Assembly: GCF_023022985.1 (NCBI RefSeq) | Contig: NZ_CP095461.1 | Coordinates: 1,054,001-1,118,000 of the forward strand | Source: Arthrobacter gengyunqii | GTDB lineage: Bacteria > Actinomycetota > Actinomycetes > Actinomycetales > Micrococcaceae | Direction of reading: 5' to 3' | DNA length: 64,000 nucleotides | Shown here: in pieces, positions 1-64,000 of the stretch | How the letters are laid out: each line of letters begins with the position of its first letter | Position numbering within the stretch: position 1 is the stretch's first letter | Made by a program: the position numbers and the translations under genes | The notes under the pieces: model-generated | The model's database searches: none | The model's input: the letters and a program-made list of their open reading frames with translations, nothing else | Told to the model about the DNA's origin: nothing

Positions 1-655
1 TCAGGACCACCGGAGCTTCGGTGCGCATATGGCGGAGTTCGGGATCCTTCTGCAGCCCGGTCAGGCCGTTCCAGGACAGGTTGATCAGGTGAGCCGCCAC
101 CGTTGCCTTGTCCGGCGTGCGGGCGTCCAGCCACCACTGGCCGGTCATGGCGACCATGCCCACCAGCATCTGGGCGTACATGCCGCCCACCTCGGCGCTG
201 AGCCCGCGGTTGCCGAACTCCTTGGAAAGGATGTGCTCCACATGGCTGGTGACGCGGGACAGCAGGGTGGCAAAGGTGCCTTCAGGCTGCGACGGCGGGG
301 CGTCCCGGACCAGGATGCGGAAACCGTCGCTGTGAGATTCGATATAGTCCAGCATCGCGTAGGCAGCGCGTTCAATCAGGATGCGGGGACCGGCGTCGGC
401 GCCGAGTGCGTCGGTAATGACGGCGAGCAGCCGGTTGAACTCGGCATCAACCACTTCGGTGTAAAGCGCCTCCTTTGACCCGAAGTGCTCATAGACCACC
501 GGTTTGGAGACGCCCGCAGCGGCGGCGATGTCTTCGATGGTTGCTCCGTCGAGCCCGCGCTGGGCAAACAGGCCACGGGCAACCTCGATAAGCTGTGCGC
601 GCCGTTGCACGCCTGTCATGCGCAGGCGTGCTCCGCCAGCCGGGTTTCTTGCCAC
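1..655 (-). CDS. TetR-family transcriptional regulator (3' end outside window)
   Basis: Translation of the minus strand gives an N-terminal TetR helix-turn-helix: RRAQLIEVARGLFAQRG, then IEDIAAAAGVSKPVVYEHF, which is the classic recognition helix followed by the YxHFxSKE turn. A variable ligand-binding domain follows and runs off the left edge without a stop, so the gene is partial at its C terminus. A GTG at 655 (VARNPAGG) is chosen because TAG lies just upstream in frame; GTG at 661 or ATG at 619 are alternatives. No convincing Shine-Dalgarno precedes it. It is divergent from the tRNA-Gln/glmU unit. Ligand and targets cannot be read from the sequence. Confidence 0.85.
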   Translation of the reverse strand, partial: MARNPAGGARLRMTGVQRRAQLIEVARGLFAQRGLDGATIEDIAAAAGVSKPVVYEHFGSKEALYTEVVDAEFNRLLAVITDALGADAGPRILIERAAYAMLDYIESHSDGFRILVRDAPPSQPEGTFATLLSRVTSHVEHILSKEFGNRGLSAEVGGMYAQMLVGMVAMTGQWWLDARTPDKATVAAHLINLSWNGLTGLQKDPELRHMRTEAPVVL

Positions 656-742
656 CCCCACAGTCTAAGGCCTGTCCCCGGAACGGGTTTTGTGTGTCCC
701 GGGGCGGGCGCGGCATGACACCCTCAGTGGCCCAAGTCGCGC

Positions 743-771
743 CGACATCGGCAGGCATGGCAAACTAAACT
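743..771 (+). promoter_or_regulatory. Probable promoter of tRNA-Gln
   Basis: A TAAACT hexamer at 766-771 lies 28 bases before the mature tRNA and fits a sigma-70 -10 element. A weak CCGACA-like -35 lies near 742-747. The assignment rests on position and the -10 match only. Confidence 0.35.
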
Positions 772-798
772 CTTGTGTGCGGGGGAACCTGCGCATTT

Positions 799-870
799 TC
801 CGCCCTGGTGTAATGGCAGCACCCCGGCCTTTGGAGCCGTGGAGTATAGGTTCGAATCCTATGGGCGGAA
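799..870 (+). tRNA. tRNA-Gln (anticodon TTG)
   Basis: The acceptor arms TCCGCCC (799-805) and GGGCGGA (863-869) pair perfectly and are followed by discriminator A870. The D arm is GTG/CAC. The anticodon loop CTTTGGA gives anticodon TTG and reads glutamine codon CAA. The T arm is ATAGG-TTCGAAT-CCTAT. CCA is not encoded. A tRNA-Gln just upstream of glmU fits a conserved actinobacterial arrangement. Confidence 0.95.
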
Positions 871-946
871 CGGCAGGAGCACCGGTGTTATCCGCTCGCC
901 AGCCCCTCCCAAACCAGCGGCCGTACCACCCCAGGAGCGCTACTTC

Positions 947-2446
947 GTGACCACGCAGGATTCCAAATCCACCGAAAGCGCCCTGAGCGGCGGACCCGCA
1001 GCTGTCATAGTGCTTGCTGCCGGAGCCGGCACGCGGATGAAGTCCCGGACACCGAAAATCCTGCACCCGGTCGGGGGAACCTCCATGGTCGGCCACGCCC
1101 TGGCCGCGGCCCAGGCGCTGGCGCCCCGCGCCCTGGCCGTGGTGGTCCGGCACGAGCGGGACCGGGTGGCGGAGCACGTTGCCGCCGCCGCCCCCCAAGC
1201 CGTGATCGTGGACCAGGACGAGATTCCCGGCACCGGCCGCGCCGTCCAGGTGGCACTCGAGGCCCTGGACGCCTTTGCACAGCTGGAGGGCACCGTCGTC
1301 GTGACCTACGGGGACGTGCCGCTGCTGGAAGCGGACACTCTGCGGGAGCTCGTGGCCGTGCACCAAATTGACGCCAACGCCGTCACCGTGCTCACCGCCC
1401 GGCTCGATGATCCCACCGGCTACGGCCGGATCCTGCGCGCCGAAGACGGCACCGTCACCGCCATCGTGGAGCACAAGGACGCCGACGACGCCCAGCGCGC
1501 CATCACCGAAATCAACTCCGGCATCTACGCGTTCGACGCCGCCGTGCTGCGCACTGCGCTGGCCGAGGTCACGTCGGACAACTCCCAGGGCGAGATGTAC
1601 CTCACGGACGTTCTTGGCCTGGCCCGGGCACGCGGCGGCCGCGTGGCCGCCGTCGTCACCGATGATTTCTGGCAGGTGGAAGGCGCCAATGACCGCGTCC
1701 AGCTGGCGGCCCTGAACGCCGAGCACAACCGCCGGAACCTCATCCGCTGGATGCGCGCCGGAGTCACCATTGTTGACCCCGCCACTACCTGGATCGACGC
1801 CGGCGTCACGCTCGCCGAAGACGTCACCATCCTGCCGGGCACCCAGCTGCACGGCACCACCGCGGTGGAGCGCGACGCCGTCGTCGGGCCGGACACCACC
1901 CTCACCAACGTGATCGTGGGGGAGGGCGCCAAGGTGGTGCGCACCCACGGTTCCGAAGCCCGCATTGGTGCCGGGTCCGACGTCGGGCCCTTCGCCTACC
2001 TGCGCCCCGGCACCGTGCTGGGTGCCAAGGGCAAGATCGGCACCTTCGTGGAAACCAAGAACGCCAACATCGGCGCCGGGTCCAAGGTTCCGCACCTGTC
2101 CTATGTGGGGGACGCCACCATTGGGGAGCAGTCCAACATTGGTGCGGCCTCCGTTTTCGTGAATTACGACGGTGTGAAGAAGCACCACACGACCATCGGT
2201 TCGCATGTCCGGATGGGCAGCGACAACATGTATGTGGCCCCCGTTACGGTGGGCGACGGAGCGTACAGTGGAGCTGGAACGGTGGTCCGCAAGGACGTTC
2301 CGGCCGGCTCCCTGGCCATCAACGTAGCGCCGCAGCGCAACCTCGACGGCTGGGTGCTGACCAACCGTCCGGGGACCGCCGCAGCCGATGCGGCGGCTGC
2401 AGCGGCCGCCTCTGTTCCGGACACTGATGTCACACCCTCTTCCTGA
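947..2446 (+). CDS. glmU: Bifunctional UDP-N-acetylglucosamine pyrophosphorylase / glucosamine-1-phosphate N-acetyltransferase
   Basis: GlmU is cytoplasmic. It acetylates glucosamine-1-phosphate and then transfers UMP from UTP to give UDP-GlcNAc for peptidoglycan and polysaccharides. The N-terminal pyrophosphorylase domain carries the signature LAAGAGTRMKSRTPK at residues 23-37. The C-terminal half is a left-handed beta-helix of hexapeptide repeats with the acetyltransferase signature around VETKNANIGAGSKVPHLSYV. The GTG start at 947 is preceded by CAGGAG at a suitable distance; reading further upstream would run into the tRNA. The 499-aa length is normal, and the Ala-rich C-terminal tail is typical of high-GC actinobacteria. 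prs follows 36 bases downstream, probably in the same transcript. Confidence 0.97.
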   Translation: MTTQDSKSTESALSGGPAAVIVLAAGAGTRMKSRTPKILHPVGGTSMVGHALAAAQALAPRALAVVVRHERDRVAEHVAAAAPQAVIVDQDEIPGTGRAVQVALEALDAFAQLEGTVVVTYGDVPLLEADTLRELVAVHQIDANAVTVLTARLDDPTGYGRILRAEDGTVTAIVEHKDADDAQRAITEINSGIYAFDAAVLRTALAEVTSDNSQGEMYLTDVLGLARARGGRVAAVVTDDFWQVEGANDRVQLAALNAEHNRRNLIRWMRAGVTIVDPATTWIDAGVTLAEDVTILPGTQLHGTTAVERDAVVGPDTTLTNVIVGEGAKVVRTHGSEARIGAGSDVGPFAYLRPGTVLGAKGKIGTFVETKNANIGAGSKVPHLSYVGDATIGEQSNIGAASVFVNYDGVKKHHTTIGSHVRMGSDNMYVAPVTVGDGAYSGAGTVVRKDVPAGSLAINVAPQRNLDGWVLTNRPGTAAADAAAAAAASVPDTDVTPSS

Positions 2447-2482
2447 AAAAACTGATTCCCCCACGCGAGAAAGCGATCATTA

Positions 2483-3466
2483 ATGAGCAGCGAGATCACC
2501 GCACAAGGTGAAAAGAAGCTTGTCCTTGCCACCGGCCGGGCACACCCGGAGCTGGCCGAGGAAATCGCACGCTGTCTCGACACGGACCTGCTGCCACTGG
2601 CGTCCTACGACTTCGCCAACGGCGAGATCTACGTCCGTCCCGGAGAGAGCGTCCGCGGCACCGATGCCTTCGTCATTCAGGCCCACCCGGCGCCCATGAA
2701 CAACTGGCTGATGGAACAGCTGATCACGGTCGACGCGCTGAAGCGCGCGTCCGCCAAGCGCATCACCGTGGTGTCCCCGTTCTACCCGTACGCACGCCAG
2801 GACAAGAAGGGCCGCGGCCGCGAGCCGATCTCGGCCCGCCTGATCGCCGACCTCTACAAGACCGCCGGCGCGGACCGCATCATGAGCGTTGACCTGCACA
2901 CCTCGCAGATCCAGGGCTTCTTTGACGGCCCGGTGGACCATCTGATGGCCATCCCGCTGCTGGCGGACTACATCCGCACCCGCGTGGACGTTTCCAACGT
3001 CACGGTGGTGTCCCCGGACACCGGCCGTGTCCGTGTTGCCGAGCAGTGGGCCGAACGCCTCGGCGGTTCCCCGCTGGCTTTCGTGCACAAGAGCCGCGAC
3101 CTGACGGTGCCCAACCAGGCTGTGTCCAAGCAGGTTGTGGGCCAGGTTCAGGGACGCACCTGCGTGCTCATCGATGACATGATCGACACCGGCGGAACCA
3201 TTGCCGGAGCCGTGCGCGTCCTGATGGAAGCAGGCGCCAAGGACGTCATTATCGCAGCCACGCACGCCGTGCTCTCGGAGCCGGCTTCCCGCACGCTGGC
3301 TGAGTCCGGTGCCCGCGAAGTAGTGGTCACCAACACGCTGCCGATCCCCGCGGCCAAGCGGTTCGAGCAGCTCACCGTGCTGTCCATCGCACCGCTGATC
3401 GCCCGTGCCATCAAAGAAGTCTTCGAAGACGGCTCCGTCACCAGCCTCTTCGACGGCAAGGCATAG
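2483..3466 (+). CDS. prs: Ribose-phosphate pyrophosphokinase
   Basis: Prs makes PRPP from ribose-5-phosphate and ATP for nucleotide, histidine and tryptophan synthesis. The 327-aa protein is class I. It shows the ATP-loop region VVSPFYPYARQDKKGRGREP and the PRPP-binding loop CVLIDDMIDTGGTIAGA near residue 225. It follows glmU by 36 bases, the usual glmU-prs arrangement. A strong hairpin directly after the gene suggests that transcription ends or is attenuated before rplY. Confidence 0.97.
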   Translation: MSSEITAQGEKKLVLATGRAHPELAEEIARCLDTDLLPLASYDFANGEIYVRPGESVRGTDAFVIQAHPAPMNNWLMEQLITVDALKRASAKRITVVSPFYPYARQDKKGRGREPISARLIADLYKTAGADRIMSVDLHTSQIQGFFDGPVDHLMAIPLLADYIRTRVDVSNVTVVSPDTGRVRVAEQWAERLGGSPLAFVHKSRDLTVPNQAVSKQVVGQVQGRTCVLIDDMIDTGGTIAGAVRVLMEAGAKDVIIAATHAVLSEPASRTLAESGAREVVVTNTLPIPAAKRFEQLTVLSIAPLIARAIKEVFEDGSVTSLFDGKA

Positions 3467-3490
3467 TCTCTCTTCCGCTGCATTACCGCG

Positions 3491-3539
3491 CTGCCCGTTC
3501 AACCTTCGGCTCCCTTGGAGCCGCGGTTCGAACGGGCAG
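3491..3539 (+). terminator. Hairpin terminator downstream of prs
   Basis: CTGCCCGTTC (3491-3500) pairs with GAACGGGCAG (3530-3539). The inner CGGCTCC/GGAGCCG pair extends the stem. There is no long T tract, so it could be a Rho-independent-like terminator or an attenuating stem between prs and rplY. Confidence 0.6.
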
Positions 3540-3736
3540 TGCTGTGCTGGTAGGATTGTCTGCGATGCCTAGGCGAGGGAGAGGCCCGGAAAGATTCGGG
3601 CAATACTCCGTTATCGACGGTGGCTGGCAACTTCTGACTGCATCTGCGGAATCTTTGATCCGCAGGATGCAGCACTGTTCCCATACCGGCGCCTTCGTCC
3701 CGGCAACCACGGAACATCCAATATCAGGAGTTTGAA

Positions 3737-4345
3737 ATGTCTGAGCAGAAGCTCGCAGGAACCGTCCGCACCGAATTCGGCAAGGGCGCGGCCCGCAAGG
3801 CACGCGTTGCCAACATGATCCCCGCAGTTATCTACGGCCACGGCGAAGATGTCATGCACATCCTGCTGCCCGCCAAGGCAACCACCCTGGCAGTCCGCAC
3901 GGCCAACGCCCTGCTGGAAATCGACGTCGACGGCGAATCCCACCTGGCCCTGGCCAAGGACATCCAGCGCGACCCGATCAAGCAGATCATCGAGCACATC
4001 GACCTGCTGACCGTCCGCAAGGGCGAAAAGGTTGAGGTTGAGGTCAACGTCCACGTTGACGGCGAACTGGCTCCGGGCACCGACGTCTACAACCAGGAAG
4101 CCAACACGGTTCTGGTGTCGGCCGACGCCACCAACCTGCCGGAAACCATCGTGGTCAGCATCGAAGGCCGCGTCGCCGGCGAGCACATCTACGCCAAGGA
4201 TCTGGAACTGCCGGCCGGCGTTGAGCTGCTGCTGGATCCCGAAACCATGATCATCAACATCTCCGAAGCCGCCGTCCAGGACCTGGGCGCACCGTCGGAT
4301 GAGCAGATCGCCGTTGCAGCTGCCGAAGTTGACGCAGAGGTCTAA
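3737..4345 (+). CDS. rplY: 50S ribosomal protein L25 / general stress protein Ctc
   Basis: L25 of the long CTC type binds 5S rRNA in the large ribosomal subunit. The 202-aa protein has the N-terminal 5S-binding beta-barrel (residues about 5-93, with VRTEFGKGAARKAR and AVIYGHGEDVMHI) followed by the TL5/CTC C-terminal domain. The C-terminal tail is rich in Ala, Glu and Val, as is usual in actinobacteria. The ATG at 3737 has AGGAG at the right spacing. The roughly 200-base untranslated region after the prs hairpin probably holds its own promoter and leader; no known riboswitch was recognised there. Confidence 0.95.
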   Translation: MSEQKLAGTVRTEFGKGAARKARVANMIPAVIYGHGEDVMHILLPAKATTLAVRTANALLEIDVDGESHLALAKDIQRDPIKQIIEHIDLLTVRKGEKVEVEVNVHVDGELAPGTDVYNQEANTVLVSADATNLPETIVVSIEGRVAGEHIYAKDLELPAGVELLLDPETMIINISEAAVQDLGAPSDEQIAVAAAEVDAEV

Positions 4346-4411
4346 TTCACTTCCGGGGTCTGCTCCCGGTAACGGAGCCGTCCGGTTCTTGTCGAAGGAG
4401 CAGTACCTGCA

Positions 4412-4996
4412 GTGAACAGCAACACCTGGCTTGTAGTCGGGCTCGGGAATCCCGGGCCCGGCTACAGCCGTAACCGGCACAATGTTGGCCAGATGGTTCT
4501 CGATGAGCTGGCGTCCCGGGTGGGCGGAAATTTCAAGAGCCACAAGTCCAGGGCGCAGATCCTTGAGGGCCGCCTGGGCATCGGCGGGCCGCGCGTCATC
4601 CTGGCCAAACCCCAGACCTACATGAACCTTTCCGGCGGCCCCGTGTCGGCCCTGGCCAAGTTCTTCGATATTCCGGCAGACCACATAGTGGCCGTGCACG
4701 ATGAGATCGACATCCCGTTCAACACCATCAAACTGAAGTCCGGCGGCGGCGAAGGCGGCCACAACGGGCTCCGCGACATGAGCCGCGCCCTGGGCACCAA
4801 GGACTACTGCCGTGTCCGTGTTGGTGTCGGCCGGCCGCCCGGACGCATGGAGACAGCGGATTACGTCCTGAAGGACTTTTCCTCCGTCGAAGCGAAGGAA
4901 CTGCCCTTCCTGATCGGCGATGCGGCCGATGCTGTGGAGCTGCTGCTGACTGAGGGCCTCACGGCGGCGCAGCAGAAATTCCACTCCGCGGCCTGA
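4412..4996 (+). CDS. pth: Peptidyl-tRNA hydrolase
   Basis: Pth cleaves peptidyl-tRNA released from stalled ribosomes and so recycles tRNA. The 194-aa protein matches the family over its full length: GLGNPGPGYSRNRHNVG with the catalytic His near residue 23, KPQTYMNLSG, and HDEIDIPF followed by SGGGEGGHNGLRD. The GTG start at 4412 is preceded by AAGGAG. It lies 66 bases after rplY, the common rplY-pth pairing. A GACGGG/CCCGTC hairpin at 5061-5079 follows and may end the transcript. Confidence 0.97.
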   Translation: MNSNTWLVVGLGNPGPGYSRNRHNVGQMVLDELASRVGGNFKSHKSRAQILEGRLGIGGPRVILAKPQTYMNLSGGPVSALAKFFDIPADHIVAVHDEIDIPFNTIKLKSGGGEGGHNGLRDMSRALGTKDYCRVRVGVGRPPGRMETADYVLKDFSSVEAKELPFLIGDAADAVELLLTEGLTAAQQKFHSAA

Positions 4997-5101
4997 CCGA
5001 GGCGGGTTCGGGCCTCCGGAGGAGCGGTTACCGGCGCCCGCAGGTAGTGCGCCAGTAAAAGACGGGTACGGCTCCCGTCACGCCAAACGGCCCGGCACCC
5101 A

Positions 5102-5130
5102 TTGTTGGGGGCATGCCCCGGGCCTAGAAT
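5102..5130 (+). promoter_or_regulatory. Sigma-70-type promoter of candidate small RNA
   Basis: TTGTTG (5102-5107) and TAGAAT (5125-5130) are separated by exactly 17 bases, a near-consensus housekeeping promoter. The predicted start is near 5137. No open reading frame with a ribosome-binding site follows before the terminator at 5227-5270. Confidence 0.5.
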
Positions 5131-5136
5131 CGAATC

Positions 5137-5270
5137 ATGCCTTCGGGCACTAAAAGCTGGGGCCGGCGTCGGGAGGCCTCCGAGACTGGGCCACCCCCAT
5201 CCCGGCGCCGGTCCCTTTTACACAATAACCGGGTGTCTGGCTGTTTTTTTGCCGGGCGCCCGGTTTTTTG
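5137..5270 (+). ncRNA. Candidate small non-coding RNA
   Basis: Between a good promoter and a T-rich terminator lies a segment of about 134 nt with strong predicted structure. A TGCC-TTCG-GGCA tetraloop hairpin spans 5138-5149. A 16-bp stem follows, pairing 5159-5174 with 5200-5215 with only two G-U wobbles. The terminator has AACCGGG (5227-5233) pairing with CCCGGTT (5259-5265) and runs of T at 5244-5250 and 5264-5269. I recognise no known family. It could also be an attenuated leader of the LuxR-type gene starting at 5490. Confidence 0.45.
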
Positions 5271-5489
5271 CGTCTGCGGGCGTCCGGAGCGGAAGCCGCT
5301 GACAAGGATGTCCATGCGTTTGTATGTGGACGAAACCCGGCAGGGGGCGTACTCTCACTTGCAGTAACCGGCACTCTTACCGCAGTGATCTGACAATTCA
5401 GGCGCCCGACAGCATTTCCAGCTGCCGGGCCGGGTGAGCGGTGTGTGGGTGCAGAAGTCGCGGGGGGCCGCGGGGGGCGTGGACTAAAA

Positions 5490-8105
5490 ATGTTGCCTGT
5501 TGTTACGCAAGAACCGTTGTGCCGCCTTGTCGGCCGGGAGACGGCGCTCAAGGTGCTGGCCGAGGCCCTTGAAGCGGGCCGCGGCGGTGCCGTGGTGGTG
5601 GGTCCCACGGGTAGCGGGAAAACAGTCCTGAGCCGCGCTGCAGCAGCAGACCCCGATTTTTACGCGATCACCATCCGAGGAAGCCACGAGTCGGGGAAAA
5701 CGTCGTTCGGAGCGTTGGCCTGGCTGATCTCGGACCTGCCCGAAGGGCTCGCCTCCCGCCCCGCGCAGCTGCTGCAGGAGCTGGAGCGCCTGCTGCTGGA
5801 GCGGGCTGAAGGAAAACGGATTCTCCTGTTGCTGGACGGGGCCGATCTCCTGGATGGGCTCACCGTTATGGTGGTTTCACAACTGGTGCGGCGCTCCGTG
5901 GCCACCGTTCTGGCCACGGTGGAGAACCTGTATGGATCAGCACCCGAGTTTCAGGCGCTCTGGACTGAGGGGCTCCTCCACCGAGTGGACCTGACAGCCC
6001 TGGAACTGGAACAGACACGTGAACTGATGGAGGTCCTCCTGCAGGGACAGGTGTCCTCCGCCGCAGCGCATGCTTTGCAGCGGCATTCCGGGGGGAACCC
6101 CCACCTGATCACGCTCCTCACCCGGGAACAGGCCGGCGAGGGGGCCCTGGTGGAGCAGAACGGCGTTTGGGTTTTGGCCAAGCCGCTGGTGTTCTCCGGA
6201 CAGGTTGCTGAAGTGATGACCGTGCGGCTGAAACGGCGGCTGCCCGCGGAGCGTGCCCTGATTCAGCTGCTGGCACTCTCCGGTGAACTGCCGCTGAACG
6301 CGGTTCTCCAGCTGGTTCCGGCGGAAACAGTGGACACGCTGGAAGAGGAACGGATGGCGGAAGTGACCGCGGCCGGAAACATCAGCCTGGGCGCTGAAAC
6401 CTCCTCCGAAGCAATCGCCGCAAGCATCCCTCCGGGGAGGAGCCGGGAACTCTGGGAAGAAGTATCGGCCATCTTGGATCCCGCCAGCCTGGGGCCGTCC
6501 GCGCTGCTCGGTTTTGCCCGCTGGACCCTGGCATGCGGCGGCAAGCTGGATCCGCAAACCGCCCAGCGCGCAGCCGCATTGTCCACATCTTCCGGGAACC
6601 CCGACGAAGCACTCCGGTATGTCCTTTCCATTCATCGGGAGCAGCGCACTGAGGCGATGGTGTTGGAGGAGGTGCGCGCACTCTCTGCGTTGGGGGAATA
6701 TCGCAGCGCCCTGGACTCGGTGGAGCGTCTCATGGAGATGGACGGCTCTGATCACCCGGACTCATGGGCGAAGCTTTTGTGGTACCGCGTTAGTCTGTTG
6801 AGGATCCTTGGATGCGGGGATCCTCTGGAGGTATTGGAGCAGGCACGTTCGGTGGTCCTTCCTCAGGAAGCGGACCGGAAGAAGAGAGCGGCGCTGGTGC
6901 AGCTGGTGCACGGCACCCTGGCCATTGACACCGGGTGCCTGTCGGATGTGCCGCCGGGGCTCGGGGACATCGCATCGGATCCGGCGCTCCCGGCCGCAAC
7001 CCGTGCCCTCGCCGGTGCGCTGCAGGCACAGTTTCTGGCCTTGTCCGGCCGGGCCGATCAAGCGATGGAACTGCTCGACGCCCAGATGGGGGAGATGACC
7101 GGCGATTTCCCTCTCCCGATGAGCGAAGCCATCTCCATCCGTGTTTTTCAAGCCCTGATTGCGGCCGGAGAGTATGCCCGTGCCTCGGCACTGACGGACC
7201 AGCTGTCGGACGGCGGGAGCCCGCACACTTTTTGTGGAAGCTCCGCCGACGTGGCTGCCGGGATGGTGCATGCCCTCTCGGGGGAGGCGGACAAAGCCCT
7301 TAGGCCGCTGGCGTCGGCCATGGGTCAGCTGCAACTGGGTGATCCCTCGGATACATTGCCGACGGTCCTGTCGCTGGCGGCCTATGCGCAGCTTCTGCTG
7401 GAGCACCCGGAGGAGGCCGCACGCCTTTCCGGAAACGTCGCCGACTACCGGTGCCAGCCGCCGGCACAGTTTGAATTGGTGGCAGGGCTGCTCCGGGTAC
7501 AGGTGGTTTTGGCCGGCAACCCGCAGCAGCTTTGCGGCGAATTGCGTTCCATGGCGCGCAGTCGCCTGGACCGCGGACTGGTGGCGCCGGCCCTCGAGTG
7601 CCTGGCCGCGGCGGCGCGGCACGGGGACGCCAAAGCAGCAATCGAACTGGCCGAGGCCGCTGCTCAAGCCAGCGGCCGGTGGGCCAGGGTGCTTTATTGT
7701 TTCGGTGCCGGGCTGGACCGGAGCGACTCCGCGCTGCTGGTGGAAGCGGCGGAGGAAGCGTTCCAGATGGGAAACGTCCTGCTGGCCAACACCGCCGCGC
7801 GGCAAGCGCTCGTGCATCTGACCGGCCGCACAGGCAAGGCAGCCCGGGTCCACGCCCGGAACGCCCTGAAGGTTGAACATCTGAGCTTCCGTGAACTCCG
7901 GGTTTCCAACACTGTTGAGGCTCGGATGAAGACCTTGACACCGTTCGAAGCTGAAATTGCCCGCCGAGCTGCAGGCCCTGCAACGCGGGCGGAAATCAGC
8001 AAGGCGCTGAACCTCTCACCCCGTACCATCGACTGGCATCTGGGTAAGATCTTCGACAAGCTGCACGTTTCGGGACGAACGGAGCTCGCAGAGGTTCTGG
8101 GATAG
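5490..8105 (+). CDS. STAND-type NTPase with C-terminal LuxR DNA-binding domain (array member 1)
   Basis: A cytoplasmic 871-aa regulator with the layout of large ATP-binding LuxR (LAL/MalT-like) proteins. Walker A is GPTGSGKT at residues 38-45, and Walker B-like ILLLLDGADLLD lies at about 111-122. A long Leu/Ala-rich helical region that may be TPR-like follows. The C terminus is a LuxR helix-turn-helix with the unusual recognition segment RTIDWHLGKIF. The ATG at 5490 is chosen because all five paralogues begin shortly before a VGRE/FGRE motif; an in-frame GTG at 5445 is the alternative. Array member 2 follows after 33 bases. Proteins of this build are usually ATP-dependent switches driven by a ligand; here ligand and targets are unknown. 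Confidence 0.85.
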   Translation: MLPVVTQEPLCRLVGRETALKVLAEALEAGRGGAVVVGPTGSGKTVLSRAAAADPDFYAITIRGSHESGKTSFGALAWLISDLPEGLASRPAQLLQELERLLLERAEGKRILLLLDGADLLDGLTVMVVSQLVRRSVATVLATVENLYGSAPEFQALWTEGLLHRVDLTALELEQTRELMEVLLQGQVSSAAAHALQRHSGGNPHLITLLTREQAGEGALVEQNGVWVLAKPLVFSGQVAEVMTVRLKRRLPAERALIQLLALSGELPLNAVLQLVPAETVDTLEEERMAEVTAAGNISLGAETSSEAIAASIPPGRSRELWEEVSAILDPASLGPSALLGFARWTLACGGKLDPQTAQRAAALSTSSGNPDEALRYVLSIHREQRTEAMVLEEVRALSALGEYRSALDSVERLMEMDGSDHPDSWAKLLWYRVSLLRILGCGDPLEVLEQARSVVLPQEADRKKRAALVQLVHGTLAIDTGCLSDVPPGLGDIASDPALPAATRALAGALQAQFLALSGRADQAMELLDAQMGEMTGDFPLPMSEAISIRVFQALIAAGEYARASALTDQLSDGGSPHTFCGSSADVAAGMVHALSGEADKALRPLASAMGQLQLGDPSDTLPTVLSLAAYAQLLLEHPEEAARLSGNVADYRCQPPAQFELVAGLLRVQVVLAGNPQQLCGELRSMARSRLDRGLVAPALECLAAAARHGDAKAAIELAEAAAQASGRWARVLYCFGAGLDRSDSALLVEAAEEAFQMGNVLLANTAARQALVHLTGRTGKAARVHARNALKVEHLSFRELRVSNTVEARMKTLTPFEAEIARRAAGPATRAEISKALNLSPRTIDWHLGKIFDKLHVSGRTELAEVLG

Positions 8106-8138
8106 CGCTGAGTAGATACATAAGTCAGGGGGTGGCGG

Positions 8139-10826
8139 GTGTACAGGGGTTTTAGCGTGCGGCCGCTGGTGGGTCGGGATGAGGTCCTTGAGGCTGTGAC
8201 GGCCAGTGTCCTTCGGCCCGGCGGCCACGGTGCAGTGGTGGTCGCGGACGCCGGTATGGGCAAGAGCGCGCTTGCAGCGGCTGTGGCGGGGAGCGTCAAA
8301 GGCCGGTTGGACGTGCACCGCATCCACACAAGCGCTTCCCTGTCTTCTGTTCCTTACGGCGCACTGGCGCCGCTCATTTCCGACTTGGATTCGCAGGAAA
8401 CCGATTCCCACCTCGGCGTGATGCGCTCACTGGTGCGCCGGTTGTTTCCGGAGGGCCGCTACGAGTCTTCGGCCGCCCCCCTGCTGATCGTGGACGACGC
8501 AGACTCGCTCGACGAGGCAGCCGGTGACCTCCTGGTGCAGCTGGTTGCATCCGGCCGGATACGTGTTCTTCTCCTGGCCCGGAGGATGGCCGATATTCCC
8601 ACCGGACTGTCCAACTTGGTGTGGGAAGGCTTGTTCTCCCGGCACGAACTGCCCCCGCTGACGGAAGGCCATGTCCATGAGCTCTGTGTCCAGGTGCTGG
8701 ACGGACCGGTCCTGACCAGCACGAGCACGGATTTTGCCCGTGTCAGCGGTGGAAATCCCATGCTGGTCCTGGCACTGCTGTCCGAAACCGTTCGGGCCGA
8801 AAGCTTGGTGTTCCGGCACGGGGTATGGCTGCTGCATGAACAGATGCTTCCGCCGGAAGGGCGGCTGGGGGACTTGCTCCGGGCGCAGCTGGCGGTGTTG
8901 TCCACCGAGGAGCGGGATGCGCTGGAGATCATCGCGCTTGCTGAGCCGCTGCCGGCCGCTGCCGCCTTTGACCTGGGCTTGCACCGAGCGGTTGACTCGC
9001 TGACAGAAGCAAAGCTCGTGGTCATTTCCGGCGACCAGGTACGGCTTCTGCGGCTTCTGCACCCGTTGTACGGTGATGTGGTTCGCCAGCTGGTGCCCGC
9101 CGCCCGCAGCGCCCGTCTGCGCCGGCGCCTGCTCACCGTCTTTGATCCTGGATCCGAGGAGGGAGACAACCTGCTGCGCTGGGTGACGTGGTCCTTGGAC
9201 TGCGGCGTCGAAGTGCCGGACTCAAGCCTTCTCGCTGCTGCTTACCGCGCCAACAACCTCTTCGACAGCCCGTCCGCGTTTCGACTGGCATCTGCCGTCA
9301 AGGGGCCGGCTCACGCCACCGCGGCCCGGGTCCAGGCCGCCCGCGCCTGTTATCAGGAAGGCAACACGGAGGCGGCCCGTGAAATGATCGCAGGGGCCAC
9401 AGCTGCCGCCGCAGACCTGACCACTCTCAAAATGGCAGTTCTGATTCGTGTGCAGCTCCACCGGTGGAAGGAAGATGACGACGCCGGGATTGCAGCGATA
9501 GCGGCGGACTGGCTTGCCGGCGTGGACAGGATCGAGGAATCAGCGGGAGCAGACGCGGACAGTGAGCTGTTGGCTGACATTTCTTCTTCACGCCGCGGCG
9601 GACGGCTGCTGGCCCTGACGGGCCGGGTGGCCGAGGGCAGGTTTGCCTCCGCCGAGGACGACCTCCGAGACATCCTTGCGGCGGCGCTGGAGGCCGGCGA
9701 CGACGAAGCGATCCTCATCTCCAAGACCCTGCTCGCCGAGCTTCTGGTGCAAACCGGGCGCAGCCGGGCTGCGTACAGTCTGTCGCGGGACGCCGTTGCG
9801 CTGCTGGATCTCGGCGGGCAGCGCTTCATGTCCTACTACCAGTTTGTGCTGTACCGCCATTTGGCGGTGCTCCTGTGGCTGGGGGAATGGGAGGAAATCC
9901 AATCCACCATCCAGCTCGGTGTCTCGGGAGTCTTCGGCGCGCTGGTCCATGTGGCAGGGGCCGTGGATCTAACCCTGGCCGTGATGCAACTGCGGCACAA
10001 TGACAGAACCGGCGCTCTTGTTCATCTTTCCGCTTCCGTTGAAGGACTGCGCACCAGCGATTCGGAAGGCCTCCTCACCCTGGCCCTGGCGCTGGGCGCC
10101 TTCATTGCCGCCTCGGACGGGCAGCCGGCCCTCGCCGAGGAGCTGCTGGCCGACGGCGCTTCCCATGGACCCCGGGGTGCGGCACCATACCGTTTGTTGG
10201 CAAGGGGGTACGAGGCTGCGGCCCGTTTCGTGTCGTCAATGGGCCGGGAAATGCACGACGCCCTGCGCGAGGTCGCCGGTGAGGCTGAACGCGCCGGTTT
10301 CCTGGCAGCGGAATTGGAGCTGCGGTACCTGTCCCTGTCCCTCGGAGACATGGAGGGGCTCAACCGGCTGCGCAAGATCGCCGAGGATTTCGAGGGACCG
10401 CAGGCACAGGTCCTGAGCCGTTTTGCGCGGGCCGTGCTGGACGAGGACGCCGATGAACTGCTCCGCTTGGGATCGGACCCCGCGGAACCGGGCTGGGAGC
10501 GCCTGGCCGGGCAATGCACCGCGGAAGCGCACCGGCTCGCCAAGGCCAGCGGTGACCGTGCCCTGCTCCAGCGCGTCCAACGGGTCCTTGGCAAACAGAG
10601 CGGCACGGCCCCCAGGACCAAGGTGGGGGTACCACTGCTCACCCGCCGGGAACGGGATGTGGCCGCGCTGGTGATTCAGGGCTACCACAATGCGGAAATA
10701 GCCGAGCGGCTCTTCCTGTCAGTTCGGACGGTCGAAGGACACATCTACCGCACCTTCGAAAAGCTGGGAATCAGCAAGCGGGAAGAACTGAAGCAGGAAC
10801 TCCTGGCGCGGGACGGCTCCGACTGA
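8139..10826 (+). CDS. STAND-type NTPase with C-terminal LuxR DNA-binding domain (array member 2)
   Basis: An 895-aa regulator. The N terminus reads RPLVGRDEVL, then Walker A ADAGMGKS at residues 36-43 and Walker B PLLIVDDADSLDE at about 114-126. A helical middle follows, then a C-terminal LuxR domain with LTRRERDVAALVIQG and LSVRTVEGHIYRTFEKLGIS. Its NTPase resembles array member 5 more than its direct neighbours, for example in PLLVIDDA and the SGGNP motif context. The GTG at 8139 has a G-rich ribosome-binding site just upstream. With 33 bases separating it from member 1, the two probably form one transcript. Confidence 0.85.
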   Translation: MYRGFSVRPLVGRDEVLEAVTASVLRPGGHGAVVVADAGMGKSALAAAVAGSVKGRLDVHRIHTSASLSSVPYGALAPLISDLDSQETDSHLGVMRSLVRRLFPEGRYESSAAPLLIVDDADSLDEAAGDLLVQLVASGRIRVLLLARRMADIPTGLSNLVWEGLFSRHELPPLTEGHVHELCVQVLDGPVLTSTSTDFARVSGGNPMLVLALLSETVRAESLVFRHGVWLLHEQMLPPEGRLGDLLRAQLAVLSTEERDALEIIALAEPLPAAAAFDLGLHRAVDSLTEAKLVVISGDQVRLLRLLHPLYGDVVRQLVPAARSARLRRRLLTVFDPGSEEGDNLLRWVTWSLDCGVEVPDSSLLAAAYRANNLFDSPSAFRLASAVKGPAHATAARVQAARACYQEGNTEAAREMIAGATAAAADLTTLKMAVLIRVQLHRWKEDDDAGIAAIAADWLAGVDRIEESAGADADSELLADISSSRRGGRLLALTGRVAEGRFASAEDDLRDILAAALEAGDDEAILISKTLLAELLVQTGRSRAAYSLSRDAVALLDLGGQRFMSYYQFVLYRHLAVLLWLGEWEEIQSTIQLGVSGVFGALVHVAGAVDLTLAVMQLRHNDRTGALVHLSASVEGLRTSDSEGLLTLALALGAFIAASDGQPALAEELLADGASHGPRGAAPYRLLARGYEAAARFVSSMGREMHDALREVAGEAERAGFLAAELELRYLSLSLGDMEGLNRLRKIAEDFEGPQAQVLSRFARAVLDEDADELLRLGSDPAEPGWERLAGQCTAEAHRLAKASGDRALLQRVQRVLGKQSGTAPRTKVGVPLLTRRERDVAALVIQGYHNAEIAERLFLSVRTVEGHIYRTFEKLGISKREELKQELLARDGSD

Positions 10827-10882
10827 CCCCAGTACCCCGTCCGCAGCCTGAAAGTAAATCCACGCGGTCGGGGGCTGCCAAT

Positions 10883-10899
10883 CGGGTATTCCTTACCCG
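10883..10899. promoter_or_regulatory. Inverted repeat between array members 2 and 3
   Basis: CGGGTA-ttcct-TACCCG is a perfect 6-bp inverted repeat with a 5-nt spacer in the 207-base gap upstream of array member 3. It could be an operator or a small hairpin. The gap contains no credible gene. Confidence 0.3.
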
Positions 10900-11033
10900 T
10901 GCATGGTTCTCCACCCGGAACCTAGGCTGGGGGTGATCCTTGGTGCGCACTTGTCGCCGAGGGCAAAAAAGGTCTCGGGAAAAATCGGCTGTGACCCACC
11001 AGCCGCACTACGCGCTCCACATTGAGGTCCCCG

Positions 11034-13784
11034 ATGAGCACGCTCCAACAGTCCGTCCCGCCTGGCGACTCCATGACCACAGACGGTCGGGTACCTGCGC
11101 CGGCTCCATCAGGCAGCCGTTACACCGACACTCCCGCACAGCCGCGGGCCGTGGATTCCCGCGCCGCAGCCCGCCGTGCCGTGCTGGCTGCGTTGGAGGA
11201 ATCCGGCGCAGTGATCCTGGGTCCGGCAGGTATCGGGAAAACCACGCTCGCGAGGGAAGCCGGCGATCTTTACGGTGACGGGTACAGGGTCCACCTCCGC
11301 GGCAGTGCCCTGTCGGCACAGACGCCCTACGGGGCCCTGGCCTGGCTGCTCAGTGACTTGCCGCCCAACGATCTCGTCAACCCGGTTCGGGTGGTGCGGG
11401 CACTGGAGTCGCTGCTGGTGCGGCTGGCCGGCGGCCGGCGAATCATCATGGTCATCGACAACGCCGAAGAGATTGATGATCTTGGTGTTCTCGTGACGGC
11501 GGAACTCTGCCGGCGCGGAACGGTGGTGCTGATCCTCATCTGCGGAGACCTGCTCCGCTGCCATCGGGACTACGTGCGTCTGTGGACTGACGGTCTCCTG
11601 AAACGGATCGATTTGGCGCCGCTGGATTTGCCGGAAACGGCCGAGCTGCTCGCTGCCGCAGCCGGAGGTCCGCTGACCACCCTTGCACAGCGGATGCTGT
11701 GGCAGCAGAGCAGGGGAAACCCTCTCCTGGCGGCGCTGTTGTGCCGGGACCACATAGCGGCCAAGGCGCTGGTGCTCCGCCGGGGCTTTTGGACCTGGGC
11801 CGGACCGCTGGTCTATTCCGGTGAGCTGCCGGAGCGTGTGGAAACAGTGTTGCGCCGCTTTACCGCGGGAGAACGGCGCGCCGTGGAGATACTTGCGCTC
11901 TGCCGCGAGCTGCCCCTGGAGATTCTCCTGCAGCTGGTGCCCGCTCACACCGTGGATTCCCTGGAAGAGGGATCCCTGGTGACGATCAGCGGCGGCCACG
12001 GCCAACCTGTCCGTCTTGCCTGGAACCTTCAACCCGCAACCATCGCTGCGAAGATTACCTTTGGCCGCAGCAGGGAGCTCTGGACCGAAGTGACGCGGGT
12101 GATTGATCCGCACGGCCTGAGCGGCGCCGCTGCTGCCGGCATGGCTTCCTGGTCACTCTCCGTGGGCATTGTCCTTGAGCCGGACCTGGCCCTGGCAGCA
12201 GCGCGCTGGTCCAACGAGACCGGAGATGCCGAGGCAGCCCTGCGGTACTCACGTGCGGTGGCAGCGCCGAGGCCGCTGCGTGTGGTGCTGGAAGAAGCGG
12301 CTGCGCTGCAGGCCGGGGGGAACCACGCGCAGCTGCACCGGATGGTCGCCTCAGTGGAAACCGGAAGCGGGGATCCGGAGGACTTGCGGATTCGGCTGCT
12401 CACGCTGCGCTTGCTGGCAGCTGCCCGGATTCGCGGTTGTCCTGACGATCCGTGGTCCCTGCTGGAACAGGCGGAGCAGCGGCTGCCCCACGAGGCAGGC
12501 GCCCGCCCCGGACCCAGCCTGCGGGTAACGCTGGCACGAGCCGAACTCCTGTCTCTGGATGGCAGGTTCACCGAATATCCGGCATCGCTGGCGGAAGATT
12601 TGGCGGATCCTGCCGCTCCTTCCGATCTGCGGCTCCTGGCCGCAATCCGGCTGGCCCAGCAGCATGCCGCTGCAGGACGTTTCGAAGAAACCCTGGAACT
12701 GGTCGCGCTGATCCGGTTCCGGCTGGCAGCAGGCATCCAGACGGACGTGCGGACCCGGGAACTGTTCTTCCATCATCTTTTCTTCCTGCTGATCCGCTGC
12801 GGTGAGTTGGGCCAGGCGCTGGCGATGACTGAATCGGCTGCGCCGCCGGACAACGGAACGGGACTGCGCACCGCCGGCGGCACGGAGCTTCCCACCGGTT
12901 TGGTGCATGCCTACGCGGGCCGGGGTGACCTCGCACTGGGCTTCCTGTATCCGGCCCTGGCGCAGCTGGAGTCCCATGACCCGGATGTCATGCTTCCCCT
13001 CGCGTCAGCAGCCTTCGGCTACGCGCACTTCCTGGCTCAGGAACCGGGCAGGATGCCTGGCCGCGAGCCGTCCCCGGATTCCCTGTACCGTCCGGACCCC
13101 AGTCTCGATGCGGCGGCAGGATACTTTCGCGTTCTGTCGGGGCCGGCCGCATCCGGCAGCCCGGATGGCTCGGACCACACCGCTGAGCTGCTTCGTGCCC
13201 GCGCCCAACGCGCGGGGGCAGCGGGGAACGCTCCGGACGCCCTTCTCTGCTACTCGGCCGCCGCCCTGCGCGGCAACCGGCAAGCAGCAGCGGAGCTTGG
13301 CGTTGCCGCAGCATCGGTGAACGGCACTCCGGGGATTGTGTTCCGCAACTTGGCCGAGGGGCTGCTGGAGAAGGACGTTCCGGCGCTGATCCAGGCCGGA
13401 ACAGCCGCACTGGGACAAAGGAACAGCCGGCTCGCCCACGGTGCGGCGGTTGCCGCCAGAGGATTCGCAGCCGACGGCGGCAGCCGGACCGTTCTGCGGC
13501 AGGCCAGGCAACTCGAGTATGAATCCTTCCGCGCCCTGTCACCGATCAACAGCGTCCAGCACGGACTCGCGCAGCTTGGCGACTTCGAGCGGGAGCTGGC
13601 ACTGCGGGCTGCAGCAGGTGAAACCAGCGCGGCCCTGGGGAAACGGTTCCACCTGTCCGCCCGGACCGTGGACTGGCACCTGGGACGGGTGTTTGCGCGT
13701 TTGCATGTCTCGGGCCGCAGTGATTTGCGGGAAGTTCTGTCACAGCCCGAAGCCGGGCACGGGCTACGGGCCCCCGGTAGGTAG
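11034..13784 (+). CDS. STAND-type NTPase with C-terminal LuxR DNA-binding domain (array member 3)
   Basis: A 916-aa regulator. Walker A GPAGIGKT lies at residues 63-70 and Walker B IIMVIDNAEEIDD at about 137-149. The NTPase segment closely tracks member 1: both have GALAWL.SDLP, LW.(E/D)GLL.R.DL and the pattern TVD(S/T)LEE. The C-terminal HTH has LSARTVDWHLGRVF, the same DWHLG recognition type as member 1. The ATG at 11034 is preferred because GAGG lies six bases upstream; a TTG at 11022 is the alternative. The N-terminal 40 residues are Pro/Ala-rich and poorly structured. It is flanked by gaps of about 200 and 243 bases, so it may be transcribed alone. Confidence 0.85.
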   Translation: MSTLQQSVPPGDSMTTDGRVPAPAPSGSRYTDTPAQPRAVDSRAAARRAVLAALEESGAVILGPAGIGKTTLAREAGDLYGDGYRVHLRGSALSAQTPYGALAWLLSDLPPNDLVNPVRVVRALESLLVRLAGGRRIIMVIDNAEEIDDLGVLVTAELCRRGTVVLILICGDLLRCHRDYVRLWTDGLLKRIDLAPLDLPETAELLAAAAGGPLTTLAQRMLWQQSRGNPLLAALLCRDHIAAKALVLRRGFWTWAGPLVYSGELPERVETVLRRFTAGERRAVEILALCRELPLEILLQLVPAHTVDSLEEGSLVTISGGHGQPVRLAWNLQPATIAAKITFGRSRELWTEVTRVIDPHGLSGAAAAGMASWSLSVGIVLEPDLALAAARWSNETGDAEAALRYSRAVAAPRPLRVVLEEAAALQAGGNHAQLHRMVASVETGSGDPEDLRIRLLTLRLLAAARIRGCPDDPWSLLEQAEQRLPHEAGARPGPSLRVTLARAELLSLDGRFTEYPASLAEDLADPAAPSDLRLLAAIRLAQQHAAAGRFEETLELVALIRFRLAAGIQTDVRTRELFFHHLFFLLIRCGELGQALAMTESAAPPDNGTGLRTAGGTELPTGLVHAYAGRGDLALGFLYPALAQLESHDPDVMLPLASAAFGYAHFLAQEPGRMPGREPSPDSLYRPDPSLDAAAGYFRVLSGPAASGSPDGSDHTAELLRARAQRAGAAGNAPDALLCYSAAALRGNRQAAAELGVAAASVNGTPGIVFRNLAEGLLEKDVPALIQAGTAALGQRNSRLAHGAAVAARGFAADGGSRTVLRQARQLEYESFRALSPINSVQHGLAQLGDFERELALRAAAGETSAALGKRFHLSARTVDWHLGRVFARLHVSGRSDLREVLSQPEAGHGLRAPGR

Positions 13785-14027
13785 TGGACTGGTTCCTCTT
13801 GTGCGGATTGTCCAGACCACTGAGGAAGCGCGTAGTGGATTACTCCGGAAACAAGTGTTTTTGGTGCCGACCGGTCGTCGAACCTGAGTAGTTGATGCGT
13901 CTGACTGGTGAGCTGTACTCGTGTTGCCGATCTTTTGCGCTTCTACGCTTGCCGCAGGTATTGAACACGAACCTCGCCCGCGGCGAATGCCGCACCGGCG
14001 ACCTCACCGGCAGAAACGGGTCTCACC

Positions 14028-16997
14028 GTGCAGAACAGTATTTCCCAGTCCTATGTCGTCAATTCGTCCGCCTCCCTTTCCGAGCCGCCGACAGGTGTTT
14101 CGAAGTCCGGGCTGCTCCGGCCCGCAGGGATCGGATGGGATGACCATGCGCCCCCGCGGTTCGTCGGACGCCGGGAGGTGACACGCACCATCCTGGACCG
14201 CCTGGCATCGGGCGGAGGCGCCGGGTGCATCCTCGTGGGAGAGCCCGGCAGCGGCAAGACCGCCCTGATCCACCATGTCCTGCGCCAGCGCAGTTCCGAC
14301 TCCTACGTGGTCCACGTCCGCGGATCCGCGTTTTCCGGGCGCACACCCTTCGGGGCTTTGACCTTTCTCCTGTCCGATCTTGAACCAGACGTTGCAACAC
14401 ATCCGGTGCTGATCCTGCGCGGCCTCAGCCGCCTCATCCAGGAACGCGCGCAGGGCAGGCCCGTGCTGCTGGCGGTGGACAACGGCGAAGATCTGGACGA
14501 ATTCTCAGCCATGGCACTCAGCCAGATGGTTCTCAGCAGGACGGCGGGGCTGCTTGCGTGTTTCCGGGACTTCAGCCGGGCCCCTGCAGAATTCACCGGA
14601 CTCTGGCGGGAAGGAATCCTGTCACGCGTGGACCTGGAACCGCTGGACATCAGCGAGACAGCCGAACTCCTGTCGCTCGAACTGGGGGGCCCCGTGTCCG
14701 GTTCAGCAGTCGCCAGCCTGCACCGGCATACGGGCGGGAACCCGCATCTGCTGACGCTGGGGTGCGCTGACTACCGCGATTCCGGCAGGCTCCGGCGCAC
14801 CGGAGACGTGTGGGTCCTCGATCCCCACAAGCCCGTTCCCGCCGGGCAGCTGGCCAAGACCGTCCTGTCCCGTCTGGAATCGTTGACTGAACGGCAGCTG
14901 GCCCTGGTGCGCACCGTGGCACTGGCCGGCTCGCTGCCCCTGGCAACCGCGCTGCACGGTGTGGAACCCGGAGAAGTGGACACCCTGCAGGAGCACGGAA
15001 TCCTTGCCGTGGAACAGCACAGCGTGCCGCGCGTCCTGCTCCGCGACCCGGTGCTGGCCGGCGCCGTGTCACTCTCCCTGGACGCAGCCACGCGCGGCAC
15101 GCTTTTGCGGCAGCTTCGGGCCGCTTTGGCGGCGGGACCACGTTCCGGGGACTACCTGCCCGGCGAAATCCTTTCCGGAGAGTCATTGGCACGGGATGCT
15201 TCAACCGGCGAGTCCCCGTCCGGTGCGTCAGGACCAGTGGAGGCATCATTTCCCGGCGGCGGGGATGCGGTGGCGGCAATCCTTGACCCGGTGCGGCTGG
15301 CACAGTGGCAGTTGGACAGCGGCGAGTCCCTGGATCCCGGCACCGCATTGGCCGCGGCACGCGCAGCAAATGCCGCCGGCAACCCGGCATGCGCAGTGCG
15401 TTTCCTGACTTTGCGCAAGGACCGCAAGGACAAGGACAAGGCAAATTCCCCGGCAGCGGTCCTGGAGCTGGTGGCCGCCCGCATGGCGCTGGGGGAGTAC
15501 GGCGCCGCCCTTGCAGTCCTGAGCGGCTGCCGAACCGGTGACGCCGGCGTTGCGCCGGTGGAGGAGATCCGGCTGCTGATCGCCGAGAACCGGCTTCTCT
15601 GTCTGGCGGCCACGGGAGCGCTGTCCGCAGAGGTCCCTGCTGCCGCATTGCCTCCGGGCGCCGCCAAGAAACACGAAGAGTTGCTGGCCAAGGCTGATCT
15701 GCGCCTGGCCGAGCTGTCCGGTGCGGGTGCCATCAGCCGGACGGACGCCGGAATGCTGAAGCGGGATCTGGTGCTGGCCCGGGCCGAGTGCAACTCGACG
15801 CACGGGCGTTTCCTCGAGAATGCTGCCTTCCTTGCGCCGCTGCAGGTGGAGGCCGCAGGCCAGGACAAGACCTCCCGGCTCCTGATCGGCTCCTGGCTGT
15901 GCGAAGCACTGGGCATGACCAACGGCCAGGACGAGGCCGCGGAATTGATCCAGGACATGCATCGGCTGCTCCGTGAACCCGGTATCAGCCGCAGCGACCG
16001 CACCAGGGCCTTCGCCCGGATCCTCCACGTCCATCTGGCCACGGGTTCGCTGGAAGCGGCGCGGCGCATGCTCGAGGAGCAGGCGGAGTACAGCCGGGAA
16101 ACGCGCTTCCCGGGGTTGTTCGGAGAACTGGGCGAGGGGGTGCTCCATGCCTACGCCGGAGATCCGGAAGCGGCCCTGCGTTGCCTGGTGCCCGCCGTCG
16201 CGCAGTTGCGGCAGGCCGGACCGGATTCCCTGCTTCCGCTGGCCGCCTCGGCCACGGCATACTGCCTGGCCCTGCGGCAGAACCAGGCCGGGGCGGAGGC
16301 TTATCTGCGGGTTCGCGACAAAGCGGTCGACGGCGGTCCTTGGACGATGCGCCGCGCCGCACGGCATTTCGCCGCCCTCGCCCACGCGGCCCTGGGCTCG
16401 CAGGAGGCCGCCCGGCGGTTCGTGGAGCTGGCCGGGCACGACCACCGCCGCGGCGCGTATTCGTATGAGCTGCTGTCCCTGCTCAGCGCGGCACGGCTGG
16501 GAGACCAGGACAACCTTGAGCGGATCCTGACCGTTGCCGCCCACCAGCAGGGCCCCTTCGCCCGGATGTGTGAAACCTATGCCAAGGGTGTGGGAAGCTA
16601 CGACGCGCAGCTGCTCATCCAGGCCGGTGAACTGGGGGAGTCCGCCGGCCATGTCGGCTTCGCCCGCGAAGCGTCGGAACGGGCACTGGCGGTTGCCTCC
16701 GGCGCCGGTGACCGTGCCACGGTTCGGTTTATCCACCGCAGCCGCCGCGGCACCGCCGTCTCGGTAACCGAGGGATCGGACGCTGCCACCGAGTACCTGA
16801 GCGCATTGACGTTCCGGGAGCGCTCCATCGCCCGCATGGCCGCCGCCGGAACAAGCAACAAAGCCATTGCCGCGGAGTTGAACATCTCGGTGCGGACGGT
16901 CGAAGGCCACCTCTACCAGGTCTATTCCAAACTGCATGTCGGCAGCCGCCGTGAGCTGGCCAAGGTCATTGCGGACAAATCGGAGGCAAGGAAATGA
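14028..16997 (+). CDS. STAND-type NTPase with C-terminal LuxR DNA-binding domain (array member 4)
   Basis: At 989 aa this is the longest member. Walker A GEPGSGKT lies at residues 71-78 and Walker B VLLAVDNGEDLDE at about 146-158. The NTPase half resembles members 1 and 3 (FGALTFLLSDLEP, LW.EGILSRVDLEPL). The C-terminal HTH reads ISVRTVEGHLYQVYSKL, matching members 2 and 5 instead, so the protein looks like a domain chimera. A Ser/Gly/Pro-rich insert around residues 380-410 accounts for part of the extra length. The GTG at 14028 is the start. Its stop overlaps the ATG of member 5 by 4 bases (ATGA), implying translational coupling. The preceding 243-base gap holds no gene. Confidence 0.85.
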   Translation: MQNSISQSYVVNSSASLSEPPTGVSKSGLLRPAGIGWDDHAPPRFVGRREVTRTILDRLASGGGAGCILVGEPGSGKTALIHHVLRQRSSDSYVVHVRGSAFSGRTPFGALTFLLSDLEPDVATHPVLILRGLSRLIQERAQGRPVLLAVDNGEDLDEFSAMALSQMVLSRTAGLLACFRDFSRAPAEFTGLWREGILSRVDLEPLDISETAELLSLELGGPVSGSAVASLHRHTGGNPHLLTLGCADYRDSGRLRRTGDVWVLDPHKPVPAGQLAKTVLSRLESLTERQLALVRTVALAGSLPLATALHGVEPGEVDTLQEHGILAVEQHSVPRVLLRDPVLAGAVSLSLDAATRGTLLRQLRAALAAGPRSGDYLPGEILSGESLARDASTGESPSGASGPVEASFPGGGDAVAAILDPVRLAQWQLDSGESLDPGTALAAARAANAAGNPACAVRFLTLRKDRKDKDKANSPAAVLELVAARMALGEYGAALAVLSGCRTGDAGVAPVEEIRLLIAENRLLCLAATGALSAEVPAAALPPGAAKKHEELLAKADLRLAELSGAGAISRTDAGMLKRDLVLARAECNSTHGRFLENAAFLAPLQVEAAGQDKTSRLLIGSWLCEALGMTNGQDEAAELIQDMHRLLREPGISRSDRTRAFARILHVHLATGSLEAARRMLEEQAEYSRETRFPGLFGELGEGVLHAYAGDPEAALRCLVPAVAQLRQAGPDSLLPLAASATAYCLALRQNQAGAEAYLRVRDKAVDGGPWTMRRAARHFAALAHAALGSQEAARRFVELAGHDHRRGAYSYELLSLLSAARLGDQDNLERILTVAAHQQGPFARMCETYAKGVGSYDAQLLIQAGELGESAGHVGFAREASERALAVASGAGDRATVRFIHRSRRGTAVSVTEGSDAATEYLSALTFRERSIARMAAAGTSNKAIAAELNISVRTVEGHLYQVYSKLHVGSRRELAKVIADKSEARK

Positions 16998-19759
16998 GCG
17001 GTTCGGGCACTCTTCGGGCAGGCGATGCACCTGTCCTGCTGTTCGGCCGGGAACGGGAAGCGCAGGAGATTACCTCGCGGCTGCTGGAACCAGGGCGGCG
17101 CGGAGCAGTCATCGTGGGAGACGGCGGCATGGGCAAGTCGGCGCTCGCGGACCACGTCCTGGAGCAGCTGGACGGGATCGTCACCGCAACCTTCATCCAC
17201 GGCAGCCCGGTGCTGTCGCGCATGTCCTACGGTGTGCTCTCGCCCTATCTGGAGGCAGCCGGACCTGATGACATGGATTCTCCGCTGGCGGTGCTCCGCA
17301 CCATCCGGCGCTACTTCCGCCGGCTCAGCGAGACCGGAAGCCCCCAGCCGCTGCTGGTGATTGATGACGCCCAGTGGCTGGATGAGGCCAGCTGCCATGT
17401 GCTGACGCAGCTGGCCATGTCGGGAGAGCTGAGACTGCTGGTGCTGACCCGTCCACGTGCGCAGAACATCCATGAGCTGCTGTCGCTGGCTCGTGACGGG
17501 CTGCTGGCGCGCATCGACCTCGGTGCCTTATCGCCGGAAGCCGTCCACGAAGTGTGTTCGGGAATCCTGGGCGGACCCGTGCTGCGGGCTTCCTCGGCGC
17601 TGCTGTCCAGGGCATCGGGCGGCAACCCGTTGTACCTCAAGGCCCTGCTGGCCCAGTCACGCAGGCTGGGCCGCTTGGTTGCAGGCAACGGTGCCTGGTT
17701 CCTGCGCGGGGAACCCGACGGATTGGATGCCTCGGTGGTGGACCTGGTCAAGGGCCAGCTGAGTGCGCGGACCGCCGAGGAGCGGGAAACCCTGGAAACC
17801 CTGGCTTTGGCCCAGCCGCTGCCCCGTCCCGTGCTGCTAGCCGTGTGCGGACCGGCCGCAGTCCATGCCCTTCTCGCCGACGGGCTCGTGCAGGCCGCGC
17901 CGGGTCCTTCCGAGCCGCTTTCCCTGGCCCAGCCGCTGCACGCCGAGGTCATTCGGTTCCTGGTCCCTGCCGTGCGCAGCGCAGCCATCCGCGCCAAGGT
18001 GCTGACCGCGCTGGCGGAGACACACCCGCCGGAGGAGTCCGAGTCCGCCGAAAAGGCAGCTTGGCTGCGTCGGTTGGAGTGGGCACTGGACTGCGGTGAC
18101 GCCATCGCGGACGAGGAGCTGCTGCACGCAGCGAGGATGGCGAACGACGAGGGCCGGTCAGCCCTGGCACTCCGCTTTGGTTCCGCCGTCCGCCGTGCCG
18201 CCAACGTACTGCCTGCCCGGGTGGAAATTGCCGCCGCATCTGCGGAAACAGGCGAGTTTGCCCAGGCGCAGCTGCTGCTGGAGGGAATGCTGGAACCGGA
18301 AACACTCGCGCCGGATGAGGAAACCCTGGTCCGTGCCGGGTTGGCAGCGGCGCGGCTGTATCAGCGGACCGGCCGGAGCGGGGAGGAGCTGGACGCTCTT
18401 GCTGATGCGTGGTGCACGGCTTCGGCGAACCTGTCGGCGCGAAGCGGCGGGCCAGGGGAAGCAGCGGCCCACGTGTCCCGCGGCGCCGAACTCCTGCGTA
18501 TCCGTTCCCTGATGATGGCCGGCGACTACCCGTTGGCCCAGGACCGGCTTACGGCGTTTACCCGCGGACCGTTGCCCGAGCAGGCGGATCCGGAGGGACT
18601 TTGGGCCATCGTCGCACACGGACTGCTGACGGAAATCCTGATTTCCAGCGGAAGGATCGGCAGCGCACTCGAACACTCAGGGGCGGCCATGAAACTGATC
18701 GAGCGGATCGGCGGACCACTGCACGCGTACTGCGGATCCGTGGTGGTGCAGCACGCCCAGGCCCTGCTGCACGGAGGACAGTTCAGCGAGTTGGAACGGC
18801 TCCTGGCGGCAAAGCTGGAAGCCCCGGCGCACCAGCTCATCGCTTACGGCGGCACCCTCGGCGTGTTCGAGGGGGCAGTGGAAATCCAGCAGGGCCGGCT
18901 GCGTGAGGGGCTGCAGCGCCTGCATCCCGCCGTGGAAGCGCTGCGATTTTCCGACCCGCAGCTGCTGCTGCCCTATGCCCTGGGCCTTGCAGGCTACGCC
19001 TCAACCGTGGTCGGGGACCAGAATCAGACGGTCCGCTACGCCAAGGAGCTGCGCGGACTAAGCCGCAGGGGGCCGCGGGCGCTGTGGCTCGTGGGACAGG
19101 CCTATGCTGCCGCGGCCCTGGCCTCACCCGAACCCGGCGGAACCATACCGGTGAAACTGGCCGAAATCGCCGCACAGGCACGGGACGAAGGATTCCTCGC
19201 GGCTGAAAAAGACATTCTGGAGCTGTGCCTCGCCGTCGGCGACCTCCGGCAGGCGTCCCGGCTGCAGGAAGTCAGCGCAGGCTTTGAAGGCGGCGCAGCG
19301 CAGGCGCTGCATGCGTATGCTGCCGCCGTTGCCTCCGGAAACCCGGACCTGATGGTCTCCGCAGCAGATGAAGCGGTGCGGCACCGCAAGTATCTCCTGG
19401 CGGTGGAATCCATCGGCCATGCCATCCGTTTCTACGGAAGCCACGGCAATCTTCGCCGTCAGCGCGCCCTCATTCAGCAGCTGCGGCGGCGCCGCGGTGA
19501 ATTGGCCGGCGTCACTGTGTCCTATCTAAGCCCGTCGCTGCATCTGGTCCGGCTGACCCGCCGCGAACACGAGATCGTTGACCTGCTTCTCTCCGGTGCA
19601 AGCACCAAGGATGTGGCGGCGTACTTCACGCTGTCGCAGCGGACGGTGGAGGGCCATGTCTACCGGATTTATGTGAAACTGGGCATCAGCCGGCGTGCTG
19701 ATCTGGAGGGCGCCTACCGGGCGCTCGAACCCGGTGCCAGCCCCGCTTCCCTGGAGTAA
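16994..19759 (+). CDS. STAND-type NTPase with C-terminal LuxR DNA-binding domain (array member 5)
   Basis: A 921-aa regulator. FGRERE precedes Walker A GDGGMGKS at residues 42-49, and Walker B LLVIDDAQWLDE lies at about 120-131. The middle is helical, and the C-terminal LuxR domain has LTRREHEIVDLLLSG and LSQRTVEGHVYRIYVKLGIS. The NTPase is closest to member 2. It is translationally coupled to member 4 through an ATGA overlap with AAGGAA upstream. A strong terminator follows, so this gene ends the regulator array before the polysaccharide locus. Confidence 0.87.
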   Translation: MSGSGTLRAGDAPVLLFGREREAQEITSRLLEPGRRGAVIVGDGGMGKSALADHVLEQLDGIVTATFIHGSPVLSRMSYGVLSPYLEAAGPDDMDSPLAVLRTIRRYFRRLSETGSPQPLLVIDDAQWLDEASCHVLTQLAMSGELRLLVLTRPRAQNIHELLSLARDGLLARIDLGALSPEAVHEVCSGILGGPVLRASSALLSRASGGNPLYLKALLAQSRRLGRLVAGNGAWFLRGEPDGLDASVVDLVKGQLSARTAEERETLETLALAQPLPRPVLLAVCGPAAVHALLADGLVQAAPGPSEPLSLAQPLHAEVIRFLVPAVRSAAIRAKVLTALAETHPPEESESAEKAAWLRRLEWALDCGDAIADEELLHAARMANDEGRSALALRFGSAVRRAANVLPARVEIAAASAETGEFAQAQLLLEGMLEPETLAPDEETLVRAGLAAARLYQRTGRSGEELDALADAWCTASANLSARSGGPGEAAAHVSRGAELLRIRSLMMAGDYPLAQDRLTAFTRGPLPEQADPEGLWAIVAHGLLTEILISSGRIGSALEHSGAAMKLIERIGGPLHAYCGSVVVQHAQALLHGGQFSELERLLAAKLEAPAHQLIAYGGTLGVFEGAVEIQQGRLREGLQRLHPAVEALRFSDPQLLLPYALGLAGYASTVVGDQNQTVRYAKELRGLSRRGPRALWLVGQAYAAAALASPEPGGTIPVKLAEIAAQARDEGFLAAEKDILELCLAVGDLRQASRLQEVSAGFEGGAAQALHAYAAAVASGNPDLMVSAADEAVRHRKYLLAVESIGHAIRFYGSHGNLRRQRALIQQLRRRRGELAGVTVSYLSPSLHLVRLTRREHEIVDLLLSGASTKDVAAYFTLSQRTVEGHVYRIYVKLGISRRADLEGAYRALEPGASPASLE

Positions 19760-19783
19760 CCGCCGGGTCCGCTGCTAAAAATG

Positions 19784-19815
19784 CTGCCCGGTCCCTGGAC
19801 CGGGCAGTATTTTTT
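19784..19815 (+). terminator. Rho-independent terminator after the LuxR array
   Basis: CTGCCCGGTCC (19784-19794) pairs with GGACCGGGCAG (19797-19807) and is followed by TATTTTTT. This is a textbook intrinsic terminator that separates the regulator array from the polysaccharide genes. Confidence 0.9.
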
Positions 19816-20232
19816 GATGGTGGACCAAACCCGAACATGTTCCGTACATGCGTGAACTTTTTCCGTTTGCAAGTAGTGGTAGGTATACCCCCGGCAAAGG
19901 AAGAGATTGGGCAGCGGACATGAGTACGCATTACTCGTGCAGGGCATTAGCGGCGCTCATAGAATTTATTTTGTTGATTGATGTTTCGGGAATTGATGCG
20001 ACTGTCCGAGCAGGTTTCCTGCAAGCTTTGCACCGCGTTTCTTTGAGGGAATTGATTTCCTGGCGGAAATTGCGTCACTGCAAACGGACGGTTGCCCCGT
20101 ATCCAATCATCCGGCGTCCCTGACGCCGGTCCCCCGAGCGGGGTCGACGGTGTCGAAGCCTCTTGAGACCAAGGCTTCCCCCCAGCCGCCGTCGGCCCCT
20201 TCGGTAACAGTTAGAGCTTTGAGGGGGCTCGC
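19816..20232 (+). promoter_or_regulatory. Long regulatory region / 5' leader of the polysaccharide locus
   Basis: This 417-base stretch has no credible gene and is unusually AT-rich around 19950-20060. It holds a perfect palindrome GAACATGTTC (19833-19842) and a second palindrome GGTATACC (19882-19889) beside AAGTAGT. Nearer the gene are hairpins: GGCGTC-cct-GACGCC (20112-20126) and GAAGCCT/AGGCTTC (20155-20161 with 20172-20178). These may be operators and a structured leader controlling the gene at 20233. No known riboswitch was recognised. Confidence 0.4.
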
Positions 20233-21759
20233 ATGACTGAGGTTAAAGATCCGGAGATCCGGGAGGACTATCTTCCGCAGGCTTCGTTTTCCCATGCCAG
20301 GAGCTTCACACCGGCCCGGGCGCTGTCATCCAGTGACAGTGTGCGCTGGACCAACCGGTACCGCCGGATCCTGCTGGGATTCGATACGGCCGTGGTTGTC
20401 CAGGCCGTCATCCTGGCCCATGTGACACGTTTCGGTGTGGCCAATGAATCCATGACCGGTGAGAACATTTCCGTACCCTATTGGGCGGTATCCGGCATTG
20501 TTTGCGGAGCGTGGCTGGTGCTGCTGGCTGTTTACCGCTCCCGGGCCGTCGGAATTGCCGGGTCAGGAATCGATGAATACAAACGCGTCATCAGCGCCAC
20601 GTTCGCCGTAATGGGCCTCTTCGCTGTATTGATGCTGGTATTCCACCTGGATTTCTCCCGCGGCTATTTCGCCGGTGCATTTGTATCCGGCTTGGTCTGG
20701 CTCATTGTCTGCCGGTGGCTGGTCCGCTGCTGGCTCGGCCGGCAGCGGCGCAACGGGCGGTATCTAACGAAAGTCATCATCCTTGGCAGGCCCAAGGATG
20801 TCCGGCATGTGGCGCACCAGCTTCAGGGCAGGGGAGGTGCGGCCTACCAGGTGGTGGGAGCGGCACTGACCAGGCCAACGCAGGGGGACCTCTGGGTGGG
20901 GAGGCAGCGGGTTCCGGTGGTCGCAGACCGCAGCACCCTGGTGGACGCCGTGCGGCGGCTCAGCGCGGACGCGGTGATAGTGGCGGGCCCGCTCAAGGGC
21001 TACGGCGCATCAGTGCAGGAACTGGGATGGCAATTGGAGGAATCGGCAACCCAGCTCATTCTGACCACCGGCCTCACCAACGTGGCCGGGCCCAGGATTC
21101 ACTCCCGCCCGGTCGAGGGTCTTCCCCTGATGCATGTGGAGCTCCCGCAATACACCGGCGTAAAGCACGTGCTCAAGCGGGCTCTGGACATCGCCCTTTC
21201 AGCACTGGCCCTGTTGGTGCTCCTGCCCGTGTTTGCCGTGCTGGCGATGCTGATCCGGCGCGACAGTGACGGCCCGGCGATCTTCCGCCAGGAACGGGTG
21301 GGCCGCGGCGGCGAGGCTTTCACCATGTATAAGTTCCGCTCCATGGTCCTGTCGGCGGAGGAGGAACTGGAAAGCCTGCTGGACCGCAACGAGGGAGCGG
21401 GGGTGCTGTTCAAGATTCAGGGCGATCCGCGGGTGACCGGGGTGGGCCGCTGGCTGAGGAAGTACTCCCTGGATGAGCTGCCCCAATTCTGGAATGTCCT
21501 GTGCGGCCACATGTCCTTGGTTGGCCCCCGGCCTCCCCTGCCCGGCGAGGTGGCCAGATACGGCGACCGGGTGGGACGGCGCCTCTATATCAAGCCGGGG
21601 TTGACCGGCATGTGGCAGATCAACGGCCGTTCTGAACTGAACTGGAAGGACGGCGTCCGGCTGGACCTGTACTACGTCGAAAACTGGTCCCTGGCCGGAG
21701 ACCTGATCATCCTGTGGCGCACCTTCAAGGTGCTGTGGAAACCGGTGGGTGCTTACTGA
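20233..21759 (+). CDS. Exopolysaccharide priming glycosyltransferase (polyprenyl glycosylphosphotransferase)
   Basis: A 508-aa membrane enzyme of the WbaP/WcaJ type that would transfer a sugar-1-phosphate to undecaprenyl phosphate to start repeat-unit assembly. Several N-terminal membrane helices span residues 50-170, and a Rossmann-like CoA-binding segment follows (KVIILGRPKDV). The C-terminal bacterial sugar transferase domain starts at a membrane helix near residue 318 and carries QERVGRGGEAFTMYKFRSM, LRKYSLDELPQFWNVL, SLVGPRPPLPGE and PGLTGMWQINGRS. The ATG at 20233 has a GAGGGGG site upstream. Its stop overlaps the start of the next gene. The sugar specificity cannot be predicted. Confidence 0.93.
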   Translation: MTEVKDPEIREDYLPQASFSHARSFTPARALSSSDSVRWTNRYRRILLGFDTAVVVQAVILAHVTRFGVANESMTGENISVPYWAVSGIVCGAWLVLLAVYRSRAVGIAGSGIDEYKRVISATFAVMGLFAVLMLVFHLDFSRGYFAGAFVSGLVWLIVCRWLVRCWLGRQRRNGRYLTKVIILGRPKDVRHVAHQLQGRGGAAYQVVGAALTRPTQGDLWVGRQRVPVVADRSTLVDAVRRLSADAVIVAGPLKGYGASVQELGWQLEESATQLILTTGLTNVAGPRIHSRPVEGLPLMHVELPQYTGVKHVLKRALDIALSALALLVLLPVFAVLAMLIRRDSDGPAIFRQERVGRGGEAFTMYKFRSMVLSAEEELESLLDRNEGAGVLFKIQGDPRVTGVGRWLRKYSLDELPQFWNVLCGHMSLVGPRPPLPGEVARYGDRVGRRLYIKPGLTGMWQINGRSELNWKDGVRLDLYYVENWSLAGDLIILWRTFKVLWKPVGAY

Positions 21760-22211
21760 TGACGCTTCGCATCGGATACGCGGCGGGTGCCTATGACCTG
21801 TTTCATGTGGGCCATGTGAACATCCTGCGCCAGGCGCGGGCACACTGCGACATCCTGGTTGCGGGCGTGGTGTCGGATGAACTGTGTCTGGCCACCAAGG
21901 GCCGGCTCCCAGCCGTTCCCCTGAATGAACGCATGGAGATCCTGCGCCACATATCGCTCGTGGACCGGGTGGTCAGCGAAACGTCGCCGGACCGGCTGGA
22001 GGTGTGGCGGGAGGTGGGTTTCAATGTCTTCTTCAAGGGCGACGACTGGAAGGGCACCGAAAAGGGCATCGCCCTGGAGGGGCGCTTCCGGGGCGTGGGG
22101 GTGGACGTGGTGTATTTCCCGTACACCGTGCACACCTCGTCCACGATTCTGCGCCGTGCCCTGGACGCACTGGGCACCCCTGACCGCAGCGTTCCGCACC
22201 GGCAGGCCTGA
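21759..22211 (+). CDS. Glycerol-3-phosphate cytidylyltransferase-like nucleotidyltransferase
   Basis: A 150-aa single-domain enzyme of the cytidylyltransferase superfamily. The HxGH motif is HVGH at residues 16-19, and the C-terminal signature HTSSTILRR replaces the RTEGISTT of TagD. This family activates glycerol-3-phosphate (or a related polyol or aminoalcohol phosphate) with CTP. The ATG at 21759 overlaps the TGA of the priming transferase (ATGA-type junction), so the two are coupled. A CDP-alcohol phosphotransferase at 29298-30128 could use its product. The substrate is inferred from family only. Confidence 0.85.
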   Translation: MTLRIGYAAGAYDLFHVGHVNILRQARAHCDILVAGVVSDELCLATKGRLPAVPLNERMEILRHISLVDRVVSETSPDRLEVWREVGFNVFFKGDDWKGTEKGIALEGRFRGVGVDVVYFPYTVHTSSTILRRALDALGTPDRSVPHRQA

Positions 22212-22224
22212 CAGTCGGACGTCG

Positions 22225-23256
22225 TCAGCCGCCGTCGTACTTCCACACCCGCACATAATCGACCTGGAACACGGCTTTATCGACGGTGACGTCCGGATCC
22301 GCCGGATCCGGATATCCCCAGTCGGTGGAGCCGTACTGCAGGTTCAGCCGCATATGGAAGGGTGCGCCGGTGCCGAAGGCTGCGGCATAACCGGGGTGGT
22401 CCTCCCGGGCCACCGTCTTATAGGGCTGGCCGTTCACGAACCACGCCACGCCTGATGGCGTCCACTCCACCGCCCAGACGTGGAACTCCGTGTGCAGTCC
22501 GGTCAGCGGCGGGGTCCAGCCCATGGCCTTGTTCCCGCCGGACTGGTCAAAATGCAGCGACGCCTGAGACTTGTCCGCCGTGGACAGCCCAAAGGGTGCG
22601 GCCTCGTCGGTGCCGTAGGCCTCCATAATGTCGATCTCGCCCTCGGTGGCGCGCCCGTCCGGACGGAGCCAGAAAGCTGGCCAGATGCCCTGGGACCGGC
22701 CCGGCGGCAGCGGCAGTTTGGCCCGCATCTCCCAGCGGCCGTACTCCTGCGAGAAGGTGTCCGCACTGTCCAGGTATCCGGTGACAAAGTGCCGGTCCGA
22801 GGCCTCGCCGGCGGGCTGCGGCAGCCGCTCCCCGGTGATCGAGAGCAGCCCGTCGGCCACAGTGGCCTGGCGGCGGCTGATGACGGCCCGGTCATAGCTG
22901 AGGGAGCCGTGGGTGCCGTGGTCACGGACGGTCCACTGGGACAGCCCGCCGTCGAACTCGTCCCGAAAGACCGGCGTGCCCCAACCGGGGAGCCAGGCTT
23001 CGTCGGCCGGCATGTCCGGTGCCGGGTTCGGCCCCCGGCCGGTCACGGGGGACGAACCGACTGTCTGCCGGCTGGGGTAAGGAGCCTCCGGAACCGGTTG
23101 CAGTCCACTGCAGGCGCTCAGGGCAACCAGGGCCGGCGCCAGGAGGGTCCGGATGACAAGCGCCCGCCGGTGCCGGCGCCGGGGCAGGGGGCGGGGTGGC
23201 AGCTCAGGCAGCAGGAGCGGTGCCGCGGACCGGCCCGGAAGCAGCTGGGGCGTCAC
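22225..23256 (-). CDS. Secreted glycoside hydrolase family 16 lipoprotein
   Basis: A 343-aa protein with a basic N-terminal segment, a hydrophobic stretch and a lipobox LSAC (Cys49), so it is predicted to be membrane-anchored outside. The GH16 catalytic motif ExDxxE is EIDIMEAYG (Glu207, Asp209, Glu212), preceded by GIWPAFWL. GH16 enzymes cleave beta-1,3- or beta-1,4-glucans and galactans. In a polysaccharide locus it may trim or release the polymer, like ExoK or ExsH. The GTG at 23256 has a strong AGGAGGTGA site. It is encoded on the opposite strand to its neighbours and reads away from the Wzz gene. Confidence 0.92.
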   Translation of the reverse strand: MTPQLLPGRSAAPLLLPELPPRPLPRRRHRRALVIRTLLAPALVALSACSGLQPVPEAPYPSRQTVGSSPVTGRGPNPAPDMPADEAWLPGWGTPVFRDEFDGGLSQWTVRDHGTHGSLSYDRAVISRRQATVADGLLSITGERLPQPAGEASDRHFVTGYLDSADTFSQEYGRWEMRAKLPLPPGRSQGIWPAFWLRPDGRATEGEIDIMEAYGTDEAAPFGLSTADKSQASLHFDQSGGNKAMGWTPPLTGLHTEFHVWAVEWTPSGVAWFVNGQPYKTVAREDHPGYAAAFGTGAPFHMRLNLQYGSTDWGYPDPADPDVTVDKAVFQVDYVRVWKYDGG

Positions 23257-23454
23257 AGTGATGTCACCTCCTCACGGAATCGAATTTCAGAAAGTAATCG
23301 GGGTACCCAAGTAATTAAATAGCGGAAGCAAGTATTTAAACAATAAAGGTGAGCATTGTGTGCAGCATTTCGCATTGTTCTACCCGTGTGCAGTTCGACA
23401 GTTCACTTTAGGATTATTTGCAACGATGCGCCACCGTTAGCTGGGAGAATTAAA
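23257..23454. promoter_or_regulatory. Divergent promoter region between GH16 and Wzz-like genes
   Basis: This 198-base region is AT-rich for this genome. It contains the palindrome GGGTACCC (23301-23308) nested in TACCCAAGTAA (23304-23314). AAGTAAT occurs at 23292 and 23309, and AAGTATT near 23331. The repeats look like regulator half-sites serving both directions. No terminator or RNA gene is visible. Confidence 0.4.
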
Positions 23455-24198
23455 GTGAACTCGAACAAGCAACTTCCCGTTGTTGAAATGGGAGACTTTT
23501 TTAGTATTGTTTTCCGCCGCTGGAAAACGGTTCTGGGAGCCGCCGCGGTATGCGGTGCAGTGGGGGCAGGCCTGGGAGCCGCAGCCCCCGAAACCTACTC
23601 GGCCAGCGCCGCGCTGACCGTGGCCCCGCTGACCACGTCTCCTTTTGCGGCATCGCAGCAGCAGGTGAACATGGCCACCGAACGCGAAGTCATGGCGTCC
23701 CGGGAGGTCGCCGCCATTGCGGCCGACACCGTCGGCAACGCCAGCCCCGAGGACCTGATGGCGGAGACATCGGTGGCGGCGCCGTCGGGCTCGCAGGTAT
23801 TGAAGGTGACGGTCAAGGGCGTCGACGCGGAGAACACCGCCGCCAATGCCAACGCCCTCGCCGAGGCCTACCTCTTGTTCCGGACCCAGGGGGCGGAGGA
23901 TGTCGCCCACAGCCAGATTGCCGAGCTGGAGCGGAAGATCAGCGACCTGACGGCCAAGCGGACAACAGCCCCGGCGGACGAGGCTGCACTGTCCTCGCTG
24001 CAGGATCAGCTGGTGTCGCTGCGCCTGGTGGGGGAGGTGCCCGGCCGCGTGATCTCGCGGGCCACGGTTCCCGTGGACCCGGCGTCCCCCGGATTGCCGG
24101 TGGTCGTGGCCGGCACCGTGGCCTTCGGGCTGCTGGCCGGCTGCGGACTGGCTTTGGGCCGTGAACGAAGCCACCGCCTCAAGGGCGCCCGAGAGTAA
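23455..24198 (+). CDS. Wzz/YveK-type polysaccharide chain-length determinant
   Basis: A 247-aa membrane protein with an N-terminal membrane helix after the conserved opening VVEMGDFFSIVFRRWK, a periplasmic-type helical region (residues about 60-200) and a second membrane helix (VVVAGTVAFGLLAGCGLALG) preceded by PVDPASPGLP. This is the Wzz/polysaccharide co-polymerase topology without a fused BY-kinase domain. The GTG at 23455 is preferred because GGGAG lies upstream and the family motif starts directly after it; a further upstream start would add an atypical leader. No tyrosine kinase partner is encoded in the window. Confidence 0.88.
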   Translation: MNSNKQLPVVEMGDFFSIVFRRWKTVLGAAAVCGAVGAGLGAAAPETYSASAALTVAPLTTSPFAASQQQVNMATEREVMASREVAAIAADTVGNASPEDLMAETSVAAPSGSQVLKVTVKGVDAENTAANANALAEAYLLFRTQGAEDVAHSQIAELERKISDLTAKRTTAPADEAALSSLQDQLVSLRLVGEVPGRVISRATVPVDPASPGLPVVVAGTVAFGLLAGCGLALGRERSHRLKGARE

Positions 24199-24260
24199 CC
24201 CGGCAGCGGCCGCCGGGTAAGCAGCGGCTGCAACGACGCACCGCAATCAAAGGAGACCGG

Positions 24261-24710
24261 ATGAGAATCATGTTCGTGACATCGGGCGGCGGCCATCTCG
24301 CCCAATTGCTTCCCCTGCAGCCCTGGTGGAAGGACCACGGGCGGGAGTGGGTGACCTTTCGGCAGTCCGAGGTGGAAACCGCCCTGGCTGATGAGGACGT
24401 CACCTGGTGCTTTTTTCCCACCACCCGTCATCTGCCCAACGCGGTCCGCAACCTTTTCCTGTCCTGGCCGACGCTGCGGCGTTTCCGTCCGGACGTGGTG
24501 GTGTCCGCGGGGGCCGGCGTGAGCGTTCCCTTTTTCATCATGGCGCGCCTCATGGGAATACGCACGGTATACATCGAGTGCTTTGACCGGATTACCATGC
24601 CAACACTCAGCGGACGCATTTGTTACCCACTGTCAGACGCTTTTTGCATTCAATGGGAAGAGCAGCGGGAATTCTATCCCGAGGCCATTAACATAGGACA
24701 ACTGCTGTGA
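24261..24710 (+). CDS. Alg14-like glycosyltransferase membrane subunit
   Basis: A 149-aa protein that opens with RIMFVTSGGGHLAQLLPL, the glycine-rich signature of Alg14/PssD/EpsE-like subunits. It contains a membrane-associated stretch (VVVSAGAGVSVPFFIMARLMG). Alg14-type subunits recruit the catalytic Alg13-like partner to the membrane to add the second sugar on the lipid carrier. AAAGGAG precedes the ATG. The last four bases (GTGA) overlap the start of the Alg13-like gene, as is common for these split enzymes. Confidence 0.9.
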   Translation: MRIMFVTSGGGHLAQLLPLQPWWKDHGREWVTFRQSEVETALADEDVTWCFFPTTRHLPNAVRNLFLSWPTLRRFRPDVVVSAGAGVSVPFFIMARLMGIRTVYIECFDRITMPTLSGRICYPLSDAFCIQWEEQREFYPEAINIGQLL

Positions 24711-25264
24711 CTCAGGACTATCGGATCATCGTTTCCCTCGGCACCGATTTTCACCGCTTTGACCGGCTGGTGGATTGGGTGGACGAATGGTTGGAGTCCT
24801 TCGAGTCGCCGCCGTCCACCCTGGTGCAGTACGGCGCCAGCCGAAGTCCCCGGATGGCTCAGGGGATAGACCGCATGCCGCGGCAGGACCTGCTGGCGCT
24901 GTACCGGCAGGCGGACCTGGTGGTGGTGCAGGGCGGTCCCGGTTCCATCCTGGATGCCCGGGAAACCGGCCATCTTCCGGTGGCCGTGCCGCGGCTGCCG
25001 GAACTGCAGGAAGTGGTTGACAGCCATCAGGTGGCCTTCACCCAGGCCATGCACCGGCAGGGAGAAGCGGTCATGGCCTCATCGCTGGAAGAACTGATGC
25101 GGTTGGGATCCGCGGTGCTCGCTGACCCGGCGTCGGCACGGTCCCTGCCCCGCCAGGCCGGGGGAGCGGCGGCAGCCGAGCGACTGGAGCGCGTCGTGGC
25201 GGGGTTGGGTCCGGTTCCCCGGCCGCGGGTGTCCCTCCGCCGGCTTCGCCAGGTTTGGCTGTAA
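24707..25264 (+). CDS. Alg13-like glycosyltransferase catalytic subunit (GT28 C-terminal type)
   Basis: A 185-aa soluble protein starting at GTG 24707, overlapping the previous stop. It shows the family-28 C-terminal fold: VSLGTDFHRFDRLVDWV at the N terminus and the nucleotide-sugar site DLVVVQGGPGSILDARETGHLPVAVPR (residues about 70-96). With the Alg14-like partner it should form a two-subunit glycosyltransferase (PssD/PssE type). The donor sugar is not predictable. It is the last gene of the rightward group and meets the leftward wzx gene. Confidence 0.9.
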   Translation: MTQDYRIIVSLGTDFHRFDRLVDWVDEWLESFESPPSTLVQYGASRSPRMAQGIDRMPRQDLLALYRQADLVVVQGGPGSILDARETGHLPVAVPRLPELQEVVDSHQVAFTQAMHRQGEAVMASSLEELMRLGSAVLADPASARSLPRQAGGAAAAERLERVVAGLGPVPRPRVSLRRLRQVWL

Positions 25265-25319
25265 CGCCACGCTTGTAACGCCAAGCTTGCAACCCTGAGC
25301 TGGTCAACCCTGAGCTTGG
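25262..25319. repeat. Short degenerate tandem repeats between convergent genes
   Basis: Units TAACGCCACGCTTG, TAACGCCAAGCTTG, CAACCCTGAGCTGG and TCAACCCTGAGCTTGG follow each other directly after the Alg13-like stop. The AAGCTT cores let units pair with each other. The array may act as a bidirectional transcription end or may be decayed sequence. Confidence 0.4.
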
Positions 25320-25356
25320 AACCCGCACGCCGCGCGAAAGACCCGCTGCCGGTGCG

Positions 25357-27045
25357 CTATTGCTGCACCCGGGACGGCTTCCGAAGGATCCCCGCAAGTC
25401 CCAGCGGACGGCGCAGCAGGACCAGCAGCGCCAGATAGGCGGCGCCGCCGGCCGCCAGCAGGATCAGCAGGCCGGCCAGAGTGGGGCCGGCAGCGAGCCG
25501 CACCGCCCATCCGCCGAGGCCAAATACGGCAAACGCGAGACCCGCCGGAAGCGCCATGGTCCGCAGCCGGGTGCCGATGCCCAGGAACCGGCGCACCTGG
25601 AACGCCGCCAGCCCCACGTCCACCAGCGCACCCGCCGCCCAGGCCAGCACCGCTCCCGTGAGTCCCAGGACCGGAATCAAGGTCACATAGAGGACGACGG
25701 CGGTGGCCAGGGCCGCTGCCTTGTTCAGCAGCTGCCACCGGCTGCGCCCCGACATCAGCAGGACGCTTTGCACGCCTCCCGCGGAGACCACCAGCAGCAT
25801 GGCGGCGGCGATGACGGCGAAGGCCGAGGCGCCGTCGTCGAACCCGTCGCCGAAGAAGCCCAGCACGGGGGCGCTGAAGACGATGAACACCAGATACAGC
25901 GGCCACGCCCCCAGAATAAGGAGCCGGGTCACCGAGCTGAACAGCTTGTCCGCGGCCCGTGTGTCGCCCACCGCCAGTGCCTCGCTGAGCGTTGGCCCGG
26001 AGACGATCCGCGCGGTGTGGTCGAGCATGGTGCCGAGCCGGATGCAGCGGTTGACCACGCCGAACACGCCGGCCGCTGCCGGACCCAGCAGCACGGCCAC
26101 CGCCAGCACGCCCGCCCATTCCAGCAGCACCTCAATCCCGGCGCTGATGCCGCGGGCACCGGAAAAGGACCAGAACTCCCGCCATTTCGGAGCCCTCGGG
26201 CGCAGCGAGGGGTGGCGGGCGGGAGCTGGAAGGGGAGTCGGAGCGGAAGTTGGACCGGAGGCAGCGGAGGCAGCGGAGGCAGCGGAGGCCGTTGAAGCCG
26301 GCTCCGGCGTCAGCGTCCGCCGCAGGGACAGGGCGGCCAGGACACAGATGAGCAGCACGGGCAGCACCCAGGCAGCGGTCAGCAGTTCGGTGGCGGCGCC
26401 GAGGAAGATCACCGCGCCCAGACCCGCCATCCGAAGCAGGGGCAGGACCAGGTTTTGCAGGGTGGCAAACCGGACCACCTGGCGGCTTCCGCGCAGCGCC
26501 CCGAAGAGCACCGTCATGACGGCGCCGCAGATCACAAACGGTGCGGCGATGCGGATGCTGGCTTCGGCCTCGAGGCCCCACCACTGCTGGAGCCGGGGCG
26601 CCGCCAGCCACAACGCCAGGGCAGCGCAGGCCGAACCGGCCGCCACCGGCAGCAGTGCCATCCGCAGCAGTGCGGGACCGTCGCCGGTCCTGCCGCGTGC
26701 CCGGGCGGCGGAGAGGAAGCGGACAAGTCCGGTGTCGGCGCCCGCGGTGCAGACGGTGACGGCAATGGCGAAGAACGCGGTGATCTGGAAGAGCGTCCCG
26801 GTGCCTTCCGCGCCCAGCAGGTTGCCGGCCAGCAGTGTGGTGCCGAACGCCAGCGCCGATCCGGTCAGGACCAGCAGAAAGGACACCGCGCCGGTGCGGG
26901 CCAGCGGTCCGGTACCCGTCCCGCCTCCAGAACCAGTCCCCGGCCGGGCTCCGGAACCGGCACCCGGCCCAGGACTACCCGGCCCAGGACCTGACCGCCC
27001 GGGATCTGCCGCGGCCAGAGTGCCCTGCGGGGCTGCGGCGCTCAT
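25357..27045 (-). CDS. Wzx-type polysaccharide flippase
   Basis: A 562-aa polytopic membrane protein with about 12-14 hydrophobic helices (for example FLLVLTGSALAFGTTLLAGN and VLLVILAALSLRR-like segments). It belongs to the MOP/PST exporter superfamily, which flips undecaprenyl-linked repeat units outward. The ATG at 27045 overlaps the TGA of the polymerase gene (ATGA). A longer reading to 27606 would give a low-complexity, non-homologous leader inside wzy and is rejected. An Ala/Ser linker around residues 253-262 is encoded by a 9-base tandem repeat. Confidence 0.87.
   Translation of the reverse strand: MSAAAPQGTLAAADPGRSGPGPGSPGPGAGSGARPGTGSGGGTGTGPLARTGAVSFLLVLTGSALAFGTTLLAGNLLGAEGTGTLFQITAFFAIAVTVCTAGADTGLVRFLSAARARGRTGDGPALLRMALLPVAAGSACAALALWLAAPRLQQWWGLEAEASIRIAAPFVICGAVMTVLFGALRGSRQVVRFATLQNLVLPLLRMAGLGAVIFLGAATELLTAAWVLPVLLICVLAALSLRRTLTPEPASTASAASAASAASGPTSAPTPLPAPARHPSLRPRAPKWREFWSFSGARGISAGIEVLLEWAGVLAVAVLLGPAAAGVFGVVNRCIRLGTMLDHTARIVSGPTLSEALAVGDTRAADKLFSSVTRLLILGAWPLYLVFIVFSAPVLGFFGDGFDDGASAFAVIAAAMLLVVSAGGVQSVLLMSGRSRWQLLNKAAALATAVVLYVTLIPVLGLTGAVLAWAAGALVDVGLAAFQVRRFLGIGTRLRTMALPAGLAFAVFGLGGWAVRLAAGPTLAGLLILLAAGGAAYLALLVLLRRPLGLAGILRKPSRVQQ
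26257..26289. repeat. Nine-base tandem repeat inside wzx
   Basis: GGAGGCAGC is repeated more than three times and encodes an Ala-Ala-Ser linker in a predicted loop of the flippase. Such a repeat could change in copy number without shifting the frame. Confidence 0.8.
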
Positions 27046-28376
27046 GCCGGGTCCGGCAGATACCGCCGGCGCAGCAGCAGGGCCAGGACCAGCACCACGG
27101 AGGTCAGCTGCATGACGTCCAGGCCGTAGAAGGGAATGATGGCGAGCGCGGCCACCGGAACACTGTGCAGCCAGAGGTTGGCGGTGGAGGCCACCCGCCA
27201 GGTCCGGGCCGCTGCGGCCACCAGGAAGTAGAGGAACAGTCCCAGCCCCACCAGCCCGTAGGAAAACATCAGCATCCACACATAGCCCTGGGTGCCCATC
27301 GACACCCCGATGGTCTCCTCCATCTGGGGCGTGGCATGGCCCAGCAGCGGTTGTTCCAGAGTGGCTTTCCACGTCCGCTGGTACAGGTTCAGCCGCCCTC
27401 CGGTGCTGTCGCTGTAAAGCTGGCGGTCGAGGATGACCTGTACGGCACCGGAGGCGACCAGCACCGCCGTGCCGATCCCCAGCACGAGGACGCCGGCGGC
27501 CACGCTTTTCAGCCGTCCCTGGAAAAACAGCCGGGCCAGGACGTACAGCACCGCCGCGGCGAGCCCCACGAACATCCCGCGGTTGCTGGTTTCCAGCGCC
27601 GGCCACAGGGAGAGAACGGCGCCCAGGATCAGCGCCGCCTTCACCGCGCGGTGGCGGACCAGGCAGACGGCGGCGAACACCACCGGGGTCAGGAGGGCAA
27701 ACATCACGCCCCAGCTGTTGGCGTAGGGGAAGGGGGCGGCAGGCCGGTTGAACGGCTCGGGAGAGCCCCAGGGCTGCTGCACTTCGGCCAGGGGCGGGAA
27801 GACCAGGTCATAGACGAGGGGGTTGCTGGTCAGGAAATTCGGCAGCAAGGTTCCCACCGGGGTGGTCAGCCGGACGTCCGGAAAGAAGATGGCCGCTGTG
27901 CCGAGCGTGATCAGGGTGACCCACACGGCCAGCAGTCCAAGGATGATCCGCCGGGCGGGCAGGGTTTTGCGGGCGTTGATGACGTACACCATGAACACCC
28001 CCACGGCCAGCAGGTTCCCGGCCCGCTGCAGGTAGGCAAGCACCGAGGTGGCTGAGTCCAGGTTGATGGCCGCCACGCCCACCCAGAGCAGGAAGGCGAA
28101 CCAGGGCAGGACGCCGGGCACCAGCATGATGCGGCCGCGGGTCAGCATCAGGGCCGTCATGATGCCGGCCAGCAGCAGGGGCGCGAAGGGGGCCGCACCC
28201 AGCGCCCACCAGACGGGAAAACCCACCAGCAGGAGCATCATTGGCCAGGCCGGCAGGTGCTTCTGGACGCGGGTAGCGCCGGTGCCGGCTGCCGGCGCGT
28301 TCCCGGCTCCCGGCTCTGTCCCGGCTGCCGCGCCCGACGGCGGCGCGGAGGGCAGCGCGGCGGTCCGGACGGTCAC
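27042..28376 (-). CDS. O-antigen polymerase/ligase-like membrane protein (Wzy)
   Basis: A 444-aa protein with about ten to twelve predicted membrane helices and a large loop near residues 180-240. The arrangement fits the Wzy/WaaL superfamily, which joins repeat units on the outer face. Sequence conservation in this family is low, so the call rests on topology, length and position between wzx and glycosyltransferases. The GTG at 28376 overlaps the TGA of the GT2 gene (GTGA), and its own stop overlaps wzx. The N terminus is Ala/Pro-rich before the first helix. Confidence 0.8.
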   Translation of the reverse strand: MTVRTAALPSAPPSGAAAGTEPGAGNAPAAGTGATRVQKHLPAWPMMLLLVGFPVWWALGAAPFAPLLLAGIMTALMLTRGRIMLVPGVLPWFAFLLWVGVAAINLDSATSVLAYLQRAGNLLAVGVFMVYVINARKTLPARRIILGLLAVWVTLITLGTAAIFFPDVRLTTPVGTLLPNFLTSNPLVYDLVFPPLAEVQQPWGSPEPFNRPAAPFPYANSWGVMFALLTPVVFAAVCLVRHRAVKAALILGAVLSLWPALETSNRGMFVGLAAAVLYVLARLFFQGRLKSVAAGVLVLGIGTAVLVASGAVQVILDRQLYSDSTGGRLNLYQRTWKATLEQPLLGHATPQMEETIGVSMGTQGYVWMLMFSYGLVGLGLFLYFLVAAAARTWRVASTANLWLHSVPVAALAIIPFYGLDVMQLTSVVLVLALLLRRRYLPDPA

Positions 28377-29305
28377 AGGCCACGTCCCCGCTTCTGGGTG
28401 AAGGCCAACAGCGCCTCAGCCGACACGGCGCCGCTGGCCACCAGCACCGCGGCATGGGCGCGCAGCTGCAGCGGGTTCCGGCGCAGCGCACTGCGCGCCC
28501 ACCGCCGGGAGGTCCGGCGCTGGCCCAGGGCAGCGTGGGCAAACGCCACCTGTCCGGCGATCCGTGCGGTGCCCGCCGGAGTGGACGCGAACTCGGGAAA
28601 CTTCTGCAGCAGGTAGGTCAGTCCGGCGGCCAGGATCTCCCAGTGGCCGGCAAACATCGAATGCCCGCCCCAGCGCACGGTGACCAGCGGGCGGGGGACG
28701 GAGCGGACGTGGCCAAAGCGGGTGGCCCGCAGCAGCAGGTCATAATCCTCGCCGTAGGAGGCCGGCAGCTCCTCGTCCACGAGCCCCACCCGGCCGGTGA
28801 GGTCCGATGTCCGGTACAGCAGCGAGGAAGGATGGACCTCAGAGATCCGGGAGCGCAGGAAATCAGTGAATCCGACGGTGGGCGGAGGATTGCGGTCCGT
28901 CACCGCGCCGTCGGCCGTGATGCGGACACCGGTCGCCACAGCCACCGCACCGGGGTCCTGCTGCCAGGCGTCCATCTGCAGACGCAGCTTCGAAGGGTGC
29001 CAGGCGTCGTCGTCGTCGCAAAAACCCACCAGGGTTCCCTGCGCGGCGAGGATGCCGGTGTTGCGGGCGCCGGCCAGACCGGGGGTGCGCTGATTGGCCA
29101 GCGTGGTGAGCGTCCGGCCGGCCGGAACCTCGATGTCCGGCAGCGGCTGCGGCGGCACCCGGTCAAACACCACCACCACGTCCACCGGCCCGGCATAATC
29201 CTGGGCCAGGGCTGCCCGCACGGCCTGGCGCAGCAGCTCGGGGCGGTCCACTGTGGCGATGACCACGGTGACGGTCTCACCGGAAACGTGTGAGGACTCA
29301 GACAT
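28373..29305 (-). CDS. Glycosyltransferase family 2
   Basis: A 310-aa GT-A fold enzyme. TVTVVIATVDRPELLRQAV opens the nucleotide-binding domain, and GARNTGILAAQGTLVGFCDDDD contains the DxD-type metal-binding cluster. A C-terminal hydrophobic/helical part follows. The ATG at 29305 is chosen because AAAGGAA lies upstream and the family motif starts soon after; upstream codons lie inside the next gene. It overlaps the CDP-alcohol transferase gene by 8 bases and the polymerase gene by 4, so the leftward genes form a tight operon. Confidence 0.92.
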   Translation of the reverse strand: MSESSHVSGETVTVVIATVDRPELLRQAVRAALAQDYAGPVDVVVVFDRVPPQPLPDIEVPAGRTLTTLANQRTPGLAGARNTGILAAQGTLVGFCDDDDAWHPSKLRLQMDAWQQDPGAVAVATGVRITADGAVTDRNPPPTVGFTDFLRSRISEVHPSSLLYRTSDLTGRVGLVDEELPASYGEDYDLLLRATRFGHVRSVPRPLVTVRWGGHSMFAGHWEILAAGLTYLLQKFPEFASTPAGTARIAGQVAFAHAALGQRRTSRRWARSALRRNPLQLRAHAAVLVASGAVSAEALLAFTQKRGRGL

Positions 29306-30128
29306 GGCGGGGTTCCTTTCGCAGCGAGGCCAGTGCGCGGTACTTGCGCCGCATGGAGGCGGCAACGGCCAGAAGGTTGAGCAGGAAGAGGCTGCCGTAG
29401 GCGGCCAGGAAGAGCGGACCGGATCCCCACAGCACAAAAACCCAGCACAGGGCTCCGGCATCGGTGGGCAGCAGCACGAAGGAACGCAGCGCTCCCGGCG
29501 CAGTTGAGGAAACGCCGGGGGCCGCAGCACCGGAAGGAGGGGAAGAGGCAGCGGCGGAGCGCAGCAGTTGCTCAGCGAGGATCTGGCTCATGAACTGTCC
29601 GCCGGACATCAGGCAGTACAGCAGCGGCAGCACCAGCACCCAGCCGGGAACATCGGCGTGCAGGGCCAGGGCCGCCAGCACGGTGAGGTGGATGGCGGGG
29701 GTCCGCACCGCGTCCACCACGTGGTCCAGCCATTCACCGGCGGGTCCGCCGCGGCCCGTCACCCGTGCCACCTGCCCGTCGGCCGAATCCAGCACGTACC
29801 CGCCGGCCAGCAGCACCGCGGCGCCTGCGGCCGTTCCCGGGCCGGGGGCAAAGACCAGCAGCACGGCCAGCCCGGCGAAGGACAGCACGGCGCTCGCCGC
29901 AGTGACGGCGTTGGGGGAGAGCCGCAGGGCGACGGCGCCGGCCGCGGCATAGCGGGCGAGCCGCCGGTTCACCCACCGGGTGTAGGCCGGAACTCCGGCG
30001 CCGGGCTTCTGCGCAGCATTCAGGTCCGCCAGGCAGCGGGTAAACGCCACCCGCACCCCGGACGTGCCGGATCCGCCGGATCTGCCGGCGACGCCGGGTT
30101 CTTTCACCTGTTCGGCGTGGACAACCAT
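29298..30128 (-). CDS. CDP-alcohol phosphatidyltransferase-family membrane protein
   Basis: A 276-aa protein with several membrane helices. It contains a perfect CDP-alcohol phosphotransferase signature DGx2ARx8Gx3Dx3D at residues 117-139 (Asp117, Gly118, Ala121, Arg122, Gly131, Asp135, Asp139). The family transfers a phospho-alcohol from a CDP-linked donor to an alcohol acceptor in the membrane. Within this operon it could attach a phospho-polyol to the lipid-linked sugar or to lipid, using a CDP-alcohol from the TagD-like enzyme at 21759. That pairing is inference; a conventional phospholipid role remains possible. Confidence 0.9.
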   Translation of the reverse strand: MVVHAEQVKEPGVAGRSGGSGTSGVRVAFTRCLADLNAAQKPGAGVPAYTRWVNRRLARYAAAGAVALRLSPNAVTAASAVLSFAGLAVLLVFAPGPGTAAGAAVLLAGGYVLDSADGQVARVTGRGGPAGEWLDHVVDAVRTPAIHLTVLAALALHADVPGWVLVLPLLYCLMSGGQFMSQILAEQLLRSAAASSPPSGAAAPGVSSTAPGALRSFVLLPTDAGALCWVFVLWGSGPLFLAAYGSLFLLNLLAVAASMRRKYRALASLRKEPRHV

Positions 30129-30159
30129 GCCTTACCCCCCTGGATGTTGGTTGCTGCTG

Positions 30160-33087
30160 TTAGTTGCGCAGACTCATGACTGCGCTGAGATCGAAACTGG
30201 AACTGGGCGTGCTGCGGTAATTCGAATGCACCTCCACGCTCACCACGTTGGTGCCGGTGACAAACGCGGAACCGGGCAGCGTAACCACCACGGGCGCAGC
30301 CAGGGCAACAGCGGTGGAAGGGGCCGTCAGCGCGTACGAATTATGCGTGAGAGTTCCGGCGGGCATGTTGCTGCGCGCCGCTTCCTTCCCGTTCACATAG
30401 ACGACGACGCCGTCATCAGCCCGGGTGGTCAGGGTCACCGAGTCAACCTTGGCGGCATCGGCGATCTGGAAGCTCCTGCGGTAATGGCTGGAGAGCGGCT
30501 TGGTGCCCTCGGCGGTCAGGGTGGTGCCCAGCCCGGTGCTGCCCCAGCCCAGCGGCGCGTTGCCGGTGCTCCAGGCGGCGTCGGCGAAACCGGTTCCGGT
30601 CCACCCCGCCGGCGGAGCGTCGCTGCTGAACCGGTACTTCCAGGAGCTGCCCGCAGCGATGACCGTCTGCGCAGCGGGATTCTCCGGAACGTCCGGAGTG
30701 CCGGGGGCACTGGGAACACTGGGGGCACTGGGAACACTGGGGACAGTGCCGCCGGTCTTGACCGCCGTCGTCGCCGAGTAGTTCCCGGCGGCATCGGCCG
30801 CCCGGACAAAGTAGCGGGCTCCGCCGGTGGCCGGCAGTCCGCCGGTGGCCGGCAGCGAGAAGCTGGTGGCCGTGGTGGAGGCAATGACCCGGTCATTGCG
30901 CAGCACCTGGTAGGAGGCGGGCGTTCCCGCGGCGGCGGACCAGGTGAGTGTGTCGGTGCCGGCGCTGCTGGCCACGGCAAACCCGCCGGGCACCTCAGGG
31001 GCGGCGGCGTCAGCGGGGGCGAAGCGGGCGTAGCCGCCGGACCACTGGCTGGTTCCGCCGCTGGTGCTGGAGGAGACCAGGTCTCCGCCGGCCCAGAGGA
31101 CGCCGCGGCTGTCCACGAGGGTGGCCCAGACGCCGTATCCGGCCCGGCCCTTCATGACCGGATTGAATTCCGGAATGTACTCTCCGGTGCCGGCGTTCCA
31201 TGCGCCAACCAGGTTGATCTTGTCAGCCCTCGCGAAGTTCCTGCCCACTGACGGCCACGTGGAGGCGCCGCTGTAGTTCCAGTGCCCGCAGTGGCAGGAG
31301 CCGTAGACAATGCCGTTGGCCTCGGTCACATCTTGGAAGTCGCCTCCCTCCAGAGTGATGTTGGAGGACTGGCGGGTGAGGGTGGCGGTGTCGAAGCTGA
31401 AGAGTGAGTGCTCGGCGCCGCCCACCCACACCCGGTTGCCCACTTCCTTGATGCCCTGCTGGTAGCCGGCCCGCTCGCCGGAGCTGGGCACAAAGTTCCA
31501 TTCGGCGGGGACTGCGCCCGGTGCGGTGCTCAGGGCCGCGGCCCGGTAGGTGGTGGCGGCGTTGGACGCGGTGAAGTAGCCGGCGGCATAGAGCCGCTGC
31601 CCGTCGGCGCTGGGATCCACGGCCACCACGGTGCCGTTGAAGGCCGGGTTCCAGCCGCTGTCCGGCTTCCCGTCCGCCACCGCCACGCGGGCGGCGTTCC
31701 GGGCGTAGACCGGGCTGGTGGCGGTGCCGCCGGTCAGGTGGGTGAAGGCTCCGCCCAGGTAGAGCCAGCCGTCCCTAACCTCGAGGGTGCGGATCTGCAC
31801 CGCCCCGCCGGTGACCCGGTTTTCCACGCCCACCCGCCAGCCGGCGACGGCGGTTCCGGTATCCGGGTTCAGGACCGCCACCGGGCCGGTGGCGGCACCG
31901 TTCAGGGTGGTGAAGGTGCCGCCGATCGCCAGGGTGCCGTTGGGCAGCACGGCCAGCGCCTTGACCTGTCCGTTCAGCTTGGGTTGGAAGGTGGAGATCC
32001 ACTCTCCGGTGGCGACGTCGAAACCGGCCAGGTAGGGCTGGTCCGCCCGGCCGGTGCCGGCGGCGTCCTTTTGCACGTAACGGAAGTTGCCGGCCACGTA
32101 GACCACGTTGCCGATCTGGGCGAAGGCCTGCACCTCGGTGTTAAGTTCACCGGTGCCGCTGGCCAGGCCGGTGACGCCCCACGCGGTGGCCGCCGCTCCG
32201 GTTTCCGGGCGGGCCTGCTGGGCGTAGGCCGGGGCTCCGGCGTCGGGCAGCGGCGTGAACCCGGCAGTGGCCTGCGTGATTTTGGGCCGCAGATACATCT
32301 GTGTGAACGGGCGGGGGTTTCCCGCCGTCGCCGTGCTGGACCAGACGTAGCTGTCGGCGGAGTTCACGCCGCGGGCCTGGCTGCCGTAGGCGAACCCCTG
32401 TGTCCACCCCTGTGCCTGCGCTTCCGTGGTGACCACCCGGTTGAAGGCCTGGTTGGTGCCGAAGCTGGAGGTGAGCCCGCCGGAGAAGACCGTGGAGTCG
32501 AAGCTGCCCGAGACCACCGGGGTGGCGGAACCGATGGTCCAGGTCCAGCGGGGCTGATTGGCGGTGCGGTAGCGGGTTTCCTGCCAGGTGCTGCCGGCGG
32601 TGTCCAGGGCGCGGCGCAGCCGGATGCCGTCCTCCAGCTGATCCGGTGCCTGCCCGTTGAGCAGCCCGTCAATCAGGGGAGCGGAGAGCTGGCGGGGTGA
32701 GAAGGCGCCGGAACCGGTCACGGTGCTGCGGACCTGTGCCGGGGTGCCGCGTCCTTCGTAGAGTTCTTTCCAGCCCTCGCGGCCGCGGCCCACCAGCACC
32801 CAGCCGCCGCCGTCGGTGGTCTGGTCGCAGTAGAACTGTTCGGGGGCGGCCATGGCCGGGGTGAGCAGCCAGTACACGCCAGACGGCAGCGCCGGATGGC
32901 CCTGCTTGATTTCCCAGCAGGAGGCTGCCGCGGCGTCGGCGGAGGATCCGTTCGGCGCCACCGGCTCCGCGGTGGAAGCGGGCAGCGCCGTGGTCAGGCC
33001 GGCGGCCACCACCAGTGCGGCCAGGGCAGCGCCCAGCCGGAGGGATCTGCGCTGGCCGAACCTGCGCTGGCGGAGCCGGTTGTTCAT
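30160..33087 (-). CDS. Large secreted protein: fibrinogen-like domain, beta-propeller, FN3 and C-terminal beta-sandwich
   Basis: A 975-aa exported protein. A Sec signal lies at residues 1-40 (AALAALVVAAGL, AxA near STAEP). A bacterial fibrinogen-like domain (residues about 52-270) carries FYCDQTTDGGGWVLVGRG, the YCDxxTxGGGW signature. A propeller-like region (about 290-630) has recurring motifs such as VYVAGNFRYV, LAIGGTFTTLNG and LYAAGYFTAS. An FN3-like domain follows (about 640-730), then a Ser-Pro-Ala linker and a C-terminal domain of the galactose-binding type (SSWKYRFSSD onwards). It is probably a surface or matrix adhesin binding the polysaccharide. The ATG at 33087 has GAAGGACAG upstream. 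There is no anchor motif. Confidence 0.85.
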   Translation of the reverse strand: MNNRLRQRRFGQRRSLRLGAALAALVVAAGLTTALPASTAEPVAPNGSSADAAAASCWEIKQGHPALPSGVYWLLTPAMAAPEQFYCDQTTDGGGWVLVGRGREGWKELYEGRGTPAQVRSTVTGSGAFSPRQLSAPLIDGLLNGQAPDQLEDGIRLRRALDTAGSTWQETRYRTANQPRWTWTIGSATPVVSGSFDSTVFSGGLTSSFGTNQAFNRVVTTEAQAQGWTQGFAYGSQARGVNSADSYVWSSTATAGNPRPFTQMYLRPKITQATAGFTPLPDAGAPAYAQQARPETGAAATAWGVTGLASGTGELNTEVQAFAQIGNVVYVAGNFRYVQKDAAGTGRADQPYLAGFDVATGEWISTFQPKLNGQVKALAVLPNGTLAIGGTFTTLNGAATGPVAVLNPDTGTAVAGWRVGVENRVTGGAVQIRTLEVRDGWLYLGGAFTHLTGGTATSPVYARNAARVAVADGKPDSGWNPAFNGTVVAVDPSADGQRLYAAGYFTASNAATTYRAAALSTAPGAVPAEWNFVPSSGERAGYQQGIKEVGNRVWVGGAEHSLFSFDTATLTRQSSNITLEGGDFQDVTEANGIVYGSCHCGHWNYSGASTWPSVGRNFARADKINLVGAWNAGTGEYIPEFNPVMKGRAGYGVWATLVDSRGVLWAGGDLVSSSTSGGTSQWSGGYARFAPADAAAPEVPGGFAVASSAGTDTLTWSAAAGTPASYQVLRNDRVIASTTATSFSLPATGGLPATGGARYFVRAADAAGNYSATTAVKTGGTVPSVPSAPSVPSAPGTPDVPENPAAQTVIAAGSSWKYRFSSDAPPAGWTGTGFADAAWSTGNAPLGWGSTGLGTTLTAEGTKPLSSHYRRSFQIADAAKVDSVTLTTRADDGVVVYVNGKEAARSNMPAGTLTHNSYALTAPSTAVALAAPVVVTLPGSAFVTGTNVVSVEVHSNYRSTPSSSFDLSAVMSLRN
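30703..30747. repeat. 18-base tandem repeat in interdomain linker
   Basis: GGGGGCACTGGGAACACT occurs twice in full plus a partial copy. It encodes the Val-Pro-Ser-Ala-Pro-Ser linker between the FN3-like and last domain of the secreted protein. Confidence 0.8.
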
Positions 33088-33154
33088 GGTCTGTCCTTCG
33101 GGCGTGTGGGCTGGGATGCGGGTTTGGGCGGGAAGTATGGGCGGGAGCACACGG

Positions 33155-33964
33155 TTAGCAGGCCGGATCGTCGGGGAAGCTGTGGGAGACCACCCGCCAC
33201 GCGCCGTCGATTTCCTGCAGGTCGTAATAGTTCAGCGCGGTGCGGGTGCCCGGAGGCTCGGCGGCCAGCAGGATCTGCCCGTCCCGGTCCGTGAGCCGCA
33301 CGGCGCTGGAGTCGATGCAGAGCGAGATCCGGCGAACCGCGGTGCCGTCCGCTTCCAGGTCCTCGATGCCGCGGACGGCCAGCTCGGGAGTGCCGTCGAC
33401 GGTCCACTGGTTGGTCTGGAACTCTTCGAACTGGGCAGTGAGCTCGCCCAGGGCTGCTCCGGCGGCAATTCCCGAATAGTCCGGTGCCGGCAGTTTGCCG
33501 CCGTCAGCGGGCGGAGGTTCGGCGGCCATGGCGGCGGCCGTGTCGATGTAGCCGAGCACTGCGTCCCGGGCCGGCTCCGGCAGCTTCGGATCAGCCGGCA
33601 GCCGGTCCGAACCGGAGGCCCTCGGGGCCGGTGCAGGTTCCGTTCCGCCGGTGCCCGGGGCAGCGGGTGCGGGGGAGTCCGTGGCGGAGGCGGAGGCCGC
33701 GGGCGAAGCGGGGGGATCCGCCGCAGGTGCGGTCCCGTCTCCGCCGCCGTCCTCAGCCCCGTTACCGCCGTCGTTGGCCTGCGCCCGGGCATCCGAGCTG
33801 CCGCCGCCGTCCCAGCCCGCGACGGGCAGGACTCCCAGCCCGGCCAGGCTCAGCGCGCCTGCCGCCAGGAGGACGGCACCAACTGCCGCGAGCAGGGCGG
33901 GCCGGCGCACACGCCGAGGAGACGGCGGAGTGCCGTTGGAGTTTTGGGGCGGAGACTGGGACAT
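33155..33964 (-). CDS. Membrane-anchored protein with extracytoplasmic domain, unknown function
   Basis: A 269-aa protein with a short cytoplasmic N terminus and one membrane helix near residues 27-49 (ALLAAVGAVLLAAGALSLAG). A long low-complexity Gly/Asp/Ala/Pro/Ser stalk follows to about residue 115, then a folded C-terminal domain of about 150 residues ending in YYDLQEIDGAWRVVSHSFPDD. That end resembles NTF2/SnoaL-like accessory domains, but I cannot name a family. The ATG at 33964 is preceded by AAGGAC. It is the first gene of the leftward polysaccharide operon and probably acts at the cell surface. Confidence 0.75.
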   Translation of the reverse strand: MSQSPPQNSNGTPPSPRRVRRPALLAAVGAVLLAAGALSLAGLGVLPVAGWDGGGSSDARAQANDGGNGAEDGGGDGTAPAADPPASPAASASATDSPAPAAPGTGGTEPAPAPRASGSDRLPADPKLPEPARDAVLGYIDTAAAMAAEPPPADGGKLPAPDYSGIAAGAALGELTAQFEEFQTNQWTVDGTPELAVRGIEDLEADGTAVRRISLCIDSSAVRLTDRDGQILLAAEPPGTRTALNYYDLQEIDGAWRVVSHSFPDDPAC

Positions 33965-34288
33965 GGGGTCCTTGCAATCGTTGGAGACCGATGCTTCGGA
34001 CCCTAGACAGGGCCGGGAATCATAGGAAGCGTGTTTTTCCAGGTCAAGAGAAAAAGCACCAAGACTTGAGTGAAGGAGCACAGGTAAACCCACGTAGTTT
34101 CGAGCATTCGCCGGGTGCGGCGCCGCGGGTCAGCGAGTAGCAACCCAGTACTGTTGCTCCAGCCGCGAACTAAGGCCGGACTCAGGTGCGCTCGCCGCCG
34201 CACAGTGGGATGATTAGCACAGACTTGTGTTGCGTAATGGTGCAGATCACCCGCGCGCACCCCGACGGCCAGCCAAGGAGTTTTTCCC
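33965..34288. promoter_or_regulatory. Intergenic region between polysaccharide operon and sufS
   Basis: This 324-base region must drive both the leftward operon and sufS. It contains an AGCAAC/GTTGCT hairpin near 34139-34158 and TTGTGT near 34222. No gene, RNA or known riboswitch was recognised, and no exact promoter can be fixed from the sequence alone. Confidence 0.35.
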
Positions 34289-35605
34289 GTGCCTGTGGTT
34301 TCCACCCCCGATACCCTGAAGCCCGCTGACGGGCTGATGGACAACGCCGAGGTTCTGCGCATCCGCAACGACTTCCCGATCCTGCACCAGCAGGTCAACG
34401 GCCATCCGCTGGTGTACCTGGACTCCGGCGCCACCTCGCAGAACCCGCTCAGCGTGATCGAGGCCGAACAGGAGTTCTACGAACAGCGCAACTCCGCCGT
34501 GCACCGCGGCGCGCACACCCTCGCCGTCGCCGCCACCGACGTGTACGAGGACGCCCGCGCCAAAGTGGCCGCGTTCATCAACGCCCGGCCCAACGAGATC
34601 GTCTGGACCTCCAACGCCACCGAGGCGCTGAACCTGGTGGCCTACGCGTTCTCCAACGCCGCCGCCGGCCGCGGAGGAGAGGCGGCCCGCCGCTTCGCGC
34701 TGGGCGAGGGTGATGACATTGTGGTCACCGAAATGGAACACCACGCCAACCTGATTCCCTGGCAGGAGCTGGCCGCCCGCACCGGCGCCACGCTGAAGTT
34801 CATTCCGGTGGACGACGACGGCGCGCTGCGGCTGGAGGAGGCCGAACGGCTGATCACCGGGCGCACCAAAATCGTGGCGTTCACGCACGCCTCCAACGTG
34901 CTCGGCACCATCAACCCGGTGGAAACCCTGGTGAGCCTGGCACACAACGCTGGCGCGCTCGTCGTCCTCGATGCCTGCCAGTCCGTGCCGCACCTGCCGG
35001 TGGACGTGAAGGCGCTGGATGTGGATTTCGCCGCGTTCTCCGGGCACAAGATGCTCGGCCCCACCGGCATCGGCGTGCTCTACGGCAAGGCCGAACTGCT
35101 GGATGCCATGCCGCCGTTCCTCACCGGCGGCTCCATGATCACCACGGTGACCATGGAAAAGGCCGAGTATCTGCCCGCGCCGCAGCGCTTCGAGGCCGGC
35201 ACCCAGCGCATTTCCCAGGCCATGGCACTGGGCACCGCGGTGGATTACCTGCGCGAGACCGGCATGGACCGCATCCACGCGTGGGAGGCCACACTGGGCC
35301 AGCGCCTGGTGTCCGGCCTGGAAGCAATTGAGGGCATCCGCGTGCTCGGTCCCCGCGCCGGAGTGGAGCGGATCGGGCTGGCGGCGTTCGACGTCGACGG
35401 CGTCCACTCCCACGACGTCGGCCAGTTCCTGGATGACCAGGGCATTGCCGTGCGCGTGGGCCACCACTGCGCGCAGCCGCTGCACCGGCGGCTCGGCCTG
35501 ATCTCCACCACCCGTGCCAGCACCTATCTGTACAACACCACCGACGACGTCGACGCGTTCCTGAACGCGGTGGCCGGCGTGCGTCCGTTTTTTGGAGTGA
35601 AGTAA
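34289..35605 (+). CDS. sufS: Cysteine desulfurase SufS
   Basis: SufS is a PLP enzyme that takes sulfur from cysteine for Fe-S cluster assembly. The 438-aa protein opens with IRNDFPILHQQVNGHPLVYLDSGATSQ. It contains the PLP-lysine motif AAFSGHKMLGPTGIGVLYG and the active-site Cys in RVGHHCAQPLHRR, all typical of group II (SufS/CsdA). The GTG at 34289 has AAGGAG at 8-nt spacing. sufU starts directly after its stop. The core sufBCD genes are not in the window. Confidence 0.95.
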   Translation: MPVVSTPDTLKPADGLMDNAEVLRIRNDFPILHQQVNGHPLVYLDSGATSQNPLSVIEAEQEFYEQRNSAVHRGAHTLAVAATDVYEDARAKVAAFINARPNEIVWTSNATEALNLVAYAFSNAAAGRGGEAARRFALGEGDDIVVTEMEHHANLIPWQELAARTGATLKFIPVDDDGALRLEEAERLITGRTKIVAFTHASNVLGTINPVETLVSLAHNAGALVVLDACQSVPHLPVDVKALDVDFAAFSGHKMLGPTGIGVLYGKAELLDAMPPFLTGGSMITTVTMEKAEYLPAPQRFEAGTQRISQAMALGTAVDYLRETGMDRIHAWEATLGQRLVSGLEAIEGIRVLGPRAGVERIGLAAFDVDGVHSHDVGQFLDDQGIAVRVGHHCAQPLHRRLGLISTTRASTYLYNTTDDVDAFLNAVAGVRPFFGVK

Positions 35606-36091
35606 ATGAGCGCCGAGCTGCAGCAGCTGTACCAGCAGATCATCCTGGACCATGCCAAGGCCCGGCACGGCGCCGGCCTGGTGGAGGTTCCGGCCGGAGC
35701 CAAGGCGGGGGAGAGCCACCAGCTGAACCCCACCTGCGGTGATGAGATTACGCTGCGTGCCGTGCTGGCCGGTTCCACGGGGGATCCCGCCGCGGGGCCC
35801 GACGGCGGAGCGTCCGTGGAGGGCATCAGCTGGGAGGGGCAGGGGTGTTCGATTTCCATGGCGTCGGCCTCGGTCCTGACCGATCTGGCCGCCGGCCTGC
35901 CCCGGGACGAGATCATGGCGCTGGTGGATAACTTCCGCGAGGTGATGCGCTCCCGCGGCACGGTGGAGGCCGATGAAGAGGTGCTCGGCGACGCTGCGGC
36001 GTTCTCCGGGGTTTCCCGTTATCCGGCGCGGGTCAAGTGCGCCATGCTCGCCTGGGTTGCGCTGGAAGAAGCACTCCTCGCCGCCAACTAG
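35606..36091 (+). CDS. sufU: SufU-type Fe-S assembly sulfurtransferase/scaffold
   Basis: A 161-aa protein that accepts persulfide sulfur from SufS. The three conserved cysteines and the aspartate that bind zinc are visible: NPTCGD (Cys44, Asp46), QGCSIS (Cys81) and RVKCAM (Cys145). The insertion between the first and second Cys is typical of SufU rather than IscU. The ATG follows the sufS TAA with no gap, so the two genes are co-transcribed and probably coupled. Confidence 0.95.
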   Translation: MSAELQQLYQQIILDHAKARHGAGLVEVPAGAKAGESHQLNPTCGDEITLRAVLAGSTGDPAAGPDGGASVEGISWEGQGCSISMASASVLTDLAAGLPRDEIMALVDNFREVMRSRGTVEADEEVLGDAAAFSGVSRYPARVKCAMLAWVALEEALLAAN

Positions 36092-36301
36092 GCTGTCGAA
36101 AGGCGCAACGGCGTTGGCCGAAGAGCAGCGCGTGGTCGCTGGGATTCGAACCGCAGCCCGGCTAGCCCTTAGCCAGGATTGTCCGGCCGGCAGCGTCCAT
36201 AGCGGTCACTCAGACAGACACCGTTTCCAGAGCAGCAGGCTGTTGAGAACCTGCGGATGAACCCAGATTTTCTGCGCGTTGCGCAGTGAAACCACGAGCA
36301 G
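36092..36301. other. Intergenic stretch with tRNA-like T-arm remnant
   Basis: No gene is seen here. On the minus strand around 36158-36136 the sequence GGTTCGAATCCC is flanked by imperfect GCTG/CAGC arms, as in the T arm and acceptor end of a tRNA. No complete tRNA can be folded around it. It may be a decayed tRNA fragment or chance. Confidence 0.25.
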
Positions 36302-37990
36302 TCAACCGACGATAGACGGCGCCATAAGCGTCGGATCCATCGGCAACTCCAATCGGAACGTCGTGCCGCTGCGAAGCTCCGACTCGAACGAAATTTTCCC
36401 GCCGTGTGCCTCCACAATGGACTTGGTGATGACCAGGCCGAGGCCCACACCGGGAATGGCGGCCTTCTTGACCTGTCCGGTGCGGAAGAACTTGGTGAAG
36501 ACCTCCAGCTGATCCTCTGGGCTCATGCCCATCCCAGTGTCACTGACCTCCAGGATCAAGGAGGCGGGCTCAGCCCAGGCGCGCACGGTGACGGTGCCGC
36601 CGTCGGGGGAGTACTTGATGGCATTGGAGAGCAGATTGTCCAGCACCTGCAGGATCCGGCCGGCATCCACCCGAACCGGCAGCGTTCCCGCAATTTCGCT
36701 CTTCAGTTGCACCCCGGCTGCTTCGGCGCGGGGGTCGGCGGAATCCAGGGCTGCCCGCACGAGCTCGGCCAGATCTTCATCGGACCTGCTCAAAGCAATG
36801 ATGCCCGAGGCGGTAGTCAGCAGGTCCGAGACCAGAGTGAGCAGCCGCTCGGCATTTCGCTGGGCCACCAGCAGCCCGGTGCGCACGGGGCCCTCCAGGT
36901 TCTGTTCCTCCACGTCGTCAAGCGCGAGGTCGAGGTAGCCGATGATCGAGGTCAGGGGGGTGCGCAGCTCGTGGGAGACGCTGGAGACAAAGTCCTCCTT
37001 GGCGTTCAGGGCGTTGACCACGTCGGTGACGTCGCTGAAGGCAAGCACCGAGCCGGCAAAGGTGCCGTTGTCGCGCAGGGCCCGCGCACAGACCGCCAGC
37101 GCACGCTGTACTTTTCCGGTCCCTACCCAGATGATCAGGTCAGAGAAGGACTCCTCCCGCATCGCCCGCTGCGTCGGACGCTGGGCCTGCGTCAGCCGCG
37201 TGACCTGATCCAGTCCAAAGATCAGGGCGTCATCGCCGGGATCGGTGCCACCGGCAAGGCCAGCCAATTCATGGTTGACCCGCTGCCGGCTGTTCATCAG
37301 GATGGTCCGGCCCGTGGCATCCAAGGCTGTCACTCCGACGTCCACCGTCTCCAGCACCCCGTTGAGCAGCTGTGAATGCACCCGGCTTTCCTGCAGGCTG
37401 CCCTTTAGCTTGTTTTCGGCCGCAATAAGCCGTCTGTTCTGGGCCGCGGTGTCCTGTTTCACCACGCCTACGGTGCAGAAGATTCCCAGCATGATCAACG
37501 GGATCAGCAGGGGACCGGCCAGATCCATGAGAGTGGAATTGCCGGCAACGATCAGCGGCGTCCAGACCACCAGCAGAGTACCGGCAAAGCTCAGCAGCCC
37601 TCCGAGCCAGCGTGCGGCTCCGGACCAGGCGAGCCAAAAAACGGGGAAAACGCACAGCAGGCTCAAACCGGTGACCGAGTTTCGCCCGCCGGTGTATAGC
37701 CCGGAAATCGCCGCGAAGTCCAGCAGGGGAATGAGCCAGTACGCGGGGATGAACAGGCGGTCCCAAGGCACGGCAGCGGCCGCCACCGAAGCAATGGCCA
37801 GCACACCCAAGCCCAGCTGGAACTGGTCCTGGCGGAACGTCTCCGGACTGACCACAGCCATCAGCGGCAACGCGATCAGGACTGAAAGCACCAGCGGCAG
37901 CTGGCTCAGGGCCACCCGCAGCCGCAGCGATAATTCATGGAATTCATGGTGAATGCCCAACAGCGCCAAGATGCGGCGCTCAAAATTCAA
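36302..37990 (-). CDS. Membrane sensor histidine kinase (paralogue of 40318-42012)
   Basis: A 562-aa kinase with about six N-terminal membrane helices, a PAS-like cytoplasmic segment (LLNGVLETVDVGVTALDATG), and a HisKA domain with the phosphorylated His in VSSVSHELRTPLTSIIGYLD. The HATPase domain has N box LSNAIKYSPDGG, G1 DTGMGMSPEDQ and G2 GVGLGLVITKSIVEAHGG. A TTG start at 37990 gives LNFERRILALL and a length close to its paralogue; an upstream GTG at 38056 would add an atypical leader. It is divergent from the response regulator at 38111, its likely partner. The stimulus is unknown. Confidence 0.9.
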   Translation of the reverse strand: MNFERRILALLGIHHEFHELSLRLRVALSQLPLVLSVLIALPLMAVVSPETFRQDQFQLGLGVLAIASVAAAAVPWDRLFIPAYWLIPLLDFAAISGLYTGGRNSVTGLSLLCVFPVFWLAWSGAARWLGGLLSFAGTLLVVWTPLIVAGNSTLMDLAGPLLIPLIMLGIFCTVGVVKQDTAAQNRRLIAAENKLKGSLQESRVHSQLLNGVLETVDVGVTALDATGRTILMNSRQRVNHELAGLAGGTDPGDDALIFGLDQVTRLTQAQRPTQRAMREESFSDLIIWVGTGKVQRALAVCARALRDNGTFAGSVLAFSDVTDVVNALNAKEDFVSSVSHELRTPLTSIIGYLDLALDDVEEQNLEGPVRTGLLVAQRNAERLLTLVSDLLTTASGIIALSRSDEDLAELVRAALDSADPRAEAAGVQLKSEIAGTLPVRVDAGRILQVLDNLLSNAIKYSPDGGTVTVRAWAEPASLILEVSDTGMGMSPEDQLEVFTKFFRTGQVKKAAIPGVGLGLVITKSIVEAHGGKISFESELRSGTTFRLELPMDPTLMAPSIVG

Positions 37991-38110
37991 CAAAAATGGA
38001 CCCCCGGAATCCTTATAGCTATAGCAGTGATTATAGGGGCGAGCCTGTAGTATCACTGGTTAGGGGAGCGGGTTATCAGAAGGTCTCGCAGGACGGAAAA
38101 TTACAGCCGT

Positions 38111-38935
38111 ATGGAAACACAGCGCGTTGCAGTCATCATCGAGGACGACAAGGATATCCGCGACCTATTAAACGCGGTATTGGAGCAGTCCGGTTTTAAG
38201 GTATTCACCAGTCCCAATGGGGCTGAAGGTGTGGAAGCCGTCCGGACGCACAATCCCACCGTCGTTACGCTGGATCTCGGCCTGCCGGACATCGACGGCT
38301 TTGAAGTGATCCGCCAGGTGCGCCTGTTCTCCGACGCCTACATTGTCATGCTGACCGCCCGAGCCGAGGAACTCGACACCCTCATGGGCCTGGAGGCCGG
38401 GGCCGATGACTACATCACCAAGCCCTTCCGCCCGCGTGAACTGCGCGCCCGCATCTCCGCGATGCTGCGCCGCCCCCGCGGCAGCGAGGAAAACGCGACA
38501 ACGGCTCCCCAGCCCGCCGTGCCCGACGCTGCCGGGGCCTCCGCAGAGTCGACGACCCCTACGGCTCCAGCAGCTGCCGCTCCCGTGCAAACCGAAATCA
38601 CAGAGGCCGGCCATTTTCGGCACAACGGGCTGAGCCTGGACTTCGGTAGCCGGACCACAGAAGTGGACGGCACACCGGTGGAACTGACCCGCACCGAATT
38701 TGAACTGCTCCACGCCGTGCTGGAAAGCGGACGCCGGGTCCGCACCAAGACTGACCTGGTGCGCCGGCTACGCGGCGACGAGTACGACGCCGGCGGGTTC
38801 ATCAGCGAGGCTGACGAACGCACCGTTGAAGTTCACGTGGGCAACGTCCGCCGCAAGCTCGGGGACGACTCCCGTTCTCCGCGTTGGCTGGAAACGGTCC
38901 GCGGCGTCGGCTATCGGTTGGCTCCGGCGCGCTAG
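38111..38935 (+). CDS. OmpR/PhoB-family response regulator
   Basis: A 274-aa two-domain regulator. The receiver has the acidic pair EDD at residues 11-13, phospho-acceptor Asp55 in LDLGLPD, the switch Thr in MLTARAEE and Lys in YITKPF. An unusually long Ala/Thr/Pro-rich linker (about residues 125-165) leads to a winged-helix domain with RTEFELLHAVLESGRRV, EVHVGNVRRKLGDD and VRGVGYRLAP. It is divergent from the kinase at 36302-37990, with which it probably forms a two-component system. A second similar kinase at 40318 has no regulator of its own nearby. Confidence 0.93.
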   Translation: METQRVAVIIEDDKDIRDLLNAVLEQSGFKVFTSPNGAEGVEAVRTHNPTVVTLDLGLPDIDGFEVIRQVRLFSDAYIVMLTARAEELDTLMGLEAGADDYITKPFRPRELRARISAMLRRPRGSEENATTAPQPAVPDAAGASAESTTPTAPAAAAPVQTEITEAGHFRHNGLSLDFGSRTTEVDGTPVELTRTEFELLHAVLESGRRVRTKTDLVRRLRGDEYDAGGFISEADERTVEVHVGNVRRKLGDDSRSPRWLETVRGVGYRLAPAR

Positions 38936-38949
38936 GAACGCTTTTCCGG

Positions 38950-39516
38950 TCAGTTAGTCGGTGTCAGTGCCGCCGTCAGCCGTTCCAGTCCGTAGCTAAA
39001 GGCCCGCTCCAAATCGCCGTCGAGCCTGAAGGCTCCGGCCAACTCCATGCTGATGAAGCCCGTGGCCCACGCCGTGACAAGCCGCGCGGCGTCCAGCGCC
39101 TGCGCGCACCCCACCAGGTCCTCAGTTACCCGCAGCAGGGGTGCGCTGATCCGCTCCGGAGCCGCCGGATCGCCAACAGTGAAGAGGATCAGGCGGAAGC
39201 CCTCCGGGTTGTCCTGCGCAAATCCGCGGTAGGTGCGTGCCATTCCCGCGAGCGTGGGTTCCGCGGATGCCAGCCGGTCCGCGAGCTCATCCACAGTGGA
39301 CTTAGCGATGAGTTCTATCAGCGTGTCCCGGTCCTTCACCCGCTTGTATAACGACGGCGCCCGCACCCCCACCCGCTGTGCCACCGCCTGCATGGTGACA
39401 CGGGAGAGCCCTTCACTCTCCAGGATGGAACATCCCGCAGCTACAATCTCGGCCAGCGACGTGCGCTCAGGTGTCGGCACAGGTGTCCTTTCATCATGGC
39501 TATTGACATTAGCCAT
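38950..39516 (-). CDS. TetR-family regulator (WHG-type C-terminal domain)
   Basis: A 188-aa repressor-type protein. The HTH is SLAEIVAAGCSILESEGL followed by TMQAVAQRVGVRAPSLYKRVKDRD, and the C-terminal part (FAQDNPEGFRLILF, LVTAWATGFISMELAGAF) resembles the WHG-domain group. The start ATG at 39516 lies inside a strong palindrome, so it probably represses itself and the divergent metallo-hydrolase at 39574. The ligand is unknown. Confidence 0.92.
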   Translation of the reverse strand: MANVNSHDERTPVPTPERTSLAEIVAAGCSILESEGLSRVTMQAVAQRVGVRAPSLYKRVKDRDTLIELIAKSTVDELADRLASAEPTLAGMARTYRGFAQDNPEGFRLILFTVGDPAAPERISAPLLRVTEDLVGCAQALDAARLVTAWATGFISMELAGAFRLDGDLERAFSYGLERLTAALTPTN

Positions 39517-39525
39517 GATGGCTAA
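39494..39525. promoter_or_regulatory. Probable TetR operator with overlapping palindromes
   Basis: TTAGCCATGATGGCTAA (39509-39525) is a perfect 8+1+8 palindrome. It overlaps a second inverted repeat TCATGGCTA (39494-39502) with TAGCCATGA (39510-39518). The site covers the TetR start codon and the TTGACA-like promoter area (39503-39508) between the divergent genes, as expected of an autoregulated operator. Confidence 0.8.
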
Positions 39526-39573
39526 GTATCGTAGCTATTCCTATCACATTCTGATTCCTGAAGGAGTCTCCCC

Positions 39574-40305
39574 ATGAAGCTCGGCCCCCACCTGCATCGC
39601 ATCGGAAATGACATCGTGGCCGCCTACCTCGTGGACACCGCGGACGGCATCACGGTGATCGATGCCGGGTTGCCCGGGCACTGGAAGGAACTGCTGGCGG
39701 AGCTGGATGCCATGGGCCGCAGCCTCGCGGACATCCGCGGCGTGGTGCTGACCCACGGGGACAGCGACCACATCGGCTTTGCGGAGCGGCTGCGGCGAGA
39801 CCACGGCGTTCCCGTCTACGTTCACGCCGCCGACGCCGAGAGGGCCCGCGGCGGAAAGAAGCCCAAACTGAGCATGGGGCCCTCGCGGCTGCGCGTCGTC
39901 GCCGGGTTCCTGCTGTATTCGATGGGCAAGAGCGGCTGGCGCACCAACTATCTCACCGTGGTGACCGAAGTGGCCGACGGCGACGTGCTGGCACTGCCCG
40001 GAGCTCCGAGGGTTCTCTCTCTGCCGGGGCACTCGCCCGGGAGTATCGCGGTGCACGTACCCGCCGCAAACGCCGTGTTTGTCGGTGACGCGCTGACCAC
40101 TCGCAGCGTGCTGACCGGAAAGATCGGCCTGCAGCCGGCTCCCTTCACCGATGACCCGGAGCTGGCCCTGGAATCGCTGGGCGGGCTCTCCGGCGTCGAC
40201 GCCGTGTGGGTGCTGCCCGGGCACGGTGCACCGTGGCGGGGAAACCCTGCCGGGGTGCAGGACGCCGTGCGGGCGGCCGCGGAGACAGAGGATGCCGGAA
40301 ACTAA
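39574..40305 (+). CDS. MBL-fold metallo-hydrolase
   Basis: A 243-aa metallo-beta-lactamase-fold enzyme. The first metal motif is HGDSDH at residues 61-66, with Asp replacing the second His of HxHxDH. Later ligands are in SLPGHSPGSIAVH, FVGDAL and VLPGHG. Members hydrolyse diverse thioesters, lactones or phosphoesters, so the substrate cannot be named. It is divergent from the TetR gene and probably controlled by the palindromic operator between them. GAAGGAG precedes the ATG. Confidence 0.9.
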   Translation: MKLGPHLHRIGNDIVAAYLVDTADGITVIDAGLPGHWKELLAELDAMGRSLADIRGVVLTHGDSDHIGFAERLRRDHGVPVYVHAADAERARGGKKPKLSMGPSRLRVVAGFLLYSMGKSGWRTNYLTVVTEVADGDVLALPGAPRVLSLPGHSPGSIAVHVPAANAVFVGDALTTRSVLTGKIGLQPAPFTDDPELALESLGGLSGVDAVWVLPGHGAPWRGNPAGVQDAVRAAAETEDAGN

Positions 40306-40317
40306 GCCTCGACGGTC

Positions 40318-42012
40318 TTACAGGGCGGTTATCGGCGTCAGCGACGGCGCATGCGGCAGGGACACTGTAAACGCGGATCCCACCCCGGGCTCGCTCACCA
40401 GGGTGATGGTGCCGCCGTGGGCCTCCACAATGTTCTTGGAAATGGCCAGGCCCAGGCCGGCGCCGGGAATGCCCGCCTGCCGCACGGCGCCGGTGCGGAA
40501 GAACTTGGTGAACAGCTCCTTCTGGTCCTGCTCGCTCATGCCCATTCCGGTGTCCCGGACCTCCAGGCAGGTGCAGGTGCCGTCGGTCCAGGCACTCACT
40601 GTGACGGTGCCGCCGTCGGGCGAGTATTTGATCGCGTTGGAGAGCAGGTTGTCCAGCACCTGGGCCAGCCGCACCGGATCCGCCTGCACCGCCAGCGCGG
40701 GAGCGCAGCTGGTGGTCAGCTCCACGCCGGCGGCGGCGGCCCGCGGGGCGGCAGCGCGCAGGCTCGTGGAGATCAGCTCGGCCACGGCCACCGGCTGGGC
40801 ATCCACGGACACGCTGCCCGATGCGGCGGCGAGCAGGTCCGAGACCAGGAGCAGCAGCCGTTCACTGTTGCGCTGGGCCACTGAGATTGCATGCGGAATG
40901 GTGCCGGTCAGGCCCAGGTCCTCGGCCTCGTCCTGGGCCAGGTCCAGGTAGCCCATGATCGAGGTCAGGGGAGTGCGAAGCTCATGGGAGACACTGGAGA
41001 CGAAGTCGTCCTTGGCCCGCAGCGCATCGGCGAGGGCGGTGATGTCATGGAAGGCGATCACTGCACCGTGGAACCCGTACTCGTTGCGCAGGATGCGCGC
41101 CGAGCAGGAGAGCGCCACCTGGTTTTCCGGCGGTCCGGCCCAGAGCAGCACGTCCTGAAAGGATTCGCCCTGCTTGGCGCGGGCAATGGGCCGCCGGTCC
41201 GGCGGCAGCGCAGTGGTGCGGTCCGCGGCGAAGAACAGCAGGTCCGCCTCCTGGGTATGCTTCCTGCCCGGCGGCCGGAGCCTGTCATCCAGGCCCTCCA
41301 TGGCACTGTTCTTGTGCACGGCGGCACCGGTGGCACCCACCACCAGCACGCCGACGTCGATCGCGTTCAGGACACCGTCCAGCAGTTCGGAGCGCTCCGT
41401 GCTCTGGCGCAGGGCGTTTTCCAGCTGTTCATCCTTGGCTGCCAGTGCTGCCTGCTGGTCAGCCATGTCCCTGCGCATTACGGTGACCGTCACGGCCACG
41501 GCCAGGGTGACCAGCGGGCCGAGGATCGGTGCGGCGAGCCGCTGACCCGTGACAGGAAACTCCGAGGCGAACACTGGATTCCAGACAATCGCCAGCGGAC
41601 CGATAAAACTGAGGATCCGGGCGCCGGCTGCGGATACCCGGGACCAGGACAGCCAGAACACCGGAAAGATGGCCAACAGGTAAATGCCCATGGCCAGCCC
41701 GATGCTGCCGGCGTAGAGGAACCCGATGGCGGCGAAGTCCAGGATCGGCAGGATCCAGTAGGAGGGATACCAGAGCCGGTCCCAGGGAACGACGGCGGTG
41801 GCCACCGTGATCACAGCCAGCAGCGCCAGCCCGGTCTGGAACAGCGGCCGGGTCAAGATTTCCGGCAGCAGCGTGGCAAAAATGAGGCAGAGCAGGGCAA
41901 CCGTGATGACCAGCGGCGCCTGGCTGATCCGAACCCGCTGGGCCAGGGACAATTCGTGGAAATCCCGGCCGGAACGCAGCGAAGCGAGCATGCGTGCGGA
42001 GAGCCGTGACAT
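40318..42012 (-). CDS. Membrane sensor histidine kinase (paralogue of 36302-37990)
   Basis: A 564-aa kinase with about six membrane helices after SGRDFHELSLAQRVRISQAP, a PAS-like region (LLDGVLNAIDVGVLVVGATG), and a HisKA motif FVSSVSHELRTPLTSIMGY with the conserved His. ATP-binding boxes are LSNAIKYSPDGG, DTGMGMSEQDQ and GAGLGLAISKNIVEAHGG. It shares architecture and many motifs with the kinase at 36302, so the two arose by duplication. ATG 42012 follows a GGGGGAG site. The Hpt-like gene lies just upstream on the same strand; no cognate response regulator is adjacent. Confidence 0.9.
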   Translation of the reverse strand: MSRLSARMLASLRSGRDFHELSLAQRVRISQAPLVITVALLCLIFATLLPEILTRPLFQTGLALLAVITVATAVVPWDRLWYPSYWILPILDFAAIGFLYAGSIGLAMGIYLLAIFPVFWLSWSRVSAAGARILSFIGPLAIVWNPVFASEFPVTGQRLAAPILGPLVTLAVAVTVTVMRRDMADQQAALAAKDEQLENALRQSTERSELLDGVLNAIDVGVLVVGATGAAVHKNSAMEGLDDRLRPPGRKHTQEADLLFFAADRTTALPPDRRPIARAKQGESFQDVLLWAGPPENQVALSCSARILRNEYGFHGAVIAFHDITALADALRAKDDFVSSVSHELRTPLTSIMGYLDLAQDEAEDLGLTGTIPHAISVAQRNSERLLLLVSDLLAAASGSVSVDAQPVAVAELISTSLRAAAPRAAAAGVELTTSCAPALAVQADPVRLAQVLDNLLSNAIKYSPDGGTVTVSAWTDGTCTCLEVRDTGMGMSEQDQKELFTKFFRTGAVRQAGIPGAGLGLAISKNIVEAHGGTITLVSEPGVGSAFTVSLPHAPSLTPITAL

Positions 42013-42112
42013 GGTGATGAACTCTCCCCCTGGTAAGCGAACTGCTTGGCTTCCAGCGTACCCGGCTCCGACGTGGAGTTTCACCGGAGGACGGTGGTTC
42101 TGTCAGTCCAGG

Positions 42113-42475
42113 TCAGTCCAGGGACGCGAGCAGGCAGGGCATGGTTTCCTGGCCGCAGACGGCGATAATCCCCAGCATGGAGGACAGGTTCGCCGCCCCG
42201 GATTCCCGCAGGCGCTGCTGGGCGCAGTGGGCCAGGGCGGCGAGGCGCTGGGCTCCTGCCATTTCGCTGGCAATCTTGATGCTCAGCACCACATCCATGG
42301 CGGCGTCGTCGTCCGCGCTGATCACGGCCAGGCGCAGCCGCTCATACCGGTCCTGCCACAGGCCCACGTAGTTGTCGACGAACTCGCGGCAGGACGCCGC
42401 GCCCAGCAGATCAGTGAGGTCCACCAGGGTATCGCGGGTCACGAGATCCGGGGCGTGCTCGGCGGTGGCCATCAT
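42113..42475 (-). CDS. Hpt-like four-helix protein lacking the phospho-acceptor histidine
   Basis: A 120-aa all-helical protein resembling histidine phosphotransfer domains in length and pattern. The position of the AHxLKGSxxxxGA motif reads VLSIKIASEMAGA (residues 63-75). The His is replaced by Leu and KGS is altered, so it should not carry phosphate. It lies about 100 bases upstream of the second histidine kinase on the same strand and may bind and modulate a kinase or receiver instead. The start at 42475 has a poor ribosome-binding site; a second ATG follows directly. Confidence 0.65.
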   Translation of the reverse strand: MMATAEHAPDLVTRDTLVDLTDLLGAASCREFVDNYVGLWQDRYERLRLAVISADDDAAMDVVLSIKIASEMAGAQRLAALAHCAQQRLRESGAANLSSMLGIIAVCGQETMPCLLASLD

Positions 42476-42709
42476 CGCCCGTGTCCGGTGCGGAGAGGCA
42501 GATTATTCAGGAAGGCTGCTTTCCTACCGGAACGCTGTCCGGCGCTGGGGGATTCAGCGGAAGATGCGGGAGCCATGGGGGTTCCTCCGCTCGTTGGGCC
42601 GCCACGGGGCGGCGGTGCTGGTCTGGTGCTTAAGACAATGCCAGCGCCACCTCAGGAAGTTCCCCCGGGTAGGCGCAAGATCGGGGAAAGATTCGAGGAG
42701 AGGGTTGAA

Positions 42710-42720
42710 TACCCAAGTAA
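42710..42720. promoter_or_regulatory. TACCCAAGTAA motif, second copy
   Basis: An exact 11-base copy of the motif in the GH16/Wzz intergenic region (23304-23314) lies between vanZ and the Hpt-like gene. In the minus direction it reads TTACTTGGGTA and sits about 235 bases upstream of the Hpt-like gene. It may be a shared regulator site. The rest of the 42476-42720 gap holds no recognisable feature. Confidence 0.35.
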
Positions 42721-43188
42721 CTAGCGTTCGACGTGCGCCGTTGCTCGGGGGCGGGTGCGCCAGGCGTAGATGATGATGCAGCCCAGGGTCGCTCCCAGTG
42801 AATTGGCGGTGACGTCATAAATAGTCGCAAAACGGTTGGGCAGCAGCGCCGCCTGCGCCGCTTCGATGGTGCAGGAGGCGGCAATGCCGACGACGGCGGC
42901 CAGCCAGGTGCGGTCCTTCTCCAGCCATGCGGCGCCGATCACCCCGAAGGGAACAAACATCAGCACATTGGCGACGGTCTCCACGAAGTTGTAGTTGATC
43001 CACCCGGGCACGCCGGCGCCGTGCAGCCTGCGCAGGATGAGCTTTAGCGTTCCGGCGGAGTTCTGGTCCACGGGGGAGGGCCAAAACACCACCAGCGCTA
43101 GTACCCCTATGTAGAGGAGGAAAAGCACCGCGAGGGTCCGCCGCTGCCGGACTCTCCGGGAAGGGATCTCAAGTACCGGTCCTGTCAC
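42721..43188 (-). CDS. VanZ-family membrane protein
   Basis: A 155-aa protein with four predicted membrane helices and the family features: FLLYIGVLALVVFWPSPVD at the N terminus, NFVETVANVLMFVPFGVIG, then IEAAQAALLPNRFATIYDVTANSLGATLG. VanZ proteins are linked to teicoplanin resistance in enterococci, but most homologues have no known role. The GTG at 43188 overlaps the stop of a decayed phosphatase gene (GTGA), so the two were once an operon. Confidence 0.88.
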   Translation of the reverse strand: MTGPVLEIPSRRVRQRRTLAVLFLLYIGVLALVVFWPSPVDQNSAGTLKLILRRLHGAGVPGWINYNFVETVANVLMFVPFGVIGAAWLEKDRTWLAAVVGIAASCTIEAAQAALLPNRFATIYDVTANSLGATLGCIIIYAWRTRPRATAHVER

Positions 43189-43428
43189 CGGTACCTGCGT
43201 TCCCAGGCCAGCAGCGCGTTCACCGCGGGGGTGAGCTGGTGGACCATCCGGTCATACACGTTGTCGCTGCGGCGGTAGGGGTCCACGACGTCGTCCTCCT
43301 CCGGGCAGCCCCGGAGCCACTTCCACGATCTTGCTGCGGTGCGCCCAGCTCAATGCAAGCACCAGGTCCTGGCCAGCGGGGATGCCGGTGCAGACGGTCA
43401 GGATGCGGAACGGGGTATTGGTGCTCAT
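43185..43428 (-). pseudogene. Decayed low-molecular-weight protein tyrosine phosphatase
   Basis: From ATG 43428 the minus strand reads FRILTVCTGIPAGQDLVLAL, then SWAHRSKIVEVAP. This resembles the start of a LMW-PTP, but the CX5R loop is lost: after VCTG the NICRSP segment is missing. In another frame the family C terminus follows: DPYRRSDNVYDRMVHQLTP to the stop at 43185. An internal deletion and at least one frameshift are therefore visible, and roughly half the protein is gone. Intact enzymes of this family dephosphorylate bacterial tyrosine kinases of polysaccharide export. Confidence 0.75.
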
Positions 43429-43702
43429 GTCCTCGGGCTTCGGATTGCGCGTCTTGGGGACTGCTGGCGCGTGGTTTTCAGTTGTTTTGAACGGCTTAAA
43501 CCGGCGTCGCGGGTTCTTCCGCGGCTCATTGCGCTGTTGTTGAGGTTACCTTGTGCCGGCCTTGAGCTTTGGCTAAACGTTGCATCAACCCTGCGGGAAG
43601 GACACGCCGTTTCTTGAGGACCGGGCGGCAAAGTAATACCCAGCGGCAAGGAAAACCTTCCTAGGCCGAAAAGCTTCAAGCACAACGAACAAGGGGAACA
43701 CA
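43429..43702 (+). promoter_or_regulatory. Upstream region of the SipW/TasA-type cluster
   Basis: This 274-base region lacks a gene. It holds AAGTAATACCC (43631-43641), similar to motifs upstream of the polysaccharide genes, and a small GGAA/TTCC hairpin near 43650-43661. AAGGGGAA before 43703 is the ribosome-binding site of the first exported protein. Confidence 0.35.
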
Positions 43703-44248
43703 ATGAACAAGATGGCTAAAGGCGCACTGGCAATCGGTGTAGGCGCAGCACTCCTCCTCGGCGGCGGCGGCACCCTCGCCATCTGGAACGACTCCGAGAC
43801 TACCGCTGCCGGCTCGATTACCGCCGGTGACCTGCAGCTGTCTCCGGTTGTTGGCGGCGATGGCAAATGGACCAACGCTGTTGGCACCGTGGTAGATCTG
43901 AACACTTACAAGGTGGTTCCGGGCGACGTCCTGACCTACACCCAGAAACTGAACGTCAAGCTGACCGGTGACCTGATGACAGCCAAGCTGTCGATGACGC
44001 AGCCGACCTTCGTCAACGGCGGATTCGCTGCCGCAGACGTGACCGTGGACGTACCCACCCTGAAGAAGGCCGACGGCACGGTAATCCCGTCCGTCCTGAA
44101 GCCTGCGGATTCCGGTGACGTCATCGCTTCGGCCAAGTTCACCTTCAACGACCGGATTGACCAGAAACAGAGCAGCGTCAACGCTGCCGCCACCTTCGGA
44201 GCCATCACCTTCAAGCTCGACCAGCAGGCGCCGGCTACCAAGCCGTAA
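43703..44248 (+). CDS. SipW-dependent exported protein (TasA/RER_14450-like)
   Basis: A 181-aa protein with the alternate signal peptide typical of SipW clients: basic MNKMAKG, hydrophobic core GVGAALLLGGGGTLAIW, then NDSETTAAGSITAGDLQL. The mature part (about 145 aa) is beta-rich and compact, as in TasA/CotN-like fibre subunits and the actinobacterial alternate-signal exported family. It is the first gene of a five-gene cluster with its own signal peptidase, and a strong stem-loop after it may raise its expression over the later genes. It probably forms an extracellular matrix or surface fibre; that role is inferred. Confidence 0.85.
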   Translation: MNKMAKGALAIGVGAALLLGGGGTLAIWNDSETTAAGSITAGDLQLSPVVGGDGKWTNAVGTVVDLNTYKVVPGDVLTYTQKLNVKLTGDLMTAKLSMTQPTFVNGGFAAADVTVDVPTLKKADGTVIPSVLKPADSGDVIASAKFTFNDRIDQKQSSVNAAATFGAITFKLDQQAPATKP

Positions 44249-44290
44249 AGGCCAAGCAGCACCGGCTAACGCCACCTTGTTCTAACCCCT

Positions 44291-44324
44291 GGTTGTGCGC
44301 GAAGCGCACGCTCCGCGCACAACC
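44291..44324 (+). terminator. Stem-loop between first and second exported-protein genes
   Basis: GGTTGTGCGCG (44291-44301) pairs perfectly with CGCGCACAACC (44314-44324) around a 12-nt loop. No T tract follows. It probably attenuates transcription or protects the 3' end of the upstream message. Confidence 0.6.
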
Positions 44325-44346
44325 TGTTCCCTGGAGATGCAATCCC

Positions 44347-44919
44347 GTGAAGAGCCTTCGAGCACTGAAAGCGGCAGGACTCATCCTCACCGCCGTCGCG
44401 CTCGGGCTGATGACGGTCCAGGGAAGTTACGCACTGTGGAATGTCACAGTAAACACCGCCCCTTCAACCGTCCAGGCCGCGGACTTCAGCATTCTGGTAA
44501 ACGGTAAGGACATGAGGGGCACGCAGGTGCCGCTCTCCATCGGTGAGCTAACCCCCGGAAAGACCGCCTACGCGGCAATCGAGATTAGAAACAACGTGAA
44601 TGTCACAGCTGCTTCCCCGCTGCGGCTTGGTTTTGACCTCACCCTGGTGCCAGCGGATAAGTTCGGCGGAAACCTGGTGGTCAAGACTTTCGTGCCGGCT
44701 CCCGGCGGCAACTGCCAGGCCGTAGCTGCGGCGTCGTACAAGGAAGTCCCGAACGGCATCTCCCGGGCGTTGGCCCTAGGTGCCACGCAAAATGTCTGCG
44801 TTGCAGTGGAACTCAAAGCTGCCACGCCTACCGCACAACTCGGCAAAGCCATTCAGATCCCGGCAAACCTCACCGTGACGCAACTGGCACCCGGAACCCA
44901 AGTAACACCACGAGGATAG
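44347..44919 (+). CDS. Exported protein with SipW-type signal
   Basis: A 190-aa protein. The GTG at 44347 (VKSLRALKAAG) has GGAG upstream and is preferred over an earlier in-frame ATG-less extension. The signal core LILTAVALGLMTVQGSYALW resembles the alternate signals of SipW substrates (short basic start, core, then AxW). The mature domain is beta-rich with two cysteines (NCQA and NVCVAVEL), possibly a disulfide. It lies directly upstream of the signal peptidase gene. Function is unknown; it may be a minor fibre component. Confidence 0.8.
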   Translation: MKSLRALKAAGLILTAVALGLMTVQGSYALWNVTVNTAPSTVQAADFSILVNGKDMRGTQVPLSIGELTPGKTAYAAIEIRNNVNVTAASPLRLGFDLTLVPADKFGGNLVVKTFVPAPGGNCQAVAAASYKEVPNGISRALALGATQNVCVAVELKAATPTAQLGKAIQIPANLTVTQLAPGTQVTPRG

Positions 44920-44927
44920 GAAGAATC

Positions 44928-45680
44928 ATGAGCGGTCGCAGGAAAGCGGAAGTCAAAGCCAGCCCCCTGGGCTTCATCGGCACCGGCGTCAGCTATGTTG
45001 CCCTTTGTCTCGCCGCTCTCGCCGCCCTTGCTCTTGTGGTTGTTCCGATGCTCACCGGGTCCCAGACCTACAGCGTTCTCACCAGCTCCATGGCTCCGAA
45101 GTACGCCCCGGGCACCTTCCTGGTGGTCAAGCCCGTACCTTTCGAAGAGCTGAAGGTGGGCGACATCATTACGTACCAGATTGAGTCCGGCTCTCCGGCT
45201 GTGATCACCCACCGCATCACGTCCGTCCTGTCAGAACAGAGCGGCGAGATTGTGTTCATCACGAAGGGCGACAACAACGACGTTGAAGATGAACTGCCCG
45301 TGCGGGAAGTCCAGGTCAAGGGAAAGCTCTTCTATGCCGTACCGTTTGTGGGCTTTGTTGCCAACGGCCTCGGAAACTCTGACCGAGGTGCCATGGCCCA
45401 GTGGGGCGCCGTTGCCCTCATGGGATACGGCGTGATTGCCCTGGTCCGCGGGGCGCTCGCCAAGAAGCGCACCGACAGCGAGGCCCTCGACGACAACCAC
45501 ACGGCCGACGACGATCCGTTCGTTTTCCCGGACTTTGGCCCGGTTGACGGCCAGTCAGATCAACACGGTTTCGACGATCCCGTACTGACGGACTGCGACG
45601 GCTGCGACCACGACCATTCCCGCGATGAGCGGGATAGCCACCGGCACCGCTTTGAAACACGGAAGCACGCATCCGTCTAA
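44928..45680 (+). CDS. sipW: Signal peptidase I, SipW (ER/archaeal) type
   Basis: A 250-aa membrane protease. The N-terminal helix is YVALCLAALAALALVVVP, and the catalytic Ser is Ser54 in LTSSMAP. A His (His95 in VITHRI) stands where bacterial type I peptidases have Lys, which marks the SipW/ER type. GDNNDVED follows as box E. A second membrane helix lies near residues 165-185. The C-terminal tail of about 65 residues is rich in Asp and His with a CDGCDHDH cluster and is unusual. It should process the alternate-signal proteins encoded on both sides. AGGAAG precedes the ATG. Confidence 0.9.
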   Translation: MSGRRKAEVKASPLGFIGTGVSYVALCLAALAALALVVVPMLTGSQTYSVLTSSMAPKYAPGTFLVVKPVPFEELKVGDIITYQIESGSPAVITHRITSVLSEQSGEIVFITKGDNNDVEDELPVREVQVKGKLFYAVPFVGFVANGLGNSDRGAMAQWGAVALMGYGVIALVRGALAKKRTDSEALDDNHTADDDPFVFPDFGPVDGQSDQHGFDDPVLTDCDGCDHDHSRDERDSHRHRFETRKHASV

Positions 45681-46597
45681 TGACTCGGTTCACGACCCCC
45701 AAGGCGGGATGGAGCCGGCGGCTGATCGCCGCCTCCGCCGTCGGTGCTGTGGCGGCAGCCGGTTCCCTGGCCGGAGCGCCCGCAGCCTTCGCGGCAAAGG
45801 ACTATCTGGAATTCAGCCTCGACGGGACGACGTACGCGTCCTCAATCCCCGGGCCCCTTTTCAACGAAGCCCTTCAATACATTCCCGGTGCATCCTCCGG
45901 TACGACCATCTGGGTCCGCAACAGCAGCGGTGAACCTGCCCGGCTATCCTCGGCCGCCTTCATGTCACGGTCTGACCCCGAGCTGAGCCGGCTGCTCGGC
46001 CTGACTGCGGGGCTTAAATCTGAGCTGCCGTCCCGGACGACCCTCGGAGCCGAGGGCAGCTGCACCGACCTGTCCCAAGCATGGGATCTGGACGGGGGAG
46101 AGGAAGTTGAGCTGAGTCTGGTCGTAGACCTTTCGACGAACGCCCCCAATGACACGATGAACCGCTCGGCCGACTTCGACATGGTTTTTCTCCTGGAATC
46201 CGAGGACGCTGCGCCCCGCACCGCCTGTGCTGCACTGGCTGGTTCAAGCCAGCCTCCTGCGGGGTCGGAAAGTGCACCCGGCAACCCAGCTCCAACGGGA
46301 ACAGTTGCGTCCGCCTCGGAATTGGCAACCCTGTCCGGTACAGGGATTCCCCGTCTGGCAGCAGAATCCAACAGCATCTTTCCGGCAACGCTCCCGGAAC
46401 GTCCAGCTGACGCAGGTCCGTCGCAGGCCATGGGACCCGCGGAGCAGACTCCCCAGGCCGGAATCATCCCAGCGGGTTTCCAGAGCACCGTGGAACCAAT
46501 CATCCGATCGCTTTCCGGTACGCTCCTGATAGGCATGTCGGTGCTTTTTACCGCCGCCGTGGTTCTTCGTTTACGGAATAGGTCAGCAAATGAGTAA
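45680..46597 (+). CDS. Exported, C-terminally membrane-anchored protein of the SipW cluster
   Basis: A 305-aa protein with a classical Sec signal (RRLIAASAVGAVAAAG to AAFA-AKD, residues 1-39) rather than a SipW-type one. A beta-rich domain follows (about 40-180), then a Pro/Ser/Ala stalk and a C-terminal membrane helix (GTLLIGMSVLFTAAVVLRLR). There is no LPXTG sortase motif. The layout suggests a cell-surface anchor or assembly factor for the matrix proteins. Its ATG shares a base with the sipW TAA (TAATG), and it overlaps the next gene by 8 bases. I recognise no family. Confidence 0.75.
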   Translation: MTRFTTPKAGWSRRLIAASAVGAVAAAGSLAGAPAAFAAKDYLEFSLDGTTYASSIPGPLFNEALQYIPGASSGTTIWVRNSSGEPARLSSAAFMSRSDPELSRLLGLTAGLKSELPSRTTLGAEGSCTDLSQAWDLDGGEEVELSLVVDLSTNAPNDTMNRSADFDMVFLLESEDAAPRTACAALAGSSQPPAGSESAPGNPAPTGTVASASELATLSGTGIPRLAAESNSIFPATLPERPADAGPSQAMGPAEQTPQAGIIPAGFQSTVEPIIRSLSGTLLIGMSVLFTAAVVLRLRNRSANE

Positions 46598-47585
46598 GAA
46601 GCAGCTGGGGGCTGCGCAGGGCGGGGAAAATGAACCGGGCGAGGGCCAGCGCTCCGGATGGACGGAGCGCCTGCGGGCACTGCCGGGCTTCCGTATGGCT
46701 GCTGTTGCGTTCGTTTTGACGGTTGTTCTAGGGATCGGCAGCACGATCGCCTACGCGTACTGGAGCCAGTCGACCTCGGTGGCGATCACCGGCACCACCC
46801 GTTCGGACCTGCCGGCTGGAACCACTCTGGTGACTGCCAATCCCGTCTTGGCCAACCGGCCCGGGAATGCCACCGGCCTCACGTGCCAAGCCCTTGACAC
46901 TCATAAAAACATGATCCCGAAGACCACTACCGATATGCGGTTTTCGTGGCAGAAGGCCACCAACGCAACCAGCTATGTGGTCACCATCAGGTCAAACTCG
47001 GGGGAATACAGCTACCAACAGTCCAAGACCGTCACGGCCGTGAGTGCAGATTTTCAGTTCACCCGCCAAAAATCCATTCCGAACGGGAATGCCGAGCCAG
47101 GTTCTACGCCTTTCTACGCCGACTACACCGTTCGGGTTATGCCGCTGAACGGCAATGTTCCGGGTGATCCTCTCTACTGGACGTTGCGGTACGCACACCA
47201 AAACAGTGCTAACTGCTACGACAACACGATAGTCACCGGTGCGTCGCCGTTAGGTGATATATCTCTGAATTGCGCGCTTCCAGCCTTTGCTCCAGGAGCC
47301 ACCTACGTTGAGCCCAGATTTACCTGGACCAGTTCCTCTGGCGCGACAAGCTACGCGGTGACGATGACGGCTCAAAACGGGAACGGCTATGGCGGGGAAC
47401 AGTCGGTGACGGGGGGCCACGCCGCCTTCCGTGTGATGCAGCCCAAACCCATACCCGGAAATCCACCCTATTTTGGCCGCTACACCATTAGGGTGCAGCC
47501 CATGAACGGAACCGTGGCGGGAGATCCGCGCTATCTGACCTATCAGCTGGGAGCCAACAGCCACGAGTGCTGGCCCGGCAAATAG
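46590..47585 (+). CDS. Exported protein with SipW-like signal and duplicated FN3-like module
   Basis: A 331-aa protein with a cytoplasmic leader of about 35 residues, a hydrophobic helix (residues 36-57) and AYAYWSQSTSVAITG, resembling SipW-type sites. The mature part contains two similar modules of about 90 residues: one at 115-209 (MRFSWQKATNATSYVVTI to TVRVMPLNGNVPGDPLYW) and one at 242-327 (PRFTWTSSSGATSYAVTM to TIRVQPMNGTVAGDPRYL). Each ends near a Cys. This is an internal duplication of an FN3-like sandwich. The gene ends the cluster and meets nhaA tail to tail. Confidence 0.8.
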   Translation: MSKKQLGAAQGGENEPGEGQRSGWTERLRALPGFRMAAVAFVLTVVLGIGSTIAYAYWSQSTSVAITGTTRSDLPAGTTLVTANPVLANRPGNATGLTCQALDTHKNMIPKTTTDMRFSWQKATNATSYVVTIRSNSGEYSYQQSKTVTAVSADFQFTRQKSIPNGNAEPGSTPFYADYTVRVMPLNGNVPGDPLYWTLRYAHQNSANCYDNTIVTGASPLGDISLNCALPAFAPGATYVEPRFTWTSSSGATSYAVTMTAQNGNGYGGEQSVTGGHAAFRVMQPKPIPGNPPYFGRYTIRVQPMNGTVAGDPRYLTYQLGANSHECWPGK

Positions 47586-48980
47586 CTAGCGTCCGCCGTC
47601 GTCGTCGTCGTCATACACATCCGGAATCCCGTCCCGGTCCGCGTCGGCCGTCTCTTCTTCCACCACCAGCCGGTAGTGCCGGTTGCGGATCCGCAGCAGG
47701 ACGGCCGCCAGCAGCGCTGCCGTGACGGACGCCGCCAGAATGGCAACCTTCGCGTGGTCATTGTGCTCGCTGCCGGGGTCGAAGCTGAGGTCGTTGACCA
47801 GCAGGGACACGGTGAAACCGATCCCGGCGAGGATGCCGATCCCGAGCAGGTCGATCCATTTCACGCTGGAATCCAGCCGGGCCCGGGTGGCGGCGGTGAC
47901 CACCCAGGTGGTGGCCAGGATGCCCAGTGGTTTGCCCAGCACCAGACCCGCCAGAATCCCGACCGCCACCGGATCGGTGAGCGCCGCGCCCAGCCCGTCA
48001 AACCCGCCGATCACGACACCGGCCGAGAAGAACGCAAACACGGGCACCGCAAAACCGGTGGAAACCGGACGGAAGCGGTGCTCGAAGATCTCAGCCAGGC
48101 CCGGTTTGCCCGGCTGCGGCTGCGCCGGTTTGCCGTCCGTGCCGCGGCGCAGCACCGGAACGCAGAAGCCCAGCAGCACGCCGGCCACGGTGGCGTGTAC
48201 GCCCGAGGCATGCATCAGCGCCCACACCGCCACCCCCACGGGCAGCAGGATCAGCCAGGCGGCCGCGGGGCGGTCCGCGAAGAACCGCCGCTTGGTCTGC
48301 GCGAGATACAGGAACAGCGCCAGCGGGGCGAGCATGATCAGCAGGTAGATCGGATGCACGTCTTCGGAGTAGAAGAACGCAATGATGGTGATGGCAATCA
48401 GGTCATCCACTACGGCCAGGGTGAGCAGGAAGATCCGCAGCGCCGAGGGCAGGTGCGAACTGATCACCGCCAGCACGGCCAGCGCAAACGCGATGTCGGT
48501 GGCGGTGGGAATGGCCCAGCCGCGCAGCCCGTCGGAGCCGGTGGCGGCGTTGATCCCCGCATAGATCAGGGCGGGAACGACGACGCCGCCCGCCGCCGCG
48601 GCCACGGGCACAATCGCCTTGCTGATCTGGCGCAGGTCGCCGGCCACGAATTCGTACTTGAGTTCCAGCCCCACCAGGAAGAAGAAGAGGGCCAGCAGTC
48701 CGTCGGCGGCCCAGGCGCCCACGCTCAGTTTCAGGTGCCAGGGTTCGTAGCCGAACTCGAAGTCGCGCAGAGCAAAGTAGGAGTCCGACGCCGGGGAGTT
48801 GGCCCAGATGAGCGCCGCCACCGTGGCGATCAGCAGCAGCACCCCGCCGACGGTTTCCTTGCGCAGGACCGCTGCGATGCGCAGGAACTCCGGGTAGCTG
48901 GAGCGGGCCAGCACCGTGCCGCCCGGACGTTCGGGCGGCACGGGCCGGCCGGCGGGGTGGTTCTGCGGATCCGGTGCCAT
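47586..48980 (-). CDS. nhaA: Na+/H+ antiporter NhaA
   Basis: A 464-aa membrane antiporter that exchanges Na+ for H+ in pH and sodium homeostasis. The two essential aspartates are present in [12 protein letters not shown] (Asp192, Asp193), as is the [11 protein letters not shown] motif (residues 160-170). [12 protein letters not shown] and the C-terminal [14 protein letters not shown] helix also fit the family. N-terminal (about 25 aa) and C-terminal (Asp/Glu-rich, ending [11 protein letters not shown]) extensions make it longer than E. coli NhaA. GAGGAG precedes the ATG. It is convergent with the SipW cluster with no spacer. Confidence 0.95.
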
Positions 48981-49065
48981 GGAACTCCTCAGCAGAGAGC
49001 TTCCCGGTCAGAAAAGACGGGATATCCGCATTCTGGCACCAACCGGGGGTGTTAACCCACGGGTG

Positions 49066-49299
49066 TCAGCCCATCAGGGCGCGGAAACCTACGATGATGG
49101 TGACCAGGCCAAAGACCATGGAGGTGGAGACCTTCATCAGGTTCACGGTCAGGTACCGGGTGGGTGCACCCTTTTCATCCCGTGCCTTGGGGCTCTTGTA
49201 CGCCTCAATCAGGTACGGCGGCCAGACGATCAGGCTCCAGAGTCCGGCAATGATGAGGATGACCGCCAGCGCGGTGGGCAGGACGATGCCGTTATCCAC
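49066..49299 (-). CDS. SCO4848-like small membrane protein
   Basis: A 77-aa protein with two membrane helices (VLPTALAVILIIAGLWSLIVW and a C-terminal VFGLVTIIVGFRAL) around a short loop containing YLIEAYKSPKARD. It resembles the conserved actinobacterial SCO4848 family, whose role is unknown. It lies 3 bases after the DUF2505 gene on the same strand and is probably co-transcribed with it. Confidence 0.8.
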   Translation of the reverse strand: MDNGIVLPTALAVILIIAGLWSLIVWPPYLIEAYKSPKARDEKGAPTRYLTVNLMKVSTSMVFGLVTIIVGFRALMG

Positions 49300-49302
49300 G
49301 GA

Positions 49303-49806
49303 TCAGGCCTTGCGGCTTTCGATCCACTTGCCGGCCTGGCCGGCCTGGATGGTCAGGGCCTTGCCGATCATCGGCTCGGCCTGCTTGGCAATCTTGTCGC
49401 CCAGGAACGGGATGGAGGAGCTGACCTTGCCATCCACGTCCACGCGGGTGCCTTCGCCGACGGCGACCAGGCGCTGCGTGGCGTTGACCTTCAGCGGAAC
49501 GCCGCCCACGGAGAGCTCGATGCTGGCCTCGCGGGAGCCGTCGGCAGCCGGAGCTGCCCAGTTCTCCTTCTGCGTCACGGTCAGGGTGGCGCCGACAAAC
49601 TTCTTGGCGATGTCCGGCAGCCGGTCGGTGGGCAGGGTGCGGACGGCGGTCAGGACAAACGCTCCGGCCGTGTCGCCGTCCACAGTGGCCGACACCAGGG
49701 ACCCGCCCACGTGTGCGCTCACGCTGCGCAGGAAATCCTCGTTCGCAAACGTGTCGGTAACCGTGCGGACGTCGTGTGACAGGGTGGTCGAGGCGTTCAG
49801 GGCCAT
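49303..49806 (-). CDS. DUF2505-family protein
   Basis: A 167-aa protein with the START/SRPBCC-like layout of DUF2505. It starts LNASTTLSHDVRTVTDTFAN, passes through repeated beta strands (LVSATVDGDTAGAFVLTAVR) and ends with a long helix DKIAKQAEPMIGKALTIQAG. Members are conserved in actinobacteria with no known function and may bind a hydrophobic ligand. It forms a pair with the small membrane protein downstream. Confidence 0.85.
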   Translation of the reverse strand: MALNASTTLSHDVRTVTDTFANEDFLRSVSAHVGGSLVSATVDGDTAGAFVLTAVRTLPTDRLPDIAKKFVGATLTVTQKENWAAPAADGSREASIELSVGGVPLKVNATQRLVAVGEGTRVDVDGKVSSSIPFLGDKIAKQAEPMIGKALTIQAGQAGKWIESRKA

Positions 49807-50062
49807 GGGTCCTCCAGATAAGGGATGTCAGGGTTGCCGGCGGGTCCGTGCGCAGATTCGCACAGTTCAACCGGCTCGGAATCATCCTAATCCGCACGGG
49901 CCTTCAGCTCCGAAACGGCCCGGCACCCCGGGCAGCGCTGGAGGGCGCCAGTACCGGAGCTCGACGGCGTGCGTACTACCTGAGTATGGAGCAGGGTCCG
50001 GCCTCCTCGGGGCATGAATCTGCTACCGTTTCGGACGGTTACTACCGGCCAAAGGAGGCCCC

Positions 50063-50893
50063 ATGGAACGTCGAGTCCGATCCTTCTTACCCGCGGCCGT
50101 CCTGGGCCTGGCAGTTGCCCTCTGCTCGTGCGGCGGCCCAACCGCGTCCCAGCCTTCGGACACGGCACTTCCTGAAAGGTCTTCACCGTCGGCTACCGCA
50201 ACGCCGGCCGCCTCGCTGCCGACCAGCGAGCCGTCGTCCGCCCCGCCGTCGACACCGGCACATGCAACCAACGAGCCGTCGTCCGCCCCGCGGTCGGGTG
50301 CGTCCTCCGCGGCGCTGAGTACCTTTTCCGGGTCGTGGGAGGACGTCCAGTACTCCTTCGACCATCCGTCGAACTGGACAGTGGAGGACACAACTGCCGA
50401 AGGACAGGGAGCCGGGGCGGTGTCGGTCCTGGGCCCGGACGGAACCCAGCTCGCTTCCCTGGGTGTGCTGATTGCGTGGGGCGCGGAGTGCGGGATGAAC
50501 GACTGTGAAGGGAATCCTGTCGTTCACTTTGGCGATGTGCCAGGGCAAGCTCCGCTGACACGGTCCGGGCCCTTTGTCGTGCGGTCCCTGGCCATGGATC
50601 TGACCGAATCACCAGAGGACAGGTCAAGCTACAGCTGGCCCGACAACGTGCGGGTTGTTACTTCGCTGTCCTCCAACACCGAGGCGCCGCCCGCCAGCCT
50701 GATGCCGGGGGTGATGTATGGGCTGGGACTCGTTGAAACAGGCGTGGTTGCCGCCAACGGCGTCACCTACCGCACCGTCCTCTTTACCTCCACCCGGGAC
50801 TTCGGGACGCTCGGGGAAGCGCAGGCCTATGCCGGGACGGAGGAACACGGCCAGATTCAGGCCATGATTGCTTCCTTCCGGGAGGGCTGGTAA
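50063..50893 (+). CDS. Lipoprotein of unknown function
   Basis: A 276-aa protein with a lipobox (LAVALCSC, Cys near residue 23), so it is predicted to be anchored outside the membrane. A Ser/Pro/Thr stalk (residues 25-90) contains a duplicated EPSSAP motif encoded by a 20-base direct repeat. The C-terminal domain (about 90-276) starts YSFDHPSNWTVEDTT and ends IQAMIASFREGW, a pattern like PsbP/DUF-type lipoproteins with two cysteines. GGAGG precedes the ATG. A small ACCGT-ttcgg-ACGGT hairpin lies in its leader (50025-50039). It is convergent with another lipoprotein gene. Confidence 0.8.
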   Translation: MERRVRSFLPAAVLGLAVALCSCGGPTASQPSDTALPERSSPSATATPAASLPTSEPSSAPPSTPAHATNEPSSAPRSGASSAALSTFSGSWEDVQYSFDHPSNWTVEDTTAEGQGAGAVSVLGPDGTQLASLGVLIAWGAECGMNDCEGNPVVHFGDVPGQAPLTRSGPFVVRSLAMDLTESPEDRSSYSWPDNVRVVTSLSSNTEAPPASLMPGVMYGLGLVETGVVAANGVTYRTVLFTSTRDFGTLGEAQAYAGTEEHGQIQAMIASFREGW

Positions 50894-50914
50894 GACTCCA
50901 GATCCGGCGGGCCG

Positions 50915-51646
50915 TTACCGTTCCAAACTCACGCAGGCCACGGCTTTGTCGTCGTCGGTCGCGTTCGGGCTCGCCGTCTCATCGTTGTCGAGTGTGATCA
51001 GCAGCGAACGGCCGATGCCGTCGTCGGGCAGCAGCCAGGGCACCGTGACGCTGGCGGTGGAGTTGCCGCCCTGATCAGTGGTGAAGTCCAGGTTCAGATC
51101 ATCCGACTCCTGGCTCCGGGTGTCTTCGTATTCCTCCCCGGCGTCCGTGGGGGAGGCGCCGCACAGCTTTTCATGCAGCGAGACATTGAACTCGGTGTTG
51201 GGCGTGAAGCCGCGGGCGATCATTTCCAGCGTGGTGGCCGCGTCCGTCTCATTGATGGTGATGGTGGTGTCCGCGCCGTCCGGCACCGCAGACGTGTCAT
51301 ACGTGGTGGCGATGGCGTTCTCGCAGTAGGAGCCGAACGTACCCTGGATAATGCCGCTGGCAATGGGGCTGGGGGTGGTGCTTCCGCAGCGGTCCGGGCT
51401 TTCGGTGACGCCTGGGACGCCCTGCGCCTCGCAGCTTTCCTGTGCAGCGCTGCCGGGGGACGCGGAGGCGCAGGCCGCTGCCGTGTCCTGGCCGGAGGAC
51501 TCCGGGCTGGAGGATGCCGTTGGGCTCGACTCCTCATTGTCGACCGAGAACGAGCCGCCTCCGGATTCGTTGTCGTTGTTGCATCCGGTCAGGGCCAGGA
51601 GCGAGAGGACAAATGCGGTGGCCAGGAGAAGGGCTTTGCGTGCCAT
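50915..51646 (-). CDS. Lipoprotein of unknown function
   Basis: A 243-aa protein with a clear lipobox LALTGC (Cys near residue 21) and an Asn/Ser/Gly-rich linker. The globular domain has several cysteines (DRCGSTT, SYCENAIATTYD, LCGASPTD, AVACVSLER) that could pair. The C-terminal half contains NVSLHEKLCG and SVTVPWLLPDDGIG. The ATG at 51646 is chosen because the signal peptide begins there and AAGGAT lies upstream; a longer reading would add an unrelated leader. It is divergent from mfd, with a TAGTCT -10-like element for mfd at 51866. Confidence 0.8.
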   Translation of the reverse strand: MARKALLLATAFVLSLLALTGCNNDNESGGGSFSVDNEESSPTASSSPESSGQDTAAACASASPGSAAQESCEAQGVPGVTESPDRCGSTTPSPIASGIIQGTFGSYCENAIATTYDTSAVPDGADTTITINETDAATTLEMIARGFTPNTEFNVSLHEKLCGASPTDAGEEYEDTRSQESDDLNLDFTTDQGGNSTASVTVPWLLPDDGIGRSLLITLDNDETASPNATDDDKAVACVSLER

Positions 51647-51943
51647 GGGCCGATCCTTACGTCGCGGAAATCTGCTGCTTGATGTCGCCCGTGCCATTCC
51701 AGCGTGGCAGGGCCCCCGGCGAAAAACCAGAACCCGCCTCCGCTTTGGGTGCCCGAGGCATTGTCCGGGCGGCATGATCGCGCAAGTGCCAGCGAAGCTT
51801 GACCAGCAGCTGATCATTCGGTCTGCCCGCAGCGGACGAGGCCCGATCCGCACCCGCCCAGCGGGTAGTCTGGAAGAAAAGCCCCGGGGTTCCTCAGCGA
51901 ACTTCGGGTTATTTGCGTTGCCTCACGTCAAGGAGCCCTCCCC

Positions 51944-54900
51944 ATGAGCCTGAACGGACTGCGCGCCGCCCTGGCCGAAGACCCGTCCTACGCGCGGGTG
52001 CGAACCCTCGCCTCGCGCACCCCCGAGCGACGCAGCGAAGACCTGCAGATCGGTGCCCCGCAGGGCATGCGCGCGGCGCTGCTGGCGGAGATGGTGGACG
52101 GGCTCGCCGAAGCCGCCAAAGCAGCCGACGACGCCGGCACCGCCAACACTTCCGCCGCGCCACCGGTGGTGCTCGCTGTCACGGCCACCGGCCGCGAGGC
52201 CGAGGACCTGGCTGCCGCCCTGCGCTCCTACCTGCCGCTGGCCGGGATCGAGGAGTTTCCGTCCTGGGAGACCCTGCCGCATGAACGCCTCTCGCCGCGC
52301 TCGGACACCGTGGGCCGGCGCCTGTCGGTGCTCCGCCGGCTCGCCCATCCCGAAGGCCATCCCATCTCCGTGATCGTGGCCCCGGTGCGCGCCGTTGTCC
52401 AGCCGATGGTGGCCGGGCTGGGAGATCTGCAGCCGGTGTCACTGAAGGTGGGGGAGGAGCGGAAGTTCGACGACGTCGTCAGGGCACTGTCCGACGCCGC
52501 CTACGCCCGGGTGGACATGGTCTCGCACCGCGGCGAATTTGCCGTCCGGGGAGGCATCCTGGACGTCTTTCCGCCCACCGAGGACCATCCGATCCGGATC
52601 GACTTCTTCGGCGATGAGGTGGACTCCATGCGCTGGTTCGCGGTTGCCGACCAGCGCACCCTCACCGGACCGCACGTCACCCATCCCGCCGAGCTGTACG
52701 CTCCGCCCTGCCGGGAAATCCTGATCACCCCGTCGGTGATGAGCCGCGCCGCGAAGCTGCAGTCCCAGATGCCCGCTGCCGCGGACATGCTGGAAAAGAT
52801 AGCCGGCGGCATCGCCGTCGAAGGCATGGAATCCCTGGCCCCGGTGCTGGTGGATGAAATGGTGCCGCTGATGGGCCAGCTGCCCGCCGGCTCGCTGTCC
52901 GTGATCATCGAACCCGAAAAGGTCCGCGCCCGCGCCCATGACCTGGCGGCCACCAACGAGGAATTCCTCGCCGCCGCGTGGGCCACGGCGTCCGACGGCG
53001 GTTCCGCACCGCTGGATCTGTCCGCCGGCATCAGCGCCGACCTGGAGGCCGCCAGCTTCCGGTCCCTGGCCGACACCCGCTCCGCTGCCCTGGCCAACTC
53101 GGTGGGCTGGTGGTCCATCACCTCGTTCAACCCGGACGATGAAACTGTCCTGGACATCGACACCCTGACCATCAACGCCCGCGAACCGCGCGGCTACCAG
53201 GGCGATGTGGCGGAAATGATGGAGTTCATCGGCTCCCGCGTCCGCGACGCGTGGCGCGTCGTCGTCGTCACCGAAGGCCCCGGCCCGGCCTCCCGCCTGG
53301 CGGAACTGTTCCGCGACAATGACATTCCCGCCTCGCTCACCGAATCCGTGGACACCGAACCGGTGCCGGGCATCATCTCCATCACCACGGCCAGCGCCGG
53401 CCGCGGCTACGTTGTTGACGGGCTGAAGACCGGGCTGCTGACCGAGGCCGACCTGCTGGGCCGGGCCAGCGCCTACTCCACCCGCGACATGCGCAAGATG
53501 CCCTCCAAGCGGCGCAACGCCGTCGACCCCCTGCAGCTGCACGAGGGCGACTATGTGGTGCATGAGCAGCACGGTGTGGGCCGGTTCGTGGAACTGATCC
53601 AGCGGGCCACCGGCGCCGGGCAGAACAAGACGGTGCGCGAATACCTGGTGCTCGAATACGCCCCCGCCAAGCGCGGCGGCCCCGGCGACCGGCTGTTTGT
53701 ACCCACCGACCAGCTGGACCAGATCACCCGCTACGTGGGCGGGGAAACACCGGTGCTGTCCAAGATGGGCGGCTCGGACTGGGCAAAGACCAAGTCCCGT
53801 GCCCGCAAGGCGGTCAAGGAGATCGCCGGCGAGCTGATCCGGCTCTATTCCGCCCGGATGGCGTCCAAGGGGCACGCGTTCGCGAAGGACACCCCGTGGC
53901 AGCGCGAGCTGGAGGAAGCCTTCCCGTATGTGGAGACACCGGACCAGCTGACCACCATCAACGAGGTCAAGGCGGACATGGAGAAGGAAGTTCCCATGGA
54001 CCGCCTGGTCTCCGGCGACGTGGGCTACGGCAAGACCGAGATTGCGGTGCGTGCCGCATTCAAGGCCGTGCAGGACGGCAAGCAGGTGGCGGTGCTGGTG
54101 CCCACCACGCTGCTGGCCCAGCAGCACATGGAAACCTTCGGCGAACGCTTCTCCGGCTTTCCGGTCCGGGTGGAATCCCTGTCCCGGTTCCAGACATCCA
54201 AGCAGGCCAAGGAAACCGTCGAGGGTGTGAAGAACGGTTCGGTGGACGTGGTGATCGGGACCCACCGGCTGCTCTCGCAGGAGGTGCAGTTCAAGGACCT
54301 GGGCCTGGTGATCGTGGACGAGGAGCAGCGCTTCGGCGTGGAACACAAGGAAGCGCTGAAGAAGATGCGCACCAACGTGGACGTGCTGGCCATGAGCGCC
54401 ACACCGATTCCGCGCACCCTGGAAATGTCGCTGACCGGTATCCGGGAAACCTCCACCCTGGCCACCCCGCCGGAGGAACGGCATCCGGTGCTGACCTATG
54501 TCGGTCCGTACACCGACCGGCAGGCGTCGGCCGCGATCCGCCGCGAACTGATGCGCGAGGGCCAGGTGTTCTTCGTGCACAACCGGGTGTCCTCCATCGA
54601 CCGCACCGCCGCGCACCTGCGTGAGCTGGTTCCGGAGGCGCGCATCGCCGTCGCGCACGGGCAGATGAGCGAATCCAAGCTGGAACAGATCATTGTGGAC
54701 TTCTGGGAAAAGCGCTTTGACGTGCTGGTGTGCACCACCATCATTGAAACCGGCCTGGACATCTCCAACGCCAACACGCTGATCGTGGACCGCGCGGACC
54801 ACTTCGGCCTGTCCCAGCTGCACCAGCTGCGCGGGCGTGTGGGCCGCGGCCGGGAACGCGCGTACGCGTACTTCCTGTACCCGTCCGAGAAGCCGCTGGG

Positions 54901-55570
54901 CGAGGTGGCACTGGAACGGCTCAAGGCCGTGGCCACGCACAACGAGCTTGGCGCGGGCATGCAGCTGGCCATGAAGGACCTGGAAATCCGCGGGGCGGGC
55001 AACCTGCTCGGCGGAGAGCAGTCAGGCCACATCGCCGGCGTCGGCTTTGACCTGTACATCCGGCTGGTGGGCGAGGCCGTGGCTGATTACCGCGGCGAGG
55101 CCGAGGAGAAAGCCGCCGAAATGAAAATCGAGCTGCCGGTCAACGCACACCTGCCGCACGACTACGTGCCGGGGGAGCGGCTGCGGCTGGAGGCCTACCG
55201 CAAGCTGGCTTCAGCCGTGACGTACGAGGCGATCGACGAGGTGCTGGCCGAGCTGGTGGACCGCTACGGCGAGCCGCCGCAGGCCGTGCAGAACCTCATT
55301 GACGTGGCCCGGTTCCGGGTTAACGCGCGTGAAGCCGGGTTGACGGACGTGGCGCTGCAGGGGAACTTCATCAAGTTTGCCCCGGCGGACCTGCCCGAAT
55401 CCCGGACCATGCGCCTGCAGCGGATGTATCCCGGCGCGCAGGTGAAGCCGGCGCTGAACGCGGTGCTGGTGCCCAAGCCCAAGACCGCGCGGATCGGCGG
55501 GCGGGACCTGGTCGACGCCGAGATCCTGGCCTGGGCCCAGCAGGTGGTGGACGCGGTTTTCAAGGAGTGA
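51944..55570 (+). CDS. mfd: Transcription-repair coupling factor Mfd
   Basis: Mfd is a 1208-aa ATP-dependent translocase that removes RNA polymerase stalled at lesions and recruits UvrA. UvrB-like N-terminal regions are visible (GGILDVFPPTEDHPIRIDFF). The RNA polymerase-interaction domain starts near LHEGDYVVHEQHGVGRFVEL. The RecG-like motor has Walker A GDVGYGKTEIAVRAAF, box DEEQRFG and SATPIPRTLEMSL, then TTIIETGLDISNANTLI and QLRGRVGRG. The C-terminal TRCF domain follows. The ATG at 51944 has AAGGAG upstream. A GC-rich hairpin follows the stop. Confidence 0.97.
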   Translation: MSLNGLRAALAEDPSYARVRTLASRTPERRSEDLQIGAPQGMRAALLAEMVDGLAEAAKAADDAGTANTSAAPPVVLAVTATGREAEDLAAALRSYLPLAGIEEFPSWETLPHERLSPRSDTVGRRLSVLRRLAHPEGHPISVIVAPVRAVVQPMVAGLGDLQPVSLKVGEERKFDDVVRALSDAAYARVDMVSHRGEFAVRGGILDVFPPTEDHPIRIDFFGDEVDSMRWFAVADQRTLTGPHVTHPAELYAPPCREILITPSVMSRAAKLQSQMPAAADMLEKIAGGIAVEGMESLAPVLVDEMVPLMGQLPAGSLSVIIEPEKVRARAHDLAATNEEFLAAAWATASDGGSAPLDLSAGISADLEAASFRSLADTRSAALANSVGWWSITSFNPDDETVLDIDTLTINAREPRGYQGDVAEMMEFIGSRVRDAWRVVVVTEGPGPASRLAELFRDNDIPASLTESVDTEPVPGIISITTASAGRGYVVDGLKTGLLTEADLLGRASAYSTRDMRKMPSKRRNAVDPLQLHEGDYVVHEQHGVGRFVELIQRATGAGQNKTVREYLVLEYAPAKRGGPGDRLFVPTDQLDQITRYVGGETPVLSKMGGSDWAKTKSRARKAVKEIAGELIRLYSARMASKGHAFAKDTPWQRELEEAFPYVETPDQLTTINEVKADMEKEVPMDRLVSGDVGYGKTEIAVRAAFKAVQDGKQVAVLVPTTLLAQQHMETFGERFSGFPVRVESLSRFQTSKQAKETVEGVKNGSVDVVIGTHRLLSQEVQFKDLGLVIVDEEQRFGVEHKEALKKMRTNVDVLAMSATPIPRTLEMSLTGIRETSTLATPPEERHPVLTYVGPYTDRQASAAIRRELMREGQVFFVHNRVSSIDRTAAHLRELVPEARIAVAHGQMSESKLEQIIVDFWEKRFDVLVCTTIIETGLDISNANTLIVDRADHFGLSQLHQLRGRVGRGRERAYAYFLYPSEKPLGEVALERLKAVATHNELGAGMQLAMKDLEIRGAGNLLGGEQSGHIAGVGFDLYIRLVGEAVADYRGEAEEKAAEMKIELPVNAHLPHDYVPGERLRLEAYRKLASAVTYEAIDEVLAELVDRYGEPPQAVQNLIDVARFRVNAREAGLTDVALQGNFIKFAPADLPESRTMRLQRMYPGAQVKPALNAVLVPKPKTARIGGRDLVDAEILAWAQQVVDAVFKE

Positions 55571-55573
55571 ATC

Positions 55574-55612
55574 GGGCCGCCGGATCGTCCGGACGGGGCG
55601 TTCCGGCGGCCC
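55574..55612. terminator. GC-rich hairpin after mfd
   Basis: GGGCCGCCGG (55574-55583) pairs with CCGGCGGCCC (55603-55612). It lies between the convergent mfd and small membrane protein genes and can serve both. No T run follows. Confidence 0.6.
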
Positions 55613-55618
55613 GTCCGG

Positions 55619-55762
55619 TCAGACCGGCTGGGTAAGCGCCACAATGAAGACGGCCACGCACATCAAGGCAGTGGCAATAACAATCCCGTAGCCGATGCGC
55701 GTGATGCGCTGCTGACGGGCTCGGTCCTGGCGCCATTCCCGGCGCGTCATGGTGGTGCTCAT
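55619..55762 (-). CDS. Small single-pass membrane protein (47 aa)
   Basis: The minus strand encodes a 47-aa protein with a basic N terminus (MTRREWRQDRARQQRITRIG) and one membrane helix (IVIATALMCVAVFIVALT) ending Gln-Pro-Val-stop. The positive-inside charge pattern supports a real membrane protein. No ideal ribosome-binding site is visible before ATG 55762, and ATG four codons later is an alternative start. Function is unknown. Confidence 0.55.
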   Translation of the reverse strand: MSTTMTRREWRQDRARQQRITRIGYGIVIATALMCVAVFIVALTQPV

Positions 55763-55891
55763 GAACTCGAATATAGGAGCCTGCGTTACTGGTTTCTTAG
55801 CGTAATCTCTACGTGCCTGACCGCCGTAAGTACGCGTAAATCACTTGGGCAGGTGCCACGGGCGCGCTGGTAGCCGGACATCCGGCACGTT

Positions 55892-55934
55892 AAGCACATC
55901 AGCACGCAGCCGATCGGGCTGCGTGCTGATGCTT
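55892..55934. terminator. Long stem-loop upstream of small membrane gene
   Basis: The sequence 55892-55911 pairs with 55916-55934 in an almost perfect stem of about 18 bp (one bulged C) around GATC. It lies just after the stop of the leftward gene at 55948 and probably ends its transcript. Confidence 0.65.
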
Positions 55935-55947
55935 CGTAAAAGTGGTG

Positions 55948-56199
55948 TTACAGGCCTGCGGCGCGGCCCTCGGCCAGTTCCTTCGCCGTGTCGGAACGGC
56001 CCATCATGAACGGGACGAAGTACGCCAGCGTACCCAGACCCAGGCAGATGGCCATCGGCCAAACGTTGTCCAGGGTCAGCCAGGTCAGCGAGTAAAGCCC
56101 GACCACGAAGATGGCCAGGTAGATGACAAAAGTGATGAGGTTGCTGACAAGGTGCCCTTCACCCGAGTGCGTGGGCTGCTTGGACCGTGTTCCTGCCAT
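55948..56199 (-). CDS. Small two-helix membrane protein
   Basis: An 82-aa (plus stop) protein starting at ATG 56199 (MAGTRSKQPTHSGEGHLVSN). It has two membrane helices (LITFVIYLAIFVVGLYSLTWL and PMAICLGLGTLAYFVPFMMG) and a short polar C terminus. A longer in-frame reading to 56274 is rejected because it adds a poor leader inside the gap after deoC. I recognise no named family; small two-helix proteins of this sort are common in actinobacteria. Confidence 0.7.
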   Translation of the reverse strand: MAGTRSKQPTHSGEGHLVSNLITFVIYLAIFVVGLYSLTWLTLDNVWPMAICLGLGTLAYFVPFMMGRSDTAKELAEGRAAGL

Positions 56200-56239
56200 G
56201 GTGATTCTCCGTTTCAAAAAGATTTCAGTAGCCGGCGGA

Positions 56240-56914
56240 TTAGTAGTCCGACGCGGCGTTCCCACCCTTAACAATAGCGATACCGGAGCTTGCTCCGATA
56301 CGCGTGGCTCCGGCGTCGATCATTGCCTGCGCATCTTCGCGCGAGCGGACGCCTCCGGAGGCCTTCACGCCGAGGTCCGGTCCGACGGTGCGGCGCATCA
56401 GGGCAATGTCCTCAACGGTGGCTCCGCCGCCGTTGAAACCGGTGGAGGTTTTTACGAAATCCGCGCCGGCTTCGACTGCAGCCTCGCAGGCAAGGACCTT
56501 CTGCTCATCGGTGAGCTTGGAGGTTTCGATGATGACTTTCAGGATGCCGTTGCCGCTGTGGACCTCATCGGCCACGGCAGCGATGTCCCGGACGAGCGCG
56601 TCCCGGTCGCCGCGGCGGGCGGCGGCAATGTCGATCACCATGTCGATCTCGTCGGCACCGTCCTGCAGTGCACCCCTGGCTTCGAACACCTTAACCTCTG
56701 TGGTGGTGGCTCCCAGCGGGAAGCCGATCACCGAGCAGGTCAGCACGCCGCTGCCTTTGAGCGCGTTGCGCACGGTGCCAACCCACAGCGGGTTGACGCA
56801 AACGGACTTGAAGCCGTACTCGGCTGCTTCGGTGCAGACTTTCAGGATGTCCTCGCGGCTGGCCTCGGGCTTAAGGAGCGTGTGGTCAATGTAGGACGCA
56901 ATGGGTGTAGACAT
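56240..56914 (-). CDS. deoC: Deoxyribose-phosphate aldolase
   Basis: DeoC converts 2-deoxyribose-5-phosphate to glyceraldehyde-3-phosphate and acetaldehyde in nucleoside salvage. The 224-aa protein is a TIM barrel with [24 protein letters not shown] and the Schiff-base Lys in FVKTSTGF, then [11 protein letters not shown] 56914 is chosen; ATG 56923 would add three residues and neither has a strong ribosome-binding site. Its role agrees with purine nucleoside phosphorylase and the phospho-sugar mutase encoded 4-6 kb to the right. Confidence 0.95.
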
Positions 56915-56965
56915 GCCCACCATCTTGCCACAGGCGGGGGTGCTGTTTGGGCTTTAAAGGACTGT

Positions 56966-56999
56966 GGCCGGGTAAGCGTCTTTCGACGCCGACCCGGCC
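56966..56999 (-). terminator. Hairpin terminator downstream of the peptide gene
   Basis: GGCCGGGT (56966-56973) pairs with ACCCGGCC (56992-56999), and GCGTC/GACGC extends the stem inside. It lies 26 bases past the stop of the leftward peptide gene and before deoC, so the peptide gene is a separate unit. Confidence 0.6.
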
Positions 57000-57025
57000 A
57001 GCCACAAGCGAATGATCGCTAGGTA

Positions 57026-57166
57026 TTAGAAAATAATGGGAAACAACGTGGTAGCCGGCTTCACAATGGAAGGGGCAGCGCTGGGAGCGTCGGCTGAAGC
57101 CGGTCCCGCCACGCCCACAACTGTGATGGCTGCTGCAAGCAGAAGGGCTGATCCGAGCTTTTTCAT
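57026..57166 (-). CDS. Short secreted peptide precursor (46 aa), candidate signalling peptide
   Basis: A 46-aa protein with a textbook Sec signal: MKKLGSALLLAAAITVVGVA, then GPASA as cleavage site. The remaining 21 residues, DAPSAAPSIVKPATTLFPII plus a final Phe, end in the hydrophobic pentapeptide FPIIF-like tail. GGAGGAA lies 6 bases before ATG 57166, so translation is well supported. It is divergent from a TPR protein gene starting at 57398 and followed by its own hairpin. Size and layout resemble Phr/CCF-type peptide precursors. A simple small cell-wall peptide is the alternative. Confidence 0.75.
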   Translation of the reverse strand: MKKLGSALLLAAAITVVGVAGPASADAPSAAPSIVKPATTLFPIIF

Positions 57167-57397
57167 ATGGTTCCTCCAAGTGGCGAATGGCAACATAGTA
57201 ATCATGGCGGAAAGTTGGGTTAAATACGAGGCTTTTGGCGGTGCAATCACAAATTCTTGATGACTTAATGCTGAAAACGGGTGTCTTCGTGACAGGTAAC
57301 GTCCCGCGTGCCTAGTGAAGCGATGATGGTTGCGGAACTTCTGGAGTAGGGTGATCCTCGACACGTTAGTTTTTGAGTGCACAGTTAGGCAGCTGCA

Positions 57398-58429
57398 GTG
57401 GACGATTCCGTCGATCAAATTCTGAGCGAATACAAAGCTCTTCAGCACTGGGAGCGCAGGGAATACAAGGCTGCCTTGGAGCATGCAGCGGCCGCTGCCG
57501 AGAAAGCTCTCACCAAGGCCGACACCATCGGTTATTTGCGAATGGCCCTACTTCTAGCCGAATGCCAACTGGAACTTGGTCAAATGCAGGAATTCGCTGC
57601 CAGTGCCAAGGAACTCTCCGAGCATCCTGCGCTGCAGGATGACGCAAGAATTCTGGTGAGAGCAAAGGTGCTTTATTCGCGGGCTTTGGAAGCCTTGGGC
57701 CATATAAGCGAAGCCTTGGCACTTGCCGAAGAGGCTGCCGCTATGAATGTGGCTCCTACCCTGGATCCTGTGGCCAAATTGGGAATGCTCCATGGTCTCG
57801 TGGCAGCACTTACTGAAAGCAGCAGGGAAGTCGAGGCCTGGAAGTACGCGAAAGAGATGGCTCTGCTCGCTGCGGAACAGGACGATCAAGAGGTGGCAGG
57901 CAAAGCATATTGGGCCGTTGGCATTGTGGCCTTCTTATTGAACGATGCCGAAAACGGCATCTATTATCATCGGCTTGCGGCTGATAATCTTGCGCCCGGA
58001 AACGATGTTAATACGTGGGCAATGTTCAATAAGAGCTCTGCTTTAGCTCGCCTGTCTGCAGGAATAGTGGAACCTGAAACGCTTGCATGCATTGAGAGGG
58101 CAGAACTCGCGATGTCGGTAACCGGTGTCAGCCCCCTTCAGGAGTTGGAGATCTCTATCGCGCGGGCTCACTGGTTACTCCTTGCTGGAGGAGCGGACGA
58201 GTCGGTTGCAAGGCTTCAACGGATCCTCGAACAGCGCGAACTCTTGCCGGAACATACCCTTGCGGAAGTGGAATACGTTGCCGCCCTTGCTTTGCATGAG
58301 CTGGGGCGGAATGATGAAGCACTGGTTGCCGCGGTGCACTCTGAAAAAGTTTTCATCGGACACGGTTCGCGGCGGAGGGCGCTGGAGGCCCGCAGCGTCA
58401 TAGACAGCATTGCTCGCAGCGGCCAGTGA
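57398..58429 (+). CDS. TPR-repeat protein, candidate peptide receptor
   Basis: A 343-aa all-helical protein built of about seven to eight tetratricopeptide-like helix pairs (for example LALAEEAAAMNVA, GKAYWAVGIVAFLL, AALALHELGRNDEALVAA). There is no helix-turn-helix, catalytic motif or membrane segment, and an in-frame TAG upstream excludes a longer N terminus. The base composition is visibly less GC-rich than its neighbours, hinting at separate origin. Rap-type proteins of the RRNPP group have similar length and are paired with short secreted peptides, as here. Function is not established; a structural scaffold is also possible. Confidence 0.75.
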   Translation: MDDSVDQILSEYKALQHWERREYKAALEHAAAAAEKALTKADTIGYLRMALLLAECQLELGQMQEFAASAKELSEHPALQDDARILVRAKVLYSRALEALGHISEALALAEEAAAMNVAPTLDPVAKLGMLHGLVAALTESSREVEAWKYAKEMALLAAEQDDQEVAGKAYWAVGIVAFLLNDAENGIYYHRLAADNLAPGNDVNTWAMFNKSSALARLSAGIVEPETLACIERAELAMSVTGVSPLQELEISIARAHWLLLAGGADESVARLQRILEQRELLPEHTLAEVEYVAALALHELGRNDEALVAAVHSEKVFIGHGSRRRALEARSVIDSIARSGQ

Positions 58430-58535
58430 ACGTGTTGAGGCATCCGGGGACTAAGAAGCATCAATTTCGGGCGTAAGTGCGGAACGAAGTACTGCGGCAG
58501 CGCGCAGCGTCTTCGTGACGCTTCTGGGGGGAAGC

Positions 58536-59009
58536 ATGGCACAGCAGGGATCGACTGAAACAGTAGTGCGCAATGACTGCTCGGGCGAGCGTTCTTCGGT
58601 CACGGAAGTGGGGGCCAACGTGCCCGGCCGGCTGACGTCGTCGGACAGAACACCGCAGGTGGACGTCTCCCTGGCGCCCGAAGGACACATGCTGCTGGTG
58701 TTGCCGCCGGGGGAAGTGGTCACCGGAACCATGGCGGCAACCGCAGCAGCAGAAGTGGACCGGCTGGCAGGCACGAGGAAGATGCCGATGCTGCTGGTGC
58801 TGACCGGGGTTGAAGCCCTCACCCGTGGAGCCCGCACCGTGTTCGGCAACGCTGAGTCGCTGGCTGCTGTTGCCGTGCTCGGCGTCTCACCCGTGGACCG
58901 CGTCATCGCCAACTTCCTGTTGGGTGGTGCCTCCCAACCCTGCCCCACCCGCTACTTTTCATCTGAACAGGAAGCACTGGCATGGCTCAGAAGGAAGAAC
59001 ATTGACTGA
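58536..59009 (+). CDS. STAS/SpoIIAA-like protein
   Basis: A 157-aa protein. The N-terminal 45 residues are polar and variable, and the C-terminal part (about 50-150) has the alternating strand-helix pattern of the STAS/SpoIIAA-like fold: VDVSLAPEGHMLLVLPPGEV, MPMLLVLTGVEALTRGARTVF, AVAVLGVSPVDRVIANFLLG. It is probably a small regulatory protein. The ATG at 58536 follows a G-rich ribosome-binding site. It overlaps the GGDEF-EAL gene by 8 bases, so the two are translationally coupled. Confidence 0.7.
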   Translation: MAQQGSTETVVRNDCSGERSSVTEVGANVPGRLTSSDRTPQVDVSLAPEGHMLLVLPPGEVVTGTMAATAAAEVDRLAGTRKMPMLLVLTGVEALTRGARTVFGNAESLAAVAVLGVSPVDRVIANFLLGGASQPCPTRYFSSEQEALAWLRRKNID

Positions 59010-60621
59010 TGCTCTGCCCGCTCCACAGACCTCACAGCCTTCCGGAGCGCAACAGCCTGAAAACGATGACCGTTTAAGCCAGGTTGTCGAAGGCATCATT
59101 CGCATTGCCGCCGGAAATCTTGATACCCACATCCCCGTGTCCAAAGCCCGGGACCAGGTGGATGCGGTCATCACGGGCATCAACCTGCTGGCCGGTGAGT
59201 TGAACGAGGTCTACGCTGACTTCGAAGAGCGGGTGGAGCGCCGAACCCGGGAGCTGCGCGAAGCGCACCTGACCATGCAGAAAATGGCGATGACCGATCC
59301 GCTCACCGGGGTAGGCAATCGCTCGTCCCTCCACGAGGCGCTAGACGTTGCCATCAGTGCCCGTATTCCCGGCGAGCCGGGGCCGGCAGTGCTGATGATT
59401 GATCTGGATGGCTTCAAAGACATCAATGACAGCTTCGGCCACCATGCCGGTGACCTGGTGCTGATTGAGATTGCCGCGCGGCTGGTGGCGGCAGCAGGCT
59501 CCGAAAGCGTCGTCGCACGCCTGGGCGGGGACGAATTTGCGGTGCTGCTGCAGGTCTCCACTTCTCAGCAGTCCCGCGGTGCAGCCCTCAGAATCATGGA
59601 TGCCCTTAAGCGCCGCATTCCGATGGAGGACATGGATGTTTGGCCGCGGGCGAGCATCGGCATTCACCTGGCAAACGCGCATGAATCCGCAAGCGACATC
59701 CTGCTGCGCGCGGACACCGCCATGTACGCAGCCAAGGAAGACGTCCATCGGCGGATCAAGGTCTTCGAACCGGTGATGCTGTACAGCAGGCAGCTGCGCC
59801 GGGAAACGGCACGGGAGCTTCGCCGGGCGGTTCCGGACGAGGAACTGTTCCTGGAATACCAGCCGGTGGTCGACTTGGAGAGCGGCCGTCTGCAGGGCGT
59901 CGAGGCGCTGGTTCGGTGGAACCATCCCCGCCGCGGTGTGGTGATGCCTGATGATTTTATTCCGCTGGCGGAAGAGACCGGGCTGATCGTCGGGATTGGC
60001 CGCTGGGTGATGTGCGCTGCGTTGGAACAGCTGGAACGCTGGCGGCCGCTGCTCGTTTCCGAAGAGAACTTCCTGCTCCGGGTCAACCTTGCGGCGTTGG
60101 AGCTGCAAAGCCTGGATCTGGTGGACTTTGTCCGCGACTCCCTGCGCGCAACCCGAACAAAGCCCGGCGAACTGGTCCTGGAAATCACCGAAAGCGCTCT
60201 GCTTTCGGGCGGCGACGTGGAAACCTACTCGCTGCGATCCCTTCAGGCGCTGGGCGTCGGCCTGGAAATTGACGACTTCGGCACCGGATATTCCTCCATC
60301 AGCTACCTGCGTCGGCTCCCGGTGGACACCGTCAAGGTGGACCGGTCACTGATTGCTGACATTGCGGGCGACGACGGCCAGCTGCGGTTTGTTGATGCTG
60401 TCCACAACCTGATCCGCGCCGCCGGCTTGGAAGCGGTCTTTGAAGGTATTGAAACCGCCGAACAAGCCGAGCAGCTGCGGAAAATGGGGTGCTGCAGCGG
60501 ACAGGGCTACTATTTCAGCCGGCCGATTCCTGCAGGCCAGATCACCGTTCTGCTGCAGGAAGGACGGACGCTTCCGGAAGCACCGGTGGTACTTCCGGAA
60601 GCCGCCGTCGTCCTGCGTTGA
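59002..60621 (+). CDS. Cyclic-di-GMP synthase/phosphodiesterase (GGDEF-EAL)
   Basis: A 539-aa soluble dual-domain protein. A HAMP-like or helical segment lies at residues 26-95. The GGDEF domain has an intact GGDEF at 175-179 and the family start TDPLTGVGNRSSL. The EAL domain has EAL at 301-303 (GVEALVRWNHP), LVLEITES, IDDFGTGYSS and VKVDRSLI, so both synthesis and hydrolysis of cyclic-di-GMP are possible. No membrane segment is seen. A TTG start at 59002 is chosen because AAGGAAG lies upstream and it overlaps the STAS-like stop. Confidence 0.93.
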   Translation: MTDALPAPQTSQPSGAQQPENDDRLSQVVEGIIRIAAGNLDTHIPVSKARDQVDAVITGINLLAGELNEVYADFEERVERRTRELREAHLTMQKMAMTDPLTGVGNRSSLHEALDVAISARIPGEPGPAVLMIDLDGFKDINDSFGHHAGDLVLIEIAARLVAAAGSESVVARLGGDEFAVLLQVSTSQQSRGAALRIMDALKRRIPMEDMDVWPRASIGIHLANAHESASDILLRADTAMYAAKEDVHRRIKVFEPVMLYSRQLRRETARELRRAVPDEELFLEYQPVVDLESGRLQGVEALVRWNHPRRGVVMPDDFIPLAEETGLIVGIGRWVMCAALEQLERWRPLLVSEENFLLRVNLAALELQSLDLVDFVRDSLRATRTKPGELVLEITESALLSGGDVETYSLRSLQALGVGLEIDDFGTGYSSISYLRRLPVDTVKVDRSLIADIAGDDGQLRFVDAVHNLIRAAGLEAVFEGIETAEQAEQLRKMGCCSGQGYYFSRPIPAGQITVLLQEGRTLPEAPVVLPEAAVVLR

Positions 60622-60646
60622 CCCGGGGGAGCCCGGAGCGCGGAGC

Positions 60647-62407
60647 CTAGAGTCCGAGCGCCGCGTTCACATCCGCGAGAACCGCATCAAGGCGCGCCCG
60701 GCCCTGCTCGCGCGCGGCGGGAAGGTCCGCCGCGGCAGCGACCGGCACAATCACTTCGAGGTAGCACTTGAGCTTGGGCTCGGTGCCCGAGGGGCGGATG
60801 ATCACACGGGTGCCGTCAGCGGTGAGGTACTTCAGCCCGTCGGTGGGCGGCAGCTCAGCGCTGCCCTCGGAGAGGTCGACGGCGGATTCCACCGGGGAGC
60901 CGGCAAAGGACGCGGGAGCCTGGGCGCGCAGCCGCTCCATCATGGCTCCCAGCAGACCCAGATCGGAAACCCGAACGGAGAGCTGGTCGGTCAGGTGCAG
61001 TCCGTGCTGCAGCGCCAAGTCGTCGAGCTCGTCAAAAAGCGTCCGTCCGGATGCCTTCAGCGCGGCAGCCATCTCGGCCACCAACAGGCCGGCGGAAATG
61101 CCGTCCTTGTCGCGGACCAGGCCCGGAGCCACGCAATAGCCCAGCGCTTCCTCGTAACCGTAGGTGAGGTGCGGAACCCGGGAGATCCACTTGAAACCGG
61201 TGAGGGTTTCGGTGTGGGCAAAGCCGGCAGCCTCGGCAACGCGCGCGAGCAGGCGCGAGGAGACGATCGAGTTGGCGAAAACGACGCCCTTGCGCGTCTT
61301 CTCTCCGCGGACCTTCCAATGGCCGGAGGTAATGCGCTGGGTCAGGTGCCGGCCCAGCAGGGCACCGACTTCATCTCCGCGCAGCATCCGCCACTCGCCG
61401 TCGGCCGGGTTCTGGGCCGCCACGGCAACGCGGTCGGCGTCGGGATCATTGGCGATGACCAGATCGGCATTGTGCTCGACGGCGGTTGCCAGGGCCATGT
61501 CCAGCGCGCCGGGTTCCTCCGGGTTGGGGAACGCCACGGTGGGGAAGTCCGGGTCGGGCTCGGCCTGGGCGGCCACCGGAATGACCTTGCGGAAACCGGC
61601 GTCCTTCAGCACGGACTTCATGGTTTCTCCGCCCACGCCGTGCAGCGAGGTGAGGACAATCTTCAGCTCCCGTTCCGGGAACCGTTCGCGCGAGGCCAAC
61701 CGGTCCACGGCATTGATGTAGTCGGCAACGATGGACTCGGAAACATCCGTCCACCCTTCCGGAGCGGTCTCGATGCTCTTGAGCGGCACGCTGTAGTCGA
61801 TGCGGGAGGCGATTTCGGCGTCGTACGGCGCGACAATCTGCGCACCCTTGCCCGGACCCTTTACCGTGCGCCCGCCGAGGTAGACCTTGTAGCCGTTGTC
61901 CGCCGCCGGGTTGTGGCTGGCGGTGACCATCACTCCGGCGTCGGTGTCCAGGGCGCGGACCGCGTAGGCGAGCACCGGCGTCGGGAGCGTGCATGGGAGC
62001 AGGAAGGTTTCGATGCCGGCGGCACTGAACACGGAGGCCGTTTCCAGTGCGAAGGCACGCGACTTGTGCCGTGCGTCGTAGCCGATCACGGCGCTGGGCG
62101 TGTACTTGTCACCGGCGGTGTCCTGCAGGAAGGACGCGATGCCGGCGGCGGTGCGGCGCACCACCACGCGGTTCATCCGGCGGGGTCCGGCGCCCAGTGC
62201 AGCGCGCAGGCCGGCGGTGCCGAACTCCAACGTGCCGGCGAAACGGTCTGCCAGCTCCTCCGCGGCGGATGCGGCGGCTGCCGCATCGGTGCTCAGGGCC
62301 GCAAGCAGGGTGCGGAGTTCTGCGGCCGTGCCGGAATCGGGGTCTTCATTTGCCCAGGTCTTGGCGGCGGTCACGAGCTCGTTCAGCTCGGTGGGGTTCA
62401 GCGTCAT
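60647..62407 (-). CDS. Phospho-sugar mutase (phosphoglucomutase/phosphomannomutase)
   Basis: A 586-aa alpha-D-phosphohexomutase that interconverts sugar-1- and sugar-6-phosphates. The phospho-serine motif is TASHNPAADNGYKVY, the metal site DPDADRVAV, and the substrate-binding end IIRPSGTEPKLKCYLEV. It is longer than the PGM/PMM of E. coli but typical of actinobacterial pgmB/ManB-like enzymes. It could supply precursors for the polysaccharide locus. It is convergent with the GGDEF-EAL gene and followed on its strand by nothing in the 25-base gap. Confidence 0.93.
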   Translation of the reverse strand: MTLNPTELNELVTAAKTWANEDPDSGTAAELRTLLAALSTDAAAAASAAEELADRFAGTLEFGTAGLRAALGAGPRRMNRVVVRRTAAGIASFLQDTAGDKYTPSAVIGYDARHKSRAFALETASVFSAAGIETFLLPCTLPTPVLAYAVRALDTDAGVMVTASHNPAADNGYKVYLGGRTVKGPGKGAQIVAPYDAEIASRIDYSVPLKSIETAPEGWTDVSESIVADYINAVDRLASRERFPERELKIVLTSLHGVGGETMKSVLKDAGFRKVIPVAAQAEPDPDFPTVAFPNPEEPGALDMALATAVEHNADLVIANDPDADRVAVAAQNPADGEWRMLRGDEVGALLGRHLTQRITSGHWKVRGEKTRKGVVFANSIVSSRLLARVAEAAGFAHTETLTGFKWISRVPHLTYGYEEALGYCVAPGLVRDKDGISAGLLVAEMAAALKASGRTLFDELDDLALQHGLHLTDQLSVRVSDLGLLGAMMERLRAQAPASFAGSPVESAVDLSEGSAELPPTDGLKYLTADGTRVIIRPSGTEPKLKCYLEVIVPVAAAADLPAAREQGRARLDAVLADVNAALGL

Positions 62408-62450
62408 GAAATGTACCTGCGGATCGGGGATAGGAATGGACCGGCGGCCG

Positions 62451-63251
62451 TTAGAGCTTGCCGATGATGTCAGCGAGCAGGCGGGAAATGCGGGGGCCTG
62501 CAGCGGCTCCGGATTCCAGCACCTCGGCGTGGCTCAGGGGCTCGGCGCTGATGCCCGCGGCCAGATTGGTCACGAGGGAAATCCCGAAGACCTCCATGCC
62601 GGCGTGCCGGGCGGCAATGGCTTCGAGGGCGGTGGACATGCCCACGAGATCGGCGCCGATGGTCTTGGCGTACCGGACTTCGGCCGGCGTCTCGTAATGC
62701 GGGCCGGTGAACTGGGCGTAGACGCCTTCATCCAGGGTCGGGTCCACGGTGCGGGCGAGGTCACGCAGCCGGGACGAGTACAGGTCCGTCAGGTCCACAA
62801 ACGTGGCGCCTTCCAGCGGGGACGCGGCGGTGAGGTTCAGGTGGTCGCTGATCAGCACCGGGGTGCCGGGCTTCCAATCCGGGTTCAGGCCACCGCAGCC
62901 GTTGGTGAGAACCATGACCTTTGCGCCGGCTGCCGCAGCGGTGCGCACACCGTGGACGACGGCCCGGACGCCCTTGCCCTCGTAGTAATGGGTGCGTGCA
63001 CCCAGGACCAGGGCCCGCTTGCCCGAGGGGGTCAGCACGGAGCGGATGGTGCCCACATGGCCCTGGACGGCGGGGGCGGAGAAGCCCGGGATGTCAGTGG
63101 CGTCGAGCGTGGCGGTGGTCTCACCGATCAGTTCGGCGGCCTCCCCCCAGCCGCTGCCGAGGACCAGGGCAATGTCGTGGTTGGGCACGCCGGTTTGCTC
63201 GGCAATGTACTTGGCGGCCTGCTGGGCTAGTTCAAAAGGATCGTTGCTCAC
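62451..63251 (-). CDS. punA: Purine-nucleoside phosphorylase
   Basis: A 266-aa class I PNP that cleaves purine nucleosides with phosphate. It shows [15 protein letters not shown], the phosphate and base site [26 protein letters not shown] and [20 protein letters not shown]. It lies 43 bases upstream of the phospho-sugar mutase gene on the same strand, likely one operon with a nucleoside/pentose salvage role (phosphopentomutase activity of the mutase is possible). Confidence 0.93.
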
Positions 63252-63356
63252 TGGTCCAACCTACCGCGAGTTCACCCTGTGGTGCATGGCGGGCAGCCTC
63301 CCGCCGGGGCTGCACGCGTTTGAGCGGGCGGCGGGGATGGGACAGAATGGACAACT

Positions 63357-64000
63357 GTGACGACCCAACTTGATTTTACTGCCCGAAAAATTGCAATCCT
63401 CGGCGGCGGCCCGGGAGGATATGAAGCCGCCATGGTAGCCGCGTCCCTCGGGGCGGACGTCACCATCGTGGAAAAGGACGGATTGGGCGGCTCTGCCGTG
63501 CTGACCGACGTCGTTCCCTCCAAAACCCTCATTGCCACCGCCGATGTGATGACCCGCTTCGCTTCCGCTTCTTCCCTGGGCGTGGACTTCGGCACCAGCG
63601 GGCAGCCCGCGGTGGCCGACCTGAAGATGGTCAACAACCGTCTCCTGGCCCTGGCCAAGGAACAGTCCAACGATATTCACCGGACCCTTGAGCGCGTGGG
63701 CGTGAAGGTCATTGCCGGAACAGGCCGGCTGCTGGACAACAAGACCCTCGAGGTGACCACGGCAACCGGCATCGAGACCGTGGAGGCTGAAGCGCTGCTG
63801 ATCTCCGTGGGTGCGAGCCCGCGCGAGCTGGAGTCCTCCATGCCCGACGGCGAGCGCATCTTCACGTGGAAGCAGGTCTACAACCTCACCGAGATCCCCG
63901 AGCACCTGATTGTCATTGGGTCCGGCGTCACCGGTGCCGAATTTGCGTCCGCTTACAACGGCCTGGGCACCAAGGTCACGCTGATCTCCAGCCGCGACCG
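63357..64000 (+). CDS. NAD(P)H-quinone dehydrogenase LpdA-like flavoprotein (3' end outside window)
   Basis: The partial protein (about 214 aa, open at the right edge) is a pyridine nucleotide-disulfide oxidoreductase relative. It has an FAD-binding Rossmann motif IAILGGGPGGYEAA and a second dinucleotide motif LIVIGSGVTGAEFASAY. The redox-active CxxxxC of dihydrolipoamide dehydrogenases is missing: the site reads GLGGSAVLTDVVPSKTL. This is typical of the LpdA-type quinone reductase of mycobacteria and relatives. The GTG at 63357 is the start. It is divergent from punA. Confidence 0.88.
   Translation, partial: MTTQLDFTARKIAILGGGPGGYEAAMVAASLGADVTIVEKDGLGGSAVLTDVVPSKTLIATADVMTRFASASSLGVDFGTSGQPAVADLKMVNNRLLALAKEQSNDIHRTLERVGVKVIAGTGRLLDNKTLEVTTATGIETVEAEALLISVGASPRELESSMPDGERIFTWKQVYNLTEIPEHLIVIGSGVTGAEFASAYNGLGTKVTLISSRD

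Follow-up and report, generated by a model that had tools for sequence, protein, structure and literature searches.

The locus analysed here contains a gene for a small, putatively exported peptide and a divergently oriented gene for a TPR protein, the latter followed on the same strand by a DUF7793 / SpoIIAA-like gene and a GGDEF-EAL gene (Table 1). The precursor has an AxA-type cleavage site after residue 25, which leaves a remainder of 21 residues ending in LFPIIF. The first-pass annotation had described a 46-residue precursor with a strong ribosome-binding site, a Sec signal and a 21-residue part with a hydrophobic end, and the GGAGG site, the AxA motif and the LFPIIF end bear this out. 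We infer that LFPIIF is the mature signal or the core of it, with putative mature ends. Among peptide genes of the genus and its sister genus, pooled pN/pS is 0.25 (27 overlapping pairs, synonymous sites near saturation), supporting that the gene is truly coding. In the same overlapping pairs the ratio is 0.11 for the signal (residues 2-26), 0.45 for the linker, and 0.36 for the last eight residues. Elsewhere in the window, between an mfd-like gene and deoC, two short minus-strand ORFs with hydrophobic stretches (55619-55762 and 55948-56274) resemble small membrane proteins.

Table 1. Features of the peptide-TPR locus and its downstream genes, in positions of the window (the whole stretch of 64,000 nucleotides that was analysed)
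Feature	Position	Strand	Remarks
46-aa peptide precursor gene	57026..57166	-	ATG at 57166, stop ending at 57026 (included); kept in 29/29 genomes of the genus
Sec-type signal, residues 1-25 of precursor	57092..57166	-	read from sequence; AxA precedes the inferred cut
C-terminal core LFPIIF, residues 41-46 of precursor	57029..57046	-	aligned with WP cores of relatives
Precursor ribosome-binding site GGAGG	57173..57177	-	read from sequence
Divergent intergenic region, 231 bp	57167..57397	.	spacer between precursor gene and TPR gene
343-aa TPR-only receptor candidate	57398..58429	+	GTG start, stop included; AlphaFold2 pLDDT 91.3; in 29/29 genomes of the genus
DUF7793 / SpoIIAA-like protein, candidate partner	58536..59009	+	ATG start picked by ribosome-binding site; PF25056 E 3.4e-13 on 58515-59006
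GGDEF-EAL c-di-GMP protein with HAMP-like N-terminus, candidate output	59002..60621	+	PF00990 E 1.5e-36, PF00563 E 2.7e-68

The 343-residue protein has only sub-threshold TPR matches in Pfam (TPR_14, E 0.11) and no relevant match in NCBIfam. AlphaFold2, run on 29 aligned proteins, nevertheless models it as a solenoid of the TPR type that is helical throughout (mean pLDDT 91.3, pTM 0.84). Models within the family (pLDDT 91.3 and 89.1) match Rap, NprR and AimR, and unrelated TPR proteins score equal or higher; the fold was therefore dropped as proof of receptor function. No HTH is detected by Pfam. The open frame extends only three codons further upstream and tblastn with two HTH domains finds no remnant at 56901-57600, ruling out an HTH that was overlooked because of a wrong start. 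The divergent TPR protein without HTH proposed by the first-pass annotation is thus confirmed by the modelled solenoid, Pfam and tblastn. Its likeness to Rap stands as an analogy, in fold and in the absence of an HTH, but not in sequence: no search tied the protein to Rap, and no homology of the TPR part to known RRNPP(A) members was detected in Pfam (generic TPR/HTH families only) or among PDB sequences (RapF, E 0.12). The structure prediction for the protein alone gives the fold of TPR receptors such as Rap, a fold for which unrelated TPR proteins score as high. The gene was also said to be less GC-rich than its neighbours, and this is so: it has a GC of 0.555, compared with 0.659 over the whole window, and lies below its flanks in 29/29 loci of the genus, implying a stable property that gives no hint of a recent transfer. 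A recent horizontal origin was rejected as the cause of the low GC, as the gene occurs in 29/29 genomes of the genus at one syntenic place and is always GC-poorer than its flanks. A tblastn search with the TPR protein gives no match in plasmid and phage collections, which speaks against a phage or plasmid origin.

All 29 genomes of the genus contain the TPR gene, and a divergent ORF of 43-53 amino acids lies 156-243 bp upstream of it at every one of these loci. The encoded peptides have a conserved MKK-type signal, a variable linker, and a C-terminal core (e.g., LIGNWPY, LINWWPN, VFGMWPK, SGKWPVI, and TTLFPII). The core motif is WP in 26/29 and FP in 3/29, including that of the window. An automated pair test, which asks for a divergent ORF no more than 450 bp away that has a ribosome-binding site, begins like a signal peptide and contains [WF]P after residue 20, is passed by 29/29 loci of the genus, which belong to related species and are not independent trials (receptor identity to the window's falls to 33%). 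By comparison, it is passed by 0/20 loci of an orphan HTH-TPR paralogue, 0/1160 dinucleotide shuffles, and 0/29 loci read on the opposite strand; without the [WF]P motif, 7/1160 shuffles pass. The pairing of the peptide and TPR genes is above chance. The co-occurrence on which the first-pass annotation had made its pairing depend extends beyond the 29 genomes of the genus to a later set of TPR-only loci, where the peptide gene is present at 19/20 and the twentieth is cut by a contig end. The TPR-only gene of one genome (G022:C1:2990300-2991315) and the HTH-TPR paralogue of another (G006:C6:312245-313212) are each split into two frames, as pseudogenes or by sequencing error.

A GGDEF-EAL gene on the same strand follows the TPR-only gene at 29/29 loci of the genus, 8/10 loci of a second genus, and 5/5 loci of a third (42/44 in all), and the three genera differ in the surroundings of this linkage. 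Downstream of the HTH-TPR genes (0/80) and the orphan genes (0/20), no GGDEF-EAL gene is found. The DUF7793 gene lies between the two at 29, 3, and 3 loci of the three genera, respectively. In the window, the likely TTG start of the GGDEF-EAL gene, as read from the sequence, overlaps the DUF7793 stop. One of the two second-genus loci lacking GGDEF-EAL has a tandem second TPR gene and then a GGDEF-EAL gene; two TPR-only genes in tandem followed by GGDEF-EAL are seen at G124:C1:1947962-1950513 (L120, L139). In the later set of 20 TPR-only loci, GGDEF-EAL is found at 10 and DUF7793 at 2. GGDEF-EAL was therefore rejected as a constant part of the system, and with the peptide gene at 19 of these loci the constant unit is the peptide and its receptor. 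The frequent position of the TPR-only clade upstream of GGDEF-EAL suggests a c-di-GMP output, and c-di-GMP is likely the output of part of this clade, the window's receptor included.

A midpoint-rooted tree of 81 receptors places all 42 included TPR-only proteins, which come from three genera, in one clade (99/97); next to it stands the HTH-TPR paralogue that the window's genus has without a peptide gene (96/84). The single clade implies that the HTH was most likely lost once. In the window's genome this orphan paralogue is located about 65 kb from the pair (L002:1444-2706), adjoining an RpfB-like gene, and no peptide gene lies beside it here or in 19 other genomes (0/20). Its HTH is missed by Pfam but clear in the alignment, in which the full-length paralogue shares 40% identity with L107. 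The orphan paralogue might read the window's peptide. Across 20 species, differences in the peptide core track those in the TPR protein (r 0.47; partial r 0.30 when the paralogue is controlled for, 9/5000 permutations), and the paralogue given the TPR protein adds 0.02 (1948/5000 permutations). Peptide and receptor thus do change together, the matching that the first-pass annotation had named as a check. The signal-peptide part, however, tracks the TPR protein even more strongly than the core (partial r 0.54, 0/2000); covariation was therefore rejected as proof of recognition, and it shows little more than the joint travel of the two genes. Asn176 is kept in 27/29 aligned receptors, the exceptions being the window's (Ile) and L006 (Thr). 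It is altered in 2/3 FP-type rows against 0/26 others, and the third FP-type receptor retains Asn; an association of altered Asn176 with FP-type peptides is suggestive only.

A family-level search gives matches in 222/395 genomes. In Arthrobacter-type genera the homologue is an XRE-type HTH + TPR protein. HTH_31 and HTH_3 are above the Pfam cut-off in 4/5 of the relatives scanned, and in the fifth (L002) the HTH is seen by alignment only; the HTH of these relatives weakly matches that of PlcR (E 7e-5, residues 4-57). The first 25 HTH-TPR loci (24 distinct places, L069 and L106 being the same) have a divergent precursor, 24 directly and the last on a relaxed reading, with one or more cores each, including VGNWPDPM, IGNWPDPM, VGDWPH, VGEWPH, VGIWPNS, and TGNWPN. 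In a named set from Arthrobacter, Pseudarthrobacter and Paenarthrobacter (the best 80 of 292), a precursor is present at 80/80 loci, 65 by the strict rule and 15 by relaxed reading, and carries between one and four units resembling GNWPDPM, the pattern that a multi-copy pheromone should show. No matching peptide is found beside the HTH-TPR loci L133 and L138 (Micrococcaceae or the same order).

A protein search with one precursor yields 362 homologues. The 120 listed, which are those nearest to a GNWPDPM query, contain no Pfam domains and are named hypothetical or uncharacterised protein, except for one 'opacity protein-like surface antigen'. In these 120, GNWPDPM is exact in 365/367 units and there are 151 different linkers among 247; fixed cores and drifting linkers are the pattern expected if the core is the product. 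Precursors with two to four cores (e.g., KVGNWPD) also occur beside the sister-genus TPR-only receptors L362, L365, L366, L367, L370, L371, and L376, so multi-copy precursors are not confined to HTH-TPR systems; a GGDEF-EAL neighbour is missing at 6/7 of these loci. Upstream of 80/80 HTH-TPR genes (L143-L222) there is a promoter-like TTGACA-19-TAnAAT directed to the peptide gene, with CATTGTAAAATG over its -10 region in 77/80. A TTGACA on the opposite strand occurs in the same intergenic element in 80/80, and the element lies 160 bp upstream of the HTH-TPR gene. CATTGTAAAATG is a plausible candidate for an autoregulatory site.

The same anatomy would be found if the peptide, instead of signalling between cells, reported the cell's own export or envelope state, that is, if it were made, exported, and then retaken or degraded, and this were read by the TPR protein or by the GGDEF-EAL neighbour. 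The GGDEF-EAL link suits a switch driven by internal state no less than one driven by the population. Tandem copies and the diversification of cores between species, however, fit better with a diffusible, lineage-specific signal. Sequence alone cannot separate the two, and we regard self-reporting as unlikely.

Homologues of the receptors are also found outside Micrococcaceae. The TPR profile matches 26/396 genomes order-wide (E 1e-10). Class-wide, 21 diverse TPR domains match 25/394 genomes (1e-12) and 17 full-length receptors match 102/394 (1e-30). From the full match list, a part comprising 92 loci in 13 families was read. By script, 45/92 have a signature divergent exported ORF (W-P in 4, a CC ending in 34, and both in 7), where the CC rule was set after the sequences had been seen; 11 have another divergent exported ORF and 36 none. 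Order-1 Markov controls give 3 signature cases in 920. The 45 loci fall in 10/13 of the actinobacterial families read, with endings such as ...APDWPVMCC, ...EPNWPTMCC, and ...GGIWCC. Tandem units are present in distant precursors as well: two DIEWP at L268, and three DISWP at L244, which the script missed. CC-ending peptides, some with both W-P and CC, lie beside HTH-TPR homologues at L255-L257, L261, L262, L264, L265, L270-L272, L309, L310, L320-L322, L333-L335, and L337-L340. These peptides may represent another type of signal within this class. Two distant HTH-TPR proteins match records of Streptomyces, Streptosporangium and Nonomuraea; a matching peptide is present in Nonomuraea gerenzanensis and absent at five Streptomyces plasmid homologues and one Streptosporangium locus. 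An Arthrobacter HTH-TPR protein has no match in the plasmid collection (tblastn).

The CC ends of some distant relatives could form disulphides or be modified, as in a secreted antimicrobial or toxin-like peptide whose TPR protein is a regulator or immunity partner and not a communication receptor; small exported peptides with variable cores beside a regulator would look alike. Against this, the core is short (about 6-8 residues) with near-identical repeats in Arthrobacter-type precursors, the partner protein, whether TPR-only or HTH-TPR, is of a cytoplasmic type, and no dedicated exporter or modification gene is recognised near 10 loci (Pfam on part of the neighbours), which makes such a function improbable. 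That synteny or a common promoter region merely keeps two unrelated genes side by side, as the syntenic surroundings within the genus (deoC and DUF7793 flanks in 29/29) might suggest, is very improbable because the pair reappears in other genera flanked by other genes, with receptors of both the TPR-only and the HTH-TPR kind, and in distant families, and because the orphan paralogue locus has no peptide.

The pair probably consists of a peptide pheromone and the TPR receptor that reads it inside the cell, in the manner of the Bacillota RRNPP systems. Peptide binding and quorum sensing are putative functions of the window's pair. Once exported, the precursor would be trimmed to a short peptide, in this case roughly LFPIIF, which an oligopeptide permease would carry into the cell and which would settle in the groove of the TPR protein. 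In the HTH-TPR relatives the response would be transcriptional. The receptor in the window most likely acts by partner contact since it has no HTH, and the best candidate partner would be the linked DUF7793 / GGDEF-EAL pair. This last step, tying population density to c-di-GMP, is proposed tentatively, at slightly less than an even chance. If it is true, a receptor without HTH beside GGDEF-EAL would link population sensing to c-di-GMP. Taken jointly, the Actinomycetota may own a large and old peptide-pheromone class parallel to RRNPP, a reading that we hold with a little more doubt than belief. It would consist of XRE-TPR receptors and divergent exported precursors with W-P and/or CC-ended cores, multi-copy in many Micrococcaceae. 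In one branch of the Micrococcaceae the DNA-binding domain of the receptor would have disappeared, and over much of this branch the receptor would have become tied to GGDEF-EAL as a peptide-gated c-di-GMP switch. If real, a peptide signal that is encoded by a gene, often in several copies, and sensed by a TPR receptor would give common soil bacteria such as Arthrobacter and its relatives an added communication channel. Look-alikes occur in ten further actinobacterial families (13 read), and short, directly orderable peptides would become available for testing.

In RRNPP(A) systems a mature peptide of about 5-10 residues enters via the oligopeptide permease and, on binding in the concave groove of the TPR domain, changes the state of the receptor. 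The window's system resembles them in that its candidate receptor is a TPR solenoid (AlphaFold2) and the adjoining gene encodes a short propeptide with an export signal read from the sequence. As for import, the window's genome has ten SBP_bac_5 genes that may or may not serve this peptide. RRNPP receptors other than Rap have an N-terminal HTH, and the window's TPR protein, like Rap, has none. The N-terminal domain of Rap acts on Spo0F- or ComA-type partners. Unlike Rap-Phr of Bacillus, the present system belongs to another phylum, its peptide gene is divergent, its cores are W-P or F-P, its receptor does not match Rap in sequence (E 0.12 for RapF), and the candidate partner linked to it is of the GGDEF-EAL kind, in place of Spo0F or ComA. 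We know of no c-di-GMP output for RRNPP receptors. The Arthrobacter-type relatives resemble Rgg-SHP, PlcR-PapR, NprR-NprX and ComR-ComS as XRE-HTH + TPR proteins, and a divergent peptide gene, as found here, is common to many Rgg-SHP pairs. The window's receptor differs from these in having no HTH, the similarity of the TPR part is one of fold only, and the precursors here have a Sec signal, with one to four cores in Arthrobacter-type genera.

Literature searches brought up no such peptide-receptor system in Actinomycetota. A large RRNPP survey states that Actinomycetota typically signal by small molecules, and it treats peptide signals as a matter of Bacillota (PMC10075063). The gamma-butyrolactone signals of Streptomyces, in the same phylum, are small molecules made by enzymes, not gene-encoded peptides (PMC13220807). 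RRNPPA systems with tandemly duplicated propeptides are described in Bacillota, where extracellular proteases release several pheromone copies from each precursor; a term search of that paper gave no hit for Actinobacteria or Actinomycetota, while the system here is actinobacterial (PMC11343458). The two are alike in carrying several pheromone copies in one precursor.
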